Shown piece by piece: positions 1 to 64,000 of a stretch of DNA of 64,000 bases. Origin of the DNA: an uncultured Flavobacteriaceae bacterium (GTDB lineage: Bacteria; Bacteroidota; Bacteroidia; Flavobacteriales; Flavobacteriaceae); contig CANNAC010000006.1 in assembly GCA_947502495.1 (NCBI GenBank), forward strand, positions 1 through 64,000, given 5' to 3'. Positions within the stretch are counted from its first letter, which is position 1. Every line of letters begins with the position of its first letter. The translations under genes were made by a program, and so were the position numbers. Below the pieces are notes generated by a model. The model saw only the letters and a list, made by a program, of their open reading frames with translations. It was not told the DNA's origin and made no database searches.

Positions 1-462
1 CCTGAAGTTAAAACAGTTACTGTTTCTGTGCTGCTTGTTCCGCAAGTTCCAGGACTGGTATATTCTACTGTATAGGTCGTTCCTGAAATTCCGTTAGTTA
101 CCGTTCCATTAGTTCCATTTATTGTTGCGCCATCCGTTGGTATTGGATTAAAAGCAAAAATTCCGCCAAGATCTCCAGTGATATTTACTGTTCCGCCATC
201 GCAGGTTGCTGTCATGTTAAACGAAGCATCTCCTGTTGTTAAAACGGTTACTGTTTCTGTGCTGTTTGACCCACAAGTTCCCGGACTGGTATATTCTATC
301 GTATAGGTCGTTCCTGAAATCCCATTAGTTACCGTTCCGCTAGTTGCATTTATTGTTGCGCCATCGGTTGGTATTGGATTAAAAGCAAAGGTTCCTCCAA
401 GATCTCCAGTGATATTTGCTGTTCCGCCATCACAGGTTGCGGTCATGGCAAAAGATGCACTG
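1..462 (-). repeat. Tandem 231-bp (77-codon) coding repeat
   Basis: The sequence starting at position 1 recurs at position 232 with only scattered substitutions, a period of exactly 231 bp. A third, diverged unit begins near 445. Each unit encodes an Ig-like module with CDGGT, ITGDLGG, NPIPTDGATIN, TVTNGISG and YTSPGTCG motifs. The array continues beyond the left window edge. It is a protein-domain repeat, not a CRISPR or a mobile element. Confidence 0.85.
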
Positions 463-1415
463 CCTCCAGTATTTACAACAACATCAATAGTATCACTATC
501 GGTAAACATGGTACCATCACAGTTCGTATACTCTACTTCTACCGTAAAAGTTTCATCTGTCGCTGGACAAACGGTTGTTGTTGAAGTATTACCAATTGGT
601 AGATTTGCGCCATCAAACCAAGTTACACTATAATTTGGTGTTCCACTAGGCGTAAAACGCCATGCTTCATCCGATCCAATCCAATTCGTAGTATTTCTTC
701 CAGGAGCTGGAAATGCCTGCGTACCATTATCATTTTGTATACCAACAATTCCATTTCCATAAACCCAAGCGTCACATGTTGGTTTTTCTTCTATATATAC
801 CTCGATAGTATTTGTACCCTCATAAAGCACAATCATTTGCGTAGTTAAAATGGTAGAGCATAAAACGTGAGGCACATTATAATAAGCAACAACAAATCTT
901 CTACAAGGGTAAGTTCCTTGAATTTCCCAACCAATTTCATTCGTAAAATTTAACCCAGGTCCCAAATCATGACCAGCACCAAAAATGTTAGCTTCAGCAA
1001 GGGTTTGATTTGAATTATCTGGTAATATATCGGTAAAAAGGAATGCACTATTCGAATTTGCGTATGCTAATTGAAAGCTTAACACACCATTGGCTCCAAT
1101 CAACAATTGATTATGTTGATTGCCAAAAAAACAAAATTCAAAAGGCAATGTTATTACATCTGACCAATAGTCGTCCGTTAAAAATAATTGATTATCTAAC
1201 CCTGAAAAAGAAGATGGAGGCGCATAAGGTATTGATGAAATAGTATAAAATGTAGTTTCTCCTGTTGCAAGAAAAGTGGCAGTCAAGTCGGTACAAGTCG
1301 TGGTGCAATCTAAATTTATTTGTGCAGGCCCAGCATCCACGTTAGAACAACCAGGCCCTTGAGCAATTGCAAGCTGAACAACAAATAAACAAATAACAAC
1401 AAAAAATCTCTTCAT
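1..1415 (-). CDS. Repetitive secreted surface protein, T9SS-substrate type (3' part outside window)
   Basis: The reading frame is open on the minus strand from an ATG at 1413-1415 to the window edge, giving about 471 residues of a longer protein. It begins with a signal peptide (MKRFF, then a hydrophobic stretch ending LAIAQ). Next comes a Cys-rich segment (GPGCSNVDAG) and a region of about 230 residues with aromatic-rich beta motifs such as WSDVITLPFEFCFFG. The C-terminal visible part consists of Ig-like units rich in Thr, Gly and Ser, including near-identical 77-residue tandem repeats. This architecture is typical of large flavobacterial cell-surface proteins that end in a gliding-motility or T9SS type B C-terminal domain, but that end lies outside the window, so the export route is inferred. 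No upstream ATG in frame fits better than the one starting the signal peptide. Confidence 0.8.
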   Translation of the reverse strand, partial: MKRFFVVICLFVVQLAIAQGPGCSNVDAGPAQINLDCTTTCTDLTATFLATGETTFYTISSIPYAPPSSFSGLDNQLFLTDDYWSDVITLPFEFCFFGNQHNQLLIGANGVLSFQLAYANSNSAFLFTDILPDNSNQTLAEANIFGAGHDLGPGLNFTNEIGWEIQGTYPCRRFVVAYYNVPHVLCSTILTTQMIVLYEGTNTIEVYIEEKPTCDAWVYGNGIVGIQNDNGTQAFPAPGRNTTNWIGSDEAWRFTPSGTPNYSVTWFDGANLPIGNTSTTTVCPATDETFTVEVEYTNCDGTMFTDSDTIDVVVNTGGSASFAMTATCDGGTANITGDLGGTFAFNPIPTDGATINATSGTVTNGISGTTYTIEYTSPGTCGSNSTETVTVLTTGDASFNMTATCDGGTVNITGDLGGIFAFNPIPTDGATINGTNGTVTNGISGTTYTVEYTSPGTCGTSSTETVTVLTS

Positions 1416-1583
1416 AAAAAAAGGACTTGACATTTTTTAAGCAATTAGAAAAACCTCTATTACATCGCAAAATACTTAACTTAAGGCAATTAGCATTAAA
1501 AGGTATTAAAAAATAAGCAAAAAAACGAAATCGATTATAAATTAATTCTACTTCAATTCAAACTATAACAAGTGGGAATTACT

Positions 1584-1591
1584 TATCTTTG
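1584..1591 (+). promoter_or_regulatory. Probable folE promoter, -7 box TATCTTTG
   Basis: TATCTTTG matches the Bacteroidota -7 consensus TAnnTTTG and lies 25 nt before the folE ATG. No clear -33 TTTG is visible. The assignment rests on the consensus only. Confidence 0.55.
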
Positions 1592-1616
1592 TAAATTATA
1601 ATTATTATTATTTTTC

Positions 1617-2294
1617 ATGAAATTGGACAGCAAATTAGACGAATTTAACACCTTAGGAGATAACCATGTTGGTACATCTACAAACACACCAATGCGTAAA
1701 GATGCTTTTGCACTTACGAATGAGGAAAAAATAGATAGTATTAAAGACGATGTTAGACATATCATGGAAACATTAGGTCTTGACTTAACAGATGACAGCT
1801 TAAAAGGAACACCAAATAGAGTTGCCAAAATGTTCGTTAAGGAAATATTTAGTGGTTTAGACCCTAAAAATAAACCTAGCGCTTCTACTTTTGATAACAA
1901 GTACAAATATGGCGAAATGCTTGTAGAAAAAAACATTACGGTGTATTCTACTTGCGAACACCATTTACTTCCTATTGTTGGTAGAGCACATGTTGCATAC
2001 ATTTCTAACGGAACTGTTGTTGGCTTATCTAAAATGAATCGTATTGTAGACTATTTTTCAAATAGACCGCAAGTACAAGAACGTTTAACCATTCAAATTG
2101 TAAAAGAACTACAAGAAGTATTAAACACTCAAGATGTTGCCTGCGTTATTGACGCAAAACATTTATGTGTGAATTCTAGAGGAATTAGAGACGTAGATTC
2201 TAGTACCGTAACTAGTGAATTTGGAGGTAAATTCAAGGAAACGGAAACTCGTAGAGAATTCTTAGATTATATTAAATTAGATACTACTTTTTAA
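1617..2294 (+). CDS. folE: GTP cyclohydrolase I
   Basis: This 225-residue protein catalyses GTP to 7,8-dihydroneopterin triphosphate, the first step of folate (and queuosine precursor) synthesis in the cytosol. The family hallmark STCEHHLLPIVG carries the zinc ligands Cys113 and His116 by position, and the third ligand Cys184 is in DAKHLCVNSRG. The GLSKMNRIVDYFSNRPQVQE block is also typical. Length is normal for bacterial FolE with a short, poorly conserved N-terminal extension of about 35 residues. The start follows a TATCTTTG promoter box by 25 nt. It is followed after 57 nt by cysS on the same strand, so the two may be cotranscribed. The window also has queE, another consumer branch of the same pathway. 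Confidence 0.97.
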   Translation: MKLDSKLDEFNTLGDNHVGTSTNTPMRKDAFALTNEEKIDSIKDDVRHIMETLGLDLTDDSLKGTPNRVAKMFVKEIFSGLDPKNKPSASTFDNKYKYGEMLVEKNITVYSTCEHHLLPIVGRAHVAYISNGTVVGLSKMNRIVDYFSNRPQVQERLTIQIVKELQEVLNTQDVACVIDAKHLCVNSRGIRDVDSSTVTSEFGGKFKETETRREFLDYIKLDTTF

Positions 2295-2351
2295 GTTGAA
2301 ATTGTAGCTAACTATTCAACTTCATGGCCAACGCGTAAAAACGAAACAACA

Positions 2352-3833
2352 ATGCAAATTTCACAAAAGCAAAACATAGAAATATACAATTCCCTTTCTG
2401 GTAAAAAAGAACAATTTAAACCTATAACAGATGGTTATGTTGGAATGTACGTTTGTGGACCTACGGTTTACAGCAATGTGCATTTGGGAAATGTAAGAAC
2501 GTTTATGTCTTTTGATATGATTTTTCGTTACCTATTACATTTAGGTTATAAAGTACGTTACGTAAGAAACATTACAGATGCTGGACATTTGGAAAATGAC
2601 GCAGATGTTGGTGAAGATAAAATTACTAAAAAAGCAAGATTAGAGGCTATTGAACCGATGGAAATTGTACAGCGTTATACTGTAGATTTTCATAACGTAC
2701 TCAACACTTTTAATTTTCTTCCGCCAAGCATAGAACCGACTGCAACTGGCCATATTATAGAGCAGATTGATCTTATTCAAACCATTATAGACAACGGTTT
2801 TGGATATGAAGTTAATGGTTCTGTTTATTTTGATGTACACAAGTACAATCAAACGAATGACTACGGAATATTAAGCAAACGTAAACTAGAAGATTTAATT
2901 CACAATACACGTGAATTAGACGGACAAAGTGATAAGAAAAACCCACAAGATTTTGCACTTTGGAAGAAAGCAGAACCAACACACATCATGCGTTGGCCTT
3001 CTCCTTGGAGTGATGGTTTTCCTGGTTGGCATTTAGAGTGTACAGCAATGAGCACCAAATATCTTGGTGACTATTTTGATATTCATGGTGGTGGTATGGA
3101 TTTAAAATTCCCACATCACGAATGTGAAATTGCACAAAACAAAGCCGCTAAAGGAAAAGACCCTGTAAAATACTGGATGCATGCCAATATGTTAGAACTT
3201 AATGGCGCTAGAATGAGTAAATCGACAGGAAATTATATAAATCCTGCCGAATTACTTTCTGGACAAAACGACATCATGTCTAAGGCGTACAGCCCAAGTG
3301 TGGTTCGGTTTTTTATGATGCAAGCTTCGTACAGAAGTGTTTTAGATTTAACAGATAATGGATTATTAGCAAGTGAAAAAGGATTTCACAAACTTTTAGA
3401 TGCCATTAACGCATTAGATACTTTAGCAACATCTAATACATCGACATTTAATGTTTCCGATTGGACACAGAAGTGTTATGATGCCATGAATGATGACTTT
3501 AATACTCCTATTTTAATTGCTACTTTATTTGAAGCGGTTAAATACATCAATCAGATTAAAGACGAAAGTGCAACCATTACAAAGGAAGATTTAGAGGTAT
3601 TAAAAAATACGATAAACAGTTTTGTTTTTGAGATTCTTGGACTTAAAAATGTTAGCAAAGACGAAAAAGGAACAGATAAACTTTCTGGTGCCATGGACAT
3701 CTTAATGAAACTACGTCAAGAAGCTAAAGCAAACAAAGACTTTGCTATGTCTGATAAAATTAGAGACGAATTAGCTGCTGTTGGTATTCAACTTAAAGAT
3801 GGTAGAGAAGGAACTAGCTTTTCGACTAACTAG
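2352..3833 (+). CDS. cysS: Cysteinyl-tRNA synthetase
   Basis: Class I aminoacyl-tRNA synthetase of 493 residues that charges tRNA-Cys. The HIGH signature appears as HLGN within [16 protein letters not shown] (about residues 33-48), and the KMSKS loop as RMSKSTGN (about residues 288-295). Zinc-binding residues are visible as [13 protein letters not shown] and HHECEIAQ. The C-terminal DALR-type helical region contains DDFNTPI and ends in an [21 protein letters not shown] segment. Length is as expected for the family. It sits between folE and yidD on the same strand. Confidence 0.97.
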
Positions 3834-3879
3834 TTTCGTAATGCGCTTTTAACTATTTATGCTTTGGGCTAAAATGAAT

Positions 3880-4116
3880 ATGAAAAAAATACTAATTGCT
3901 CCTTTCTTATTCTTAATTAAAGTCTATCAAACATTAATTTCGCCACTTACACCTTCCACGTGTAGGTTTCAACCAACGTGTTCTCACTACACGAAAGAAG
4001 CTTTAGAAAAACATGGTTTTTTAAAAGGCGGAAAACTGGCATTAAAAAGGATTTTTAGTTGTCATCCTTGGGGACGTTCTGGTTACGATCCTGTTCCTGA
4101 AAAGGATGACAAATAA
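3880..4116 (+). CDS. yidD: Membrane protein insertion efficiency factor YidD
   Basis: A protein of about 78 residues of the YidD family, an amphipathic peripheral membrane protein that assists YidC/Oxa1-type insertion. The signature [23 protein letters not shown] is followed by the basic [19 protein letters not shown] segment and GYDPVP, all family hallmarks including the three conserved Cys. Two in-frame ATGs lie upstream (3859 and 3874). The start at 3880 (MKKILIAPF) is chosen because it matches the usual N-terminus of the family. It lies shortly after cysS and before lgt, in keeping with a membrane-biogenesis neighbourhood. Confidence 0.92.
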
Positions 4117-4120
4117 AAAC

Positions 4121-4203
4121 AGAGATTCCCCCATTGCAGTCGGAATGACATAAGCCAAGCATTCGTATTCATTATTGTCATTTCGAACTTGTCGAGAAAT
4201 CTC
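4121..4203. repeat. Inverted pair of short interspersed repeats (REP/BIME-like)
   Basis: The gap between yidD and lgt holds TGTCATTTCGAACTTGTCGA followed by GAAATCTC (4176-4203). Facing it is an inverted, diverged copy (4121-4150, GAGATTCC...CGGAATGACA) whose reverse complement reads TGTCATTCCG...GGAATCTC. The same TGTCA-TCGA-GTCGA core recurs at 32120-32196 and 40620-40652. Nothing coding is visible between the copies. Confidence 0.7.
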
Positions 4204-4300
4204 CCTCTTCCTGAAAAGGAGGACGCACAAAAAAAATAGTATTTCCTTAACGACCTAAGTCTTTATAATCCGTTATATTTACGTTTTCAAAATAAAATAT

Positions 4301-5227
4301 ATGCATTTTTTAACATTCGATTGGAATCCATTAAGTGGACTTGATATTTTTGGCGTTTTCACATTACATTTCTATAGCCTTATGTGGATTGTTGCATTTC
4401 TATTAGGATTGCAAATCATGAAACGCATCTTTAAAAGAGATAACATAAAAGAAGAGTATTTAGACCCTCTTTTTTTATATACCATTATCGCAACTATGCT
4501 TGGAGCGCGTTTAGGGCATGTTATTTTTTACCAATCGGAGCTTATTACTCAAGATTTTTTTAGCATCTTTTTACCCTTCCGTTTTGTACCAAAATTTGAG
4601 TTTACAGGTTTTCAAGGACTAGCAAGTCATGGAGCTGCGATTGGAATAATAATTGGTATGTATTTATACCGAAGAAAATATAACTATAAATCACTAATGT
4701 GGATTTTAGACAGAGTTGTAATTCCTGTTGCAAGTGGAGCTATTTTTATTCGTTTAGGGAATTTTATCAATTCTGAAATCATAGGAAAAGTAACAGATTC
4801 CCCTTTTGGTGTTCGTTTTATTCAAGAGCAATACAACAAATATGAAGCGATGCAACTCACCGGAATGAAAACGCCTAAGGAAGCATATAATGCGATTGCT
4901 AACAATCCGCAATTTCAAAACTTATTAGACGCTGTTCCTTTTAGACATCCTGCTCAATTATACGAATCTTTTAGTTACATATTTGTGTTTTTAATCCTTT
5001 GGTATTTCTATACCAAAACGAATAAAGACAAGCAAACCGGATTCTTATTTGGACTATTTTTAGTAATGCTTTGGACAGTAAGATTCTTTGTAGAATTTGT
5101 TAAAGAAGCGCAGGTAGATGATCGTGCAACTTGGGCTTTAAATACAGGACAATGGTTAAGTATACCATTTGTTATCATTGGTTTATACTTTATGTTTGTT
5201 TACAAACCAAAAAATGCGGTAAAATAA
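4301..5227 (+). CDS. lgt: Prolipoprotein diacylglyceryl transferase
   Basis: Inner-membrane enzyme of 308 residues that transfers a diacylglyceryl group from phosphatidylglycerol to the lipobox Cys of prolipoproteins. At least six to seven hydrophobic segments are present. Family motifs visible are GARLGHVIFY (about residue 68), SHGAAIGIIIG, the signature RLGNFINSE (about residue 150, the region of the essential Arg), and HPAQLYES (about residue 216). Length is usual for Bacteroidota. It is followed after 6 nt by a DUF192 gene that itself encodes a lipoprotein, suggesting cotranscription. Many of the lipoproteins encoded in this window would be its substrates. Confidence 0.96.
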   Translation: MHFLTFDWNPLSGLDIFGVFTLHFYSLMWIVAFLLGLQIMKRIFKRDNIKEEYLDPLFLYTIIATMLGARLGHVIFYQSELITQDFFSIFLPFRFVPKFEFTGFQGLASHGAAIGIIIGMYLYRRKYNYKSLMWILDRVVIPVASGAIFIRLGNFINSEIIGKVTDSPFGVRFIQEQYNKYEAMQLTGMKTPKEAYNAIANNPQFQNLLDAVPFRHPAQLYESFSYIFVFLILWYFYTKTNKDKQTGFLFGLFLVMLWTVRFFVEFVKEAQVDDRATWALNTGQWLSIPFVIIGLYFMFVYKPKNAVK

Positions 5228-5233
5228 AACACT

Positions 5234-5731
5234 ATGAAATTTAGAATACTTGCCACAACTATTTTATGTGCTACGTTATTTTTAAGCGCTTGTAAAGATG
5301 AAAAAAAAGACATAGAACCAATTGAAGTTCCCTTTAAAAAAGAAGGAACGCTTACCCTTTATAAAGCGGCTACAGATTCTATTGTCACTACAATAAACAT
5401 CGAAATTGCAGACACAGATTATGATGTGCAAACCGGATTGATGTATCGTAATACGATGCAAAACAATCAAGGAATGCTATTTGTTTTCCCAACGATGCGC
5501 GAGCGTTTTTTCTATATGAAAAACACCAGAATTCCTTTAGACCTAATATATCTAGACAACCATAAACATATTGTTAGTTTTCAAGAAAACGCGAAGCCTT
5601 TTGATGAAACTTCCCTTCCATCCAGAGTTCCTGCGCAATACGTTTTAGAAATCAATGCTGGACTATCGGAAAAATGGCTTTTAGAAGTTGGAGACCGCAT
5701 AGAATATACTGAAATAAATGAAAAACAATAG
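5234..5731 (+). CDS. DUF192 family lipoprotein
   Basis: Lipoprotein of 165 residues with a signal peptide ending in the lipobox LFLSACKDE, so it should be lipidated at Cys20. The mature part is a DUF192 domain with GLMYRNTM, QGMLFVFP, FYMKNTRIPLDLIYLD and VLEINAGLSEKW motifs. The biochemical role of DUF192 is not established; it is a small beta-rich domain found in secreted or envelope proteins. The gene sits 6 nt downstream of lgt, and its 3' end overlaps the following hydrolase gene by 14 nt, so the three probably form one transcript. Confidence 0.9.
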   Translation: MKFRILATTILCATLFLSACKDEKKDIEPIEVPFKKEGTLTLYKAATDSIVTTINIEIADTDYDVQTGLMYRNTMQNNQGMLFVFPTMRERFFYMKNTRIPLDLIYLDNHKHIVSFQENAKPFDETSLPSRVPAQYVLEINAGLSEKWLLEVGDRIEYTEINEKQ

Positions 5732-6566
5732 TAGCGGTTTATCTTTAACAACTGCTGCCGGACATGTTATTCATGTGTCCATATTTCTACCTGAAAAAAC
5801 AAACAATAAAAGCATCGTTATATCTTCTGCTACAGGAGTTTTACAAAAATTCTATTCCAAATTTGCGCTTCATTTTAGCGCTTTAGGATTTACAGTTTAT
5901 ACTTTTGACTATTATGGAATCGGAAAATCTAGTTCTCAAAATTTAAAACAAAACACTGCCGATTTACACACTTGGGCTCTAGATCAAGCTGCTGTTTTAA
6001 CATTAGCGAAGCAAAACCATCCACAACACCAATTAACTCTAATAACGCATAATATTGGCGGACAACTTATTGGTTTAAACCCAGAAATACATCTGGTAGA
6101 TTCTATAATCACGATTGCATCACAAACCGGTTACTGGAAATATTTTCAAGGTTTTTCTAAGATTAGAATGCTAGTCTTTTGGTATGCTTTGATCCCATTA
6201 ACAACGCCTATATTTGGTTATTTCCCAGCTAAAAAACTAGGCCTATTTGAAAACGTTCCAAAACGCGTAGTCTATCAATGGCGAAAATGGGGAATCCATC
6301 CGGAATATATGTTTAGTGCATTTACCGATTTGCAATTCTCTAATATAAAATGCCCAGTGTTATCACTTAGTTTCCCTAGAGATACCTATGCTCCAAAAGG
6401 CGCTGTAGATTGGTTAGCTTCCAAATTCACAAATACAAAAGTAGACAGAAGACATCTTATTCCTGAAGATTTACAAATAGAAGATGTGCAACACTTTGGT
6501 TTTTTTAGAGAACAATTTAAAGCTTCCCTTTGGCAACTAACTGAAAACTGGATAGATAGCAATTAG
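5718..6566 (+). CDS. Alpha/beta hydrolase-fold protein, nucleophile-elbow Ser replaced
   Basis: Cytosolic protein of 282 residues with an alpha/beta-hydrolase fold: a DYYGIGKSS segment after strand 4, the nucleophile elbow region at THNIGGQLIGL (about residues 112-122), and a C-terminal VQHFGFFREQF segment where the catalytic His normally sits. It resembles the COG4757-type predicted hydrolases, which normally have a GHSLGGQ-like elbow. Here the elbow reads H-N-I-G-G, so Asn occupies the position of the nucleophile Ser. That suggests loss of classical hydrolase activity or a different chemistry. The start overlaps the DUF192 gene by 14 nt. No signal peptide is present. Confidence 0.85.
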   Translation: MKNNSSGLSLTTAAGHVIHVSIFLPEKTNNKSIVISSATGVLQKFYSKFALHFSALGFTVYTFDYYGIGKSSSQNLKQNTADLHTWALDQAAVLTLAKQNHPQHQLTLITHNIGGQLIGLNPEIHLVDSIITIASQTGYWKYFQGFSKIRMLVFWYALIPLTTPIFGYFPAKKLGLFENVPKRVVYQWRKWGIHPEYMFSAFTDLQFSNIKCPVLSLSFPRDTYAPKGAVDWLASKFTNTKVDRRHLIPEDLQIEDVQHFGFFREQFKASLWQLTENWIDSN

Positions 6567-6588
6567 TTTTTTAAATAGCTCTTTTTTT

Positions 6589-6614
6589 CAAAATACCTAA
6601 TATTGGGTATTTTG
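6589..6614 (+). terminator. Probable rho-independent terminator after the hydrolase gene
   Basis: CAAAATACC (6589-6597) pairs perfectly with GGTATTTTG (6606-6614) across an 8-nt loop, 22 nt after the hydrolase stop. The following T-tract is interrupted (GTTTATTCCTTTTTT), so termination is plausible but not certain. Confidence 0.5.
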
Positions 6615-6663
6615 GTTTATTCCTTTTTTAGTACTTTTAACCTGCTAATCAATCTTTTAAACC

Positions 6664-8277
6664 ATGAAAAAATTATCCACCTTACTCGTACTACTATTTA
6701 GTTTTTATTGTTACAGTCAAGAATATGAGACTGTTGATGTTGTAACTATTAATAAAAACAATTATGAAGTTAAAGCAGAAATAAAATCAGCAACATTTAA
6801 AATTCAAATTATAAATAATGCTGGACAAAATGCGCAAAGCAGTATTAATTTCACCTATGACATAGACAGTACTATTGTTTCCAATACTATTATTCCTTTA
6901 ATAAAAAAGCTAGACACACTTCCTGATGGCTATGTACTTTCTGAACCAGAAACAGCAAAATTAGATGCGCTTTTAGAAAAGATAAAAAAGAAAAAAAAAG
7001 CCTTACGAACAACAACAGAAATAATTGATGGAGAGCCTGCGCAATATTCCGGTAAAATAACTTTAAACAACAAAGTTAAGTTAACTAAAGGTCCGGACAA
7101 ATGCCCTAATATTGGTCAAGACCAAGAAAACATCGCTAAAACGGACGATGTTCTTAATATTAAGAAAGCATATATTAATTTTTTCAACAATAAAGCTTCA
7201 ACTATCGTATTAGAAGGATATATAAATGATGATAAAGTAACAGTAGTCAATAATAACTTTAGCGTTCCCATTCGTTTTTTTAATAATTACGGAAGTAAGA
7301 CGCCATTTAAAACGGATAAAAACACTTGTTATGAACTAGATTATAATGACGTCTTTGATTTTGACTCTGACCAGCACTTTAATTATTCTATAGCTAATGA
7401 TGAGTTACATTTTGACAAAGACACTTTAGTACAACCTGTTATACAAAGACAATTTTTTGATTTCTTTACGGCTGTTCTCTTCACTGACGTTATGGCTTTT
7501 GACAACAACAATAGCAACAGTCTGGTTAATGCGCAAGCGAAATTACTTTTACCATTAAACCAAAAAAACTCAACATTCAAAGGCGTCAACTATACGGTTT
7601 TCAGACAAGTTCTTGCCGAAGCTAATATTGCACTTTATAATGGGTCTAATGATACTTTTAGAACTATTGAAATCACCAAAAACAGTACAGAAAACGGCAA
7701 CTTTAGTAATTTTGATTTATTAACCAAAAACAATATTAATGGAACCTTACATCTAGACGTGCTATCTCATGAAGCGAAACGTTTTTTCTCCCATATTTCT
7801 TTAGGTTATCAAGGTACATTTTATAGAACGGCACTTAATATCACTGAAATTAATTCTGGTACAGGAGAAGAAGCCAAAGATGATGCAAGTATTTCTTCTT
7901 TAATATCAACTAGCCATGGTCCTTATTTCAATGTAGAAATAAGACCACAAACCAACTTTGGAGCAGATATAAGTGTAAGCTTAAATAAACTATCCTATAG
8001 TGGAGCAAATAGTATAGGTGATATAAATATAAAAGAAACCATGGTAGACAATGGTGTTGAGCATTTTGGATTTCAATATAACGTTGTTAATATCAAGGCA
8101 GATTTTTACTGGCTTACAAATCCAGAAAAAGGAAAAAAAGGCGGTGTTTTTGCTAGGTTAGGTGCTTTTTACCACACACAAAACTATGAAGTTTACCCAC
8201 AACTTATGGTAGGTTATGCGACTAACTTAACTTCCTTTGTCAATAAGTTTAGTCCGAAGGCGAAAGAAAACAAATAG
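6664..8277 (+). CDS. Secreted protein of unknown function, probably cell-envelope
   Basis: Protein of 537 residues with a clear signal peptide (MKKLSTLLVLLFSFYCYSQ) and no lipobox Cys. I do not recognise a family. The N-terminal third is rich in Lys and Asn and contains a Lys-rich stretch (KIKKKKKAL near residue 108). The last about 170 residues alternate aromatic and small residues in a beta-strand pattern (HISLGYQGTFYRTAL, GAFYHTQNYEVYPQLMVGY) that would fit outer-membrane or surface beta structure. No T9SS C-terminal sorting domain is visible. It is transcribed alone, and 5 nt after the stop begins the structured repeat at 8283-8441, which could therefore be part of its 3' UTR. Confidence 0.75.
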   Translation: MKKLSTLLVLLFSFYCYSQEYETVDVVTINKNNYEVKAEIKSATFKIQIINNAGQNAQSSINFTYDIDSTIVSNTIIPLIKKLDTLPDGYVLSEPETAKLDALLEKIKKKKKALRTTTEIIDGEPAQYSGKITLNNKVKLTKGPDKCPNIGQDQENIAKTDDVLNIKKAYINFFNNKASTIVLEGYINDDKVTVVNNNFSVPIRFFNNYGSKTPFKTDKNTCYELDYNDVFDFDSDQHFNYSIANDELHFDKDTLVQPVIQRQFFDFFTAVLFTDVMAFDNNNSNSLVNAQAKLLLPLNQKNSTFKGVNYTVFRQVLAEANIALYNGSNDTFRTIEITKNSTENGNFSNFDLLTKNNINGTLHLDVLSHEAKRFFSHISLGYQGTFYRTALNITEINSGTGEEAKDDASISSLISTSHGPYFNVEIRPQTNFGADISVSLNKLSYSGANSIGDINIKETMVDNGVEHFGFQYNVVNIKADFYWLTNPEKGKKGGVFARLGAFYHTQNYEVYPQLMVGYATNLTSFVNKFSPKAKENK

Positions 8278-8282
8278 GCCTC

Positions 8283-8441
8283 GCGTTAAGGATTGATGCG
8301 GCATCCTTTTGTTTTGGATAGAACGGCATTTTAAAAGCACATATAGACTTGCTAAGAAAGAATATCTTTCTTGCAATACCAAAAACAAAAGATACAGCGG
8401 AAAGCCTGACGCTACGGAGTCTTTACGAAGTAGGGTAACGC
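8283..8441 (+). ncRNA. Structured interspersed element, copy 1
   Basis: A 159-nt element bounded by GCGTTA (8283-8288) and its complement TAACGC (8436-8441). Inside, a 14-bp central stem pairs 8303-8317 with 8379-8393, leaving one bulged C and one bulged A. Within its loop, AAGAAAGA/TCTTTCTT plus flanking GC/GC forms a 10-bp hairpin (8351-8374). A second copy lies at 43390-43546 with the same architecture but different base pairs. It sits between two convergent genes. Whether it acts as RNA or as a mobile DNA repeat is not known. The minus-strand open frame over it has no coding features. Confidence 0.55.
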
Positions 8442-8465
8442 CCAAAGAATTAAACGAGAAGAAAT

Positions 8466-8502
8466 AAAAAAACCTTTCCGCATAACACGGAAAGGTTTTT
8501 TA
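8466..8502. terminator. Bidirectional rho-independent terminator before secDF stop
   Basis: CCTTTCCG (8473-8480) pairs with CGGAAAGG (8488-8495), flanked by an A-tract on the left and a T-tract on the right, so it can terminate transcription from both the plus-strand unit and the minus-strand secDF gene. Confidence 0.8.
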
Positions 8503-8523
8503 ATATATAAAAGGATTAGTTGC

Positions 8524-11496
8524 TTACGCTTCTAACGCTTCGTCTTCTTTTTCTTTAATTTTTAATGCATCTGTTGCACCAGCTCTTTTTACAGAATCGT
8601 ACATGATTGGCGTTGCAATAAATAATGAAGAGTATGTACCTACTACTACACCTACAATTAATGCGAACATAAATCCTCTAATAGAATCTCCACCAAAGAT
8701 AAAGATTGCTAATAATACTACTAAAGTAGTTAAAGAAGTATTTAATGTTCTACTTAATGTACTGCTTAATGATGCGTTAATTACTTTGTCAAAATCCCAA
8801 GTAGTATGTTCGTTGAAGAATTCTCTAATTCTATCAAATACAACTACTGTATCATTTAATGAGTAACCAATTACCGTTAAGATTGCTGCGATAAATGCTT
8901 GGTCAATTTCCATTGTAAATGGCATGAATTTGTATGTAAGAGAAAATACACCTAATACAATTAATACATCATGAAATACTGCTGCTACTGCACCAAGTGA
9001 GAATTGCCATCTTTTGAAACGGAATAAGATATATAAGAATACTACGATTAGAGATCCTAAAATTGCCCAGAATGAAGCTCTTTTAATATCATCTGCAATA
9101 GAAGGACTTACTTTGTAAGATTCCATTACACCAATTTGTTTATCCTCATCGTTAAGATTGATAAAGTCATCATAACTAATGTTAGATAAATGTGGTTGTA
9201 ATGCGTTAAATAATTTATGTCTGATTTCTTCATCTACTTCTGAAGAAGCTTCATTAATCTTATACTTCGTAGTAATTTTCACATCATTACTTGTACCAAT
9301 TAATTTTGCATCTGCACTACCGAAGACTTCTTCAGCAGAAAGTACTCCCGCAATTTCTGAAGCGCTTACTGGTTGCTCAAAACGTACTTGGTATGTTCTA
9401 CCTCCGACGAAATCTACACCTTGATCTAATTTATTTGTAAATAAAGAACCTAAACTTAAAAGAATAAAAACTCCAGAAACAATATAAGCGATCTTACGTT
9501 TCTTTAAGAAATCGATATTTATATTTCTAAATAAGTTTTTAGTTAAGCTTGTTGAGAAGTCTAATTTCCCTCCTTTATTAGAATACCAATCTACTAATAA
9601 TCTTGTAATAAAGATTGCAGTAAATAATGAAGTTGCAATACCAATAATTAATGTAGTTGCAAAACCTTTAATTGGTCCTGTACCAAATACGAATAAAATT
9701 AAAGCCGTTAAACCTGTTGTAACGTTGGCATCTAAAATAGAAGAAAGTGCGTTTGAAAAACCATCTTTTATAGAAGTAGCTTGATCTTTACCTTTAGCGA
9801 GTTCTTCTCGAATACGCTCAAAAATAAGTACGTTTGCATCTACAGACATACCAATAGTTAATACGATACCTGCAATTCCAGGAAGCGTTAATACAGCTCC
9901 TAAACCAGAAAGGATACCAAATATTAATAAGATATTTAATGCCATTGCAATATCTGCAAATAAACCAGCTTTACCGTAGTATAAAAACATCCATACTAAT
10001 ACTAATGCCAATGCAATTGCGAAAGACATTTTACCACTATCAATAGCTTCTTGTCCTAAAGAAGGACCAACTACATCACTTTGAATAATATCTGCTCTAG
10101 CTGGTAATTTACCTGCTCTTAAAACGTTTGCTAAATCGGTTGCTTCATTCAGTGTGAAGTTTCCAGAAATTTGAGAGTTACCACCTGCAATTGCTCCTGT
10201 TGTTACTCCAGGTGCAGAATATACTACGTCATCTAAAACAATAGCGATTTGGCTTCTTTGTGTAAAAGCTCTTCCAGTCATTTCTTCCCAGATCTTAGCT
10301 CCTTTACCATTCATTTGCATGCTTACAAGAGGCTTTCCTAAAGGATCATAATCTTGTCTTGCATCTACAACAACGCCACCACCTAATTCTGGTACGTTTT
10401 CTCTATTTGCAATTAATGCATATAAGTCTACTAACTCACTATCTCCTTTTTGTTTTCCGAATGCGAATTTCACATAACGTTGTTCTGCAGGAAGTAAGTT
10501 TCTTACTTGTGGCATATTTAAATACTCACTAATAATTTCTCTATCGTTAATATTAACTAAAGCAATTGCTGCTGGGTCTTGAGAACCAATTAATTTATCT
10601 AAAAGCGGATTTACAACAACAGCTGTAGAATCTGGATCGTCTCCTAAAAGGTCTGCAATCTTATCTTCTTCTGCTGAAGTTTCTTTTACTTCTTCTGTAT
10701 TTACTTCATTCGATTTTTGAATGCTTTTAATCGTTTCATTCGCTTCTACTAAAAAGCTATTGAAGATTGTTTTGTTATACACATCCCAAAACTCTAATTG
10801 CGCAGTACTTTGTAATAATTTAGTAGCACGCTCTGCATCTTTAACTCCTGGTAATTCTACTAAGATACGTCCTGAGTTCCCCATACGTTGAATATTTGGA
10901 GATGTTACACCAAACTCATCAATACGTTTACGTAATACTTCGAAAGCCGAAACAATAGACTCATCAATTTTTCTTGAGATTACTGGCTTCACCTCAGAAT
11001 CGGTCATATTTCCATCAATCTCACCATCTAAAGCTCTCGTATAAAATATGTCTGGCGAAGCTAATTTAGCATCTCCTTTTATAGCTTCGAAAGAAGTATA
11101 AAAATCTTCTAAATATGTGTTCTGACTGTTTTTCTGAAGCTCTGAAGCATCATCTAATGCTTTATTAAAAATAGGATCTGTTGTATTATTAGCTAATCCT
11201 TTTAATATATCTTTTACAGAAACTTGTAATATAACGTTAACTCCACCTTTAAGGTCAAGTCCTAAGTTCATCGCATTTTCTTTTACCTCATTATAGGTAT
11301 ATTTTGCTATTCCAATGTTATACACTTCTTCGTTAGCTAGCGAATCTAAGTACGTGTTTTCTTTTACAGAATCTCCCTTTGCATAAGCTGCTGCATTGCT
11401 TTCTATACTACTGTTTTTAAACGTGAATGATAGTTGGTAAATACTTACCAAACCAAACAATAGTGCAAATAATTTTACTAATCCTTTGTTTTGCAT
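8524..11496 (-). CDS. secDF: Fused protein translocase subunit SecDF
   Basis: Inner-membrane protein of 990 residues that uses the proton-motive force to drive late steps of Sec export. The SecD half has an N-terminal transmembrane helix, the DLKGGV motif (about residue 78), a long periplasmic P1 region with RKRIDEFGV and RILVELPG, and a five-helix block with SVDANVLIFERIREE. The SecF half starts near residue 655 with its own first helix, a VDFVGGRTYQV segment and YSLNDTVVVFDRIREF. Fused SecDF of about 1000 residues is normal in Bacteroidota. A charged insertion between P1 motifs (about residues 255-310) carries the usual variability. A TATATTTG box precedes it on the minus strand. Confidence 0.97.
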   Translation of the reverse strand: MQNKGLVKLFALLFGLVSIYQLSFTFKNSSIESNAAAYAKGDSVKENTYLDSLANEEVYNIGIAKYTYNEVKENAMNLGLDLKGGVNVILQVSVKDILKGLANNTTDPIFNKALDDASELQKNSQNTYLEDFYTSFEAIKGDAKLASPDIFYTRALDGEIDGNMTDSEVKPVISRKIDESIVSAFEVLRKRIDEFGVTSPNIQRMGNSGRILVELPGVKDAERATKLLQSTAQLEFWDVYNKTIFNSFLVEANETIKSIQKSNEVNTEEVKETSAEEDKIADLLGDDPDSTAVVVNPLLDKLIGSQDPAAIALVNINDREIISEYLNMPQVRNLLPAEQRYVKFAFGKQKGDSELVDLYALIANRENVPELGGGVVVDARQDYDPLGKPLVSMQMNGKGAKIWEEMTGRAFTQRSQIAIVLDDVVYSAPGVTTGAIAGGNSQISGNFTLNEATDLANVLRAGKLPARADIIQSDVVGPSLGQEAIDSGKMSFAIALALVLVWMFLYYGKAGLFADIAMALNILLIFGILSGLGAVLTLPGIAGIVLTIGMSVDANVLIFERIREELAKGKDQATSIKDGFSNALSSILDANVTTGLTALILFVFGTGPIKGFATTLIIGIATSLFTAIFITRLLVDWYSNKGGKLDFSTSLTKNLFRNINIDFLKKRKIAYIVSGVFILLSLGSLFTNKLDQGVDFVGGRTYQVRFEQPVSASEIAGVLSAEEVFGSADAKLIGTSNDVKITTKYKINEASSEVDEEIRHKLFNALQPHLSNISYDDFINLNDEDKQIGVMESYKVSPSIADDIKRASFWAILGSLIVVFLYILFRFKRWQFSLGAVAAVFHDVLIVLGVFSLTYKFMPFTMEIDQAFIAAILTVIGYSLNDTVVVFDRIREFFNEHTTWDFDKVINASLSSTLSRTLNTSLTTLVVLLAIFIFGGDSIRGFMFALIVGVVVGTYSSLFIATPIMYDSVKRAGATDALKIKEKEDEALEA

Positions 11497-11531
11497 TTGT
11501 ATATTTTTTTATGGTCAATTTTTTGAACGTG

Positions 11532-11539
11532 CAAATATA
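11532..11539 (-). promoter_or_regulatory. Probable secDF promoter, -7 box TATATTTG
   Basis: On the minus strand TATATTTG fits the TAnnTTTG consensus, 36 nt before the secDF start. A clear -33 element was not found. Its presence argues that secDF is not solely transcribed from the upstream gene at 11673-12293. Confidence 0.5.
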
Positions 11540-11672
11540 TAATTTACGTGTAGCTTATTGACTCTTTTTTATGTTTAAATGTAATGTTACACCTATTAAA
11601 CTTTAAAAGTTATTGGTGTTAGCTGGTTCTCTTTTACACATAGAATAGGTAACAAGAAAACGCTGGCTAGTT

Positions 11673-12293
11673 TTATGAAGTAGTATTTGTATTGGGTCCT
11701 GCTCTAACTTCAGGAATTTTATACGAAGTATTATCTATTGCTATTGCAATATTTGTATTTACTTTATACGCAACTTGTGTGTATGTATTTATCTCGTTTT
11801 CTGGTATAGAACAAACCGAAAAATGCACATTAGGATTAGAATAGCGATCGCTTTCTATTTTAAGTTCTATAGCAACTTTACCATCAAAACCAGAATTGGC
11901 GTCATTGCCATCTTGGATCTTAAAAACATCTAGGTTGTAATTTTCTTTAGACGAAGGAACCTTAGGACTTTGCTCTTTAGAGTTCGACGAATAATCTATT
12001 GCTAGACTTCTTTCTTTAGAAAGTTTACTTTTTACACTAACAACATCTGCATCACTATAATAGGTGATTTTTAGTTGATTGTTTTCAATTTTATGAATTT
12101 GAATATTGTCTACACCTAAGTCGAACAATTGCTTTTTTACAATGGTAACGGTGTTTTCAATTTCTAAAGAAGTAATAGTAGCGTCCGAAAATTGCAATAC
12201 AATCTTCTGATTTGGCAAAGCAGATTGCTCCTTACTAATATAACCTAGTAAGGTAAAAGCAATAAATAAAGTACAGATGTACCACTTTTTCAT
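11673..12293 (-). CDS. Exported SecD P1-head-like protein of unknown function
   Basis: Protein of 206 residues with an N-terminal hydrophobic segment (WYICTLFIAFTLLGYIS) that acts as signal peptide or anchor. The following region (TVTIVKKQLFDLGVDNIQIH, then a short beta segment and SKLSKERSLAIDY) aligns by eye, residue pattern for pattern, with the ferredoxin-like head of SecD. In the neighbouring SecDF the matching region reads VLRKRIDEFGV, RILVELPG and TAQLEFWDVY. The gene lies directly upstream of secDF on the same strand (176-nt gap). It may therefore be a detached SecD-P1-like accessory factor or a diverged duplicate. This family link is my own inference from pattern, not a database match. 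The C-terminal half (about residues 120-206) is not recognised. Confidence 0.7.
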   Translation of the reverse strand: MKKWYICTLFIAFTLLGYISKEQSALPNQKIVLQFSDATITSLEIENTVTIVKKQLFDLGVDNIQIHKIENNQLKITYYSDADVVSVKSKLSKERSLAIDYSSNSKEQSPKVPSSKENYNLDVFKIQDGNDANSGFDGKVAIELKIESDRYSNPNVHFSVCSIPENEINTYTQVAYKVNTNIAIAIDNTSYKIPEVRAGPNTNTTS

Positions 12294-12330
12294 GCGCCAA
12301 ATATAAGAAAATAAGATAGTATATCTATAA

Positions 12331-12371
12331 AAAAAAGTCTGAGGTGTTTAATAAACATCTCAGACCTATAA
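12331..12371 (-). terminator. Rho-independent terminator of the DUF4412 gene
   Basis: Read on the minus strand, GTCTGAGATG pairs with CACCTCAGAC (one G-U pair) across a short AT loop and is followed by a run of eight T. It lies about 35 nt after the stop of the gene at 12400-13068. Confidence 0.8.
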
Positions 12372-12399
12372 AATAAAACTCCAAAGTGGTGTAATTTAC

Positions 12400-13068
12400 T
12401 TACATCCCTGGTAATTTATCTACTTTTTTGTAGCCTTCTAATGGCGTCATATTAAATTTTTCGGAATCTACAGTTTCTTCCTTAACCTCGGTTACTTCGT
12501 TAATCATAATAATGTCCATTCCCATTTGGTTCATGGTCATTTTCATATACATAGGAAAGCCTTTAAAATCGGCTCCAAAAGATGTTGTTTGTTGATTTAC
12601 AGCATTAATTTGCTCGGTAGAAAAAATATCCATTGTCATATTCACACCATCTTTATTCATCACAACCTGATACACATTACATACATAACCAAGAATGGTT
12701 TTTGTTTCATCTCCTTTCGTAATTGTCATGTCTTTTAAATCTTCTTCGCTAGGTTTCGCTATATCTGTTATGGCATATTGTTTTCCTCCAACCATAGGGT
12801 TATTCATCATCGCCAACATTTTTTTAGTTTCAGAATCAATAATATTGACAGCTTCACCGGTCATTGGATTATTCACTTCGGTACGTGTTTTATTATCCTT
12901 AAAATAGGTTACAGACTTTATATCCCCAATCATTGCTAATTGTGCTTGCACATCAGGATTCTCACTAGACATGGTCATTTTAGAAGTAACAACACCTTCC
13001 AATAATGCATCTTGAGCTATAGCAGAAAAGCTAAAAGCTACTAATAAAACAAATAGATATTTTTTCAT
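12400..13068 (-). CDS. Secreted DUF4412 family protein
   Basis: Protein of 222 residues with a signal peptide (MKKYLFVLLVAFSFSAIAQ). The mature part has the DUF4412-type layout: a GVVTSKMTMS strand, YFKDNKTRTEVNNPMTGE, a segment recording metal or substrate state (MLAMMNNPMVGGKQYAI), TKTILGYVCNVYQVVM and MKMTMNQMGMDIIMINEV. It is strikingly Met-rich, with about 25 Met residues concentrated in the middle and C-terminal thirds, which is often seen in periplasmic metal-facing proteins, though no function is established. It is a single-gene unit with its own downstream terminator. Confidence 0.8.
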   Translation of the reverse strand: MKKYLFVLLVAFSFSAIAQDALLEGVVTSKMTMSSENPDVQAQLAMIGDIKSVTYFKDNKTRTEVNNPMTGEAVNIIDSETKKMLAMMNNPMVGGKQYAITDIAKPSEEDLKDMTITKGDETKTILGYVCNVYQVVMNKDGVNMTMDIFSTEQINAVNQQTTSFGADFKGFPMYMKMTMNQMGMDIIMINEVTEVKEETVDSEKFNMTPLEGYKKVDKLPGM

Positions 13069-13131
13069 TTTTCTTATTTTAAATTATTCCTTTTTTACGT
13101 ACTACAACTTACTAATTTACAAGTTAAAAAC

Positions 13132-13167
13132 AAAAAACCTCAACAACTATTGTTATTGAGGTTTTTA
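13132..13167 (-). terminator. Rho-independent terminator of mdh
   Basis: AAAAAACCTCAA pairs with TTGAGGTTTTT, with A- and T-tracts on either side, 21 nt beyond the mdh stop on the minus strand. Confidence 0.8.
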
Positions 13168-13187
13168 TTTTAATAGGTATTATTGGA

Positions 13188-14114
13188 TTATAACTCTAAT
13201 AATCCGTTAGTTGCTTTTACACCTTCAGCAGATTCTGCTAATTTTGCTTTTTCAGCATCTGTTAAGCTAATTTCAACAATTTTTTCAATTCCGTTAGCAC
13301 CTAAAATGCAAGGAACACCAATTGCTAAATCGCTTAATCCGAATTCGCCATCTAATAAAGCAGAACAAGGGAAAATCTTTTTAGTATCACAAGCAATTGC
13401 TTGTACCATTCCAGATACCGCAGCTCCTGGAGCATACCAAGCAGAAGTACCTAATAAACCGGTAAGTGTTGCACCACCAACTTTAGTATCTTGTACTACT
13501 TGATCCATACGTTCTTCTGATAAAAACTCAGAAACAACAACACTGTTTCTTACGGCTTTACCAATTAATGGCACCATACCTTTATCACTATGTCCACCAA
13601 TTACCATTCCGTCTACATCACTAATAGGTGCACCTAAAGCTTCTGCTAATCTGTATTTAAAACGAGCAGAATCTAAAGCTCCTCCCATTCCAATAATTTT
13701 ACTTTTTGGTAAACCAGTAGTTTTATGTACTAAGTAAGTCATTGTATCCATTGGATTAGATACCACAATAATAATTGTATTAGGCGAATGTTCTATTAAG
13801 CTAGAAGACACCATTTTTACAATTCCTGCGTTAATACCAATTAACTCTTCACGAGTCATACCTGGTTTTCTAGGAATACCAGAAGTAATTACACAAACAT
13901 CAGAACCTGCTGTTTTAGAATAATCATTAGTAATTCCTGTTATTTTTGTATCGAATCCGTTTAAAGATGCAGTTTGCATTAAATCCATTGCTTTACCTTC
14001 CGCAAAACCTTCTTTAATGTCTAATAAAACTACTTCTGAAGCAAAGTTTTTAATAGCAATATATTCTGCACAACTTGCTCCTACTGCTCCTGCTCCTACT
14101 ACTGTTACTTTCAT
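13188..14114 (-). CDS. mdh: Malate dehydrogenase (NAD-dependent, LDH-like type)
   Basis: Cytosolic TCA-cycle enzyme of 308 residues interconverting malate and oxaloacetate. The Rossmann motif VVGAGAVGASCAEYIA (residues 4-19) is followed by the NAD-ribose acidic residue in LLDIKEG. ITSGIPRKPGMTREEL is the mobile substrate loop with the Arg residues typical of malate specificity. VSNPMDTMTYLVHK and the active-site His in MVIGGHSDKGMVPL complete the set. Length and motifs fit the MDH group 3 found in Bacteroidota. It has its own terminator and no cotranscribed neighbour. Confidence 0.96.
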   Translation of the reverse strand: MKVTVVGAGAVGASCAEYIAIKNFASEVVLLDIKEGFAEGKAMDLMQTASLNGFDTKITGITNDYSKTAGSDVCVITSGIPRKPGMTREELIGINAGIVKMVSSSLIEHSPNTIIIVVSNPMDTMTYLVHKTTGLPKSKIIGMGGALDSARFKYRLAEALGAPISDVDGMVIGGHSDKGMVPLIGKAVRNSVVVSEFLSEERMDQVVQDTKVGGATLTGLLGTSAWYAPGAAVSGMVQAIACDTKKIFPCSALLDGEFGLSDLAIGVPCILGANGIEKIVEISLTDAEKAKLAESAEGVKATNGLLEL

Positions 14115-14192
14115 TTTTTATGTTTTTAATTTGTGTTGATTTATTATAGGTGTAAAATTAACGATTTCTAATGACTTTTACCAAGATAAGTT

Positions 14193-15074
14193 CTATAAAC
14201 CAAACCAACTTTTACGTACTTGATATGGATAACGTTCATATATGGTATTGTCTTCATACATAATGTCATCGTTTATAAAATCTTCTTTAGCTTCTATAAA
14301 CGTCTTTTCTGCTTTTTCTATTTCTCCTATCCTTCCTAAGCATATTGCTTTATAATATTTTACATCACTAAATTTTGGCTGAAGAAGTAATGCTTCATCA
14401 AATATTTTAATAGCTTCTTCAAAATTATTTAATTCGTAATTCGCAATTCCTAAGTACATTAAATCGGTAAAATGAATCCATTCTTCACCGTCTTCTTTAA
14501 CGGATTGTGCGATACTTTTTTCAAAAAAATCTTTTGCTTTTTCAAATGCATTTAATTGCAGGTTACATAATCCCAAATAAAAATAATAGGAATGATCCAT
14601 CACATAAGATTCGCCATTTAATTCTAAAGCTTTATTAAAATCTACAATAGCATCTTTATAGTTTTTAGAAAAAATACATTTCATAAAAGCCATGTAATCT
14701 ATCCATTTTTCAGGATCTAGCGCTGCTGCTTTTTCCAGAAAAGGCAAACCCAATTCGTCTTTATCTTCTTTATATAAAGGCATCGCTCTTTGTTGATAGA
14801 GATACGCAATTTTTGGATGTTTTGCTATTGCTGAATCTAAAATATTTCTTCTTCTTTCGGAATTTAAAGGATATCCACCTGTTTTGCTAAGTACTAATTT
14901 AGCTATAGAATCTGTTTCAAAAGAAGTTAAAGAAACACCGTCTGTTTGCTCTATCTTTAATTCAGATTCATTTAGATTTTTAGCACTATTTTTTAATCCT
15001 TCTTTATTTTCACAAGTAAATAGAAAGACACTAAAAAAGGCTAAAAGGACACATGTTTTATAGGAATACATCAT
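14193..15074 (-). CDS. TPR-repeat lipoprotein
   Basis: Lipoprotein of 293 residues: the signal peptide (CVLLAFFSVFLFTCEN) ends in a lipobox with Cys near residue 21. The mature protein consists of about five tetratricopeptide-like helical repeats (YKDAIVDFNKALELNGESY, AFEKAKDFFEKSIAQ, NNFEEAIKIFDEALLLQP, EIEKAEKTFIEAKED). TPRs mediate protein contacts, and no catalytic motif is visible. It starts 27 nt downstream of the stop of the metalloprotease gene (15102-17117) on the same strand, so the two may be cotranscribed. Confidence 0.8.
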   Translation of the reverse strand: MMYSYKTCVLLAFFSVFLFTCENKEGLKNSAKNLNESELKIEQTDGVSLTSFETDSIAKLVLSKTGGYPLNSERRRNILDSAIAKHPKIAYLYQQRAMPLYKEDKDELGLPFLEKAAALDPEKWIDYMAFMKCIFSKNYKDAIVDFNKALELNGESYVMDHSYYFYLGLCNLQLNAFEKAKDFFEKSIAQSVKEDGEEWIHFTDLMYLGIANYELNNFEEAIKIFDEALLLQPKFSDVKYYKAICLGRIGEIEKAEKTFIEAKEDFINDDIMYEDNTIYERYPYQVRKSWFGL

Positions 15075-15101
15075 CGCTATTGGATATAAAATAAATGAAT
15101 T

Positions 15102-17117
15102 TTAGTTTTTTATTATTCTTTTCACACCTATCCCACTGTTAGATTGTATTTTTATAAAATACACACCAGCCGAAAGAGTACTAATGTTGATATTCTCTTG
15201 TGTTAGATTATTAAATTTATGGGATTGTACTACACGTCCATTTACATCTAATATGGTTGCAGCTTCTAAAGTGATGCCATTATTTAAAGTAACGGTAATC
15301 TCATTTTGTGCAGGATTAGGATACACGGTGATATATGGCGTAACATCTTGATTTGCCACAGATAAAGTTTCCGTTTGATAAAGCTTTACATTTCTAAAGA
15401 ATGAAGTAGCGTCATTGTAGCGTCCTCCTCCAGGATAATAGTTACCACCAGTATTCCAAGCTTCGATATATTCGTCATTTCCTGCCGAAAAGAATAAATA
15501 TGGTGCTGTACCTGTAAATAATGTTCCTATTGGGATGGAGTAATGCTTATAAGTATACAAATCGGAATCTTGATAGGTATCATAATCCATATTATAAACA
15601 GCGGTTTCCGGAATGCTTTCTGTACCATATAATTTAAATGCTATAAGCGGATCTAAACTCAAATCATCATCCATACCAATAAAATGAGATTCCCCATCAA
15701 TGGTACTTTTAAAATCAAATTCTAACATCGTTGAAGGTGTAATGTTATAATTTATTGCAATGGCTTTCCATCCGTTTATCGAGACATGCAGCGTGGCTCC
15801 ATTATTATAATTAATAGACACACCTTTATCTTTTGTAGCATCATAAGACAATACCGTTTCGGAATTAAAATTGATTATTGGCGTTAATGGATCGCAGGCA
15901 TCCATAGCTGCTGGATTCCCATCTAAATTAATATCCGGATATCCCATACATTGATCGAATTCATCACAAACACCATCACCATCACTATCATTATTAATAT
16001 CATTTGGACATACATCACAAATATCGGGAATACGATCTCCATCGGTATCTACACCAGTTGTACAGCCATATAGTTTTGCCAAAACATTTGCCGTTTGCCA
16101 TAAACTATTTCTTTGTGCTACAGTAGAATTTAATGCCGCTTCCATACGTGTTTTTTGACCATTAGTAAACATAGCGTAGGTTGCAGAAGTATAATCCATC
16201 ATATTGGTATAATTATCTTTTGTAGAACAATTAAAGACAACACCAGCTCCTGGAAAAGCATCCAAATCATACAAACCATTTCCTTTCGTATTTGGTGTAT
16301 CTAAAACAGAATCATCCTCATTACAATAATATGTATTTCCATTTCCTCCAGCATTCGCCCAAATATGATAGACATTTAACCAGTGACCAACTTCATGAGC
16401 TAAATTATGATACCAAGTTTGCCACATTTCTCCATGCTCGCCATAGGCCCAAGCCGACATTACATGTCCATCTAAATAGGCATTTTCAGGACCATCTACA
16501 CTCGGAGGAAAAGTAGCATAACCAGAACTTGAACTTGAAGTCCAAGATTGTGCTACAACATAGATATTAAAATATTGATCTCTTGGCCAATGGTAAGTAA
16601 ATCTCATGGTGGGGTTGTCACCTTCGTAGGTATACGTTGGATCTACTTGTCTATCGATTCCATTAGTAGGATTTCCATTTGGATCAAAATTAGCCAAAAC
16701 AAATTTTAATTTTTTTTCTGTAAAAGCCCCTCTAACCGCAGCAAATTCTGGATCAATATTTTTATCGAAAGCAGATTCACCTGCAAAAAATATATTTAAC
16801 ATCTCTATGGAACGTTTTACTGCAGCATCTGAAATATTTTCTGGTCCGTTGTTGTGTATCACATGAACCACAACAGGAATAATGTAATCTGTTCCAATAA
16901 CAAGGTCTGCAATATTCCAATCTCTTTGATTATTAGAACGAGACTGAAATGTTCTAGTAAATTCTTCCAACTCTTGGTATGCCAAATTGTTTTCTGGCCT
17001 TAAAGAAGGATTTTCTTCATAAATTTTTTGTTGGTAAATGTCTTGTGCACAATGTTCTTGTGCTTTTGTAAAATAAGACATCAGTAAAAGAAAGCTTAAT
17101 AGCAGCAGCTTTTTCAT
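15102..17117 (-). CDS. T9SS-secreted M43-type (pappalysin-like) zinc metalloprotease
   Basis: Secreted protein of 671 residues with a signal peptide (MKKLLLLSFLLLMSYFTKAQ). The zinc site HEVGHWLNVYHIW (about residue 240) fits the extended metzincin motif HExxHxxxxxH, and the Met-turn is likely in NYTNMMDYTSATY, as in the M43 pappalysin-like family. Two calcium-binding thrombospondin type 3-like repeats follow (DTDGDRIPDICDVCPND, DSDGDGVCDEFDQC, about residues 355-392). A beta-rich region of about 150 residues comes next. The last about 75 residues (VYPNPAQNEITVTL, STLSAGVYFIKI, GVKRIIKN) form a type A T9SS C-terminal sorting domain. It is therefore predicted to be exported by T9SS and attached or released at the surface. 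Confidence 0.93.
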   Translation of the reverse strand: MKKLLLLSFLLLMSYFTKAQEHCAQDIYQQKIYEENPSLRPENNLAYQELEEFTRTFQSRSNNQRDWNIADLVIGTDYIIPVVVHVIHNNGPENISDAAVKRSIEMLNIFFAGESAFDKNIDPEFAAVRGAFTEKKLKFVLANFDPNGNPTNGIDRQVDPTYTYEGDNPTMRFTYHWPRDQYFNIYVVAQSWTSSSSSGYATFPPSVDGPENAYLDGHVMSAWAYGEHGEMWQTWYHNLAHEVGHWLNVYHIWANAGGNGNTYYCNEDDSVLDTPNTKGNGLYDLDAFPGAGVVFNCSTKDNYTNMMDYTSATYAMFTNGQKTRMEAALNSTVAQRNSLWQTANVLAKLYGCTTGVDTDGDRIPDICDVCPNDINNDSDGDGVCDEFDQCMGYPDINLDGNPAAMDACDPLTPIINFNSETVLSYDATKDKGVSINYNNGATLHVSINGWKAIAINYNITPSTMLEFDFKSTIDGESHFIGMDDDLSLDPLIAFKLYGTESIPETAVYNMDYDTYQDSDLYTYKHYSIPIGTLFTGTAPYLFFSAGNDEYIEAWNTGGNYYPGGGRYNDATSFFRNVKLYQTETLSVANQDVTPYITVYPNPAQNEITVTLNNGITLEAATILDVNGRVVQSHKFNNLTQENINISTLSAGVYFIKIQSNSGIGVKRIIKN

Positions 17118-17471
17118 TTATAGTGGTTTTATTGGTTGGTTACTCTTGTATATGGATATCGTAATTATCGGAAATGAATTCCTGAAATCAGTCTATCCGC
17201 CTCAAAGATAATCTTTTAACCTATACTTTTATTCCTATATTCTAATAAGAAGGCATTTAATGCACAATTCCTAGAAATAATAAATAGGAAAATATATCGA
17301 TGCTGTGCGAACTCTTTTTACAGCTTACGCGATGCATTTATGAAATATTAGAATCCTAGGTATTGGACCTAAAAAAAACCTGTAAAGCAATGAAACTTTA
17401 CAGGTTTTAAATATAAATTAAAAAATACCTACATGGTTTTAGAAAACCTGTAGAATACTTTTAAAGACAAA
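17118..17471. other. Intergenic region between gyrB and metalloprotease gene (354 bp)
   Basis: No open frame with coding features is seen on either strand. The right part holds the gyrB terminator. The left part should contain the promoter of the metalloprotease gene, but no good TAnnTTTG match was found. Confidence 0.6.
17373..17408 (-). terminator. Rho-independent terminator of gyrB
   Basis: AACCTGTAAAG pairs with CTTTACAGGTT across an 8-nt loop, flanked by A8 on the left, which is T8 on the minus strand. It lies about 65 nt after the gyrB stop. Confidence 0.8.
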
Positions 17472-19808
<2,337 letters not shown>

Positions 19809-21314
19809 ATGAAATTTTTCAACCCTGCCCTAATCAGGTTTTTAATACCTATAGCTAGCTCCTTATTTTTATTTATAACGTATAATGTTCTCTTTTTTTA
19901 TTTTCAAAAAGAGAATAGCACATTATTTATTAGCTCCTTCATATTTAGCGCAATAGCTGTTATTTTATTTATCACTTTTCGCTTCATAAAAGTAGTGAAA
20001 CAGCCTTTTGACTTAATTATTCACGCTATAAACTCTAATGATTTCAATTTATTGTCTCACTTTAATACCGATGGAAATTTCAATAAAATAGGTCATTTTA
20101 TATTTAAAAGTTATTTACAAAAAGAAGAACTTCAAAAAGCGAAAGAAAAAGCGGAAGAAAGTGACTTATTAAAAGCTTCTTTTTTAACCAACCTATCGCA
20201 TGAAATAAGAACGCCAATGAATGCTATTCTAGGGTTTTCTGATTTATTGAGTACTCAGAACCCATCGGAGGCGGAACGAGTGGATTATATTAATGTTATT
20301 AAGCGAAGTGGAAAAAATTTGGTATCCATTATAGATGATTTAATTGAAATGTCTAAAATTGATACCAACCAAGTAACTCCCAATTTAAAAGCTTTTAATT
20401 TAGACGAAACATTATTAGAAATAAAACAAGCAGTCGAAATTACAATCCCTAAAAACAAACCTTTGCGATTGTTTTTTGACAAACCAAAACATGCTGTTGT
20501 ATATCAATTAATAAGTGATGAAACCAAATTACGACAAATAATAGTCAACCTTTTAAACAATGCTATTAAATACAGTGAAAAAGGAAGCGTCAATTTTAGC
20601 TACAAAATAAGTACTCAAAAAAGTGCCTTAGAATTTTACATTACCGATACCGGTATTGGCATGTCAAAAGAAGATACTAAAAATATTTTTATTCGGTTTA
20701 ACAGAATACAAAATGACAAAACAATCAACTTAAGCGGTTTAGGTCTAGGGCTAGCTATTTCTAAAGCATACATTGAAATGTTAGGTGGCGAAATCTGGTT
20801 AGAATCTACAGAGAATTTTGGCTCTACATTTTCATTCACCGTGCCATTAAAGTTAAATAGGCTAGCCGCACAACCTATAACAGAAGTTGCTCTTAAAACA
20901 GAAGATAAAATAAAACCTTTAAATATTCTTATTGCCGAAGATGATGAGATTAATTTCATGCTGATAAAAAAAGTAATGAAAATTAGAAACTACCACGTTA
21001 TACGAGCCAAAAACGGAAAAGAAGCTGTAGAAATATGTAAAGAAAACGATTCGATTCAATTAGTAATCATGGATATGAAAATGCCAATAATGGGAGGTTT
21101 TGAAGCAAGAGAAATAATAAAAACATTTAAACCCTTTTTACCTGTAATTGCGCATACAGCATACTCCTCTACAGAAATAAATAGCAAGGTTTTTAATGCA
21201 GGTTTTATTGACTGCATTACAAAACCACTAGACAAAACAAAACTGTTTAGAGTTATTGATAGAATTGAGCATTTGACTCCAGATATAGATCTCACGAATA
21301 CTCTTGTAAATTAA
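19809..21314 (+). CDS. Hybrid sensor histidine kinase with C-terminal receiver
   Basis: Membrane-bound kinase of 501 residues. Two hydrophobic helices (about residues 9-30 and 38-58) bracket only a short outside loop, so there is no large extracytoplasmic sensor. A coiled-coil-like linker leads to the HisKA box NLSHEIRTPMNAILGFSDLL, with phospho-acceptor His near residue 131. The HATPase part shows NLLNNAIKY (N box), DTGIGM (G1) and GLGLGLAISK (G2). A receiver domain follows with an acidic pair (IAEDDEINF) and the phospho-acceptor Asp in VIMDMKMP near residue 422. No output domain or cognate DNA-binding regulator is encoded nearby, so it is an orphan. Confidence 0.93.
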   Translation: MKFFNPALIRFLIPIASSLFLFITYNVLFFYFQKENSTLFISSFIFSAIAVILFITFRFIKVVKQPFDLIIHAINSNDFNLLSHFNTDGNFNKIGHFIFKSYLQKEELQKAKEKAEESDLLKASFLTNLSHEIRTPMNAILGFSDLLSTQNPSEAERVDYINVIKRSGKNLVSIIDDLIEMSKIDTNQVTPNLKAFNLDETLLEIKQAVEITIPKNKPLRLFFDKPKHAVVYQLISDETKLRQIIVNLLNNAIKYSEKGSVNFSYKISTQKSALEFYITDTGIGMSKEDTKNIFIRFNRIQNDKTINLSGLGLGLAISKAYIEMLGGEIWLESTENFGSTFSFTVPLKLNRLAAQPITEVALKTEDKIKPLNILIAEDDEINFMLIKKVMKIRNYHVIRAKNGKEAVEICKENDSIQLVIMDMKMPIMGGFEAREIIKTFKPFLPVIAHTAYSSTEINSKVFNAGFIDCITKPLDKTKLFRVIDRIEHLTPDIDLTNTLVN

Positions 21315-21403
21315 AAAACGAAATCACCTCAAGCGATAACTATAAGCACAGGATGCAACCTACTAAACTTTAACCTAATTATTATTAAGAATCTTAACGT
21401 CAA

Positions 21404-21433
21404 TAAAAAAACCTCGCAGAAGCGAGGTTTTTA
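21404..21433. terminator. Bidirectional terminator between hybrid kinase and asnB
   Basis: AAAAACCTCGC pairs with GCGAGGTTTTT across the loop AGAA. It lies between two convergent genes and has A- and T-tracts on both sides. Confidence 0.85.
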
Positions 21434-21472
21434 ATGCTATAATCTATACCTATTGAATACAAAATCTTCTAA

Positions 21473-23146
21473 TTAAGACGTTGCATAAGACTTATCATGC
21501 ACGTTTGCAATAGCACGACCAGAAGGCTCATTCATGTTTTTAAACGCTTCATCCCATTCTAAAGCAGTAGCAGTACTACAAGCCACACTTGCCTCTTGCG
21601 GCACGCTCAATGCTGCTGCATCACTCGGGAAATGTTCTTCAAAAATAGAACGGTAATAAAATTCTTCTTTGTTTTGTGGTGTTTGAATTGGAAAACGGAA
21701 TTTAGCATTTGCCATTTGCTCATCGGTTATTGCTTCGTCTACCATGTCTTTAAGGGTATCAATCCAACTATAACCAACACCGTCACTAAATTGTTCTTTT
21801 TGTCTCCAAGCTACACTTTCTGGTAACATATCTTCAAATGCTTTACGAACCACCCATTTCTCCATGCGTTCTCCGTTAATCATTTTATCTTGCGGATTGA
21901 TGCGCATAGCAACATCCATAAATTCTTTATCTAAAAATGGTACACGACCTTCAATTCCCCAAGCAGCTAAACTTTTGTTTGCTCTTAAACAATCGTACAT
22001 GTGTAATTTATCTAATTTTCTAACTGTTTCTTCATGAAATTCTTGTGCGTTTGGCGCTTTATGAAAGTATAAATAACCTCCAAAAATTTCATCTGCTCCT
22101 TCACCAGATAATACCATTTTAATTCCCATAGACTTAATAACTCTAGCCATTAAATACATTGGTGTAGAAGAACGAATCGTAGTAATATCATAGGTTTCAA
22201 TGTTATAAATCACATCTTTAATAGCATCTAAACCTTCTTGGATTGTGAATTTAATTTCATGGTGCACGGTTCCAATATGATCTGCTACTTTTTGTGCTGC
22301 AGCCAAATCTGGAGAACCTTCTAATCCTACAGCAAAGGAATGTGTTTGTGGATACCAAGCATCTGAAGTATCATCACTCTCCACACGTTTTTGCGCATAT
22401 TTTTTTGCAATTGCTGACACTACCGAAGAATCTAATCCTCCAGATAATAATACACCATAAGGTACATCACTCATTAACTGTCTGTGCACTGCCGCCTCTA
22501 AAGCTTTTTTAACTTCTGCGATACTTGTTTCGTTATCTTTTACTGCATCGTACTCACTCCAATCTCTGTTGTACCATTTTACAAATTCACCATCTTTACT
22601 AGACATATAATGCCCTGGAGGAAATAATTCGATTTTTGTACAAATTCCTTCTAATGCTTTTAATTCGGAAGCCACATAAAAAGTTCCGTTTTGATCCCAA
22701 CCAATATATAAAGGAATAATTCCCATATGATCACGAGCAATAAAATATTCGTCTTTCTCCACGTCATAAATTGCGAATCCGAAGATCCCATTCATTTCAT
22801 CTACAAAGTCCACTCCTTTTTCTTGGTATAATGCTAAAATAACTTCGCAATCACTTTGTGTTTGAAAATCATACTTTCCTTCAAACTGCTTACGTAATTC
22901 TCTGTGGTTATATATTTCACCATTTGCTGCTAAAACCAGTTTATTATCTGGACTAAACAAAGGTTGTTTTCCAGAAGCTGGATCTACAATTGCTAAACGC
23001 TCATGCGCCAAAATGGCTTTATCATCACTATAAATCCCAGACCAATCTGGTCCGCGATGACGAATAGTTTTAGACATTTCTAAAACCTGAGGTCTTAAAT
23101 CTTCACTCTTTTGTTTAAGGTCGAAAGCACATACAATTCCACACAT
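21473..23146 (-). CDS. asnB: Asparagine synthase B (glutamine-hydrolysing)
   Basis: Cytosolic enzyme of 557 residues that makes asparagine from aspartate, ATP and glutamine. The N-terminal glutaminase starts MCGIVCAFD, with Cys2 as the nucleophile after Met removal, and shows RHRGPDWSG, LAHERLAIVD and NGEIYNHREL. The synthetase domain has the PP-loop LLSGGLDSSVVSAIA (about residue 226), SFAVGLEGSPDLAAAQ, MVLSGEGADEIFGGY and GIEGRVPFLDKEF. Length and motifs match the E. coli-type AsnB. It is a single-gene unit with a terminator shared with the convergent kinase gene. Confidence 0.97.
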   Translation of the reverse strand: MCGIVCAFDLKQKSEDLRPQVLEMSKTIRHRGPDWSGIYSDDKAILAHERLAIVDPASGKQPLFSPDNKLVLAANGEIYNHRELRKQFEGKYDFQTQSDCEVILALYQEKGVDFVDEMNGIFGFAIYDVEKDEYFIARDHMGIIPLYIGWDQNGTFYVASELKALEGICTKIELFPPGHYMSSKDGEFVKWYNRDWSEYDAVKDNETSIAEVKKALEAAVHRQLMSDVPYGVLLSGGLDSSVVSAIAKKYAQKRVESDDTSDAWYPQTHSFAVGLEGSPDLAAAQKVADHIGTVHHEIKFTIQEGLDAIKDVIYNIETYDITTIRSSTPMYLMARVIKSMGIKMVLSGEGADEIFGGYLYFHKAPNAQEFHEETVRKLDKLHMYDCLRANKSLAAWGIEGRVPFLDKEFMDVAMRINPQDKMINGERMEKWVVRKAFEDMLPESVAWRQKEQFSDGVGYSWIDTLKDMVDEAITDEQMANAKFRFPIQTPQNKEEFYYRSIFEEHFPSDAAALSVPQEASVACSTATALEWDEAFKNMNEPSGRAIANVHDKSYATS

Positions 23147-23413
23147 AACTTATATATTTTAATTTTTTATTCTTTATTGTTATAATTACTGAAGCAAATA
23201 TGCGAATGTTGTTTCATATTAAAAACACAAAACACTTAAATGCTTTCATTTAATAACAAAAATAAAACTTTTTAAACAAAACTGAAACTACAATAAATAT
23301 ATTTACTACTATTTCTTATAAAATTGTAAACTTTAACTTTCAATTACGACTTTAAGTATGGTTTACTACGTAGATAGTATATCTAAACATTCAATAATAT
23401 ATAAAAACAAATT

Positions 23414-23959
23414 ATGAAAACACCAACATTACTTACAACCACTGCAATGGCATTTTTAATGCTTTTCTCTCTAAACACGAATGCTCAAGATTTTGTTGGG
23501 TTAGACAAGAGTCCGATGGATGCTGCAGCATTCCCTACAGATTACAAGAACCCAGACAAATTAATAAAAGTAGTTTATAGTAGACCACAATTAAAAGAAA
23601 GAGGTTTAGACAAACTTGCTCCAAATGGTAAAGTTTGGCGTACTGGAGCTAATGAAGCTGCTGAAATCACGTTATATACAGACATGAAATTAGGAAGCAC
23701 TTTAGTAAAAGCTGGAACCTATTCTTTAGCAACTATTCCAGGAGAAAAAGAATGGACTATCATTATCAACTCGGACTTAAATGCTTGGGGAAGTTATTTT
23801 TACGAAGAAGCTAACGATGTAGCAAGAATCACAGTTCCTGTTGGATCTAGTAAAAAATCTATTGAAGCTTTTTCTATAGCTTTTAAAGAAAGTGACAAAG
23901 GAGTAGATATGTTTTTAGGCTGGGATACCACAGTAGTAGCTGTTCCATTTACCAAATAA
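23414..23959 (+). CDS. Secreted DUF2911 family protein
   Basis: Protein of 181 residues with a signal peptide (to about LNTNAQ, residue 25). The mature part is a DUF2911 domain, seen in VVYSRPQLKERGLDKLAPNGKVWRTGANEAAEITLY (segments about residues 53-85), KAGTYSLATIPGEKEWTIIIN and a C-terminal FLGWDTTVVAVPF. Family function is unknown, and it is common in Bacteroidota. It is monocistronic, with a terminator 22 nt after the stop. Confidence 0.88.
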   Translation: MKTPTLLTTTAMAFLMLFSLNTNAQDFVGLDKSPMDAAAFPTDYKNPDKLIKVVYSRPQLKERGLDKLAPNGKVWRTGANEAAEITLYTDMKLGSTLVKAGTYSLATIPGEKEWTIIINSDLNAWGSYFYEEANDVARITVPVGSSKKSIEAFSIAFKESDKGVDMFLGWDTTVVAVPFTK

Positions 23960-23981
23960 GAAACATACAATAATAGTATAC

Positions 23982-24017
23982 AAAAAAAGCCTTAGAATTA
24001 TTCTAAGGCTTTTTTAT
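23982..24017. terminator. Bidirectional terminator between DUF2911 gene and queE
   Basis: AAAAAAGCCTTAGAAT pairs with ATTCTAAGGCTTTTTT, leaving a minimal loop. It separates two convergent genes and reaches the queE stop. Confidence 0.88.
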
Positions 24018-24658
24018 TACGGTATATTTAAATATTTATGTGTCTGTAAAGAGACTTTCCATTTTGGGTTTGCCATCACATAATCTACAATTTGCGGTAC
24101 TACTTTATCGCGTTTACTCCATTCTGGTTGTAAATATAAAATGCAATCTTTATTTACTTTTGCTGCTTGCTCTTCGGCAAACTTAAAATCATCCATATTA
24201 TAGATAATACACTTTAGTTCGTGTGCTTGCGCATACACTTCTTCGGTTGGAAGTTTATTCTTTTTTGGTGAAAGGCAAATCCAATCCCAAATCCCAGTTA
24301 ACTTATATGCACCAGAAGTCTCAATATGTACTTGCAATCCTCTTTCTTTTAACGCATTGGTTAACGGATCCATATTCCACATTAAAGGTTCTCCTCCTGT
24401 AACTACAATGGTTTCACTGTACTTTGCAGCATTTTCGGCTATTTTAATGGTTTCTGTAGCAGGATGCAATTCTGGCAACCAGCTTTCTTTAACGTCACAC
24501 CAATGGCAACCAACATCACAACCACCAATTCTTACAAAATATGCAGCTGTTCCTTTATGAAAACCTTCTCCTTGAATAGTATAAAACTCTTCCATTAAAG
24601 GTAATAATAAACCTTTATCCAGTAACTCTTGTCTTTCACTTCTTGTCATAGCTTGCAA
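24017..24658 (-). CDS. queE: 7-carboxy-7-deazaguanine synthase (radical SAM)
   Basis: Radical SAM enzyme of 213 residues that contracts 6-carboxytetrahydropterin to 7-carboxy-7-deazaguanine in queuosine synthesis. The cluster motif CDVGCHWC (CxxxCxxC) sits in GGCDVGCHWCDVKESW near residues 47-62, preceded by EEFYTIQGEG. VVTGGEPLMW and HIETSGAYKLTGIWDWICLSPKK are conserved in the family. Two close ATGs exist (MQAM); the second (24647-24649) may be the true start. It complements folE in this window, since FolE makes the pterin precursor. Confidence 0.95.
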   Translation of the reverse strand: MQAMTRSERQELLDKGLLLPLMEEFYTIQGEGFHKGTAAYFVRIGGCDVGCHWCDVKESWLPELHPATETIKIAENAAKYSETIVVTGGEPLMWNMDPLTNALKERGLQVHIETSGAYKLTGIWDWICLSPKKNKLPTEEVYAQAHELKCIIYNMDDFKFAEEQAAKVNKDCILYLQPEWSKRDKVVPQIVDYVMANPKWKVSLQTHKYLNIP

Positions 24659-24855
24659 AGATAGTTATTTAAGTATTTAAAGTTTAATAGTGCTTAAAAT
24701 ATTTAAAGTTAAAAAGCTCTGGGTTCATTTTACAAATAAAAAGATAAGGCACTTAGCACTTAAGACATTTGGACCTTTTAGTTGAAAAGTTGCTTGCTTT
24801 TTTAAAAGGTTTTACATTAAAGATTACTATTTTTATGCAAATTTTGAAGAATACT

Positions 24856-26382
24856 ATGAGCAGACAGGACGATTTTTTTAAACACATAGAAGAAGGAAAC
24901 ACAACCAAAGGAGATTTTATAACCTTAGGTTCTGCAATGCTAGATGGAGAAACTCTTAAAGATGCTTTTGTCAAAATACCTTTAAAAACCATGAATAGAC
25001 ATGGTTTAATTGCTGGAGCTACAGGAACAGGAAAGACAAAAACACTGCAGGTTTTAGCTGAAAATTTAAGCGAAAAAGGAATCCCTGTTTTACTAATGGA
25101 TATTAAAGGGGATTTAAGTGGTTTAGCACAACCAAGTCCTGGCCATGCTAAAATAGATGAACGTCATGCTAAAATAGGTTTACCTTTTGAAGCAAAAGGA
25201 TTTCCTGTAGAAATCATGTCCCTTTCTGAACAAGAAGGCGTTCGCTTACGTGCTACAGTTAGTGAGTTCGGACCAGTTTTATTATCTAGAATTTTAGATT
25301 TATCCGATACACAATCTGGTGTTGTTGCTGTTATTTTTAAATATTGTGACGACAACAAGCTTCCTTTATTAGACTTAAAAGATTTCAAAAAAATATTACA
25401 ATACGCTACCAAAGAAGGAAAAGAAGAATTCTCGGATGCCTATGGTAGAATTTCTTCTGCATCGACAGGAGCAATCTTACGTAAAGTGGTAGAAATTGAG
25501 CAGCAAGGCGGAGAACTTTTCTTTGGAGAAAAAAGCTTTGATGTGGAAGATTTAGTCCGTACCACAAGAGATGGCAAAGGATATATCAATATTATCCGTT
25601 TAACAGATATTCAAGATAAGCCCAAATTATTCTCTACATTCATGTTAAGCTTATTGGCTGAAGTTTATGAAACGTTCCCAGAACAAGGAGATGCAGACGA
25701 GCCAAAACTAATCATGTTTATAGACGAAGCGCATCTTATTTTTAATGAAGCTTCCAAGGCATTATTGAATCAAATTGAAAGCATCGTAAAATTGATACGT
25801 AGTAAAGGAATTGGTTTATACTTTGTAACCCAAAATCCAACCGATGTTCCAGAAGGTGTTTTAAGTCAGTTAGGTCTAAAAATACAACATGCCTTACGTG
25901 CTTTTACGGCAAAAGATAGAAAAGCAATAAAACTTGCGGCACAAAACTATCCCGACACCGAATATTATGATACTGCCGAAATTTTAACTTCCTTAGGAAT
26001 TGGAGAGGCTTTGGTTTCTGCTTTAGACGAAAAAGGAAGACCAACACCACTTGCTGCAACGATGCTTCGTGCGCCAATGAGCAGGATGGATGTACTGACA
26101 GAAACAGAATTAAACAATCTTTTAGACGATTCTAAACTAGTTATGAAATATAACGAAACCATAGATAGAGAATCGGCTTATGAAATGTTGAATAAAAAGA
26201 TTGAAAAAGCGGAAGCATTGCAAATTGAAGAAGACGCTAGAGAAGCGAAAGAAAAGGAACAAAAAAAGACGACACGTTCCAGCTCTAGTAGAAGCAGTAC
26301 GAGAATGAATCCGATTATAAAAGTACTTACAAGCGCGACCTTTATTCGTTCTGTTTTCGGGATTCTAAAAAAAGTACTGTAG
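24856..26382 (+). CDS. HerA-like ATPase, DUF853 family
   Basis: Cytosolic P-loop ATPase of 508 residues from the FtsK/HerA superfamily, DUF853 branch. The Walker A motif GATGTGKTKTL is near residues 54-64, Walker B LIMFIDEAHLIF near residue 285, and an arginine-finger-like stretch follows (SIVKLIRSKGIGLYFVTQNP). The C-terminus is charged (EEDAREAKEKEQKK) and Ser/Arg-rich (SSSRSSTR) before a basic hydrophobic tail. The open frame extends upstream to a TTG at 24769, but MSRQDDFFKHIEEGN starting at 24856 is the typical N-terminus. No NurA or nuclease partner is adjacent, so the biological role is unknown. Confidence 0.9.
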   Translation: MSRQDDFFKHIEEGNTTKGDFITLGSAMLDGETLKDAFVKIPLKTMNRHGLIAGATGTGKTKTLQVLAENLSEKGIPVLLMDIKGDLSGLAQPSPGHAKIDERHAKIGLPFEAKGFPVEIMSLSEQEGVRLRATVSEFGPVLLSRILDLSDTQSGVVAVIFKYCDDNKLPLLDLKDFKKILQYATKEGKEEFSDAYGRISSASTGAILRKVVEIEQQGGELFFGEKSFDVEDLVRTTRDGKGYINIIRLTDIQDKPKLFSTFMLSLLAEVYETFPEQGDADEPKLIMFIDEAHLIFNEASKALLNQIESIVKLIRSKGIGLYFVTQNPTDVPEGVLSQLGLKIQHALRAFTAKDRKAIKLAAQNYPDTEYYDTAEILTSLGIGEALVSALDEKGRPTPLAATMLRAPMSRMDVLTETELNNLLDDSKLVMKYNETIDRESAYEMLNKKIEKAEALQIEEDAREAKEKEQKKTTRSSSSRSSTRMNPIIKVLTSATFIRSVFGILKKVL

Positions 26383-26434
26383 GCTTTCGTTAAAGTTTCA
26401 GAATAAAATAAACATAAAATAACAAACAATACGT

Positions 26435-26483
26435 TTTCCGTTTTCACGGAAATAAAAAACAAATAAGAATACCGCTTTCTCGG
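26435..26483. repeat. Two short dyad repeats upstream of a lipoprotein gene
   Basis: TTTCCGTTTTCACGGAAA (26435-26452) is a perfect 7-bp stem with a 4-nt loop. A second, imperfect copy (CCGCTTTCTCGG, 26472-26483) lies just before the start codon at 26493. The first is the exact reverse complement of the dyad at 42947-42964. Confidence 0.75.
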
Positions 26484-26492
26484 AAAACAAAT

Positions 26493-27047
26493 ATGAAAAA
26501 CATCATTTTTACGCTTTGCATACTAAGTATCGTTTTTACTTCCTGCAAAAAAGAAGTTAATCCATTTTTAATCTCTAAAAACAACATTGGTCTTTTAACA
26601 GACTCTACACAAGTAAAAGATATTGAAGCTATTTACGCTAATGATTCTGTTGTCAAACAAATTGATGGCGATGAGTTTACAGGAAGCATCAATGACATAA
26701 AAATTTATGACAAAACAGGAAAACAATTATTAATACTTTCGCCTAACCAAGCCTTAGATTCTACGGCTACTATTACTACCATTAAAGTAGTAGACCCAAG
26801 ATACAAAACGGCAAAAGGATTAAATACTTCGAGTACATTTGGAGATATTAAAAACCACTATACCATTTCTAGTATTCAAAATACATTAAGAAACGTTGTG
26901 GTCTTTGTAAATGATATCAATGGATTTTTCACCATTGACAAAATGGAGTTACCTTCAGAATTACGCATGGATGTCAATAAGAAAATTGAAGCAATACAGA
27001 TTCCTGACACCGCAAAAATTAAACATTTCATGATCGGTTGGAATTAA
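26493..27047 (+). CDS. Lipoprotein of unknown function
   Basis: Lipoprotein of 184 residues with a signal peptide ending in the lipobox IVFTSCKKE (Cys near residue 19). I do not recognise a domain. The mature part is mixed alpha/beta with repeated Asp/Thr-rich strands (EAIYANDSVVKQIDGDEF, IKVVDPRYKTAKGLNTSSTF) and could be a small beta-rich envelope protein. The start codon lies 9 nt after a dyad repeat (26472-26483). A YitT gene follows 12 nt after the stop on the same strand, so cotranscription is likely. Confidence 0.78.
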   Translation: MKNIIFTLCILSIVFTSCKKEVNPFLISKNNIGLLTDSTQVKDIEAIYANDSVVKQIDGDEFTGSINDIKIYDKTGKQLLILSPNQALDSTATITTIKVVDPRYKTAKGLNTSSTFGDIKNHYTISSIQNTLRNVVVFVNDINGFFTIDKMELPSELRMDVNKKIEAIQIPDTAKIKHFMIGWN

Positions 27048-27059
27048 TATTAAAGCGTT

Positions 27060-28031
27060 ATGAATCCACTATTTGGTAAATTATTAGTAGATATAGCTAA
27101 GCAAAGGCTTAAAGCTAAACAGGCTCCTACACCATATACGCAAACACAAATAACTCCTGTTATTGATAACATCAAAGTAGAATTTTCACACGCTATAAAA
27201 GAATCTATTTTTATAATTATTGGTGTATTTTCTGCAGGATTTGGCTTAAAAGGTTTCTTATTACCAAACCATTTTATAGATGGTGGTGCAACAGGTATTT
27301 CGTTACTTCTTCAAAACATAACCTCTTTATCTCTTGGCATTTTACTGCTTATAGTAAACATTCCATTCCTTATACTTGCAACCCAAACTATAGGTAAGAA
27401 ATTTGCCCTTAAAAGCGTTATTGCTATTACATTTTTGGCACTGGTAGTTCACTTTGTAGATTACCCAACAATCACAGAAGACAAGTTATTAATCGCTGTA
27501 TTTGGTGGTTTCTTTCTAGGCTTAGGAATTGGCTTAGCCATGCGTGGTGGCAGCGTTATAGATGGCACAGAAGTTTTAGCCATATACTTAAGTCGAAAAA
27601 TGTCTATCACCGTGGGTGATGTCTTATTACTTATAAATATTGTTATTTTTTCTTTTGGTGCTTATGTTTTATCCATTGAAACGGCACTTTATGCGATATT
27701 AACCTATTTGTCTGCGGCTAAAACGGTTGATTTTGTGGTAGATGGTGTTGAAGAATATGTTGGTATTACTATTATTTCTGAAAAACACGAGGAAATTAGA
27801 ATCATGGTTACAGAAAAACTACGCAGAGCTTGCACAATATATGCAGGAAAAGGTGGTTTTGGTGTACACGGAAAAAGTTACGACAAAGACATTATTTACA
27901 CTGTAATGACAAGGCTTGAACTAGCAAAACTTTACACCGAAATAGATAAAATAGATAAAAATGCCTTTGTCACCATTGGTATCGTAAAAGATTTAAAAGG
28001 AGGAATGATTAAACGTAAGCCTTTAAAATAA
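27060..28031 (+). CDS. YitT family membrane protein with DUF2179 domain
   Basis: Integral membrane protein of 323 residues. A hydrophilic N-terminal segment of about 40 residues precedes five to six hydrophobic helices (about 52-230) containing GFGLKGFLLPNHFIDGGATGISLLL and MRGGSVIDGTEVLA, both typical of the YitT/UPF0750 family. A C-terminal cytosolic DUF2179 domain follows (YVGITIISEKHEEIR, YTVMTRLELAKLYTEIDKIDKNAFVTI). The transported substrate or precise role is unknown. It lies in a short run of same-strand genes with the lipoprotein before it and a cupin gene 51 nt after it. Confidence 0.92.
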   Translation: MNPLFGKLLVDIAKQRLKAKQAPTPYTQTQITPVIDNIKVEFSHAIKESIFIIIGVFSAGFGLKGFLLPNHFIDGGATGISLLLQNITSLSLGILLLIVNIPFLILATQTIGKKFALKSVIAITFLALVVHFVDYPTITEDKLLIAVFGGFFLGLGIGLAMRGGSVIDGTEVLAIYLSRKMSITVGDVLLLINIVIFSFGAYVLSIETALYAILTYLSAAKTVDFVVDGVEEYVGITIISEKHEEIRIMVTEKLRRACTIYAGKGGFGVHGKSYDKDIIYTVMTRLELAKLYTEIDKIDKNAFVTIGIVKDLKGGMIKRKPLK

Positions 28032-28082
28032 AACTATTACTCTAAAAGTTACGTATATACTATTAAAAGACTTTTTTACATT

Positions 28083-28448
28083 ATGAAAAAGAAATACTCC
28101 ATACAGGATTCCCCATTTGTTGTTCCTACAACAGACGGAAAAGTTATAGAAGAACACTTTGGTTTAGCGACCAACAAGGATCCACAAATAAGTATAGCGC
28201 GTATGATTGCTCCTGCAGGCTGGAGTGAACCTTTTCAAACGCCAGAGTTTGATGAATACACCTATATAATTAAAGGCAAAAAACAATTTATAATTGAAGA
28301 CGAAGTTGTAATTTTAGAAGCCGGACAATCGATAAAAATTAATAAGAATACTCGTGTTCAGTATTCTAACCCATTTACCATTGCGTGCGAATATATAGCT
28401 ATTTGCCTTCCCGCATTTTCTATAAATTTAGTAAACAGAGAAGATTAA
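28083..28448 (+). CDS. Small cupin-domain protein
   Basis: Protein of 121 residues with a single cupin (double-stranded beta-helix) fold. TPEFDEYTYIIKGKKQFII contains the Glu and following strand of cupin motif 1, and LEAGQSIKINKNTRVQYSN the motif 2 region. The second metal-binding His of motif 2 is not evident, so metal binding is doubtful. No signal peptide. The next gene starts 2 nt after its stop, indicating an operon with the downstream alpha/beta hydrolase. Confidence 0.82.
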   Translation: MKKKYSIQDSPFVVPTTDGKVIEEHFGLATNKDPQISIARMIAPAGWSEPFQTPEFDEYTYIIKGKKQFIIEDEVVILEAGQSIKINKNTRVQYSNPFTIACEYIAICLPAFSINLVNRED

Positions 28449-28450
28449 AA

Positions 28451-29278
28451 ATGAATTTCATATCTAAAACCATTGGCTTACTTATTAATATAATAAGCTA
28501 CATTTCCCCTAAAGCAGCAGGAAACCTAGCACTATCCTTATTTTCTAAACCTTTAAAAGGAAAAAAACTTAACGAAAAAGAGATCGACTTTTTAGACACT
28601 GCCTTTAAAGAAGAATTAGAACACGAAGGCTTAAACATCATGACTTACAGATGGCTTGGTAAAAACAAAACAATATTACTAGCACATGGCTGGGAAAGCA
28701 ACGCTACAAGATGGCGACCGCTAATTGAAAATTTAAAAGCTCAAAATTATAACATCATTGCTTTAGACGCACCTGCACATGGTCGTTCTGGAAGTAAAAA
28801 CTTCAATGCTATTCTATATTCTGAATTTATAAATATCGTTTCTAAAAAATTTAATCCAGATATCATTATTGGTCATTCGGTTGGCGGTATGGCAACGGTA
28901 TTTTATCAGCATAAATACCAAAATACAGCCTTAGAAAAACTAGTTTTATTGGGAGCTCCTTCCAACTTTACTGGTGTTTTTAATCGCTATGTACAAATGA
29001 TGGGGTACAATAAAAAAGTAGACAAACAAATGGGGCAAATCGTATTAGAAAAATACGGCCACTTACCTGCTTATTTTTCTGCTGGAGATTTTACTAAAGA
29101 AATTAAGACCTCAGCTCTTTTAATACACGATGAGCGCGATAGAATTATCCCGTATCAAGACGCAAAACATTTTGAACAAAATTATTTAAATGCGCAATTA
29201 ATAACCACTCAAGGTTTTGGTCATTCTTTAAACAATGAAACCATAACCGAGTATATTAATAAATACATCACTAATTAA
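28451..29278 (+). CDS. Alpha/beta hydrolase
   Basis: Protein of 275 residues with a full alpha/beta-hydrolase signature: LLAHGWESNATRWRPLIENL (oxyanion region), DAPAHGRSG, the nucleophile elbow GHSVGGMA (Ser), the acid region LLIHDERDRIIPY (Asp) and the catalytic His in GFGHSLNNE. The N-terminal about 30 residues are hydrophobic (ISKTIGLLINIISYISP) and could attach it to the membrane. The open frame extends 22 codons upstream into the cupin gene, but the ATG at 28451, 2 nt after the cupin stop, is the natural start. Unlike the hydrolase at 5718-6566, its catalytic triad looks intact. Substrate unknown. Confidence 0.9.
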   Translation: MNFISKTIGLLINIISYISPKAAGNLALSLFSKPLKGKKLNEKEIDFLDTAFKEELEHEGLNIMTYRWLGKNKTILLAHGWESNATRWRPLIENLKAQNYNIIALDAPAHGRSGSKNFNAILYSEFINIVSKKFNPDIIIGHSVGGMATVFYQHKYQNTALEKLVLLGAPSNFTGVFNRYVQMMGYNKKVDKQMGQIVLEKYGHLPAYFSAGDFTKEIKTSALLIHDERDRIIPYQDAKHFEQNYLNAQLITTQGFGHSLNNETITEYINKYITN

Positions 29279-29324
29279 GCTAGAGTCTCGCCTTTTAAAT
29301 TTCATAAAGTGATTAAACTTATAG

Positions 29325-29332
29325 TATCTTTG
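29325..29332 (+). promoter_or_regulatory. -7 box TATCTTTG immediately before a start codon (leaderless mRNA likely)
   Basis: Exact match to TAnnTTTG ending 4 nt before the ATG at 29337. With transcription starting about 5-8 nt after the box, the mRNA would begin at or next to the start codon. Confidence 0.55.
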
Positions 29333-29336
29333 CCAA

Positions 29337-30083
29337 ATGGAAGAGAATCTTAAACGTATAAACAAATATTTAAGCGAAGTTGGTTATTGCTCTCGTAGAG
29401 AAGCAGACCGACTTATTGAAGCTGGAAGAGTAACTATTAATGGTGTTGTACCAGAAATGGGAACTAAAATCGCTCCAAATGATGAAGTTCATGTAGACGG
29501 AAAGGCGATTGTAAATACTAAAGACTCTTTTACGTATTTAGCATTTAATAAACCTGTTGGTATTGTTTGTACTACTGACACTAGAGTCGAAAAAGATAAT
29601 ATTATAGACTTTATAAAATACCCAAAACGCATATTTCCTATTGGCCGATTAGATAAACCAAGTGAAGGTTTAATTTTTCTTACCGACGACGGCGATATTG
29701 TAAATAAAATACTTCGCGCAAGCAATAATCACGATAAAGAATATATTGTAACCGTTGACAAAGCGATTTCACAAACATTTATAGAAAGAATGTCTAATGG
29801 TATTTACTTAGAAGAATTAGACAGAACTACCAAATCCTGTATTGTTGAAAAATTAGGAACTTACAAGTTTAAAATTATATTAACTCAGGGTTTAAACAGA
29901 CAAATTCGTCGCATGTGCGAATATTTAAACTACGAAGTAAATAGTTTAAAACGTGTTCGTATTATGAACATAAAATTAGATGTTCCTGTTGGTGAATATA
30001 GAGAATTTACTACCGAAGAATTAGAAGATCTAAATTCTCTTTTAGAAAGTTCAACAAAAACCTATCTAGAAAACAATGGCTAA
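29337..30083 (+). CDS. rluF: Pseudouridine synthase, RluF type
   Basis: RNA-modifying enzyme of 248 residues. An N-terminal S4 RNA-binding domain ([29 protein letters not shown], given as segments of about residues 7-35) is followed by the RsuA/RluB/E/F-type catalytic domain. The catalytic Asp is in [20 protein letters not shown] (near residue 105). [19 protein letters not shown] is the second family block. It most resembles RluF, which modifies U2604 of 23S rRNA, though assignment within the RsuA group is by impression. The next gene overlaps its 3' end by 8 nt. Transcription is probably leaderless. Confidence 0.88.
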
Positions 30084-30498
30084 ACTTTCTCCATTTCACA
30101 TTGCAATTCCTGTGCATAACTTAGAAGCCTGTAGAACATTTTACAGAGAGGTTTTAAACTGTGAAGAAGGCAGAAGTAGTGATCATTGGGTAGATTTCAA
30201 TTTCTTTGGACACCAATTAGTTATTCACTACAAGACACAAACTAATGAGGAAGTTCCAACCAATGCTGTAGATGGCAAAGCAGTGCCAATACCGCATTAT
30301 GGTGTTGTTTTAGATTGGGATGTTTTTCACGCTTTCGCGGAAGACTTAAAACAAAAAAACATACCCTTTATTATTGCACCATATATTCGTTTTGAAGGAT
30401 TAGTAGGCGAACAAGCAACTATGTTTTTCAAGGATCCTTCTGGTAATGCTTTAGAGTTTAAAGCGTTTAAAGATAAGAGTCAGTTATTTGCGAAGTAG
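30076..30498 (+). CDS. VOC (glyoxalase/dioxygenase-fold) family protein
   Basis: Protein of 140 residues with the paired beta-alpha-beta-beta-beta modules of the vicinal-oxygen-chelate superfamily: [21 protein letters not shown] at the N-terminus and [12 protein letters not shown] at the C-terminus. The N-terminal His (FHIAIPV), HQLVIHY and the C-terminal Glu of ALEFK could ligate a metal. The substrate is unknown. It overlaps rluF by 8 nt. Its 3' end overlaps the convergent membrane-protein gene by 32 bp, with no terminator in between. Confidence 0.88.
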
Positions 30499-31207
30499 TC
30501 TTCTTTCTTGTTACATAAAAAGGCAGGTAAATAAGTAGAAATAACGGAATCAAAAATACCTCAACGACTATAATATAATAAGGCCATTCTGGTAAATAAT
30601 CTAAAACCGAAGCTGATGCTGGTTTTCTATTTAAATACGAATAGTTACCACCTAAAAGCGCATTTATACCAAACGAAGCAATTAAATAGCCTTGTATTGC
30701 AACAAGCGATTTAAAAACACTTTTTAGTTTTGGTCGCATTCTTAAAACAAAAGTGGCGTAAAAAATAATGGTTAACAAGCCCAAGTGCGCAATCCAATAT
30801 CTAAAAAAGTCGAAACTAGGATAACCCACCGCAATATCTGGGGTAATCACTCCTTGCGAGGTTCCTGCAATAATCCAAAATAATAAAATTTCATACATCC
30901 AATATTTTCTATAGTATGTAAAAACAGGAATAATCAAAGCTAAAAAACTACATAAATACAAAGGTAAATCTACCGAAACAGAATAATCCCCTTGGCTAAT
31001 TTTGTAACTATGAAAAACAATAATGGTTAAAGAAACAAAAACACCTAAAGCTTGAAATAGGACTTCTTTTTGTTTTTGAGCTCGTCTTTTAGCCAAACGA
31101 AACAAAACGACACAAAACAAAACAGCGAGTACTATTGGTAGTACATGTTGTACACTACCAATAGTTACTCGCTGTATGTTTATTAATAAAATAAATAGAA
31201 AATTCAT
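30467..31207 (-). CDS. TIGR02206 (YwaF-like) family membrane protein
   Basis: Integral membrane protein of 246 residues with about seven hydrophobic helices. The pattern [43 protein letters not shown] and [25 protein letters not shown] matches the TIGR02206/YwaF group, which contains conserved His and acidic residues in the membrane but has no assigned function. It is 17 nt downstream of folD on the same strand and probably cotranscribed with it. Its end overlaps the VOC gene by 32 bp. Confidence 0.8.
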
Positions 31208-31224
31208 ACTGCAATATAAGTAGT

Positions 31225-32103
31225 TTATTGCATATGTCTTTCTCTAGCTAAAAGTGTATTTTTAAGCAACATAGCAATCGTCATCGGTCCTACTCCACCT
31301 GGAACTGGCGTGATATAACTCGCTTTTTTACTTACGTTTTCAAAATCAACATCTCCTGTTATTACATAACCTTTGGCAGCAGTTTCATCTGGAACACGAG
31401 TAATACCAACATCAATGATTACAACATCATCTTTTACCATTTCTGCTTTTAAGAAGTTTGGCACTCCTAATGCGGAGATAATAATATCTGCTTGACTTGT
31501 AATTTGTGTAATATTTTTAGTATGACTATGTGTAAGCGTTACTGTAGAGTTTCCCGGAAAACCTTTTCTTCCCATTAAAATACTCATTGGTCTACCAACA
31601 ATATGCGAACGACCAATTACAACAGTGTGTTTTCCTTTAGTTTCAACACCATAACGATCCATTAATTCAAGAATTCCAAAAGGAGTAGCAGGAATAAAAG
31701 TAGACATATCTAATGCCATTTTACCAAAATTCATTGGGTGAAACCCGTCTACATCTTTATCTGGATTTACAGCCATTAATACTTTTTGTGTATTAATTTG
31801 TGGCGGTAACGGTAATTGAATAATAAAACCATCAATATTAGGATCCTCGTTTAATTCTTCAATTTTATCTAATAATTCAACTTCACTTGTAGTATTAGAC
31901 AATCTTACCATGGTAGACTCAAAACCAACACGTTCACAAGCACGAACTTTACTAGCAACATAGGTTAAACTTGCACCATCATTACCAACTATAATTGCAG
32001 CTAAATGTGGCACTTTTTCGCCTTTAGCAACCATTTTTTTCACCTGATCGGTAATTTCGTCTTTAATGTCGTTACTTACTTTTTTTCCGTCTAAGATTGT
32101 CAT
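31225..32103 (-). CDS. folD: Methylenetetrahydrofolate dehydrogenase / cyclohydrolase
   Basis: Bifunctional one-carbon enzyme of 292 residues that interconverts 5,10-methylene-, methenyl- and 10-formyl-THF. Hallmarks are HLAAIIVGNDGASLTYVASKVRACERVG (segments; the catalytic Lys is in YVASK), FIIQLPLPPQIN, PDKDVDGFHPMNFGKM, TVVIGRSHIVGRPMSILM (NADP-binding) and TPVPGGVGPMTIAMLL. Length is typical. It lies 136 nt downstream of ffh on the same strand, with a BIME-like repeat in between. Confidence 0.97.
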   Translation of the reverse strand: MTILDGKKVSNDIKDEITDQVKKMVAKGEKVPHLAAIIVGNDGASLTYVASKVRACERVGFESTMVRLSNTTSEVELLDKIEELNEDPNIDGFIIQLPLPPQINTQKVLMAVNPDKDVDGFHPMNFGKMALDMSTFIPATPFGILELMDRYGVETKGKHTVVIGRSHIVGRPMSILMGRKGFPGNSTVTLTHSHTKNITQITSQADIIISALGVPNFLKAEMVKDDVVIIDVGITRVPDETAAKGYVITGDVDFENVSKKASYITPVPGGVGPMTIAMLLKNTLLARERHMQ

Positions 32104-32119
32104 GTTGTTGTTTTAAATC

Positions 32120-32196
32120 TGTCAGGTCGAACGCAGTCGATACCTAGTTTAATATCAAATTAGAAATGAGACCTCTCGACTGCGCTCGAGGTGACA
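32120..32196. repeat. Inverted pair of REP-like repeats between ffh and folD
   Basis: TGTCAGGTCGAACGCAGTCG (32120-32139) faces an inverted copy at 32168-32196, whose reverse complement starts TGTCACCTCGAGCGCAGTCG. The two share 17 of 20 positions and could fold into a long hairpin in the ffh-folD transcript. The inner parts match the repeats at 4121-4203 and 40620-40652. Confidence 0.8.
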
Positions 32197-32239
32197 CATT
32201 TTATATCCAGGGTATATTACAAACAAAAAAAACATGAAA

Positions 32240-33568
32240 TTACTTCATGTTCTTCATTGCTTGCATCATACGTTTTCCGCCTCCACCTTGCATCATCTTC
32301 ATCATTTTCGACATTTGGTTGAATTGTTTTAGCAACTGATTTACTTCTTGAACCGAAGTACCAGATCCTTTTCCAATTCTCTTTTTACGACTTGCGTCTA
32401 TAATAGATGGGTTGGTACGTTCTTTTACTGTCATAGAATGAATTATAGCTTCAATACCTTTAAAAGCATCATCATCTATATCTACATCTTTCATCATTTT
32501 TCCAGCGCCAGGAATCATTCCAATAAGGTCTTTCATGTTCCCCATTTTCTTGATTTGCTGAATTTGCTTTAAGAAATCATCAAAACCAAATTGATTTTTG
32601 GCAATTTTCTTTTGCAACTTACGTGCTTCATCTTCATCAAACTGCTCTTGTGCTCTTTCTACAAGAGATACAACATCTCCCATTCCAAGAATACGATCTG
32701 CCATACGTGAAGGATAGAAAACATCAATTGCTTCCATTTTTTCACCAGTACCAATAAATTTAATTGGTTTGTTTACAACCGACTTAATAGAAATTGCTGC
32801 TCCACCACGTGTATCCCCATCTAATTTGGTAAGGATTACACCGTCAAAGTTTAAAATATCATTGAAGGTTTTTGCAGTATTTACCGCATCTTGACCTGTC
32901 ATAGAATCTACAACAAACAAGGTTTCTTGTGGCTGAATAGCTTTATGGATATTAGATATTTCGGCCATCATGGCTTCATCTACAGCCAAACGACCTGCAG
33001 TATCTATAATAACAACGTTATGTCCGTTTGCTTTTGCATGTGCAATACCTGCTTGTGCAATGGCTACAGGATCTGTATTTCCTCTATCGCTAAAAACCTC
33101 TACTTTAATTTGATCTCCTACAACATGTAATTGATCTACGGCTGCTGGACGATATACATCACAAGCTACCAATAAAGGTTTCTTTGTTTTTTTATTTTTA
33201 AGATAATTGGCCAGTTTACCAGAAAAAGTTGTTTTACCAGAACCTTGTAAACCAGACATTAAAATAATACTTGGTGTTCCAGATAAATTAAGACCTTCTA
33301 CATCTCCACCCATTAACTGGGTAAGTTCGTCTTTAACAATCTTCACCATTAATTGTCCTGGCTGTAAGCTTGTTAAAACGTTTTGTCCAAGTGCTTTTTC
33401 TTTTACTTTATTGGTAAAATCTTTAGCAATTTTAAAGTTAACATCGGCATCTAGTAACGCTCTACGTACTTCTTTTAGAGTTTCGGCAACATTAACTTCT
33501 GTAATGCTTCCATGCCCTTTTAGTACATGTAACGCTTTATCTAACTTTTCACTTAAATTATTAAACAT
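32240..33568 (-). CDS. ffh: Signal recognition particle GTPase Ffh (SRP54)
   Basis: SRP protein of 442 residues that binds signal sequences and 4.5S RNA and targets ribosomes to FtsY and the translocon. The N-domain carries LKEVRRALLDADVN. The G-domain has the P-loop GLQGSGKTTFSGKLA (about residues 105-119), DVYRPAAVDQL, DTAGR and TKLDGDTRGG. The Met-rich M-domain ends in MSKMMKMMQGGGGKRMMQAM and includes the RNA-binding ASRKKRIGKGSGTSVQEVN segment. All elements are intact. Confidence 0.97.
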   Translation of the reverse strand: MFNNLSEKLDKALHVLKGHGSITEVNVAETLKEVRRALLDADVNFKIAKDFTNKVKEKALGQNVLTSLQPGQLMVKIVKDELTQLMGGDVEGLNLSGTPSIILMSGLQGSGKTTFSGKLANYLKNKKTKKPLLVACDVYRPAAVDQLHVVGDQIKVEVFSDRGNTDPVAIAQAGIAHAKANGHNVVIIDTAGRLAVDEAMMAEISNIHKAIQPQETLFVVDSMTGQDAVNTAKTFNDILNFDGVILTKLDGDTRGGAAISIKSVVNKPIKFIGTGEKMEAIDVFYPSRMADRILGMGDVVSLVERAQEQFDEDEARKLQKKIAKNQFGFDDFLKQIQQIKKMGNMKDLIGMIPGAGKMMKDVDIDDDAFKGIEAIIHSMTVKERTNPSIIDASRKKRIGKGSGTSVQEVNQLLKQFNQMSKMMKMMQGGGGKRMMQAMKNMK

Positions 33569-33710
33569 ATTTTTTTTATTTCAATAGTTGCAAAAGTAAA
33601 GAAATATTTTGTTTTTCTTTAATGGAAAAGCTTGTTTAATTGGAATTAAAGCATATTTACCACATCCATAAAAAACAACTGCCTCTATTTTAGTTTTCAC
33701 AATTAAAAAT

Positions 33711-33747
33711 AAAAAAAAGAGACTTCTTTTAAGAAGCCTCTTTTTTA
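33711..33747 (-). terminator. Rho-independent terminator of the 693-residue lipoprotein gene
   Basis: AAGAGACTTCTT pairs with AAGAAGCCTCTT (one mismatch), flanked by A8 on the left (T8 on the minus strand) and T6 on the right. It ends about 27 nt after the gene's stop codon. Confidence 0.8.
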
Positions 33748-33773
33748 TCAATAATTCACTCGTTAAACCTCTC

Positions 33774-35855
33774 TTATAAACAGGTATAACATTCCCCTTC
33801 TAAATTAAATAATTCTCCTACTTCGTTTGGACTTAAAGTTCTTTTATACACTCTTAAGTCATCCAGGTGACCAACAAAACCTTCCCCAATGATGTATCTA
33901 TCTGAAGCTTGAGAACCAATATTTAAACTCGAATTCTCATCGATATTTCTTTGTACACCATCTCTATATAATCTAACCGTATTATCGCCATCGACTGTTA
34001 GTACTAGATGATGCCAATCGGTGTTTTCCCATGCTACATCTACTTCACCATTCCAGTCATTATCCCAAAGATAAAAGCTTGTATTATCTGAAAACAAAGG
34101 CGTATTTAAATCATAAACTCCCAATTGAAATCCTTGTGTTGCATTTCCTGGTGATCTAAAAAACAGCTCTAAATCTCCAGCCTCTGTATTTTGCATTTTA
34201 AACCATAAACTAATAGAAAAACGATCTCCTTGTTCCAGCTCACTGTTTGTATTTACAGGAATCTCAAAAGTGTCATTTCCGGTAAAAGCTATAGCACAAG
34301 AAGAGTTTCCTGCTCTATCTTCTACAAATGTGTTGGTACTGTTTTCTGCATTAAAACCACTTATTAAATCGTGAGCTTCTTCTGCAAACGGCATGTATAT
34401 TATTAAATCATTAGTTAGAACTTCAGGATTGTTGCAATCTTCACAATCTTGCTCGAGCTCCATAGTAATTACATTACCTGAATTTGTTTCCTGACTAAAG
34501 ATAAATGCATCTTCATCACAACCCAAAAGCAACCATTCTCCATTTAACAGATCAAAAGTAGACAATCCACCAATCGTTAATGTATAACCAGAATTCGTTT
34601 CCAAAAGAGACCAAGAGCCAAATTCTGTTACAGCTGGTTCTCCATTAACAGTTACTTCTCCATTAGCATCAAACATTAAATAATTTTCATCTAAAATATT
34701 ACCGGACGCATCATAGGTTGGCGCTGTAATATTACATGCTAATAACAAGTCCTCTAATTCGGCAAGGTTTACATTACAATCTTCTATCTCATCATTTTCG
34801 CAATCCTGTTCTAACACTAAATTATTATTTCCATTAAAGAATTCAAATCTATCATCATCACATGAAATCATTTCCCAAACGATATCTAAAGACGCATATG
34901 GCTCTAAATTAAACTCAAGGTTTAAAGAAGTAATATCGCTATCTGAAGACAAACTCCAAGTTCCTGTAGTTACCAAATCACCAGTTACATCGTTATAAAT
35001 TTCTGCGGTCCCATCTGCTAAAAAGACAAAATATTCTGCAACAAAAGGTGAATATAAGCTTGTAACATAATTCCAATGACATTCTATCAATGAAGACGCA
35101 ATATACGCTTCAGTGCAATCATCATCTCCATCATCGTCATTCCAATCGTAATCATCATCTTCATCGCAAGTATCTTCTGCGGCTTCAATAGCAGCTTCCA
35201 TTTCTGCATTGTTTTCTACAACAACGGTATCTCCGTTAGCTAACACCATAGTAACAGGAAAGTTTATACTAGCTAAAACTCCTCCATCTAAATTTTCAAT
35301 AAAAGCATATAAGGCTTCATCATCATTTATGGTAACCGTATCTATAACCTGAAAACCTGTATTATACATGGAAATGGTAATAGGAAATTGAAAATCGATA
35401 CATTCTATATCGTCATCTTCTTCATCTTCATCATTACAATTTTCTATTTGTGCTTCTAATTCGGTTTGACTATTAATAACCAATTCGGAATAATCGTTAA
35501 AAATAACCGTTATTGGAAACGCTATTTCTACATCGTCATCATCATTTGCAAAAGCGTCTAAAATAGTTTCTAACGCATCATAATCTGTAATACTTTCTAT
35601 AGTTATTGTTACGCCATTTGCAGTAACGGTTACCGGTAAAGCAACCTCTAAGCAATTGGCATAATCTATAATATTATCTCTAGAGCCATCATTGGAAGCT
35701 ACATTACGCATTAAATTAGCCAAATTGGAATTTGGTGCAATCGTTTCTTCATTATCGGGCTCTGTAATTTCTACGACTTCTTCTTGACATGCTGAAAATA
35801 ACATCAAAAAAAGTAAGAATAAAAAAAGGAGAAATTTGGAATGGATGGTTTTCAT
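33774..35855 (-). CDS. Large acidic lipoprotein with lipocalin-like units and C-terminal LamG domain
   Basis: Surface-type lipoprotein of 693 residues with signal peptide and lipobox LFSACQEE (Cys near residue 23). Four related beta units follow (about residues 70-225), each with an FPITV-like strand and a trailing acidic linker (NCNDEDEEDDD, ANDDDDVE, DCTEA). Two lipocalin-like units come next (about 245-345 and 360-460), with TGTWSL/FGSWSLL, WEMISC/WLLLGC and EQDCE boundaries. The C-terminal about 220 residues are a concanavalin/LamG-3-type domain (FSISLWFKMQ, HHLVLTVDGDNTVRLYRDG, GHLDDLRVYKRTLSPNEV). LamG domains usually bind carbohydrate or protein. It is divergent from the ECF sigma gene and shares its predicted promoter type with fecR-tonB, so it may be the partner lipoprotein of that receptor. 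Confidence 0.85.
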   Translation of the reverse strand: MKTIHSKFLLFLFLLFLMLFSACQEEVVEITEPDNEETIAPNSNLANLMRNVASNDGSRDNIIDYANCLEVALPVTVTANGVTITIESITDYDALETILDAFANDDDDVEIAFPITVIFNDYSELVINSQTELEAQIENCNDEDEEDDDIECIDFQFPITISMYNTGFQVIDTVTINDDEALYAFIENLDGGVLASINFPVTMVLANGDTVVVENNAEMEAAIEAAEDTCDEDDDYDWNDDDGDDDCTEAYIASSLIECHWNYVTSLYSPFVAEYFVFLADGTAEIYNDVTGDLVTTGTWSLSSDSDITSLNLEFNLEPYASLDIVWEMISCDDDRFEFFNGNNNLVLEQDCENDEIEDCNVNLAELEDLLLACNITAPTYDASGNILDENYLMFDANGEVTVNGEPAVTEFGSWSLLETNSGYTLTIGGLSTFDLLNGEWLLLGCDEDAFIFSQETNSGNVITMELEQDCEDCNNPEVLTNDLIIYMPFAEEAHDLISGFNAENSTNTFVEDRAGNSSCAIAFTGNDTFEIPVNTNSELEQGDRFSISLWFKMQNTEAGDLELFFRSPGNATQGFQLGVYDLNTPLFSDNTSFYLWDNDWNGEVDVAWENTDWHHLVLTVDGDNTVRLYRDGVQRNIDENSSLNIGSQASDRYIIGEGFVGHLDDLRVYKRTLSPNEVGELFNLEGECYTCL

Positions 35856-35916
35856 GGTTTCGTTTTTTATTAATAATTGTTTCTTTTCATAGCAACTTTT
35901 AATTGCTGTATACTAC

Positions 35917-35946
35917 TATAACATCTTCGTTTAAAAAACTCCTACC
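35917..35946 (-). promoter_or_regulatory. Predicted ECF-sigma promoter of the lipoprotein gene
   Basis: On the minus strand GGTAGGAG, a 15-bp spacer containing a T-run and AAAC, then TGTTATA, 61 nt before the lipoprotein ATG. The same two boxes with the same 15-bp spacing occur before fecR (36551-36580). The boxes are seen directly, whereas recognition by the neighbouring ECF sigma is inference. Confidence 0.6.
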
Positions 35947-35998
35947 TTGACTTTTAAAAAAAATTGTTCCTACTTTGCAGAAACCTTTTTACATCTAA

Positions 35999-36514
35999 AT
36001 GCAAAAGTCTTTAAACAATAATGTCTGTAATGAAAACCGTTTCAATAGCCTGTTTCACAAATATGCTAAAGACTTGCATGGTTACTTATATTACAAGTTT
36101 GGGGATCATTTAAACCCTAAAGATAAAGTACAAGATGCTTTTATAAAACTTTGGCAGAATTGCAGTACCGTTTCTCCTGAAAAAGCGAAAAGCTATTTAT
36201 ACACGGTAGCAAATAATTTAATGCTGAATGCCGTTGCACATCAAAAAGTAGTTTTAAAACATCAGAAAATAAAACCAACCGAACATTCTAACGAGTCTCC
36301 AGAGTTTTTAATGGAAGAAAAGGAATACCGCAAAAAACTAGAAAATGCCATTGCGAATTTAACCGAAGCACAACGTGTTGCTTTTTTAATGAATCGTGTG
36401 GAAGGAAAACGATTTAAAGAAATTGCATCGCTTTTAGATATTAGCACCAAAGCAGTTGAAAAACGAATTTATGGTGCCTTAAAAAAATTACGAGAAGATA
36501 TTGACGAATTATGA
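35999..36514 (+). CDS. ECF-type RNA polymerase sigma factor
   Basis: Sigma-70 family factor of 171 residues with only regions 2 and 4. Region 2 is seen in FNSLFHKYAKDLHGYLYYKFGD and DKVQDAFIKLWQNC. Region 4 is seen in LTEAQRVAFLMNRVEGKRFKEIASLLDISTKAVEKRIYGALKKLRED (segments), an HTH that reads the -35 box. It belongs to the Bacteroidota group paired with FecR anti-sigmas and TonB receptors (FecI-like). The start is at the ATG at 35999; upstream is CCTACTTTG, a near-match to a housekeeping -7 box. fecR follows 83 nt after the stop. Confidence 0.95.
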   Translation: MQKSLNNNVCNENRFNSLFHKYAKDLHGYLYYKFGDHLNPKDKVQDAFIKLWQNCSTVSPEKAKSYLYTVANNLMLNAVAHQKVVLKHQKIKPTEHSNESPEFLMEEKEYRKKLENAIANLTEAQRVAFLMNRVEGKRFKEIASLLDISTKAVEKRIYGALKKLREDIDEL

Positions 36515-36550
36515 TTCCTGTTTTTAAAGGAATAATAATTTTAATTTTGA

Positions 36551-36580
36551 GGTAGGAGTTTTTAAACCTTACTTGTTATA
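36551..36580 (+). promoter_or_regulatory. Predicted ECF-sigma promoter of fecR-tonB
   Basis: GGTAGGAG (36551-36558), 15-bp spacer, TGTTATA (36574-36580), 17 nt before the fecR ATG. Its twin is at 35917-35946 in the opposite orientation. Together they form an approximately 20-bp inverted repeat on either side of the sigma gene. Confidence 0.6.
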
Positions 36581-36597
36581 TACTTGAATAGCATACA

Positions 36598-37494
36598 ATG
36601 AATAAAGAAGAATTAATTTTAAAATGGTTAGATAACGACTTAAGTCCGCAAGAACTTGAAGCATTTGAAGCGCTTGAAGATTATGAGTCGTTAACTAAAT
36701 TAGCCAAATACAGCAAAGGTTTTAAAGCACCAGAATTTAATACCGAGGCTGTTTTAGAAACCACGTTACTCGGTATAAATGCGAAAAGATCTACAGCAAA
36801 GAAATGGTTTCAACCCATACTCAAAATAGCCGCTATTCTAGCTATTTGTTTGGGTAGCTATTATTACACCACAACTTTAGATAGTTCTTTTACTACAGAT
36901 TATGCTGAAAAATCGACTATCGAGCTTCCGGATCATTCGTCTGTACATTTAAATGCACTTTCAGAAATCAGCTTCAATAAAAAGAATTGGAATACAAAGA
37001 GAACCATTACACTAGATGGTGAAGCTTTTTTTAAAGTGGAAAAAGGCAGCACGTTTCAGGTAAAAACAGATGCAGGAACCATAACTGTTTTAGGCACTCA
37101 ATTTAATGTAAAACAACGTACGGATTATTTTGAAGTAGTTTGTTATGAAGGCACCGTTCAAATAAACTATAATACCGGAAAGTCTATTTTAAAAGCTGGC
37201 GTTTCTTTTTTAATATTAAATGGAAACATGACAACAGCTACAACCACTAACGTCAAACAACCAGAATGGCTAAACCATATTAGTGCTTTTTCCAGCGTAC
37301 CATTAAGTGAAGTTTTAGCAGAGTTTGAAAGACAATACAACGTTAAATTTGAAACTTCCAATATAGAGACAAGTACTTTATTTACTGGGAAATTCACACA
37401 TAAAAACATAGATATTGCACTAAAATCGATTACGCAACCTTTACAATTAAGCTATAAAAAAACCAACAAAACCATTATTTTATCGCGTGAATAA
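36598..37494 (+). CDS. FecR-family anti-sigma factor
   Basis: Membrane protein of 298 residues. A cytosolic N-terminal segment (about 1-75) should hold the sigma factor. One transmembrane helix follows (about 78-95, IAAILAICLGSYYY), and a periplasmic FecR domain shows IELPDHSSVHLNALSEISF, TITLDGEAFFKVEKG and VLGTQFNVKQR. A C-terminal DUF4974-type domain (PLSEVLAEFERQYNVKFE, then FTGKFTHKNIDIAL) resembles the STN domain of the receptor downstream. It is part of a cell-surface signalling relay that reports receptor occupancy to the ECF sigma. The tonB receptor gene overlaps its 3' end by 8 nt. Confidence 0.94.
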   Translation: MNKEELILKWLDNDLSPQELEAFEALEDYESLTKLAKYSKGFKAPEFNTEAVLETTLLGINAKRSTAKKWFQPILKIAAILAICLGSYYYTTTLDSSFTTDYAEKSTIELPDHSSVHLNALSEISFNKKNWNTKRTITLDGEAFFKVEKGSTFQVKTDAGTITVLGTQFNVKQRTDYFEVVCYEGTVQINYNTGKSILKAGVSFLILNGNMTTATTTNVKQPEWLNHISAFSSVPLSEVLAEFERQYNVKFETSNIETSTLFTGKFTHKNIDIALKSITQPLQLSYKKTNKTIILSRE

Positions 37495-39781
37495 ACCGCT
37501 AAAAATTGCGCTATTATTAATTTTCTTTTTTTTGGGGTACTCGACTGTTTTTTCGCAAAACAAAAAGCAACCTCTAGCGCAAGTATTGGCTATAATCGAA
37601 CAACAATTTAAAGTTAGTTTTTCTTATGCCGATAGCACGATTAAAAATATTGACGTGTTTTTGGATCGCAATGAAAACTTAGAGGCAATTCTAACTGCTT
37701 TAGAAAAACAAACGCAATTACAGTTTAACAAACTAAACAAGCAGTTTATTACCATTGCTAGACAAGAAGTGCAACCTTTTACCATTCAGAAGTTAGAAGA
37801 AGTAGTAATCACTAACTATTTAACCACAGGAATAAATAAAAACACCACAGGAAGTATTACCATAAAACCAGAACAATTTGGCATTTTACCAGGTTTAATA
37901 GAACCAGATGTATTGCAAACCATCCAAGCACTTCCTGGCGTTTTAAGTGTCGATGAAACGGTTTCGAACATTAATATTAGAGGTGGAACACACGACCAAA
38001 ACCTCATCCTTTGGGATGGTATTAAAATGTATCAATCTGGTCATTTTTTCGGACTGATATCTGCATTCAATCCGTATTTAACCAAGCAAGTAAATGTATC
38101 TAAAAACGGAACCTCAGCGAAATATGGAGATGGCGTTTCGAGTGTGATAGACATGCAATTATCGAACACAATTCAAAATGATTTTAAAGCTGGAGCTGGT
38201 TTTAATTTAGTGCATGCAGATGGATATGCCAAAGCGCCAATTGGTAAACATGCAGAATTACAACTTTCGGCAAGACGTTCATTTACCGATTTAGTAACTG
38301 CGCCAACCTACAAGCAGTATTTTAAACGCATTTTTCAAGATTCCGATTTTGAAAGTAATCAGGAAGCTCAAAACAATACGATCTCTAAAAACGAAAACTT
38401 TTACTTTTATGATTTCTCGGGAAAACTGCTATTAAACCTTTCTAAAAAAGACAAACTCCAAATTAGTTTTTTAACCATTCATAATAATTTAGATTACGAA
38501 GAACAATCCACAATAAACAATATTAACGAATCTTTAAACAGTACACTTATTCAGCGTAATTTGGCAAGTGGCATTAGCTACACCAGAAAATGGCATTCTA
38601 AATTAAGTTCCAACCTACACGTATCGCTTTCTAACTACGAATTAGATGCCAAGAATTTTGATATCCTGAATGACCAACGTTTAATTCAAGAAAACAAAGT
38701 ATTTGATAACGCCTTGAAACTAGACACTAAATGGCATATTAATAAAAACACCGACCTTCAAATTGGCTATCAGTTTTTTGAAGTTGGCATTAGCAATCTA
38801 GAAAACATTAATAACCCAGTCTTTAGAAGTTATATCAAGGAAGTTATTAGAAGTCATTCCGCTTTCGCGGAAGGCCAACTAATATCTAACAACAAAAACA
38901 CCAACGCAAAAGCTGGAATACGATTTAACTACATTCCGAAATTAGACGCTTTTTTAGCAGAACCAAGAATAAGTTTTAGCCAACGGTTTGCAAATCATTT
39001 TAGAGTAGAACTTCTTGGAGAATTTAAAAGTCAGACGACCTCACAAATCATCGATTTACAGAATGATTTTTTAGGAATCGAAAAACGTCGTTGGATTTTA
39101 GCAAACAACAGCGATATTCCAATTATAAAAAGCAAACAAGTATCACTAGGATTAAACTACAATAAGAATAAATTACTAATTAGTGCGGAAGCTTTTTATA
39201 AAGAAGTCGACGGCATCACCACCAGAAGCCAAGGCTTTCAAAACCAGTTTCAGTATATAAAAGCGATAGGAAGCTATCAAGTAAAGGGAGTCGATTTTTT
39301 AATCAACAAACAGTTTACCAATTTGAATACATGGTTAAGTTATTCGTATAGCAAAAACGATTATACATTTAAGAACTTGAATAACGGAAACCCTTTTCCT
39401 AATAATGCTGACATCACGCATGCCGTTAATTTCTCTAATACCTACACTGTAAACAAATTCCAGTTTGCCTTAGGTGTAAATTGGCATTCTGGGAAACCAT
39501 ATACCAAACCTGACAACACCATTACTTCAGGTAACATTAATTACAATGTACCAAACAGTGATTATTTAAAAGATTATTTACGTGTCGATTTTTCGGTAAC
39601 AAAAGATTTAAAAATTTCGGAAGGAGTTCAGGCCAAAATTGGTGCTTCTGTTTGGAATCTTTTAAATACCAATAACACGATTAATAGATACTATGTTCTG
39701 GATGCAGATAACAACATTTCGAAAGTAGAAAACCAATCCTTAGGCATTACACCAAATGTAAGTTTTCGTGTGTATTTTTAG
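37487..39781 (+). CDS. TonB-dependent receptor with N-terminal STN signalling domain
   Basis: Outer-membrane transporter of 764 residues. A signal peptide (IALLLIFFFLGYSTVFSQ) precedes an STN domain (PLAQVLAIIEQQFKVSFSYA, about residues 28-90), a plug domain (DVLQTIQALPGVLSVDE, NINIRGGTHDQNLILWDG, ISAFNPYLTKQVNVSKNG) and a beta-barrel ending with an aromatic residue (SFRVYF). The STN domain marks it as a signalling receptor acting through FecR and the ECF sigma. It starts at a GTG inside the last codons of fecR, overlapping by 8 nt, so translation is probably coupled. No SusD-type partner is adjacent. The ligand is unknown; the flanking lipoproteins are candidates to act with it. Confidence 0.94.
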   Translation: MNKPLKIALLLIFFFLGYSTVFSQNKKQPLAQVLAIIEQQFKVSFSYADSTIKNIDVFLDRNENLEAILTALEKQTQLQFNKLNKQFITIARQEVQPFTIQKLEEVVITNYLTTGINKNTTGSITIKPEQFGILPGLIEPDVLQTIQALPGVLSVDETVSNINIRGGTHDQNLILWDGIKMYQSGHFFGLISAFNPYLTKQVNVSKNGTSAKYGDGVSSVIDMQLSNTIQNDFKAGAGFNLVHADGYAKAPIGKHAELQLSARRSFTDLVTAPTYKQYFKRIFQDSDFESNQEAQNNTISKNENFYFYDFSGKLLLNLSKKDKLQISFLTIHNNLDYEEQSTINNINESLNSTLIQRNLASGISYTRKWHSKLSSNLHVSLSNYELDAKNFDILNDQRLIQENKVFDNALKLDTKWHINKNTDLQIGYQFFEVGISNLENINNPVFRSYIKEVIRSHSAFAEGQLISNNKNTNAKAGIRFNYIPKLDAFLAEPRISFSQRFANHFRVELLGEFKSQTTSQIIDLQNDFLGIEKRRWILANNSDIPIIKSKQVSLGLNYNKNKLLISAEAFYKEVDGITTRSQGFQNQFQYIKAIGSYQVKGVDFLINKQFTNLNTWLSYSYSKNDYTFKNLNNGNPFPNNADITHAVNFSNTYTVNKFQFALGVNWHSGKPYTKPDNTITSGNINYNVPNSDYLKDYLRVDFSVTKDLKISEGVQAKIGASVWNLLNTNNTINRYYVLDADNNISKVENQSLGITPNVSFRVYF

Positions 39782-39881
39782 ATTACAATTATGCTTGATA
39801 TTACTGTTCTTAAAAACTAAACAGATAAATAAATGCATAGCCTTTACAATAAGTAACTCAAACTATAGGATCCATTTTAAA

Positions 39882-40352
39882 TTACTTTTGAAAAGTAAGA
39901 TAGTCTGTCCCTCCATTTCCGCCACTAACATCAATAAGTTTTATTTCTGTAGAACTATATGAAATAATATCCCAATCATCACTTAATTCTTCAAAATCTG
40001 GAGGTGAAACGAAAGAAATATTAAAATCGATATCATTATCGCTACTACTACTGCTACTACTATCGTCGGTCACAGACCAAGAACCCGTATATGTATTGGT
40101 TCCGTTTGTGGCAGTTAAAACACCATTAGCTGCAAAATTAAAGGTATACCCAGTAAAATCACTTGTTTCATCACTATCTGTATCGTAAAAATACGTGATA
40201 GACCAATTTCCAGATTCCATACTATTCTCAATAGCATTTATTTCAGCTGAATTGTCGTTACTGTTTCCATCGTCATCATCAGACGAACAGGTAGAAGAAA
40301 AGAGTGTAAACGCAAACAAAAGTAACATTGCAAGATGGATTGATTTTTTCAT
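39882..40352 (-). CDS. Small lipocalin-like lipoprotein
   Basis: Lipoprotein of 156 residues: the signal peptide ends LFSSTCSSDDDDG (Cys near residue 22, followed by an acidic tether). The mature domain (GNWSITYFYDTDSDETSDF, GYTFNFAANGVLTATNG, TYTGSWSVTDD, DWDIISYSSTEIKLIDVSG) has the strand order of the lipocalin-like domains common in Bacteroidota lipoproteins. It contains a Ser run (about residues 104-110) encoded by a trinucleotide repeat. It closely resembles in pattern the two lipocalin-like units of the 693-residue lipoprotein on the other side of the sigma/FecR/TonB genes. It is convergent with the TonB receptor gene. Confidence 0.8.
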   Translation of the reverse strand: MKKSIHLAMLLLFAFTLFSSTCSSDDDDGNSNDNSAEINAIENSMESGNWSITYFYDTDSDETSDFTGYTFNFAANGVLTATNGTNTYTGSWSVTDDSSSSSSSDNDIDFNISFVSPPDFEELSDDWDIISYSSTEIKLIDVSGGNGGTDYLTFQK

Positions 40353-40462
40353 GATTTTCCCTTTAGAAATTAAAATTAAATATAGTCATAATTTTTCATA
40401 AAAAAAACAGCAATCAAACACACACGATTATATTTCAAGTAGTTACAAAAATAATCTTATGA

Positions 40463-41161
40463 TTACAAATATTCCCGATACTGCATCACTCTAAAATCGA
40501 AGGTATTAAATGCAGCATTACTAGCTTTTAGATGTTTGTATAAAGGCATGCTACCAATCGCTCTATTTGCAGAACCTGAAGAAGAGGTTAAGGATACCGT
40601 TTTAATTATTCTTGCTTTAAGATCTCTCGACTGCGCTCGAGGTATCATTTCGTTTTCTATTGGAATGACGAATTGATGTATTCTTGGCACTTCATTAGAA
40701 ATCAATTCTAATTTTATATTATGTTCTTTTATGTGTTTTCGGAAGAAATACTCCGGACCATTTTTACTGTTTCCTCCAATAAACAATAAGGTTTCAATGC
40801 ATGGATGTTTTTTAATATAATCGATTACATTACGAAGCTGAATATTTTGCATGCCTAAATCGGAAGCATCTATCTTTTCCCGTTCTGCACTTGCTACAAT
40901 ATCACAAACACCAATTTGATGTTTTATAAGAAACGCTTTACGCTCATCTATTGCTTCTTGTGAATTATCATAACGCAAACTTAAACCGTGAATCTTTTCA
41001 ATATATAACCACAAGGAGTTGTAGTAACTACCATAACAGAAATTCACATCTTTTTCTAAAAGCTCTCCAACACTAAAACGCGGAGGCGGCAAAGTACCAA
41101 CAATTAATTTCTTAGTATCTTTTTGTATAAATGGCGGGTATGGATGTTTGTGTAAGAACAT
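40463..41161 (-). CDS. Uracil-DNA glycosylase-superfamily protein with an in-frame repeat insertion
   Basis: Protein of 232 residues resembling the small UDG-like proteins of Bacteroidota: LIVGTLPPPRFSVGELL near the N-terminus (motif A region), NFCYGSYYNSLW, REKIDASDLGMQNIQLRN, LLFIGGNSKNGPEYFFRKH, and near the C-terminus SLTSSSGSANRAIGSM (motif B-like) and FDFRVMQY. Enzymatic activity is inferred from family only. Residues about 168-182 (ENEMIPRAQSRDLKA) are encoded by a REP-like palindrome (40620-40652) and are probably an insertion between FVIPI and IKTVSL. A functional enzyme is still possible because the frame is kept. Confidence 0.8.
   Translation of the reverse strand: MFLHKHPYPPFIQKDTKKLIVGTLPPPRFSVGELLEKDVNFCYGSYYNSLWLYIEKIHGLSLRYDNSQEAIDERKAFLIKHQIGVCDIVASAEREKIDASDLGMQNIQLRNVIDYIKKHPCIETLLFIGGNSKNGPEYFFRKHIKEHNIKLELISNEVPRIHQFVIPIENEMIPRAQSRDLKARIIKTVSLTSSSGSANRAIGSMPLYKHLKASNAAFNTFDFRVMQYREYL
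40620..40652. repeat. REP-like repeat inside a coding sequence
   Basis: The stretch CTCTCGACTGCGCTCGAGGT (40624-40643) with its flanks matches one arm of the repeat pair at 32168-32196. It lies in frame within the UDG-family gene and adds about 11 codons. Confidence 0.75.
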
Positions 41162-41170
41162 GATTTTATC

Positions 41171-41189
41171 ATTCTGCCAAGGCAGGAAT
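41171..41189. repeat. Short palindrome ATTCTGCC-AA-GGCAGGAAT
   Basis: A 19-nt near-perfect dyad (one bulged G) in the 39-nt gap between two minus-strand genes. It is similar in layout to the TTTCCG dyads elsewhere in the window. Confidence 0.6.
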
Positions 41190-41200
41190 CTGTGATTTTA

Positions 41201-41923
41201 TTATAAAGAACTTAATAATCTTTCGACTTCATTAATTGTAGCTCTATATATTTTTTTATTCATTTTTGTCATATGTTCCGATTCGATCTTTATTTCATTT
41301 AAGATCTCTTTAGCATCTTCCGTTTTATTTTTAGCCATTAAAAATTTTGCTAAAACCAAACGCTCATCGTAATTCGAATAGCGAACATCCATTACTCGTA
41401 ATTGTGTTTCTGCTTCTTCTACTCTTTCTAATTGCTCTAGCGCCAATCCGTAAAAAAACGGCATTTTAGATTTTTTGAATTCAGGATGCGCTATGATTTT
41501 TTCAGAATAACGAATCACGTCCTTATACGATTCGGTATTGTAGTAACAAGTAATTAAATTCTGAATCACATAAAAGTCATTTTGATAATCACTATCTAAT
41601 GCCAATTCATAATTAGTAATCGCCTTTTGATAATCTTTATTTCCTAAATACGCATCTGCAAGATTTATTCTATTCTGAAATGTTTCGGAAAACTCCAGTT
41701 TCTTTTCTAAATCTTTGATTCTTTTGGTAGGATTAATAAGCGTCACAATTTCGCTGGTCACTTTTTCTGCATCCCGTTTATTATAAACTTGTGTTATTAA
41801 GTAAATAAGACACCCAATAAATGGCAAAAATATAATTAAGAATATCCAGTAGTACGGATTTCTATTTTTAATAAGATGATAAATACAATAGGCTTGCAAA
41901 GCAAGTATTACGTAGTAGTACAT
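41201..41923 (-). CDS. Membrane-anchored TPR protein with PLDc_N-like N-terminus
   Basis: Protein of 240 residues. Two N-terminal hydrophobic helices (YYYVILALQAYCIYHLI and YYWIFLIIFLPFIGCLIYLI, joined by RNPY) resemble the phospholipase-D-nuclease N-terminal (PLDc_N) membrane module. A cytosolic series of TPR-like helices follows (NRINLADAYLGNKDYQKAIT, NYELALDSDYQNDFYVIQNL, YKDVIRYSEKII, RVEEAETQLRVMD, KTEDAKEILNEIK). No catalytic residues are seen, and a scaffold role is possible but unproven. It lies upstream of the UDG-family gene on the same strand. Confidence 0.8.
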   Translation of the reverse strand: MYYYVILALQAYCIYHLIKNRNPYYWIFLIIFLPFIGCLIYLITQVYNKRDAEKVTSEIVTLINPTKRIKDLEKKLEFSETFQNRINLADAYLGNKDYQKAITNYELALDSDYQNDFYVIQNLITCYYNTESYKDVIRYSEKIIAHPEFKKSKMPFFYGLALEQLERVEEAETQLRVMDVRYSNYDERLVLAKFLMAKNKTEDAKEILNEIKIESEHMTKMNKKIYRATINEVERLLSSL

Positions 41924-42037
41924 AAATGAATAACTGGTTTATTATAAAATGTTAAAATAGTAAAGTAAAAGCTAAATGTTTTGTATTTTATTTGAAATTA
42001 TAAATCCTCTTATTAAGAGAAATAAAAATAAATATTC

Positions 42038-42169
42038 ATGGGAAAAGGAGATAAAAAAACAAAACGCGGAAAAATAAATAGAGGAACTTTTGGTGCCAGA
42101 AGACCACGAATTAAAAAACGTATTAAACCGGAAACTAAAATCGATATCACTAAAAAAGCAAAGGCTTAA
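42038..42169 (+). CDS. 30S ribosomal protein bTHX
   Basis: A 43-residue, very basic protein beginning MGKGDKKTKRGKINRGTFGA and continuing RRPRIKKRIKPE. The MGKGDKKTxRGK start and GxxRPRxKK core are the signature of the small ribosomal protein THX (TIGR04560 type), which is common in Bacteroidota. It binds the head of the 30S subunit. Its stop codon (42167-42169) abuts the stop of yaaA on the other strand with no base between. It is too short for most gene finders and easily missed. Symbol usage varies between annotations, so none is given. Confidence 0.9.
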   Translation: MGKGDKKTKRGKINRGTFGARRPRIKKRIKPETKIDITKKAKA

Positions 42170-42928
42170 TTATCTAATAAACACTAAGTCTTTTTCTGTA
42201 GACATTGCCTCGCTAAAACCATAACCTTCATAATGGAAGCCTTTTAAATCTTCTGTGGTTTTAGCATTTGTATCTACAATATATCTAGCCATAGAACCTC
42301 TAGCTTGTTTTGCAAAAAACGAAATCACTTTATATTCTCCGTTCTTTAAATCTTTAAAATTAGCAGTAATTACGGGTACTTTTAAAGCTTTCACATCTAT
42401 CGCTTTAAAATACTCGTTACTTGCAAGGTTTAAAAATAGTTCGTCTTCTTCTAGTTCTTCGTTTAAAGCTTGTGTCACTTTCTTTTTCCAGAACTCGTAT
42501 AGATTTTTATTTTTACCAACAGGCATTTTTGTGCCCATTTCTAGTCGGTAAGCTTGCATTAAATCTAAGGGTTTTAAAACACCATATAAACCGGAAAGGA
42601 TACGAACGGTATCTTGTAAAGTATCTAGTTTTTCTGCCGGAATGGTATGCGCATTTAAACCTTTATAGACATCTCCCGAAAAAGTATAGACTGCAGGTCT
42701 TGCATTTTCTTTGGTAAACGGTAATTGCCATTCTTGATTACGCTCGTAATTTAGTTGTCCTAAATTATCGGAAATATGCATAAGCGTAGATAAGCTTTTT
42801 GCTGATTTCTTTTTTAACAGTTTATTTAAGCGTTCGGCTTCGTTTAAAAAAGTAGCTTCTGTGCTTTTTGTGGTTGGCAATTGCGTTTCAAAATCCAAGG
42901 ACTTTGCTGGGGATAGTACTAGTTTCAT
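42170..42928 (-). CDS. yaaA: Peroxide stress protein YaaA (DUF328/UPF0246)
   Basis: Cytosolic protein of 252 residues of the YaaA family, which in E. coli lowers free iron during peroxide stress. Typical motifs are MKLVLSPAKSLDFE at the start, FSGDVYKGLNA, LSGLYGVLKPLDLMQAYRLEMGTK (segment about residues 110-133), NLASNEYFKAID, VISFFAKQARGSMARYI and DLKGFHYEGYGF. Length is standard. It ends exactly at the convergent bTHX gene. A perfect TTTCCG dyad lies about 20 bp upstream of its start. Confidence 0.94.
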   Translation of the reverse strand: MKLVLSPAKSLDFETQLPTTKSTEATFLNEAERLNKLLKKKSAKSLSTLMHISDNLGQLNYERNQEWQLPFTKENARPAVYTFSGDVYKGLNAHTIPAEKLDTLQDTVRILSGLYGVLKPLDLMQAYRLEMGTKMPVGKNKNLYEFWKKKVTQALNEELEEDELFLNLASNEYFKAIDVKALKVPVITANFKDLKNGEYKVISFFAKQARGSMARYIVDTNAKTTEDLKGFHYEGYGFSEAMSTEKDLVFIR

Positions 42929-42946
42929 TGAAAATTGTTTTTTTCA

Positions 42947-42964
42947 TTTCCGTGAAAACGGAAA
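42947..42964. repeat. Short dyad TTTCCGTGAAAACGGAAA
   Basis: Perfect 7-bp stem with a GAAA loop. It is identical to the reverse complement of the dyad at 26435-26452, 16.5 kb away, which shows that it belongs to a dispersed family rather than being a local chance palindrome. Confidence 0.8.
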
Positions 42965-43093
42965 TCTCATCATTTAAGTAAAAATCTATTTCTTTACCCT
43001 CAAATTTACAACTTACTTCTTTACTTTTTAAATATGTAAACTGAAATATTCTATGCTTGTATAAGTGTTTACTATATAATTAATTTCTTTATG

Positions 43094-43256
43094 TTCATTT
43101 TGCCTTGATGCAAAACGAACCAAAAGATCACAATCAAAATTAGGAAATTGCTAAAGCAACATTCTCTTTCGAGATTGCATGCTTGAAGCTGCGCTTCGCA
43201 TCTTCATCTCTTCGTTCTTTATTTCTGAATTTTGATGTTTTCCGACTATGTCGGAA
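43094..43256. repeat. Hairpin-bearing repeat, unclassified
   Basis: TTCATTTTGC pairs with GCAAAACGAA (43094-43119, one mismatch). ATCAAAATTAGGAAA (43133-43147) pairs at 13 of 15 positions with TTTCTGAATTTTGAT (43222-43236), enclosing about 74 nt that include a GAAGCTGCGCTTC hairpin. A final TTCCGAC/GTCGGAA hairpin follows at 43240-43256. The phrase of codons around GCAAAACGAACCAAAAGATC gives a spurious QNEPKD-type peptide that I recall seeing repeatedly in flavobacterial intergenic DNA. Confidence 0.5.
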
Positions 43257-43389
43257 TTTCAAGTACGAAATAATATCATTTATTATTTCATAACTTCTTT
43301 ACGAATTTACAAATAGCACACAATTAAAGAATGTTGAAGCAATAGTAATTTTATAAGCTAAAATATAATTTAACTATGAAATGGAATTT

Positions 43390-43546
43390 GCGTTAGTGAT
43401 TGCAGTGATATCCTTTTTTTGTGTCCGTTCGAGTGATGCGACCAAAGGAGCATTGTATCGAGAACACGAAAAAAAGATTTAACGAAAAGCACGACATTTT
43501 TTTCCTGCGAGGTTTTAAAAACCTTGTAGGTATAAAAATGGAACGC
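43390..43546 (+). ncRNA. Structured interspersed element, copy 2
   Basis: A 157-nt relative of the element at 8283-8441. Ends are GCGTT (43390-43394) and AACGC (43542-43546). The central stem pairs 43410-43424 with 43464-43478 (14 bp, conserved bulged C, different base pairs from copy 1). The 3' block GAT..A.CG.AAAGC..GAC is shared, as is AACGCCCAA at the end. The tip carries a 12-bp hairpin (43504-43530) unlike that of copy 1. It lies 52 nt from the rluD stop, in antisense orientation to rluD. Confidence 0.55.
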
Positions 43547-43598
43547 CCAACTTCACATTCGTTCCGTTGGGCAAACCTATTCTTTACATACTTATTTA

Positions 43599-44639
43599 TT
43601 AATGATCTACATGCTTCGAATAGTGTCTCCACTTCTCGATACATTGTTGGATATCTTCTGGGATTTCGGACTCGAAACGCATAAACTCATTTGTTTTTGG
43701 GTGTACAAATCCTAAGGTTTTTGCATGTAGCGCTTGTCTTGGTAATATTTTAAAACAGTTATCTACAAATTGCTTGTATTTGGTAAATGTGGTTCCTTTT
43801 AAAATGAGGTTCCCACCATAACGCTCATCATTAAAAAGGGTGTGACCAATATGCTTCATGTGCACACGAATTTGATGCGTTCTACCGGTTTCTAATTTAC
43901 AAGCCACCATAGTAATATAGCCTAAACGCTCGATTACTTTATAATGCGTCACTGCAGGTTTTCCGTTTCCTTCTTCATCATCCAAATAGACCGTATTTTG
44001 TAATCTATTTTTTTGGTGTCTCCCAATATTACCTTCTATGGTGCCTTCGTCTTCATCCATATTTCCCCAAACTAGTGCTACGTATTCACGCTCGCTGGTT
44101 TTTTTGGCAAATTGGCTAGAAAGATGCGCCATGGCTTCTTCAGTTTTAGCAACCACTAGAAGTCCGCTAGTATCCTTATCAATTCGATGTACTAATCCTG
44201 GACGTTCGCTGGAGTTATTTGGCAGATTATCAAATCTGTGAATAAGCGCATTTATAAGCGTCCCAGAATAATTACCATGTCCGGGATGCACCACCATTCC
44301 TGCTGGTTTGTTTACTACAAGTAGTTCGTCATCTTCATAAACTACATCTAATGGAATATCTTCACCAACCAATAAATTTTCGAAAGGTGGATGTTCGAAC
44401 ATGACACGAATTTCGTCAGAAGGTTTTACTTTATAACTGGATTTTACGGCTTCATCATTTACAAAAATATTTCCATTTTTGGCTGCCGTTTGTATTTTGT
44501 TACGAATGGCATTCTCTATGCGATTCATTAAATATTTATCGATTCGTAAAGGCGCTTGTCCTTTATCTACAGTAAATGCGTGATGCTCATAAAGAGAATC
44601 TTTTTGGTCTTGGCTTTCTGGTGTGTAATCTTCTGTCAT
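43599..44639 (-). CDS. rluD: Pseudouridine synthase RluD family
   Basis: 23S rRNA-modifying enzyme of 346 residues. An S4 domain lies at the N-terminus (LRIDKYLMNRIENAIRNKIQTAAKNGNIFVN, segments of about residues 31-61). The catalytic RluA-type domain has LLVVNKPAGMVVHPGHGN and the active-site Asp in GLVHRIDKDTSGLLVVAK (near residue 150), then KLETGRTHQIRVHMKHIGH. Motifs and length match RluD, which modifies helix 69 of 23S rRNA. The PASTA protein gene lies 74 nt upstream on the same strand, as is usual in flavobacteria. Confidence 0.94.
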   Translation of the reverse strand: MTEDYTPESQDQKDSLYEHHAFTVDKGQAPLRIDKYLMNRIENAIRNKIQTAAKNGNIFVNDEAVKSSYKVKPSDEIRVMFEHPPFENLLVGEDIPLDVVYEDDELLVVNKPAGMVVHPGHGNYSGTLINALIHRFDNLPNNSSERPGLVHRIDKDTSGLLVVAKTEEAMAHLSSQFAKKTSEREYVALVWGNMDEDEGTIEGNIGRHQKNRLQNTVYLDDEEGNGKPAVTHYKVIERLGYITMVACKLETGRTHQIRVHMKHIGHTLFNDERYGGNLILKGTTFTKYKQFVDNCFKILPRQALHAKTLGFVHPKTNEFMRFESEIPEDIQQCIEKWRHYSKHVDH

Positions 44640-44666
44640 TATTCGTTTTGTCTTTCGACTGTGCTT

Positions 44667-44690
44667 AAGATAACCGTAAGCGATTATCTT
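44667..44690. repeat. Small hairpin between PASTA gene and rluD
   Basis: AAGATAA (44667-44673) pairs with TTATCTT (44684-44690) around a 10-nt loop. The adjoining TCTTTCGACTGTGCTT resembles a degraded REP-type repeat. No T-tract follows, so it is not a convincing terminator. Confidence 0.45.
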
Positions 44691-44713
44691 GTAATCATTA
44701 GATTTAATTTAGA

Positions 44714-45268
44714 CTATGGTCTTTTTCCGTTTCCTAAAACTAAATCTATTTTAGAAGTTTTTGGCAGTAAGTCTCCTGCATTTATTTTTTTTCCTTCAAA
44801 GCTTAGTCGTACCACTTCATCTGTACCTAAGTAATCAATATACGTTATTTTACCAATAGTAAACCCTAAGGCTTCTAACATTGGTTTTGCTTGTCGGAAG
44901 GTACGTTCTCTTAAATCGGGAACTTGTATTTTTCGGTAACCAGAAGGATTTAATGTTAAGTAAATTTTTCGGTCTTCTTTTACTTTTTCTCCAGATGGTG
45001 GATCTTGATCTATTACCGAAAACTTAGGGTATTTCGGATTGAAATTTGCGGAATCCTGAATTTGCATTACCAAATTATTCTCCTTTAGCTCTATTTCTGC
45101 TACTGCAATAGATTTTCCTTTTAATTCTGGAACGGTTTCAAAATTACCATGATTAGTGGTATAGCTCAACCATCTTAACATAAGAAAAGTCAGTACTGCT
45201 ATAGCTAAAATGGCTAACGCTAATTGTTTTAAAAACGTTTTACTGGTAATAAATTTAACTATGCTCAT
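44714..45268 (-). CDS. PASTA-domain membrane protein
   Basis: Protein of 184 residues with one N-terminal transmembrane helix (LALAILAIAVLTFLML, about residues 16-31) and a periplasmic part made of about two to three PASTA-like units: VPELKGKSIAVAEIELKENNL with IDQDPPSGEKVKEDRKIYLTL, and VPDLRERTFRQAKPMLEALGF with a degenerate end. PASTA units bind peptidoglycan or beta-lactam-like ligands. There is no kinase or PBP domain attached. The divergent neighbour is ddl (cell-wall precursor ligase), which supports a cell-wall connection. Confidence 0.9.
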   Translation of the reverse strand: MSIVKFITSKTFLKQLALAILAIAVLTFLMLRWLSYTTNHGNFETVPELKGKSIAVAEIELKENNLVMQIQDSANFNPKYPKFSVIDQDPPSGEKVKEDRKIYLTLNPSGYRKIQVPDLRERTFRQAKPMLEALGFTIGKITYIDYLGTDEVVRLSFEGKKINAGDLLPKTSKIDLVLGNGKRP

Positions 45269-45372
45269 GATCTTATTTTAGATTGGCAAAGATATAAAAA
45301 CAGAACTGTTTTTACTTTTGATTAATTAATGATATTTTAGCTTAACGATTATTTTCATCGTTTGTTATTAAT

Positions 45373-46347
45373 ATGAAGAAAAACATTGCCATTATAATGG
45401 GAGGATATTCTAGCGAATATGAAATCTCTTTAAAAAGCGGAAACGTTGTCTATGAGCTACTTGACGCTAAAAAATATAACGTTTATAGAGTACACATTTT
45501 TAAGGATAAATGGGTTTATGTAGATGCCAACAATAGCGAATTTGCAATAGATAAAAATGATTTTTCGGTGACTATTGCCGGCAAAAAAACAACTTTTGAC
45601 TGTGTTTTTAATGCAATTCATGGTTCTCCGGGCGAAGATGGCTACATGCAAGCGTACTTTAAACTACTTAATTTACCACAAACTAGTTGTGATATGTACC
45701 AAGCGAGCGTAACGTTTAATAAACGCGATTGCTTAAGTATTTTAAAACCATATGGCATTAAAACTGCGGAAAGTTTTTATATAAATCTTGGGGATACTAT
45801 TGATGAAGATGCGATTGTAAAAAAAGTAAATCTGCCTTGTTTTGTAAAAGCCAATAAAGCAGGAAGTAGTTTTGGGATTACTAAAGTTTACAAAAAAGAA
45901 GACTTACAAAACGCCATTGACGTTGCTTTTAAAGAAGATGATGAGATTATTGTAGAATCTTTTTTAGATGGAACAGAAGTTTCTGTTGGTGTAATTACTT
46001 ATAAAGGTGAAACCAAAGTATTACCAATTACCGAAATTGTATCTAACAATGATTTTTTTGATTATAAGGCAAAGTATTTAGGCGAATCGCAAGAAATTAC
46101 TCCGGCCAGATTAACCCAAGAACAAGAAGAAAAAGTAAATGTTTTAGCAAAAAAGGTTTACGAGATTTTAAAAATGAAAGGTTTTAGTAGAAGCGAATAT
46201 ATTTTTAAAGATGGCGAACCACATTTATTAGAAGTAAATACAATTCCTGGTTTAACCAAACAAAGCATTTTACCACAACAAGCAGCAGTTGCAGGAATAG
46301 CACTTCCTGAATTATTTGATAATGCTATTGTGGAGGCATTAAAGTAG
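45373..46347 (+). CDS. ddl: D-alanine--D-alanine ligase
   Basis: ATP-grasp enzyme of 324 residues that makes the D-Ala-D-Ala dipeptide for peptidoglycan. Motifs include IAIIMGGYSSEYEISLKSG at the start, NAIHGSPGEDGYMQAYF, the ATP-grasp KANKAGSSFGITKVYK, EEDEIIVESFLDGTEVSVGV-type segments, and the metal-binding HLLEVNTIPGLTKQSILPQQ near the C-terminus. Length fits Bacteroidota Ddl. It is divergent from the PASTA gene, with a gap of 104 nt. Confidence 0.96.
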   Translation: MKKNIAIIMGGYSSEYEISLKSGNVVYELLDAKKYNVYRVHIFKDKWVYVDANNSEFAIDKNDFSVTIAGKKTTFDCVFNAIHGSPGEDGYMQAYFKLLNLPQTSCDMYQASVTFNKRDCLSILKPYGIKTAESFYINLGDTIDEDAIVKKVNLPCFVKANKAGSSFGITKVYKKEDLQNAIDVAFKEDDEIIVESFLDGTEVSVGVITYKGETKVLPITEIVSNNDFFDYKAKYLGESQEITPARLTQEQEEKVNVLAKKVYEILKMKGFSRSEYIFKDGEPHLLEVNTIPGLTKQSILPQQAAVAGIALPELFDNAIVEALK

Positions 46348-46425
46348 TATGCGGATTACAGTGGCAGTATTCAGATAATAAATTATTATATTTGATAATA
46401 GCGATTTTAAATTAAAAAGAAAGGA

Positions 46426-46443
46426 TTTCCGATTACTCGGAAA
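46426..46443. repeat. Short dyad TTTCCGATTACTCGGAAA
   Basis: Perfect 7-bp stem, 4-nt loop, same TTTCCG...CGGAAA frame as the dyads at 26435 and 42947 but with a different seventh pair and loop. The flank (CGGAAATgAAAAAtAAATA) also matches that of the 26435 copy. Confidence 0.75.
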
Positions 46444-46571
46444 TGAAAAATAAATAGCACTGTAAGTCCCTAAACAACAAGTTTCAAACATTTAGGTTTA
46501 CAGAATTAGAAAGGCAATAAGTAAATTGTAAATTTGAGACTCAAGAATTCAATTGATAACTTTAAATGAGA

Positions 46572-46589
46572 TTCCTGCTTTCGCAGAAA
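46572..46589 (+). repeat. Imperfect dyad just upstream of coaD start
   Basis: TTCCTGCTTTCGCAGAAA forms a short stem with a TTTC loop and one bulged C, ending 6 nt before the coaD ATG. The layout (dyad, then AAATAAATATG) mirrors that before the lipoprotein gene at 26493. Confidence 0.6.
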
Positions 46590-46595
46590 ATAAAT

Positions 46596-47054
46596 ATGAA
46601 AAGAGCACTTTTTCCAGGATCATTCGATCCAATAACACTAGGACATTACGATATCATTAAACGCGGTGTAAAACTTTTTGATGAAGTGATTGTTGCTATT
46701 GGTGTAAACTCAGAAAAAAAGTATATGTTTTCTTTGGAAGAAAGAAAGCGTTTTTTAGAAGAATCCTTTAAAGACGAACCAAAAGTAAAGGTGGTAACTT
46801 ATAAAGGTTTAACCATTGACTTTTGTAAAGTAGTAAAAGCTCAATTTATATTACGTGGATTAAGAAACCCTGCTGATTTTGAATTTGAAAAAGCAATTGC
46901 ACATACCAATAGAAAACTATCTAAAATAGAAACTGTTTTCCTTTTAACTGCAGCAAGAACCTCTTATATAAGTTCTAGTATTGTTAGAGAAGTGATAAGA
47001 AATAATGGGGATTATACGGTTTTAGTTCCAGATAGCGTTAGAGTAAAACTATAA
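46596..47054 (+). CDS. coaD: Phosphopantetheine adenylyltransferase
   Basis: Penultimate enzyme of coenzyme A synthesis, 152 residues. The nucleotidyltransferase motif TxGH appears in FPGSFDPITLGHYDIIKRG. ILRGLRNPADFEFEKAIAHTNR and the C-terminal TSYISSSIVREV are standard. The frame is open 10 codons upstream, but MKRALFPGSFDP is the family N-terminus, so the ATG at 46596 is chosen. Its 3' end overlaps the convergent hybrid kinase gene by 6 bp. Confidence 0.96.
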   Translation: MKRALFPGSFDPITLGHYDIIKRGVKLFDEVIVAIGVNSEKKYMFSLEERKRFLEESFKDEPKVKVVTYKGLTIDFCKVVKAQFILRGLRNPADFEFEKAIAHTNRKLSKIETVFLLTAARTSYISSSIVREVIRNNGDYTVLVPDSVRVKL

Positions 47055-49220
47055 GGATACACTTTCCTGATATATAGCATCATGCAGCGTTGCGACAAAG
47101 TCTGAAGTATTAAAAGGTTTTAATACATATCCATTCATATCTTGTTCCTTAATTTTCCCTTCCACATCCTCTATCGATGCCGCTGTTAAAGCAACAATAG
47201 GTATTTCTGTATTAAATTCTCTTATACGTTTTGTTGTTTCATAACCATCTAATTGTGGCATATGCAAATCCATTAACACGCAATCAAACTTTTCTTTTTT
47301 AATCAATGCAATAGCTTTTATCCCTGAATCTACAGTTATAGATTTAATTTTTAAATGATCCAACACTTTCCTAGTTACTAGTTGATTAATTTTATTATCA
47401 TCTACAATTAAAATTCGATTTCCTTCAAGAGCCTCTAATTGGTTTGGAAACAAATCATCTAAACGATTGGTTTCTTCACTTTTATTAAATATCAAATCAA
47501 AATAGAAAGTACTACCTTTTCCTTCTTCACTTTCTATTTTTATCTCGCTTCCCATTGCTTTTAATACCTCTTTCACGATAGACAATCCTAATCCGGTTCC
47601 TCTATATGACTTTTCTATTTTAGCATGTTCTTGGTAGAAGTTTTCAAATACTAAGCTTTGTTTTTCTTTTGCAATACCAAGACCAGTATCTATTACTTCA
47701 AAGTGAATTTTCACATCTTGATCACTCTCTTTCATCTTTTTAATACTTACCGTAATTTCCCCATTATTGGTAAATTTTATAGCATTAGAAATCAGATTTA
47801 TAAAGATTTGGGTTAGTTTTAAGGAGTCACCAACAAGTTTTTCAGGGATTGTATCATCATAATCTAAAAAAATCACATTATTACTTTCATGTAATGCAAA
47901 CTCAATACTATCAATAGTACTAGATATAATATCTTTTAGACAGAATTTGGATTGCTCTATTTTAATGGTTTGGGAATCCATTTTATTAAGTTCTAAAACA
48001 TTGTTAATCAAGGATAATAATTGATTTCCAGAAAACTGAAGAGATTCCAAATACTCTTTATGTTCGACATTAAGATCCTCTTTTTGTAATAGATTAGATA
48101 ACTCAATAACTGCATATAAAGGTGTTCTTAGCTCATGGCTAATTTCGGAATAAAAATCACTTTTAACTTTAGATAAATTTTCTGCAACATCTCGAGCTAT
48201 TTGTAATTCTCTATTCTTTTTTATAGTCCAATAGGTCGTTAAAACTAACAGTGCTATTAAGATACTAAGAAGCACCATAAATCGGTTAGATTTCACCAAT
48301 TGCGCTTCTTTAATATTTTTTTCTTTTGTTAGATAGCTTAGCTTCTCTTCACTCTCCTTTACTTTATATCTTGCTTCTATGGTTTTAGCCAGAGACATAT
48401 TATTCAACTTATTTATAGAATCCTTAATTTCAAGATATTTATCCATCATATTAAGAGCTTGTTCGTAATTTTCATCCTCTTTATATAACTTTGTTTTTTT
48501 TCTATATATTTCTTCTTTACTATGTAAATACTTTTCGCTATTAGCTAAATCTATCGCTTTTTGAAAATAGATTTCAGACTCGTCAAAGCGTTTTAATTTA
48601 TGATATGCATAAGAATAACTCAAATAAATCTCGCCAAAAATATGATCACTTTTTTCGTCTAAGCCTAGTTCTTTCGAAGAGTACATCGCTTTATCTAAAT
48701 ACGCTAAACCTTCTTTATAATTCTTAGAATACTCTATTAAGTTTTTACCAACATTAACTTTTGGATAAATTAAATATCTATGAGGCTTAGCTAGTTTTGC
48801 AATATCAACCGCTTGTTTATATGCTTTATTGGCTTCTTCAATCATACCAAAATCTTCATAAGTCACGCCAATATCATTATATATCAAAACAATACTTAAT
48901 GTATCTTTTGTTTTTATAAAGTAATCGCGTGCTTTAAAAGAATATTCAAAAGCTTTGTCTTTATCCTTTAATTCGGCATAAGAATATGCTAGACCATTAA
49001 GGGCTTTACCTATAAGTTCGTATCTTTTTGAACCTTCTATATATTCTAAGGTTTGCTTAGCTAGCTCTATAGCTTTACCGTATTCTCCCTTATTATTTAA
49101 GTCGTTTATATGTAAGAGCACACTATGGATAGAATCAACTTCTTTATCGCGAATCTCTTGCGATTGGAGAAATAAAGGCGTGGTTATAAGAAGTATAACC
49201 ACAAATACCAAACGTGTCAT
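47049..49220 (-). CDS. TPR-sensor hybrid histidine kinase
   Basis: Membrane kinase of 723 residues. A signal peptide (LVFVVILLITTPLFLQSQ) is followed by a periplasmic array of about six TPRs (residues about 30-275), a coiled-coil segment, one transmembrane helix (about 315-333, FMVLLSILIALLVLTTYW), a HisKA box (EISHELRTPLYAVIELSNLL, His near 362), an HATPase domain (NLISNAIKF, DTGLGIAK, GTGLGLSIVKEVL) and a receiver domain (LIVDDNKINQ, phospho-acceptor Asp in VLMDLHMP near 650). This architecture is common in flavobacteria. No cognate regulator is encoded beside it. Start chosen at the ATG of the signal peptide. Confidence 0.93.
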   Translation of the reverse strand: MTRLVFVVILLITTPLFLQSQEIRDKEVDSIHSVLLHINDLNNKGEYGKAIELAKQTLEYIEGSKRYELIGKALNGLAYSYAELKDKDKAFEYSFKARDYFIKTKDTLSIVLIYNDIGVTYEDFGMIEEANKAYKQAVDIAKLAKPHRYLIYPKVNVGKNLIEYSKNYKEGLAYLDKAMYSSKELGLDEKSDHIFGEIYLSYSYAYHKLKRFDESEIYFQKAIDLANSEKYLHSKEEIYRKKTKLYKEDENYEQALNMMDKYLEIKDSINKLNNMSLAKTIEARYKVKESEEKLSYLTKEKNIKEAQLVKSNRFMVLLSILIALLVLTTYWTIKKNRELQIARDVAENLSKVKSDFYSEISHELRTPLYAVIELSNLLQKEDLNVEHKEYLESLQFSGNQLLSLINNVLELNKMDSQTIKIEQSKFCLKDIISSTIDSIEFALHESNNVIFLDYDDTIPEKLVGDSLKLTQIFINLISNAIKFTNNGEITVSIKKMKESDQDVKIHFEVIDTGLGIAKEKQSLVFENFYQEHAKIEKSYRGTGLGLSIVKEVLKAMGSEIKIESEEGKGSTFYFDLIFNKSEETNRLDDLFPNQLEALEGNRILIVDDNKINQLVTRKVLDHLKIKSITVDSGIKAIALIKKEKFDCVLMDLHMPQLDGYETTKRIREFNTEIPIVALTAASIEDVEGKIKEQDMNGYVLKPFNTSDFVATLHDAIYQESVSL

Positions 49221-49322
49221 AGGTTAAATTTAGGGAATATAATAATGCAAACGTAAAACATTTTAACGTAAAAAAATACACTTAATCGATAAAATTCAAA
49301 TTAGACAACGTTTTTTTAACGA

Positions 49323-50984
49323 TTAAAACTTATATTCAGAAAGAGGTTTTGGAAAATCTTCGGGGTTTGCTGCTAGATGATACCTTGGATCATCTATATC
49401 TTCAACAACTACATCTCTAAACTTAGGACTAGATTTATAAAGCAACACCTTACAGTCTTCACTCAGGTGTTTTAACTGAATACTTTTTCCTTCTGCTTCA
49501 TATTTTTCTACTAAGTTAAAAATAGCTTCAATAGCAGAATGATCACTAATACGAGATTCTACAAAATCAATTTCTACTTTTTCAGGATCATTTTTAACAT
49601 CAAACTTATCGTTAAATGCTTGAATACTTCCAAAGAAAAGTGGCCCCCAAATTTCGTACACCTTAGTACCATCTTCTCGTATACGTTTTCTAGCTCTAAT
49701 TTTCTTCGCATTTTCCCATGCAAATACTAAAGCCGAAATAATTACACCTACAAATACTGCAACTGCTAAATCTACAAATACAGTAACTAAAGATACTGTA
49801 ATAAGCACAATAGCATCCGCCATTGGTATTTTCTTTAATATTCTAAAACTAGACCATGCAAAAGTTTCAATAACCATCATAAACATCACACCCACTAAAG
49901 CTGCAATAGGCACCATTTCTATTAATTTATCTGCAAAGAGAATGAAGGATAGTAAAGTTACAGCCATCATGATACCTGATAATCTTCCGCGTCCGCCAGC
50001 ATTTATATTAATTACGGTTTGACCAATCATACCACAACCTCCAGTTCCTCCAAATAAACCAGAAACAATATTTCCAGCTCCTTGCGCTACACATTCTCTG
50101 TTTCCGTTCCCTCTAGTTTCTGTTAATTCATCGACTAAATTCATGGTCATTAAAGATTCGATTAAACCAACCGAAGCTGCTAAAAACGCAGGTAGTGCAA
50201 TAAATTTCAACGTATCTAAATTAAATGGTAATTTTTCCCAAAGGTCCATATTTGGTGTAGGAAATTCTCCTTTTAAACCAGTTCCTCCTCCTTCAATAAT
50301 ATAAGATCCTACTGTGGAAACATCCATATTAAAACCAATAACAATTAAACTGGTAACTAAAATGGCTGTTAATGCGGCTGGTAGTTTTTTTGTGATTTTA
50401 GGTAAACCCCAAATGATTCCCATAGTCAATAATACTAATCCAATCATAACATACAACTCCGATCCTTGCATATAAGTACCTACATATTCTTTTACACCTG
50501 CATCTGAAACCTCCATCGATTTATGCGAAAACATTTTTACTTGTGCCATAAAAATAACGATCGACAAACCATTAACAAAGCCCATCATTACGGGATGCGG
50601 AATTAAACGCACAAAGCGTCCAAGCTTAAAAACACCTGCTAGAATTTGTATTAACCCCATTAAAACAACACAAGCCATAAGGTAGAAAAAACCCATATTT
50701 TCAATAGGTGTATCCATTAACATACCTTTTGTATGTCCGTCTGCTATCATGCTAACAAAAATTACGGCAACGGCTCCTGCTGCTCCAGATATTAATCCTG
50801 GTCTTCCTCCAAAAATAGCGGTAATCAAACCAATAATAAATGCACCAGACAATGCCATTAAAGGATCTATTTGTGCAACAAATGCAAATGCAACCACTTC
50901 TGGAATCATAGCTAAAGACACCGTTATTCCGGCTAATACATCATCCTTTGCATTCGGCACTATTTTTCTTATAAACTCTGTCAT
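49323..50984 (-). CDS. SulP-family anion transporter with STAS domain
   Basis: Integral membrane protein of 553 residues of the SLC26/SulP family, which carries sulfate, bicarbonate or other anions. About 10-12 hydrophobic helices occupy residues 15-430, with the consensus start DDVLAGITVSLAMIPEVVAFAFVAQ, FGGRPGLISGAAGAVAVI and GLFGGTGGCGMIGQTVININAGG. A cytosolic STAS domain follows (about 440-530, EIWGPLFFGSIQAFNDKF, VEIDFVESRISDHSAIEAI). The marine context would favour bicarbonate or sulfate uptake, but the substrate cannot be read from sequence. Divergent from the M14 peptidase gene. Confidence 0.92.
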   Translation of the reverse strand: MTEFIRKIVPNAKDDVLAGITVSLAMIPEVVAFAFVAQIDPLMALSGAFIIGLITAIFGGRPGLISGAAGAVAVIFVSMIADGHTKGMLMDTPIENMGFFYLMACVVLMGLIQILAGVFKLGRFVRLIPHPVMMGFVNGLSIVIFMAQVKMFSHKSMEVSDAGVKEYVGTYMQGSELYVMIGLVLLTMGIIWGLPKITKKLPAALTAILVTSLIVIGFNMDVSTVGSYIIEGGGTGLKGEFPTPNMDLWEKLPFNLDTLKFIALPAFLAASVGLIESLMTMNLVDELTETRGNGNRECVAQGAGNIVSGLFGGTGGCGMIGQTVININAGGRGRLSGIMMAVTLLSFILFADKLIEMVPIAALVGVMFMMVIETFAWSSFRILKKIPMADAIVLITVSLVTVFVDLAVAVFVGVIISALVFAWENAKKIRARKRIREDGTKVYEIWGPLFFGSIQAFNDKFDVKNDPEKVEIDFVESRISDHSAIEAIFNLVEKYEAEGKSIQLKHLSEDCKVLLYKSSPKFRDVVVEDIDDPRYHLAANPEDFPKPLSEYKF

Positions 50985-51044
50985 CTATTTATTTTTGAAG
51001 GAGCAAAAGTACTGTTAATTAACAGAAACGCAAGTGCATATTAC

Positions 51045-51052
51045 TATATTTG
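51045..51052 (+). promoter_or_regulatory. Probable promoter of the M14 peptidase gene, -7 box TATATTTG
   Basis: Exact TAnnTTTG match 30 nt before the chosen ATG (51083). It also argues against the upstream TTG at 51050 as a start, since that would lie inside the box. Confidence 0.55.
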
Positions 51053-51082
51053 TCCTTCAACAATCTACTAAAACGTTTGAAG

Positions 51083-52816
51083 ATGAAGAAAATAATTTTC
51101 TTATTCCTATTAATTACAGCTTGTAAATCTGAAAAAAGCAAGCCTAATTTTGATTTTACTACTGTTTTTGAAAAAAGTGAAGGCACAGAAACCGCAACCT
51201 ATCGAGAAGTAATAAATTACTATTCGCAATTAGCAAAAACCTATCCTGAAATTTCCATGGAAGCGATAGGAGAAACAGATTCTGGAGAACCTTTACATAT
51301 GGTTATATTAAACCCCGAAAAGAATTTTAATTTTTCAGAAATAAGAAAAAACAAACGTATTCTATTAATAAACAACGGCATTCATCCAGGAGAATCCGAT
51401 GGTATTGATGCCACTATGATGTTATTTCGTGATATTGTTCAAGACAAATCAGAAACGCCACAAAACACAGTTTTAGTGACTATTCTTGTTTATAATGTTG
51501 GCGGAAGTCTAAATCGAAACGCCACAACTAGAACGAACCAAAACGGACCAAAGGAATATGGCTTTAGAGGAAACGCTAGAAATTACGATTTAAACAGAGA
51601 CTTTATAAAGAGTGATACCAAAAACGCAAGGGCATTTGCACAAATTTTTCACCTTGTACAACCAGATGTATTTATAGATAATCATGTAAGTAACGGAGCA
51701 GATTACCAATATACATTGACACATTTATTTACACAACACAACAAATTAAGTGGTGCTTTAGGCAATTATTTACATACGGAAATGATGCCAAAACTGGAAA
51801 AAAAGCTTTCCGAAAAAAACTGGGATATTACGCCTTATGTAAATGTTTTTAATAAAACGCCAGAATCTGGATTTAGCCAGTTTATGGATTCGCCTAGATA
51901 CTCTACAGGTTACACGACTTTGTTTAACACTTTAGGAATGATGGTAGAAACGCACATGCTAAAACCATACAAACAACGAGTCGAAGGAACGTATGAATTA
52001 CTAAAAATTATGCTAGAAATCACGGAAGCGGATGGTGAAAACATTAAAACAATTCGTACCAACATTCACCAAAAATTTATAACTAACAAAACATATCCAT
52101 TAAACTGGGAAGTAGACACTACAAAAACATCTACTTTAAACTTTAAAGGTTTTGAAGGCAATCGCATACCTAGTGATGTTACGGGAAAAGAACGCTTAAA
52201 ATTTGACAGAAGCAAACCATTTACAAAAGAAGTAACGTATCAAAATTATTTTAAACCAAAAGATAGCGTCACCATTCCAAGTGCTTATATCATTCCTAAA
52301 GGTTGGTGGCACGTAATGGATTTACTAAAACGAAATCAAGTAGAAATAACGGAATTAGCAAACGATACCGTTATAGAAGTAGAATCGTATAAAATGGATA
52401 CTTTTGAAACTAGAAAATCACCTTATGAAGGACATTACCAACATTATAATACGTCTGTAAAATCTTCTACAGATAAAGTTACTTTCCGTAAAGGCGATTA
52501 TATTATTAACACCAATCAAAGAGCGCTTCGTTATTTACTGGAAACCTTAGAACCACAAGCGCCAGATTCCTTTTTTAATTGGAATTTCTTCGATACCATT
52601 TTACAACAAAAAGAAGGTTTCTCCCCTTATGTTTGGGAAGACAAAGCGAAAGCGCTTTTAGCAAGTAATCCAAAATTGCAAATTGCATTTAATATAAAAA
52701 AATCATATAATAAAGATTTTGCAAATAATTGGTATGCACAATTAGATTGGCTACATAAACAGAGTAAAAACTATGAAAAAGCACATTTGCAATATCCTGT
52801 TTATCGTCTGAAATAA
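51083..52816 (+). CDS. M14-family zinc carboxypeptidase lipoprotein
   Basis: Lipoprotein of 577 residues with signal peptide and lipobox LFLLITACKSE (Cys15). The M14 zinc site is intact: HPGES provides His101 and Glu104, and the third ligand is His201 in IDNHVSNGADY. The catalytic Glu is in MMVETHMLKPY (Glu289). FRGNARNYDLNRDF supplies the substrate-binding Asn-Arg. The C-terminal about 250 residues are a beta-rich extension lacking recognised motifs. Expected location is the outer membrane or periplasm, acting on peptides. The frame runs 11 codons further upstream to a TTG, but the ATG starting the signal peptide is used. It precedes the amide-ligase operon by 99 nt. Confidence 0.93.
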   Translation: MKKIIFLFLLITACKSEKSKPNFDFTTVFEKSEGTETATYREVINYYSQLAKTYPEISMEAIGETDSGEPLHMVILNPEKNFNFSEIRKNKRILLINNGIHPGESDGIDATMMLFRDIVQDKSETPQNTVLVTILVYNVGGSLNRNATTRTNQNGPKEYGFRGNARNYDLNRDFIKSDTKNARAFAQIFHLVQPDVFIDNHVSNGADYQYTLTHLFTQHNKLSGALGNYLHTEMMPKLEKKLSEKNWDITPYVNVFNKTPESGFSQFMDSPRYSTGYTTLFNTLGMMVETHMLKPYKQRVEGTYELLKIMLEITEADGENIKTIRTNIHQKFITNKTYPLNWEVDTTKTSTLNFKGFEGNRIPSDVTGKERLKFDRSKPFTKEVTYQNYFKPKDSVTIPSAYIIPKGWWHVMDLLKRNQVEITELANDTVIEVESYKMDTFETRKSPYEGHYQHYNTSVKSSTDKVTFRKGDYIINTNQRALRYLLETLEPQAPDSFFNWNFFDTILQQKEGFSPYVWEDKAKALLASNPKLQIAFNIKKSYNKDFANNWYAQLDWLHKQSKNYEKAHLQYPVYRLK

Positions 52817-52850
52817 AGACCTTTAAAAGAATTAAAAATATTTTTATGCT

Positions 52851-52884
52851 TTTGTAAAACCAATGGAAAAATAATTTAATTTTG
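52851..52884 (+). promoter_or_regulatory. Probable promoter of the amide-ligase operon
   Basis: TTTG (52851-52854) and TAATTTTG (52877-52884) are separated by 22 bp, close to the Bacteroidota -33/-7 arrangement, 31 nt before the ATP-grasp start. The 5' leader contains the perfect short palindrome GCGATTATCGC (52900-52910). Confidence 0.6.
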
Positions 52885-52915
52885 TTTAAAATCTATATCG
52901 CGATTATCGCTTTTA

Positions 52916-54361
52916 ATGAACAAATACATTGTTGTCAATCAACCTGAAAAATGGAATTTTTCGATTGAGAATATTACTGTAATTTCCTCACAAGAGTATC
53001 TTACGAACCCTAAATTCTCCCTTTTAAAAAAGGCTAGAATATTTAACCTTTGTAAAGATTACTCCTACCAATCTAAAGGCTATTATGTATCGCTTTTAGC
53101 AGAAGCCAGAGGACATTTAGCAATCCCAACTGTAAAAAACATTGTGGATTTAAAAACCTTAAAACTAGTTCGAATAGTTTCTGATGAGTTTGATGATGTT
53201 ATTCAGCAAAGTTTAAAAAACATTAAATCTCGCGAGTTTACTTTAAGTATTTATTTCGGACAAAACGTAGCCCAAAAATACAAGGAGTTAAGCGGTTTAT
53301 TTTACAAACACTTTCAGGTTCCATTTTTACGTGTAAACTTTAGTCATAACACCAAATGGAACATACAAAGTATCAAAGCTATTTCAGAATCTGAAATTCC
53401 CGAGGAACATCTAGAAAGTGTGCATGAATTTGCGAATCAGTATTTTGCAAAAAAACGCTATGACACGCCAAAACTGACAAAATCTGATTTTGATTTAGCC
53501 ATTTTAGTAAACCCAAAAGATCCTGCACCACCAAGTAACGCAAAAGCTATAAAGAAGTTTATGGATATTGCGGAGAAAATGAATATTTATGCTGAAGTCA
53601 TTGAACCTAAAGACCTTTCGCGTTTATCTTCTTTTGATGCATTATTTATTCGTCAAAGTACAGAAGTAAACAACGAAGCCTATGCCTTTGCACGAAAAGC
53701 GCAACAAGAAGGTATTGCTATTATTGATTATCCGGATGCTATATTAAAATGCTGTAATAAAGTGTATATGGCAGAAGCATTAAACAATGCCAATATAGAT
53801 ACCCCGAAAACGGTTATTGTTCATAAAGACAATAGAGATCAAGTGCTCAAAGAAGTTGGTTTGCCTTGTGTTTTAAAAGCACCTGATTCTACTTTTTCAT
53901 TCGGCGTAAAAAAAGCAAAAACAGAAGCCGAATACTATACTTTAGTCAATGAAATGCTTAAAGAATCGGATCTTATTATTGCGCAAGAATTTTGCCCTTC
54001 CGATTACGATTGGCGCATTGGTATTATAGACGACAAACCTTTTTATGCTTGTAAATATTATATGGCAAAAGGACATTGGCAAATATATAACTGGAAAGCA
54101 AAGAAGAAAAATGATCAAGATGGCGATGCTGATTGTTTATCCATTGAAGATGTACCAAAAAAGGTTTTAGATATGGCTTTAAAATCGGCACGACTTATTG
54201 GTAAAGGATTATATGGCATTGACATTAAAGTAGTAAATAACAAACCAATGGTTATTGAAATTAACGATAACCCAAATATTGATTTTGGTGTAGAAGATTT
54301 GCATTATGGCGATTTGGTGTACACCGAAATACTTTCCGCATTTAAAAACAGACTCCTTTAA
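52916..54361 (+). CDS. RimK-like ATP-grasp ligase with RLAN-type N-terminal domain
   Basis: Cytosolic ligase of 481 residues. The N-terminal part (about 1-155, YIVVNQPEKWNFSIENITVI to VNFSHNTKWNIQSIKAIS) fits the RimK-like-ATP-grasp N-terminal (RLAN) domain. The second part is a RimK-type ATP-grasp: a pre-ATP-grasp strand (FDLAILVNPKDPAPPSNAKA), KVYMAEALNNANIDTPKTVI, LPCVLKAPDSTFSFGVKKAK (ATP-binding Lys), IIAQEFCPSDYDWRIGII and the metal site VIEINDNPNIDFG (near residue 448). Such enzymes form amide bonds between a carboxylate and an amine. It is first in a tight three-gene unit: the next ATG is 2 nt after the stop. The substrate is unknown. Confidence 0.93.
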   Translation: MNKYIVVNQPEKWNFSIENITVISSQEYLTNPKFSLLKKARIFNLCKDYSYQSKGYYVSLLAEARGHLAIPTVKNIVDLKTLKLVRIVSDEFDDVIQQSLKNIKSREFTLSIYFGQNVAQKYKELSGLFYKHFQVPFLRVNFSHNTKWNIQSIKAISESEIPEEHLESVHEFANQYFAKKRYDTPKLTKSDFDLAILVNPKDPAPPSNAKAIKKFMDIAEKMNIYAEVIEPKDLSRLSSFDALFIRQSTEVNNEAYAFARKAQQEGIAIIDYPDAILKCCNKVYMAEALNNANIDTPKTVIVHKDNRDQVLKEVGLPCVLKAPDSTFSFGVKKAKTEAEYYTLVNEMLKESDLIIAQEFCPSDYDWRIGIIDDKPFYACKYYMAKGHWQIYNWKAKKKNDQDGDADCLSIEDVPKKVLDMALKSARLIGKGLYGIDIKVVNNKPMVIEINDNPNIDFGVEDLHYGDLVYTEILSAFKNRLL

Positions 54362-54363
54362 TC

Positions 54364-55590
54364 ATGAGTAAAAGATACCATTTGTTCGAAGTTTTTGGAA
54401 TAGAATTAGAATACATGCTAATTAACAATAATAGCTTTAAAGTGGCTCCTATTGTAGATACTTTATTAACAAAAAAAGCAGGAAAGCTTTCTGCGGATAT
54501 TGACAACGGAAAAATTGCTTGGAGCAATGAATTGGTTGCGCATGTTATTGAATTAAAAACCAACGGGCCAACGGCAGATTTAAATGTATTATCCAGTTTA
54601 TTTCACACCAATGTTATGGAGATTAACCAGCTTTTAAAAGCGGAAAACTCCCAACTATTACCAACAGCATGTCATCCTTTAATGAATCCGTTGACAGACA
54701 CACAACTTTGGAAACATAGTTATAGTGAAGTATACGAACTGTATAATCGTATTTTTAATTGCAAAGGTCATGGTTGGAGTAATGTACAAAGCACGCATAT
54801 CAATTTACCTTTTTACGATGATAAAGAGTTTGAAAAACTGCATGCTGCCATACGAATTATATTACCATTAATCCCTGGTTTAAGCGCAAGCTCCCCTATT
54901 TTAGAAGGAAAAAAGACAGGCTTTAAAGATACCCGTTTAGAATACTACAAAACCAACCAAAAGGAAATCCCGGAGATGACAGGTTTAGTAATTCCGGAAC
55001 GTGTTTTTAGTAAAGTGGATTATTATGCCACTATTTTTGAACCGATACAAAGAGCGATAAGACCATATGATACCAAGAAAATTCTAGATCATCATTTTTT
55101 AAACTCTCGCGGAGCAATTGCTAGATTTGACAGGAATGCGATTGAAATTCGCTTGGTAGACATTCAAGAAAGTCCGAAAGCAGACATTGCTATTTGCGTA
55201 CTAATCATTGAAGTTTTAAAACTATTAGTTAACAAAAAACTAGGCTCTTTACAGCAACAAAAAAAATGGTTAAAACAAGATCTATTTGCTATTTTAAATC
55301 CGATTATTAAAGATGCAGAAACCTATACCATTTCTAATATAGAATATTTAGAATTGTTTCAATTAGAAGATAGCACAACCGTTCAAAATGTATGGAAATA
55401 TCTTTATGACATTGCAAAACCAAATATAGATGCATCGCATTATGAAGCATTAGATATTATTTTAAAGGAAGGCACTTTAGCCACGAGAATATTAAAAGCG
55501 GTAAACGAAGATTATTCAGAAAAAAACATCAAACAAATCTACAATAAACTAGCTTCCTGCTTACAGGAAAACAGTCTATTTATCCCATGA
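54364..55590 (+). CDS. GCS2-like (glutamate-cysteine ligase type 2) carboxylate-amine ligase
   Basis: Protein of 408 residues with the glutamine-synthetase-like fold of the GCS2/YbdK family: FEVFGIELEYMLINNNSFKVAPI at the start (metal-binding Glu residues), ELVAHVIELKTNGPTADLN, LLPTACHPLMNP, HGWSNVQSTHINLPF, LIPGLSASSPILEGKKTGFKDTR, and RFDRNAIEIRLVDIQESP near residue 260. These are the substrate and metal-binding blocks of the family. It would make a gamma-glutamyl or related amide bond. It starts 2 nt after the ATP-grasp stop and overlaps the next gene by 4 nt (ATGA). True glutathione synthesis is unlikely to be its only explanation, since the partners are different. Confidence 0.9.
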   Translation: MSKRYHLFEVFGIELEYMLINNNSFKVAPIVDTLLTKKAGKLSADIDNGKIAWSNELVAHVIELKTNGPTADLNVLSSLFHTNVMEINQLLKAENSQLLPTACHPLMNPLTDTQLWKHSYSEVYELYNRIFNCKGHGWSNVQSTHINLPFYDDKEFEKLHAAIRIILPLIPGLSASSPILEGKKTGFKDTRLEYYKTNQKEIPEMTGLVIPERVFSKVDYYATIFEPIQRAIRPYDTKKILDHHFLNSRGAIARFDRNAIEIRLVDIQESPKADIAICVLIIEVLKLLVNKKLGSLQQQKKWLKQDLFAILNPIIKDAETYTISNIEYLELFQLEDSTTVQNVWKYLYDIAKPNIDASHYEALDIILKEGTLATRILKAVNEDYSEKNIKQIYNKLASCLQENSLFIP

Positions 55591-56282
55591 AAATGTTGCT
55601 AACTTGTGAGCATGGCGGAAATAAAATCCCCATGCAATATCAATCGTATTTTGCTAATCATGAAGCGGTTTTAGATACGCATCGCGGTTATGATTTAGGA
55701 GCTTTAGATCTATTTAATCATTTGAAATCTCTCGCTAATTTTTCCGAATACAGCGAAACCAGTCGGCTATTAATTGAATTAAACAGAAGTCTGCATCATA
55801 AAAATTTATTTTCCGAATTTTCGAAGCAACTTTCAGAAAACGAAAAAGAAAAACTCATTTCTCGTTATTATTTAGAATATAGAGAAGCATTGGAAGCTTT
55901 GCTAGCCAAGCAGTTGAATCCAAATAAAAAAGTAGTGCATATTTCTGTGCATTCCTTTACCCCTATTTTAAATAACAAAAAAAGAGATTGTGATATAGGC
56001 TTGTTATACGATTCTAGAAATGCTTCGGAAAAAGCATTCAGTATGCATTTAAAAAAAGAAATATTAAAGTTAGATAACAGGTTAAACGTTAGGTTTAACT
56101 ATCCGTATTTAGGAAAAGCAGACGGATTTACAACCCATTTACGCAAGCAGTTGCACAAAAACTATATTGGTATTGAACTAGAAGTTAATCAGAAATTCGC
56201 TACCAATAACATTATGGACAGTACATTGAAAGCAGTGCTTTTTTCAGCAATCAAAAATAGTATTACTACACCAACAGTTTAA
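55587..56282 (+). CDS. N-formylglutamate amidohydrolase-like protein
   Basis: Protein of 231 residues of the FGase superfamily. Motifs in order are LLTCEHGGNKIP (first zinc/His site), DTHRGYDLGA, SRLLIELNRSLHH, HISVHSFTPIL, RDCDIGLLYDSR, FNYPYLGKADGF and IGIELEVNQKF. They match the metal and substrate residues of the family. Such enzymes cleave an N-acyl-glutamate or similar amide. Translation is coupled to the GCS2-like gene by a 4-nt ATGA overlap, so all three gene products probably act in one pathway. Its 3' end overlaps the convergent NUDIX gene by 17 bp. Confidence 0.9.
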   Translation: MKMLLTCEHGGNKIPMQYQSYFANHEAVLDTHRGYDLGALDLFNHLKSLANFSEYSETSRLLIELNRSLHHKNLFSEFSKQLSENEKEKLISRYYLEYREALEALLAKQLNPNKKVVHISVHSFTPILNNKKRDCDIGLLYDSRNASEKAFSMHLKKEILKLDNRLNVRFNYPYLGKADGFTTHLRKQLHKNYIGIELEVNQKFATNNIMDSTLKAVLFSAIKNSITTPTV

Positions 56283-56847
56283 TATTAGCATAGCTATTTT
56301 CTAAAGCTTTTTTGCTTTGGTCTGTATTTAACCATTCGACCTTCGTGATACCTTCATTTTCTTGAGGATATAGATCTCCTTTAAAACTAGTTTTCATTTC
56401 AAACCAATAGGTAATCTTTATTCTGTGCTTACCGTTACGTTTAAAAATATGATAGGTCGTTTGTAAAGGCTTCACTATTTTTAAACCAGCAACTCCAGTT
56501 TCTTCTGCAACTTCACGCACAGCAGTTTCTTCGATGGTCTCGTGTTTTTCAGCTTTTCCTTTCGGTAAATCCCATTTATCATTTCTATAAATAAAAAGAA
56601 TTTCGCCTGCATCATTAAAGACTTTTCCTCCACCAGCAACCACATTTGGCAACAGTTTCAAAAACTTTTTAAGAAGCTTTTCCGGCTTCTTATGGATAAG
56701 CCTAACTTCTTTCAAGGAAGTGGTATTAAGCTCTTTTATTACTTTGTCAATATCCACAGAGTCAAGCAAATAGTTTTTAAAACCAGATTCTTTTTCTACA
56801 ATATTAGTAAGTACTATAGGTTTATCGCTTACAAAAACTTGATACAT
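56266..56847 (-). CDS. NUDIX hydrolase
   Basis: Protein of 193 residues. An N-terminal about 65-residue segment (YQVFVSDKPIVLTNIVEKE, DKVIKELNTTSLKEVRLI) precedes the NUDIX domain, with the NUDIX box GKAEKHETIEETAVREVAEETGV (segments; Glu residues for Mg binding) in DLPKGKAEKHE...VAEETG. The family hydrolyses nucleoside-diphosphate-linked compounds; the substrate is unknown. The frame extends 15 codons upstream (56892), but MYQVFVSDK at 56847 looks like the natural start. It is divergent from pyrE. Confidence 0.9.
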   Translation of the reverse strand: MYQVFVSDKPIVLTNIVEKESGFKNYLLDSVDIDKVIKELNTTSLKEVRLIHKKPEKLLKKFLKLLPNVVAGGGKVFNDAGEILFIYRNDKWDLPKGKAEKHETIEETAVREVAEETGVAGLKIVKPLQTTYHIFKRNGKHRIKITYWFEMKTSFKGDLYPQENEGITKVEWLNTDQSKKALENSYANIKLLV

Positions 56848-56924
56848 TATTTTAGTTTGGTTTAGTTTTGTAAAAATATCATTTTTTTGCACAAAACAAA
56901 TAGCATTAAAATTAAATTTATATG

Positions 56925-56932
56925 TAGTTTTG
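56925..56932 (+). promoter_or_regulatory. pyrE -7 box TAGTTTTG, leaderless mRNA likely
   Basis: Exact TAnnTTTG match 5 nt before the pyrE ATG (56938), the same arrangement as at the rluF-type gene (29325). The mRNA would have almost no 5' UTR. Confidence 0.55.
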
Positions 56933-56937
56933 TAACT

Positions 56938-57582
56938 ATGATTTTTAACAAAGACACCGCCAAAAAAACCGCAGAAGTTTTATTGCAAATTAATGCCATA
57001 AAACTTAGCCCGAAAGAACCATTTACTTGGGCTTCTGGATGGAAATCTCCTATCTACTGCGACAACAGAATCATTTTATCCTTTCCTCCAATACGAAATT
57101 ACATTCGTGAAACGATGGGAAAACATATTGAATCTCAATATGGTAAACCAGATGTAATTGCTGGAGTTGCTACTGGTGCCATAGGTATTGGTATGTTGGT
57201 TGCAGAATATTTAGGACTTCCTTTTGTTTATGTAAGACCCGAAGCAAAATCACATGGTAGAAAAAACCAAATTGAAGGATTTATCGAATCTGGACAAAAC
57301 GTTGTTGTTGTTGAAGATTTAATCAGCACAGGAAAAAGTAGCTTAAATGCCGTTAGAGCTCTAAAAGAAGCGAAAGTAAATGTAAAAGGAATGGTAGCCA
57401 TTTTTTCTTATGGTTTTGCTATTGCAGATGAAAATTTCAAGGAAGAAAACGTCACCTTACATACACTAAGTAATTACGAAAATCTGCTAGAGCAAGCTTT
57501 AGACACGAAGTATATTACAGAGGACCAATTACAAACTTTATCGGATTGGAATGCAAATCCTAGTGAATGGAATGCTTTTTGA
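56938..57582 (+). CDS. pyrE: Orotate phosphoribosyltransferase
   Basis: Pyrimidine-synthesis enzyme of 214 residues that joins orotate to PRPP. The PRPP-binding motif VVVVEDLISTGKS (near residues 123-135) and FVYVRPEAKSHGRKNQIEG (catalytic loop) are clear. FTWASGWKSPIYCDNRIILSFP is the orotate-binding region. The frame is open 17 codons upstream (56887), but MIFNKDTAKKTAEVLLQI is the usual N-terminus, so the ATG at 56938 is used. Followed after 66 nt by the SRPBCC gene. Confidence 0.96.
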   Translation: MIFNKDTAKKTAEVLLQINAIKLSPKEPFTWASGWKSPIYCDNRIILSFPPIRNYIRETMGKHIESQYGKPDVIAGVATGAIGIGMLVAEYLGLPFVYVRPEAKSHGRKNQIEGFIESGQNVVVVEDLISTGKSSLNAVRALKEAKVNVKGMVAIFSYGFAIADENFKEENVTLHTLSNYENLLEQALDTKYITEDQLQTLSDWNANPSEWNAF

Positions 57583-57648
57583 AGTAACACAAATATTGTT
57601 ATATTGTAAACACAATAAACAACTAAATTAATAACAACACAAAATACA

Positions 57649-58044
57649 ATGAATTTACAATCTCCAAAAGCAACCATTCAAAAATCTGCACAAGAAACTT
57701 TTGATTTTTTATGCGATGTAAAAAACTTTGAAAGTTTAATGCCAGAAAACATTAGCAAATTTGAAGTTTTAGGTGAAGACAAATTTCTTTTTGCTTTAAA
57801 AGGTATGCCAGAAATTGTTCTAAAAAAGAAAGAAACAGAAGCTCCGAATAAAATTGTTTTAGGTGCAGCTGGCGGTAAGCTAGACTTTTCTTTAACAGCA
57901 AATATTATTGAAATTACAGAAAACTCTAGTGAAGTACAATTAGCTTTTGCTGGTGAGTTTAATGCCATGATGGGAATGATGATAAAAAAGCCAATTAGCA
58001 AATTTATTGAGACTTTGGCTGCTAATATGCCAGAAGCTGTTTAG
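57649..58044 (+). CDS. SRPBCC-superfamily protein
   Basis: Protein of 131 residues with the START/Bet v1-like SRPBCC pattern: an N-terminal strand (QSPKATIQKSAQETFDFLCD), NFESLMPENISKFEVLGEDKFLFALKGMP, a central sheet (KLDFSLTANIIEITENSSEVQLAFAGEFNAM) and a long C-terminal helix (ISKFIETLAANMPEAV). It resembles the CoxG/polyketide-cyclase-like group and would bind a hydrophobic ligand. It follows pyrE on the same strand as often seen in flavobacteria. Its stop overlaps the convergent birA gene by 4 bp. Confidence 0.85.
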   Translation: MNLQSPKATIQKSAQETFDFLCDVKNFESLMPENISKFEVLGEDKFLFALKGMPEIVLKKKETEAPNKIVLGAAGGKLDFSLTANIIEITENSSEVQLAFAGEFNAMMGMMIKKPISKFIETLAANMPEAV

Positions 58045-58772
58045 TACAACAGTTTAATTTCTTTTAAATCGTATTCTTTTAAAATGTTGTCTTCTAAAAG
58101 TACTTGAAGGTTTCCGTTTTGAGAAACAGATTGAATAATACCAGAAAACATTACACCTTCTATGTCTTTAAACGTAGAAGGTTTCTTTTTTCTAAACAGA
58201 TAGTTTTCATAGGTAGTTTTCAATGTTTCCAAACTTCCTTTTTCTAAAATGGCAAAGTAATGCTTCAGATTTTCAATAAAATCAAATAAGATTTCGTCTA
58301 CATTAAAAACGATTCCTGTTAATAATTGTAAGGACGATGCTTGTGGTAAGTTTTCAAAATTAGTTTGATTTACATTTAGACCAATTCCTATAATAGAGTC
58401 TTTAAATCGGCTTTGTTTGATGCTGTTTTCAATTAAAACACCACAAATCTTTTTATTTTCTGACAAAATGTCGTTCGGCCATTTAATACTTAATTTAGAA
58501 ATTTGATGTTTTTCGAGCGTCTTAATAAGAGCAATTGAAACAGAGATACTTATATAAAAATGTTGTTCGAAATTTAAAAAAGAAACATCTTTAAACACAC
58601 TAAACATAAGGTTTTCACCAGAATTAGCATTCCATAAAGTCCCCATTTGTCCACGACCATTCGTTTGGTAATCTGTCTGTACAACTGTATAATCTAGAAC
58701 CGTTTCTTCACTACTTAATTCTTTTAAAAAAGTATTCGTAGAGTTGATGGCATTAAGTTTGATTATACGCAT
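58041..58772 (-). CDS. birA: Biotin--[acetyl-CoA-carboxylase] ligase
   Basis: Biotin protein ligase of 243 residues that attaches biotin to carboxylase carrier proteins. The signature GRGQMGTLWNANSGENLMFS (near residues 38-57) binds biotinyl-AMP. SIKWPNDILSENKKICGVLIEN and IGIGLNVNQ are typical. There is no N-terminal HTH, so unlike E. coli BirA it should not be a repressor (monofunctional type). It is divergent from rsfS. Confidence 0.94.
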   Translation of the reverse strand: MRIIKLNAINSTNTFLKELSSEETVLDYTVVQTDYQTNGRGQMGTLWNANSGENLMFSVFKDVSFLNFEQHFYISISVSIALIKTLEKHQISKLSIKWPNDILSENKKICGVLIENSIKQSRFKDSIIGIGLNVNQTNFENLPQASSLQLLTGIVFNVDEILFDFIENLKHYFAILEKGSLETLKTTYENYLFRKKKPSTFKDIEGVMFSGIIQSVSQNGNLQVLLEDNILKEYDLKEIKLLY

Positions 58773-58830
58773 TATATTAGTGGTTTTAAATCTTATAGAT
58801 TTTTAACACTATAAAGAACTAAAAAAATAA

Positions 58831-58838
58831 TAACTTTG
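58831..58838 (+). promoter_or_regulatory. Probable rsfS-ftsH promoter, -7 box TAACTTTG
   Basis: Exact TAnnTTTG match, 20 nt before the rsfS ATG. It lies in the 86-nt divergent region between birA and rsfS. Confidence 0.55.
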
Positions 58839-58858
58839 CACAAATTTAATTCATATTA

Positions 58859-59230
58859 ATGACAAAAGAACAAACAAATCCAGACCAACTAATTGCAGGA
58901 ATTTTATCTGGAATTGAAGATGTAAAAGGACAAAATATAAATATTCTAGATTTACGAGAAATAGAAAACACAGTTTGTGACTATTTTATAGTTTGTGAAG
59001 GTACTTCTAACACACAAGTAAGTGCGATTGTTAATTCTGTACAGAAAAAAGTTAGCAAAGATTTAAAAGATAAACCTTGGCATATTGAAGGTTTAGATAA
59101 TGCCGAATGGGTTTTAATGGATTATGTAAACGTTGTTGTTCACGTATTTCAAAAACACATTAGAGAGTATTATGACATTGAAAGTCTTTGGGGAGACGCA
59201 AAAACTACAGTTATAGAATCTAACTACTAA
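58859..59230 (+). CDS. rsfS: Ribosomal silencing factor RsfS
   Basis: Protein of 123 residues (Iojap/DUF143 family) that binds ribosomal protein uL14 and blocks subunit joining under starvation. Motifs are GQNINILDLREIENTVCDYFIVCEGTSNTQVSAIVNSV (segments about residues 25-62) and the C-terminal KPWHIEGLDNAEWVLMDYVNVVVHVF. Length is typical. It precedes ftsH by 30 nt on the same strand. Confidence 0.95.
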   Translation: MTKEQTNPDQLIAGILSGIEDVKGQNINILDLREIENTVCDYFIVCEGTSNTQVSAIVNSVQKKVSKDLKDKPWHIEGLDNAEWVLMDYVNVVVHVFQKHIREYYDIESLWGDAKTTVIESNY

Positions 59231-59260
59231 ACAGGATTACCACTTTTGTGGGAAATACAT

Positions 59261-61180
59261 ATGGCAAACGAAAAAAATACAAATAGCAAAAAACCTAAGT
59301 TTAATTACTATTGGATTTATGGTGGCGTAATAGCCATTATTATTGCAATGCAATTTTTAAACGGAAGTGGTTTACAAGACGCTAAAACGATTACTCCTTC
59401 ACAATTTTTTGAATACGCAAAAGATAATGAGGTAGCAAAAGTGGAAATAATAAATAGACATGAAGCAAATGTTTATTTAACAAAAGAAGCGCAAGACAAA
59501 GAAACACACAAAAAATCTAAACCTTCTAGTTTTATACCTAGTTCTACAAAATTACCAAACTATAGTTTTGAGATTGGTGACTTGCAAAACTTTGAAAACG
59601 ACCTTAAGGCAATTGGTAAATACGATATTTTAAGTAATAAAACGGTTTCTAATGCTTGGGGAGATTTAATTATTGGTCTAATACCATTTGTACTTTTAAT
59701 TGGTGTTTGGGTATTTATTATGCGACGCATGTCTGGAGGTTCTGGTGGCGGTGCTGGTGGACAAATATTTAATATTGGTAAATCTAAAGCAAAACTTTTT
59801 GATGAAAACACAGAGGTAAAAACATCCTTTAAAGATGTTGCTGGTTTAGAAGGAGCTAAAGAAGAAGTTCAAGAAATTGTAGACTTCTTAAAAAGCCCAG
59901 AAAAATATACTTCACTTGGTGGTAAAATACCAAAAGGAGCATTACTAGTAGGACCTCCAGGAACAGGAAAAACCTTATTAGCAAAAGCAGTAGCTGGAGA
60001 AGCGAAAGTGCCTTTCTTTTCTCTATCTGGATCTGACTTTGTAGAAATGTTTGTTGGTGTTGGTGCTTCTCGTGTTAGAGATTTATTTAAACAAGCCAAA
60101 GAAAAATCACCTGCAATTATTTTTATTGATGAAATAGATGCTATTGGTCGTGCTAGAGGTAAAAACGCAATGTCTGGAAGTAATGACGAGCGTGAAAACA
60201 CATTAAACCAATTACTGACAGAAATGGATGGTTTTGGAACAAATACCAATGTGATTGTAATCGCTGCAACCAACAGAGCAGATATTTTAGATAAAGCATT
60301 AATGCGTGCTGGACGTTTTGACAGACAAATTTTTGTAGACTTACCTAATTTAACCGAAAGACGTGCCATTTTTGATGTGCATTTAAGACCTCTTAAAAAG
60401 GTAGAAGGACTAGATATCGACTTTTTAGCAAAACAAACACCAGGATTTTCTGGAGCAGACATAGCTAACCTTTGTAACGAAGCGGCACTAATAGCTGCCA
60501 GAACAAACAAAAAAGCAGTAGAGAAACAAGATTTCTTAGACGCTGTGGATAGAATTGTTGGTGGTCTTGAAAGAAGAAGTAATCTTTTTTCTGTGGAAGA
60601 AAAGAAAACTATTGCATACCACGAAGCTGGTCACGCAGCAGTAAGTTGGTTTTTAGAACATGCAGATCCATTAGTAAAAGTAACTATTGTACCTAGAGGA
60701 AGATCTTTGGGTGCCGCTTGGTACTTGCCACAAGAAGCATATATTACTAGAACAGAGAAATTTCTAGATGAAATATGTGTAACTATGGGAGGACGTGCTG
60801 CTGAAAAAATAGTCTTTAATCAAATATCTACTGGTGCTTTAAGCGATTTAGAAAGCGTAACCAAAAAAGCAAAAGCGATGGTTATGATTTATGGATTAAA
60901 CGAAAAAGTAGGAAACATAACCTATTACGATCCAGCAGGAGAAGGCGGATTTGTAAAACCATATAGTGAGAAAACAGCAGAGTTAATTGATAGTGAAATT
61001 AAAAACATTATTGAAACGCAGTTTCAACGCGCATTAACACTATTAGAATCTAAAAGAGATGTGCTAGACAAATTAGCTAGTAGACTTATAGAAAGAGAAG
61101 TTATTTTTAAAGATGATTTAGAAGAACTTTTAGGAAAACGACCTTTTGACACGGAAAAAGAACCTATATTAAATAAGTAA
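59261..61180 (+). CDS. ftsH: ATP-dependent zinc metalloprotease FtsH
   Basis: Membrane-bound AAA+ protease of 639 residues. Two transmembrane helices (about 15-32 and 128-147) flank the periplasmic domain, and a glycine-rich linker (SGGSGGGAGGQ) leads to the AAA module: Walker A GPPGTGKT at residue 231, Walker B IIFIDEIDAIG and the SRH with RAGRFDRQI. The zinc site HEAGH starts at residue 454. The C-terminus has EEKVGNITYYD-like and LIEREVIFKDDLEELLGKRPF segments. The frame runs 5 codons further upstream, but MANEKNTNSKKPKFNYYWIY is the family-like start. A terminator/promoter region follows before the LUD gene. Confidence 0.97.
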   Translation: MANEKNTNSKKPKFNYYWIYGGVIAIIIAMQFLNGSGLQDAKTITPSQFFEYAKDNEVAKVEIINRHEANVYLTKEAQDKETHKKSKPSSFIPSSTKLPNYSFEIGDLQNFENDLKAIGKYDILSNKTVSNAWGDLIIGLIPFVLLIGVWVFIMRRMSGGSGGGAGGQIFNIGKSKAKLFDENTEVKTSFKDVAGLEGAKEEVQEIVDFLKSPEKYTSLGGKIPKGALLVGPPGTGKTLLAKAVAGEAKVPFFSLSGSDFVEMFVGVGASRVRDLFKQAKEKSPAIIFIDEIDAIGRARGKNAMSGSNDERENTLNQLLTEMDGFGTNTNVIVIAATNRADILDKALMRAGRFDRQIFVDLPNLTERRAIFDVHLRPLKKVEGLDIDFLAKQTPGFSGADIANLCNEAALIAARTNKKAVEKQDFLDAVDRIVGGLERRSNLFSVEEKKTIAYHEAGHAAVSWFLEHADPLVKVTIVPRGRSLGAAWYLPQEAYITRTEKFLDEICVTMGGRAAEKIVFNQISTGALSDLESVTKKAKAMVMIYGLNEKVGNITYYDPAGEGGFVKPYSEKTAELIDSEIKNIIETQFQRALTLLESKRDVLDKLASRLIEREVIFKDDLEELLGKRPFDTEKEPILNK

Positions 61181-61210
61181 TTTTTTCCAAATAAAATGTT
61201 AACATTAATT

Positions 61211-61252
61211 TAAAATCTTAAATTAGCCCATTGGTTAGTTTAAGATTTTTTA
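61211..61252 (+). terminator. Terminator after ftsH
   Basis: AAAATCTTAAA pairs with TTTAAGATTTT across an 18-nt loop, then a T-run, starting about 30 nt after the ftsH stop. It overlaps the next promoter, so the lipid genes form a separate unit. Confidence 0.7.
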
Positions 61253-61258
61253 TCTTTG
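61251..61258 (+). promoter_or_regulatory. Probable promoter of the LUD-cdsA-psd unit, -7 box TATCTTTG
   Basis: Exact TAnnTTTG match with TTGG 16 bp upstream (61231-61234). The hairpin of the ftsH terminator ends directly before it. The leader to the LUD ATG (61298) is about 35 nt. Confidence 0.55.
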
Positions 61259-61297
61259 AAAAACGCCATAGCTAAAGCATAATCAGCTATAATTTAA

Positions 61298-61906
61298 ATG
61301 AGCCTTTTTAGAAAAATTTTTGGTTCCAAATCTGATAAACAAGAGGAAGAATTACAATCGGACAAACGTGGCAAATACATGCCAGAAATAAAGCTACCAA
61401 TAGATGAAAAGTTTACTATAAACTTTAAATCTAATGGCGGTAAATTCTTGTATTGCGAAAATTTAAACGAAGTTTTTGATTGCATGCATCAAATTATTAG
61501 TGAGAATGACTGGCAAGACGCTAGCGCATTTATATTAGATGAAAATTTAAAAGACAAATTTTCTAACTCTAATTTAAAAATTACCAAAACTATCTCGCAA
61601 GCAGAATATATGCTTACCACCTGTGAAAATCTTATTGCAGATGATGGCTCTTTACTTATTTCCTCTAATCAAATTGCAGAAAAGAAGTTAAATGAATTAC
61701 CAGACAACTTCATTGTATTCTCTACCACAAGTCAAATTGTAGAAAACATTGGAGAAGGTTTAAAAGGAATTAAAAAGAAAAACAAACAAAGAATTCCTAC
61801 AAACATTACAACCATTAAGCACTTTAAATCTTGTGATGAAAAAGACTTCTTAACCTATGGAAGTAGTTCAAAAAACCTATATTTGCTGCTTTTAGAAGAT
61901 CTTTAG
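61298..61906 (+). CDS. LUD-domain (LutC-like) protein
   Basis: Protein of 202 residues fitting the LUD (lactate utilisation) fold by its pattern: FLYCENLNEVFDCMHQIISEN, ISQAEYMLTTCENLIADDGSLLISSNQ (segments), LPDNFIVFSTTSQIVENIGEGL and the C-terminal FLTYGSSSKNLYLLLLEDL. The first about 30 residues are charged and low-complexity (SDKQEEELQSDKRGKYMPE). LutC works with LutA and LutB in L-lactate oxidation, but neither is nearby; instead cdsA and psd follow. The family call is from pattern, and the role here is unknown. Confidence 0.8.
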   Translation: MSLFRKIFGSKSDKQEEELQSDKRGKYMPEIKLPIDEKFTINFKSNGGKFLYCENLNEVFDCMHQIISENDWQDASAFILDENLKDKFSNSNLKITKTISQAEYMLTTCENLIADDGSLLISSNQIAEKKLNELPDNFIVFSTTSQIVENIGEGLKGIKKKNKQRIPTNITTIKHFKSCDEKDFLTYGSSSKNLYLLLLEDL

Positions 61907-61996
61907 TAGGAAATGCAAAAGAAACGCATGCACTACTAGTAAATAAAAACAGTAGAAACATTGTATCTGTCCTTTAAAAAAAACCAAAACCAATAG

Positions 61997-62818
61997 ATGA
62001 AAGACATTGCTATACGCGCATTTTCAGGATTAATTTATGTACTATTACTAGTCCTTTCTTTGTATAATAAACATGCATTAATACTTCTATTCTTTGTTTT
62101 TGGTCTTATTTGTTTAGCTGAATTTAAAAAGCTAATTCAGTTAAAAGGTTTTATCTCCTATATTGTTTTCACTATCATCTATTTTATTTTTGGCTATTGG
62201 CAATTAGTAATGCAGTCTTCTGTAGGACTAGATGAAGCCACACAAATACTACAAGTGATTTCTATTTTTGTTCTTTTATTTTTAATTAAAGATTTGTTTT
62301 CAGAAAAAACAATTCCTCTTTTTAGTTCTAAAAGATTTATTCTTACTACCTTTTATATTTCAAGTGCATTTGTGTTTTTAATACTTATTGCTAATTACTT
62401 TACCATATACAATCCGAATATATTATTGGGTTGTTTCATATTAGTTTGGGTTAATGATACTTTTGCTTATTTGGTTGGATCGCGTTTTGGAAAACAAAAA
62501 CTTTTCCCAAGTATATCCCCTAAAAAAACAGTAGAAGGCTTTCTTGGAGGTTTACTATTTGCATGTATATCTAGTTATTTTATTGCAGAATACACACACA
62601 CATTAACTTTTACGTACTGGCTAATTTTAAGTATTATAGTTAGCGTCTTTGGTACTTTAGGCGATTTAATAGAGTCTAAATTTAAGCGTCAAGCCAAAGT
62701 AAAAGATAGTGGTGTAATTATGCCAGGACATGGCGGATTGTTAGATAGGTTTGATAGTATTATATTTGCTGCTCCTTTTATTTATTTATTTTTAAGAATT
62801 TTACATTATGTTTCATAA
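61997..62818 (+). CDS. cdsA: Phosphatidate cytidylyltransferase
   Basis: Integral membrane enzyme of 273 residues that makes CDP-diacylglycerol, the precursor of bacterial phospholipids. About eight hydrophobic helices are present. The signature region includes VNDTFAYLVGSRFGKQKLF, ISPKKTVEGFLGGLL and the metal-binding GDLIESKFKRQAKVKDSGVI followed by MPGHGGLLDRFDS. It overlaps psd by 11 nt. The order LUD-cdsA-psd is found in other flavobacteria to my knowledge. Confidence 0.95.
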   Translation: MKDIAIRAFSGLIYVLLLVLSLYNKHALILLFFVFGLICLAEFKKLIQLKGFISYIVFTIIYFIFGYWQLVMQSSVGLDEATQILQVISIFVLLFLIKDLFSEKTIPLFSSKRFILTTFYISSAFVFLILIANYFTIYNPNILLGCFILVWVNDTFAYLVGSRFGKQKLFPSISPKKTVEGFLGGLLFACISSYFIAEYTHTLTFTYWLILSIIVSVFGTLGDLIESKFKRQAKVKDSGVIMPGHGGLLDRFDSIIFAAPFIYLFLRILHYVS

Positions 62819-63458
62819 AGAAGGTTATAAAATCATAACAATTACATTTATACTAGTAGTTGTTTTCTGTTTGTTAATAGATAAGTTTGTTGGCATACAT
62901 TGGCTTCAAATAGCATTATTTGCTGTAGTTGGCGTATTCTTATATTTAATACTTCAGTTTTTTAGAAACCCTAAAAGAAATACAGTTCACAATGACAATA
63001 ATGTAGTTTCACCTGTAGATGGTAAAGTGGTTGTTATTGAAGAAGTTTTTGAAAAAGAATTTTTTAATGAAAAAAGATTACAAGTAAGTGTTTTTATGTC
63101 GCCACTAAATGTGCACGTAACTCGTTACCCGATTAAAGGTAAAGTAGTCTTCAGTAAATACCATCCTGGAAAATTTCTAGTAGCATGGCATCCTAAGTCT
63201 AGTGAAGAAAACGAACGTACTACAGTAGTTGTAGAAAACACTTCTTATGGTCAAGTATTATACAGACAAGTTGCTGGAGCATTAGCGAAACGTATTGTAA
63301 ATTATGCAAAAGAAGGAGATGCTGCCATACAAGGTAGCGACTCTGGTTTTATTAAATTTGGTTCGAGAGTAGATTTATATTTACCTTTAGATACTAAAAT
63401 TAAAGTTTCACTGAATCAAAAAGTTCGTGGTGGTGAAAGTATTATAGCAGAAAAATAA
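62808..63458 (+). CDS. psd: Phosphatidylserine decarboxylase (short form)
   Basis: Membrane enzyme of 216 residues that converts phosphatidylserine to phosphatidylethanolamine. Two N-terminal hydrophobic helices (about 8-25 and 30-48) precede the catalytic part: VVSPVDGKVVVIEE, VFMSPLNVHVTRYPIKG and VAGALAKRIVNY. The self-cleavage serine is in the GSR triad of FIKFGSRVDLYLP near residue 183, which yields the pyruvoyl subunit. This is the short PSD type of Bacteroidota and alphaproteobacteria. It overlaps cdsA by 11 nt and shares one base with the start of the next gene. Confidence 0.95.
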   Translation: MFHKEGYKIITITFILVVVFCLLIDKFVGIHWLQIALFAVVGVFLYLILQFFRNPKRNTVHNDNNVVSPVDGKVVVIEEVFEKEFFNEKRLQVSVFMSPLNVHVTRYPIKGKVVFSKYHPGKFLVAWHPKSSEENERTTVVVENTSYGQVLYRQVAGALAKRIVNYAKEGDAAIQGSDSGFIKFGSRVDLYLPLDTKIKVSLNQKVRGGESIIAEK

Positions 63459-63724
63459 TGACTTCTGAAGAATTAGAAATAACGTTTAGAGATGCTGTTG
63501 CAAGAATAAATGCGCATAAAGAGCCTTTTCCTGCAGACCTATTGTTACGTCTATACGCATACTATAAAAAATCTACTAATGACTACAGCAGACCTAGTAG
63601 CAAGAAGGAAATAATAAACGCATTTAAAACAAATGCTTTATTTCAAATTCAAAAGATTACCCAAGACGAAGCAAAACAAACCTACATAGACTTAGTAAAT
63701 AATTACTTTCTCTATAGAAAATGA
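63458..63724 (+). CDS. Acyl-CoA-binding protein
   Basis: Protein of 88 residues of the ACBP fold (four-helix bundle): LEITFRDAVARINAHKEPFP, LLLRLYAYYKKSTNDY, IINAFKTNALFQIQKITQDE, AKQTYIDLVNNYF. The LLLRLYAYYKKST segment is the diagnostic helix 2 with the Tyr and Lys that contact the CoA. Related bacterial ACBPs are less frequent than eukaryotic ones. It starts 1 nt within the psd stop, indicating cotranscription with phospholipid genes, a sensible place for a long-chain acyl-CoA carrier. Its stop overlaps the next start (ATGA). Confidence 0.85.
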   Translation: MTSEELEITFRDAVARINAHKEPFPADLLLRLYAYYKKSTNDYSRPSSKKEIINAFKTNALFQIQKITQDEAKQTYIDLVNNYFLYRK

Positions 63725-64000
63725 TAGTTCTAGATTTCTTGTTAGAAATACCAGCATTAGTTGGCATTATTTTTATAATAACAGGAATTCTTATGCAGGT
63801 ATTTCCACCAAAGAAAATCAATCCGCTTTATGGGTATAGAACGCGACGTTCTATGGAAAACCAACAGAATTGGGATTTCTCTCAAAAATATTCTGCAAAA
63901 CTATTAACGGTTCTTGGCATTGCTCTTGTACTCATTTCCTCTTTAAATATCTTCTTTAATATTCAAGACGATTTAGAAAAAATAATAAGTGCTATTTTAA
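63721..64000 (+). CDS. SdpI-family membrane protein (3' end outside window)
   Basis: An ATG overlapping the ACBP stop opens a frame to the window edge (93 codons). It has one hydrophobic helix (IPALVGIIFIITGILMQVF), then the SdpI/YhfL-type motif INPLYGYRTRRSMENQQNWDFSQKY and a second helix (LLTVLGIALVLISSLNIFF). The YGYRT-S-N-W pattern is the signature of SdpI-type proteins (PF13630). SdpI is an immunity protein in Bacillus, but most family members have no known role. It is incomplete. Confidence 0.8.
   Translation, partial: MIVLDFLLEIPALVGIIFIITGILMQVFPPKKINPLYGYRTRRSMENQQNWDFSQKYSAKLLTVLGIALVLISSLNIFFNIQDDLEKIISAIL

Follow-up and report, generated by a model that had tools for sequence, protein, structure and literature searches.

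The window, a 64,000-nucleotide stretch of an uncultured Flavobacteriaceae genome (contig CANNAC010000006.1), contains two segments, at 8283-8441 (copy 1) and 43390-43546 (copy 2), which the original prediction described as a new-looking structured family and possibly a structured ncRNA or a hairpin-based mobile element. They raise the question of which family is present here, what the complete element looks like, and what accounts for its place in the genome.

Family identity and complete architecture

The end stems (GCGTTA at 8283-8288 with TAACGC at 8436-8441, and GCGTT from 43390 with AACGC ending at 43546) can be read directly, and the P2 arms with their bulged C, the 3' block GAT..A.CG.AAAGC..GAC and the AACGCCCAA end were found in both copies as predicted, with tips that bear no relation to each other. 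The central stems do pair, but not fully as had been claimed, the 3' arm carrying one surplus unpaired base (A in copy 1, G in copy 2). An Rfam scan of the window at gathering thresholds gave two matches, both to RF01705 (Flavo-1): 8272-8415 at 45.4 bits for copy 1 and 43385-43500 at 50.9 bits for copy 2, against a gathering score of 42. The E-values of the two copies were 4.6e-08 and 1.5e-06, and both aligned over the full length of the model (positions 1-76) with the P2 pairs aligned. The two copies are, with near certainty, members of Flavo-1. Since both exceed the gathering score, an unrelated new family is ruled out; the prediction was right about a real, covarying structured family and about its own suspicion of Flavo-1, and wrong about novelty as such. 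Further copies were found and their paired positions covary, the two points on which the prediction had staked itself.

Weinberg et al. 2010 (PMC2864571) place Flavo-1 among the likely RNAs of Bacteroidetes and outside the cis-regulatory ones, and the relevant part of PMC9029176 gives it as an abundant sRNA family with no function assigned; its Rfam type label is "Gene; sRNA". The finding is thus a member of a known family without known function and therefore not categorically new. New, within the literature searched, are the full junction, a sister type, a stop-codon rule and slow evolution in place. Searches on flavobacterial palindromic or miniature inverted repeats gave no obvious report of the element among the matches listed (for one search, the best 15 of 423). 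The features of the two loci are as follows.

6664..8277, +, left gene of copy 1, 537 aa, stop codon 5 nt ahead of copy 1; no Pfam match for this gene
8283..8441, +, copy 1, whole element, P1-P2-P3 three-way junction (Rfam RF01705 match, parsed sequence)
8283..8288, +, copy 1 P1 5' strand GCGTTA, partner 8436-8441 TAACGC (sequence)
8289..8309, +, copy 1 P2 5' core AGGATTGATGCGGCATCCTTT
8310..8387, +, copy 1 variable P2 tip, 78 nt (parsed)
8388..8410, +, copy 1 P2 3' core and junction AAAGATACAGCGGAAAGCCTGAC
8411..8435, +, copy 1 P3, variable hairpin, 25 nt, mostly beyond the end of the Rfam match (8415)
8436..8445, +, copy 1 P1 3' strand and conserved tail TAACGCCCAA
8464..8504, no strand, separate terminator-like inverted repeat between copy 1 and secDF (sequence, inverted self-match), retained in an element-free ortholog (locus L093)
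8524..11496, -, right gene of copy 1, SecDF, convergent
42170..42928, -, left gene of copy 2, peroxide stress protein YaaA
43390..43546, +, copy 2, whole element (Rfam RF01705 match, three-way-junction MFE fold)
43390..43416, +, copy 2 P1 5' strand and P2 5' core
43417..43472, +, copy 2 variable tip, 56 nt, with a recurring TTCGAGTG..TATCGAGAACA module
43473..43495, +, copy 2 P2 3' core
43496..43540, +, copy 2 P3, 45 nt, including a CCTGCGAGGTTTTAAAAACCTTGTAGG hairpin
43541..43550, +, copy 2 P1 3' strand and tail GAACGCCCAA
43599..44639, -, right gene of copy 2, RNA pseudouridylate synthase with S4 domain, stop towards copy 2

About 300 bp to the left of copy 2 (window 43080-43390) are absent from the orthologous place in genome G004 but present there, at least in part, in G001; this stretch is probably another repeat.

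The Rfam model spans hairpin P2 with short flanks, leaving P1 and the variable P3 outside. The full element was shown to be a three-way junction, made of a closing stem P1, a P2 arm with purine-rich internal loops and a free tip, and a free hairpin P3. Among the 46 copies of the own genome a recurrent frame reads GCGTTA, two variable bases, GATTG, core, a tip of 9-86 nt, core, AAAGC, two variable bases, GAC, the variable hairpin P3 and TAACGCCCAA; three of these copies (L001-L003) have a TAGCC.. form nearer the Rfam consensus. P1 covaries among the own copies (GTGTTA/TAACAC, GCATTA/GAATGC, GCAATA/GATTGC, GCGTGA/TCACGC), and the same holds for the two variable bases at the foot of P2; the pattern missed the 3' end of P1 or matched it by chance in about 9 of the 46, several of which can be read by eye.

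Two copies alone are thin evidence of covariation, and the pairing was confirmed in 94 distinct cores pooled from three genomes (38 elements from G000, 38 from G004 and 34 from G001), in which the variable P2 pairs swap between G-C, A-T, C-G and T-A, the search anchors fixing some of the paired letters. A more strictly selected set of 90 cores had 98.5% Watson-Crick cells, against a shuffled mean of 77.9% and maximum of 80.3%, a value that leans high because the 90 were chosen by likeness to the consensus, paired letters included. Folding gave the three-way junction directly for copy 2 (MFE -51.9, z -4.9, none of 200 shuffles equal), with a worse fold of the reverse strand (z -3.0). The fold of copy 1 is weaker (z -2.2, 4 of 200 shuffles equal), and its MFE structure differs from the junction fold.

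Several Flavo-1 elements contain a 20-bp palindrome of approximately CCTGCCTGCCGGCAGGCAGG. In L055, L219 and L220 it lies at one common point of the stem, in the 3' arm of P2 after AAAGA; it occurs elsewhere in L052, in L226 (within P1), in the L016 ortholog in L190 and in the L047 ortholog in L193. For L052, L055 and L220 the palindrome-free ortholog is 20 bases shorter at that point, with no duplication visible.

A sister form and the spread of the class

The own genome holds at least 46 Flavo-1 matches at E <=0.001, 39 of them above the cut-off, a count that is a lower bound, one further own match (L218) scoring 46.6 bits. The model search gave a Flavo-1 match in 34 of 60 relatives; the six other members of the genus carry 9-45 copies each, and the remaining relatives 0-32. 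Across a class sample of 295 genomes, 109 had a match and 69 had one above the cut-off, at most 15 candidates being scored per genome, which makes the copy numbers there lower bounds. Three own copies (L049, L051 and L056) lie near contig ends, and L049 and L051 have an unusually long tip in common, perhaps beside a multi-copy operon. At L034 a short gap separates a SufBD-family gene from a sufS-like aminotransferase class V gene, and an antisense Flavo-1 element occupies this gap; L039, from another genus, has a nearly identical ORF layout.

A search of the own genome with the frame GCGTTANSGATNGNA returned 71 places, 43 exact and 28 with one mismatch (control 25). Among 20 inspected places without an Rfam match, 15 carry what is here called type 2, that is, the Flavo-1 frame around a different P2 of the form GAACGGTTTGTTTGAGCTC .. 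GAGCGAGTAGTGAAAGC, with tandem GA/GA steps and covarying stems. None of these 15 loci reached the RF01705 threshold of 42 bits, the best and sole weak match being L213 at 32.9 bits. In 19 sequences (from 20 elements, one long element omitted) 93.0% of cells in the type 2 structure were paired, compared with 74.3% after shuffling and 32-50% for slid versions of the structure. In 72 distinct model-aligned sequences the values were 93.5% and 79.7%; this larger alignment (90 loci) was fitted to the model, and its pair counts therefore lean towards it.

The type 2 model identified 27 places in the own genome, and 30 of the 60 relatives also gave matches; some weak ones on this list (for example in G040) may be type 1, and the list may overlap that of type 1 in weak matches. 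If type 1 and type 2 matches are summed, the class reaches up to about 70 per Lacinutrix genome. An exact 24-base type 2 motif was present in 69 stretches from Lacinutrix, Winogradskyella, Psychroserpens, Algibacter, Olleya, Flavivirga and relatives. The type 2 model scores the two type 1 window copies weakly (25.5 and 21.4 bits), which supports common descent of both types. Among the matches listed, the types are swapped at three orthologous sites (L013 in G004; L025 and L029 in G001) and the tip is exchanged at one (L014). In L216 and L054 the common frame holds what is possibly a third P2 interior, TTAGCTTTTGGC..GCCAAAACTA or similar.

Strand preference and position at gene ends

The Rfam strand folds better than its complement in 34 of 42 own elements with RNA parameters and in 35 of 42 with DNA parameters. 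Wobble pairs point the same way, with 28 G.T against 10 A.C over both types (p 0.005, related rows included). Specifically, type 1 gave 18 against 6 in the 94 cores and 8 against 3 in the stricter set (p 0.23), and type 2 gave 10 against 4 outside two conserved wobble positions (p 0.18). Together, the strand bias in folding and wobble favours one functional single strand, and does not favour RNA over DNA.

Positions were counted from longest-ORF calls for strict-frame elements of both types, 40 of the 42 own elements being used. Twenty-two lay between two opposite-strand genes, 11 between convergent, 5 between co-directional and 2 between divergent genes, and in 33 of the 40 the 3' end of the element pointed towards the stop of an opposite-strand gene. 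Of these 33 facing stops, 14 were within 11 nt of the element; among gene ends of the other three kinds, 4 of 47 came as near (Fisher p 7e-4). The same tendency was seen in G001 (24 of 29 facing; 11 of 24 within 11 nt against 4 of 34 other ends) and G004 (19 of 25 facing; 7 of 19 against 2 of 31), many copies in these two genomes being orthologs of own copies. A cruder count over the 46 own matches gave -F- 22, +F- 11, +F+ 6 and -F+ 5, with 2 unresolved on the left. In the window, copy 2 directs its 3' end to an opposite-strand stop 51 nt away, and copy 1 sits between convergent genes, 5 nt after the stop of the co-directional left gene and about 80 nt from the secDF stop.

One reading of this arrangement is that a polymerase arriving from the left makes the Rfam-strand fold before the 3' end of the next gene, so that the antisense transcript is stopped or processed there. 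It would account jointly for the orientation bias (33/40), the contact with stop codons and the better-folding strand. However, no U-run was found after the element (the flank consensus is A/T-rich after it, starting AAAT, and TTT before it), so that it is not an intrinsic terminator, and for 22 of the 40 own elements neither neighbouring gene is co-directional. The promoter motif TAnnTTTG upstream on the Rfam strand was also not in excess (6, 1 and 3 occurrences in three genomes, with 7.0, 4.2 and 3.9 expected), and we consider this reading unlikely. On the other strand the motif was mildly in excess in two of the three genomes (7 against 3.1; 6 against 2.3), which would be consistent with promoters serving the genes on the left.

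A trans-acting small RNA family would agree with the Rfam label and with the listing by Weinberg et al. as a likely RNA outside the cis-regulatory class, but the same lack of upstream promoter-motif excess tells against it, as do dozens of copies tied to gene ends. In F. psychrophilum, according to the portion of PMC9723704 that treats Flavo-1, matches occur without distinction in sense or antisense orientation to transcribed regions, and many fall outside any such region. A trans-acting role is accordingly improbable. That portion also reports several 5' transcribed regions that overlap Flavo-1 matches, as might be expected of a 5' cis-regulatory, riboswitch-like element of the next gene. In the own genome, however, the right-hand gene is co-directional in just 7 of 40 elements, and the neighbours that could be identified are unrelated to each other; a riboswitch-like role is disfavoured by the orientation of the elements and seems very remote.

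Inheritance in place, mobility and known repeats

Copy 1 has an orthologous element with a near-identical core in five of the six other genomes of the genus; in G006 the site has no element, the neighbouring terminator being retained. For the own copies as a whole, both flanks were found together for 30 of 46 on G004 stretches and for 28 of 46 on G001 stretches. The element lies between the shared flanks in most, not all, of these stretches, a few places holding something else, and because the stretches were picked around their own Flavo-1 matches, loss is not estimable from the comparison. At L010, compared with L180 (G001), a different hairpin-like sequence takes the orthologous place instead of Flavo-1.

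Many copies are inherited at fixed places, with a core that changes more slowly than its surroundings. The sequence closest to the own core was its ortholog, not an own paralog, in 19 of 24 cases (G004) and 13 of 17 (G001), and a paralog in 4 and 3, respectively, with one tie each; concerted evolution of the copies is mostly excluded by these counts. Among copies matching over at least 90% of the query, divergence from G004 (20 copies) was 4.3 and 5.9% in the two cores, 18.6% in the tip, 11.8% in P3 and 10.5% in the left flank. The corresponding values for G001 (15 copies) were 1.7 and 3.7%, 15.9%, 9.9% and 10.8%. More distant, mostly coding flanks diverge by 7.7-8.9%, and within the element it is the tip that diverges fastest between orthologs.

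Pair changes between orthologs could be compared in 31 of 56 segments, the others having cores of different length or being unparsed. Pairing was retained in 10 double and 9 single changes, and 3 changes were of other kinds; some of the 9 and 3 come from copies shifted by the inserted palindrome. After merging double changes shared by G004 and G001, 8 distinct pairs remain in 4 own copies, and four of them are in L028, where replacement of the whole copy could explain them. At L044, outside this count, one pair is A-T in the own genome, G.T in G001 and G-C in G004. Compensated changes in a hairpin can also come from templated arm-to-arm repair, without selection.

The original prediction of a hairpin-based mobile element holds only in part, in that the element is a dispersed, multi-copy repeat; against it stand the many vertically inherited copies constrained in place, the lack of Y1/RAYT, the one transposase class surveyed, in several copy-rich genomes and a single near-empty site without visible target duplication. 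In its selfish form, the explanation is a non-autonomous single-strand-DNA repeat whose folded strand is recognised in trans by a transposase or recombinase, the fold being kept for mobility alone and the position after stops reflecting target choice or survival. Such a repeat would suit the dispersal of the element in many copies (from 0 to 46 in any one genome, counting the own genome and 60 relatives), the tip and P2-type exchanges at orthologous sites and a better fold that is strand-specific under DNA parameters too. It would likewise suit genome G048, of another family, where a repeated unit of about 390 bp ends in Flavo-1, with identical or nearly identical cores and three copies 83-94% alike; these repeats indicate that spreading has occurred in some lineages. 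The G048 unit (L255-L259, L261) starts with an inverted repeat GTATAAACACACCC..GGTGTGTTTATAC and lies upstream of different genes, some defence-related-looking by eye. A coding reading of the element in G048 was rejected, its frames being unconserved.

Y1_Tnp was present in 21 of the 60 relatives, some of them copy-rich (G003, G004, G012, G040, G052), and once above the cut-off in the own genome, but it was missing from copy-rich G001 (40 copies), G002 (45), G005 (25), G009 (23; 80% complete) and G023 (21), and RAYT was rejected as the mobiliser on this account. A search for transposases next to copies in other genomes found none among ten ORFs at nine loci; eight of these ORFs belong to ordinary families (SufBD, aminotransferase class V, TatC, OmpA, MmeI and others) and two were unmatched. 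No replication-strand bias was seen in G001 (24 against 17, p 0.35, hand count), phage and plasmid records gave no match with one 111-nt query, and viral contigs with exact motifs numbered 0 and 2 for two motifs. At the one near-empty site (about 81% identity), a 22-nt spacer replaces the element between two convergent stop codons, with no clean target duplication. Weighed with the constrained and sometimes in-place compensated cores, these results make a purely selfish repeat possible and somewhat doubtful.

The mechanism that we put forward, tentatively and with less than even confidence, is that of a REP-like cis-acting boundary element at gene ends. The family would have spread as a non-autonomous repeat and would now be kept as a cis-acting boundary structure. 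A fold directly after the stop codon may act on the release of ribosomes, on the 3' ends of mRNAs or on read-through from one gene to the next. Recognition, probably by a putative protein, would be confined to frame and core, which would explain why so many hairpins are tolerated in the tip and in P3. A precedent comes from E. coli, where REPs reduce translation when they lie within 15 nt of a stop codon, as stated in the part of PMC12306157 that cites its ref. 17. Gene-end position, core constraint, compensation in place and site-wise inheritance argue for such a boundary role. On the other side, the better-folding strand is mostly opposite to the mRNA of the gene with the adjacent stop, an antisense placement that sits uneasily with a simple REP-type action on this transcript; 19 of 33 facing stops are more than 11 nt away, and the compensated changes could also arise by templated repair or whole-copy replacement. 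Taken jointly, and again as a proposal that may well fail, Flavo-1 and at least one other interior would be interchangeable within a large three-way-junction class kept by selection at gene 3' ends throughout the Flavobacteriaceae, forming a strand-specific gene-boundary system with a putative recognising protein.

Flavo-1 has been catalogued since 2010 without a function, and the boundaries, sister type, slow evolution and stop-codon rule described here make function testable. Should the element indeed act at gene boundaries, a common group of Bacteroidota would use a single structured element to mark many gene ends, and the Rfam model would cover just one arm and one type of it.

Compared with known systems, the window copies have the P2 hairpin, the internal loops and the Bacteroidota host in common with RF01705, whose model ends at P2; the elements here add P1 (GCGTTA/TAACGC) and P3 to form the three-way junction. 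Type 2 has the frame of Flavo-1 but falls below the RF01705 threshold or is unmatched. MITEs are likewise short, non-coding and multi-copy with inverted ends; in contrast to these, no parent transposon was found and the one compared, near-empty site (about 81% identity) showed no visible target duplication, and the folded core here covaries and is constrained in place. The attC site of integrons is an imperfect single-strand hairpin with a variable terminal part and the motif order TAAC..GTTA; the element resembles it in the imperfect hairpin and the variable terminal part, whereas its end motifs are reversed, GTTA..TAAC. REP/BIME sequences and REPINs of enterobacteria and pseudomonads are likewise dispersed, structured intergenic repeats, many per genome and often just behind a stop. 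Relative to these, the element is larger, forms a three-way junction and is mostly antisense to the adjacent gene; several copy-rich genomes are without RAYT (Y1), and many copies are conserved in position with constrained cores. An inverted type 2 pair about 110 nt apart, in identical arrangement in records of two genera (L308:6800-7057 and L319:4088-4345), resembles paired REPs, and with 14 of 33 facing stops within 11 nt the element shares the REP trait of lying close behind stop codons.
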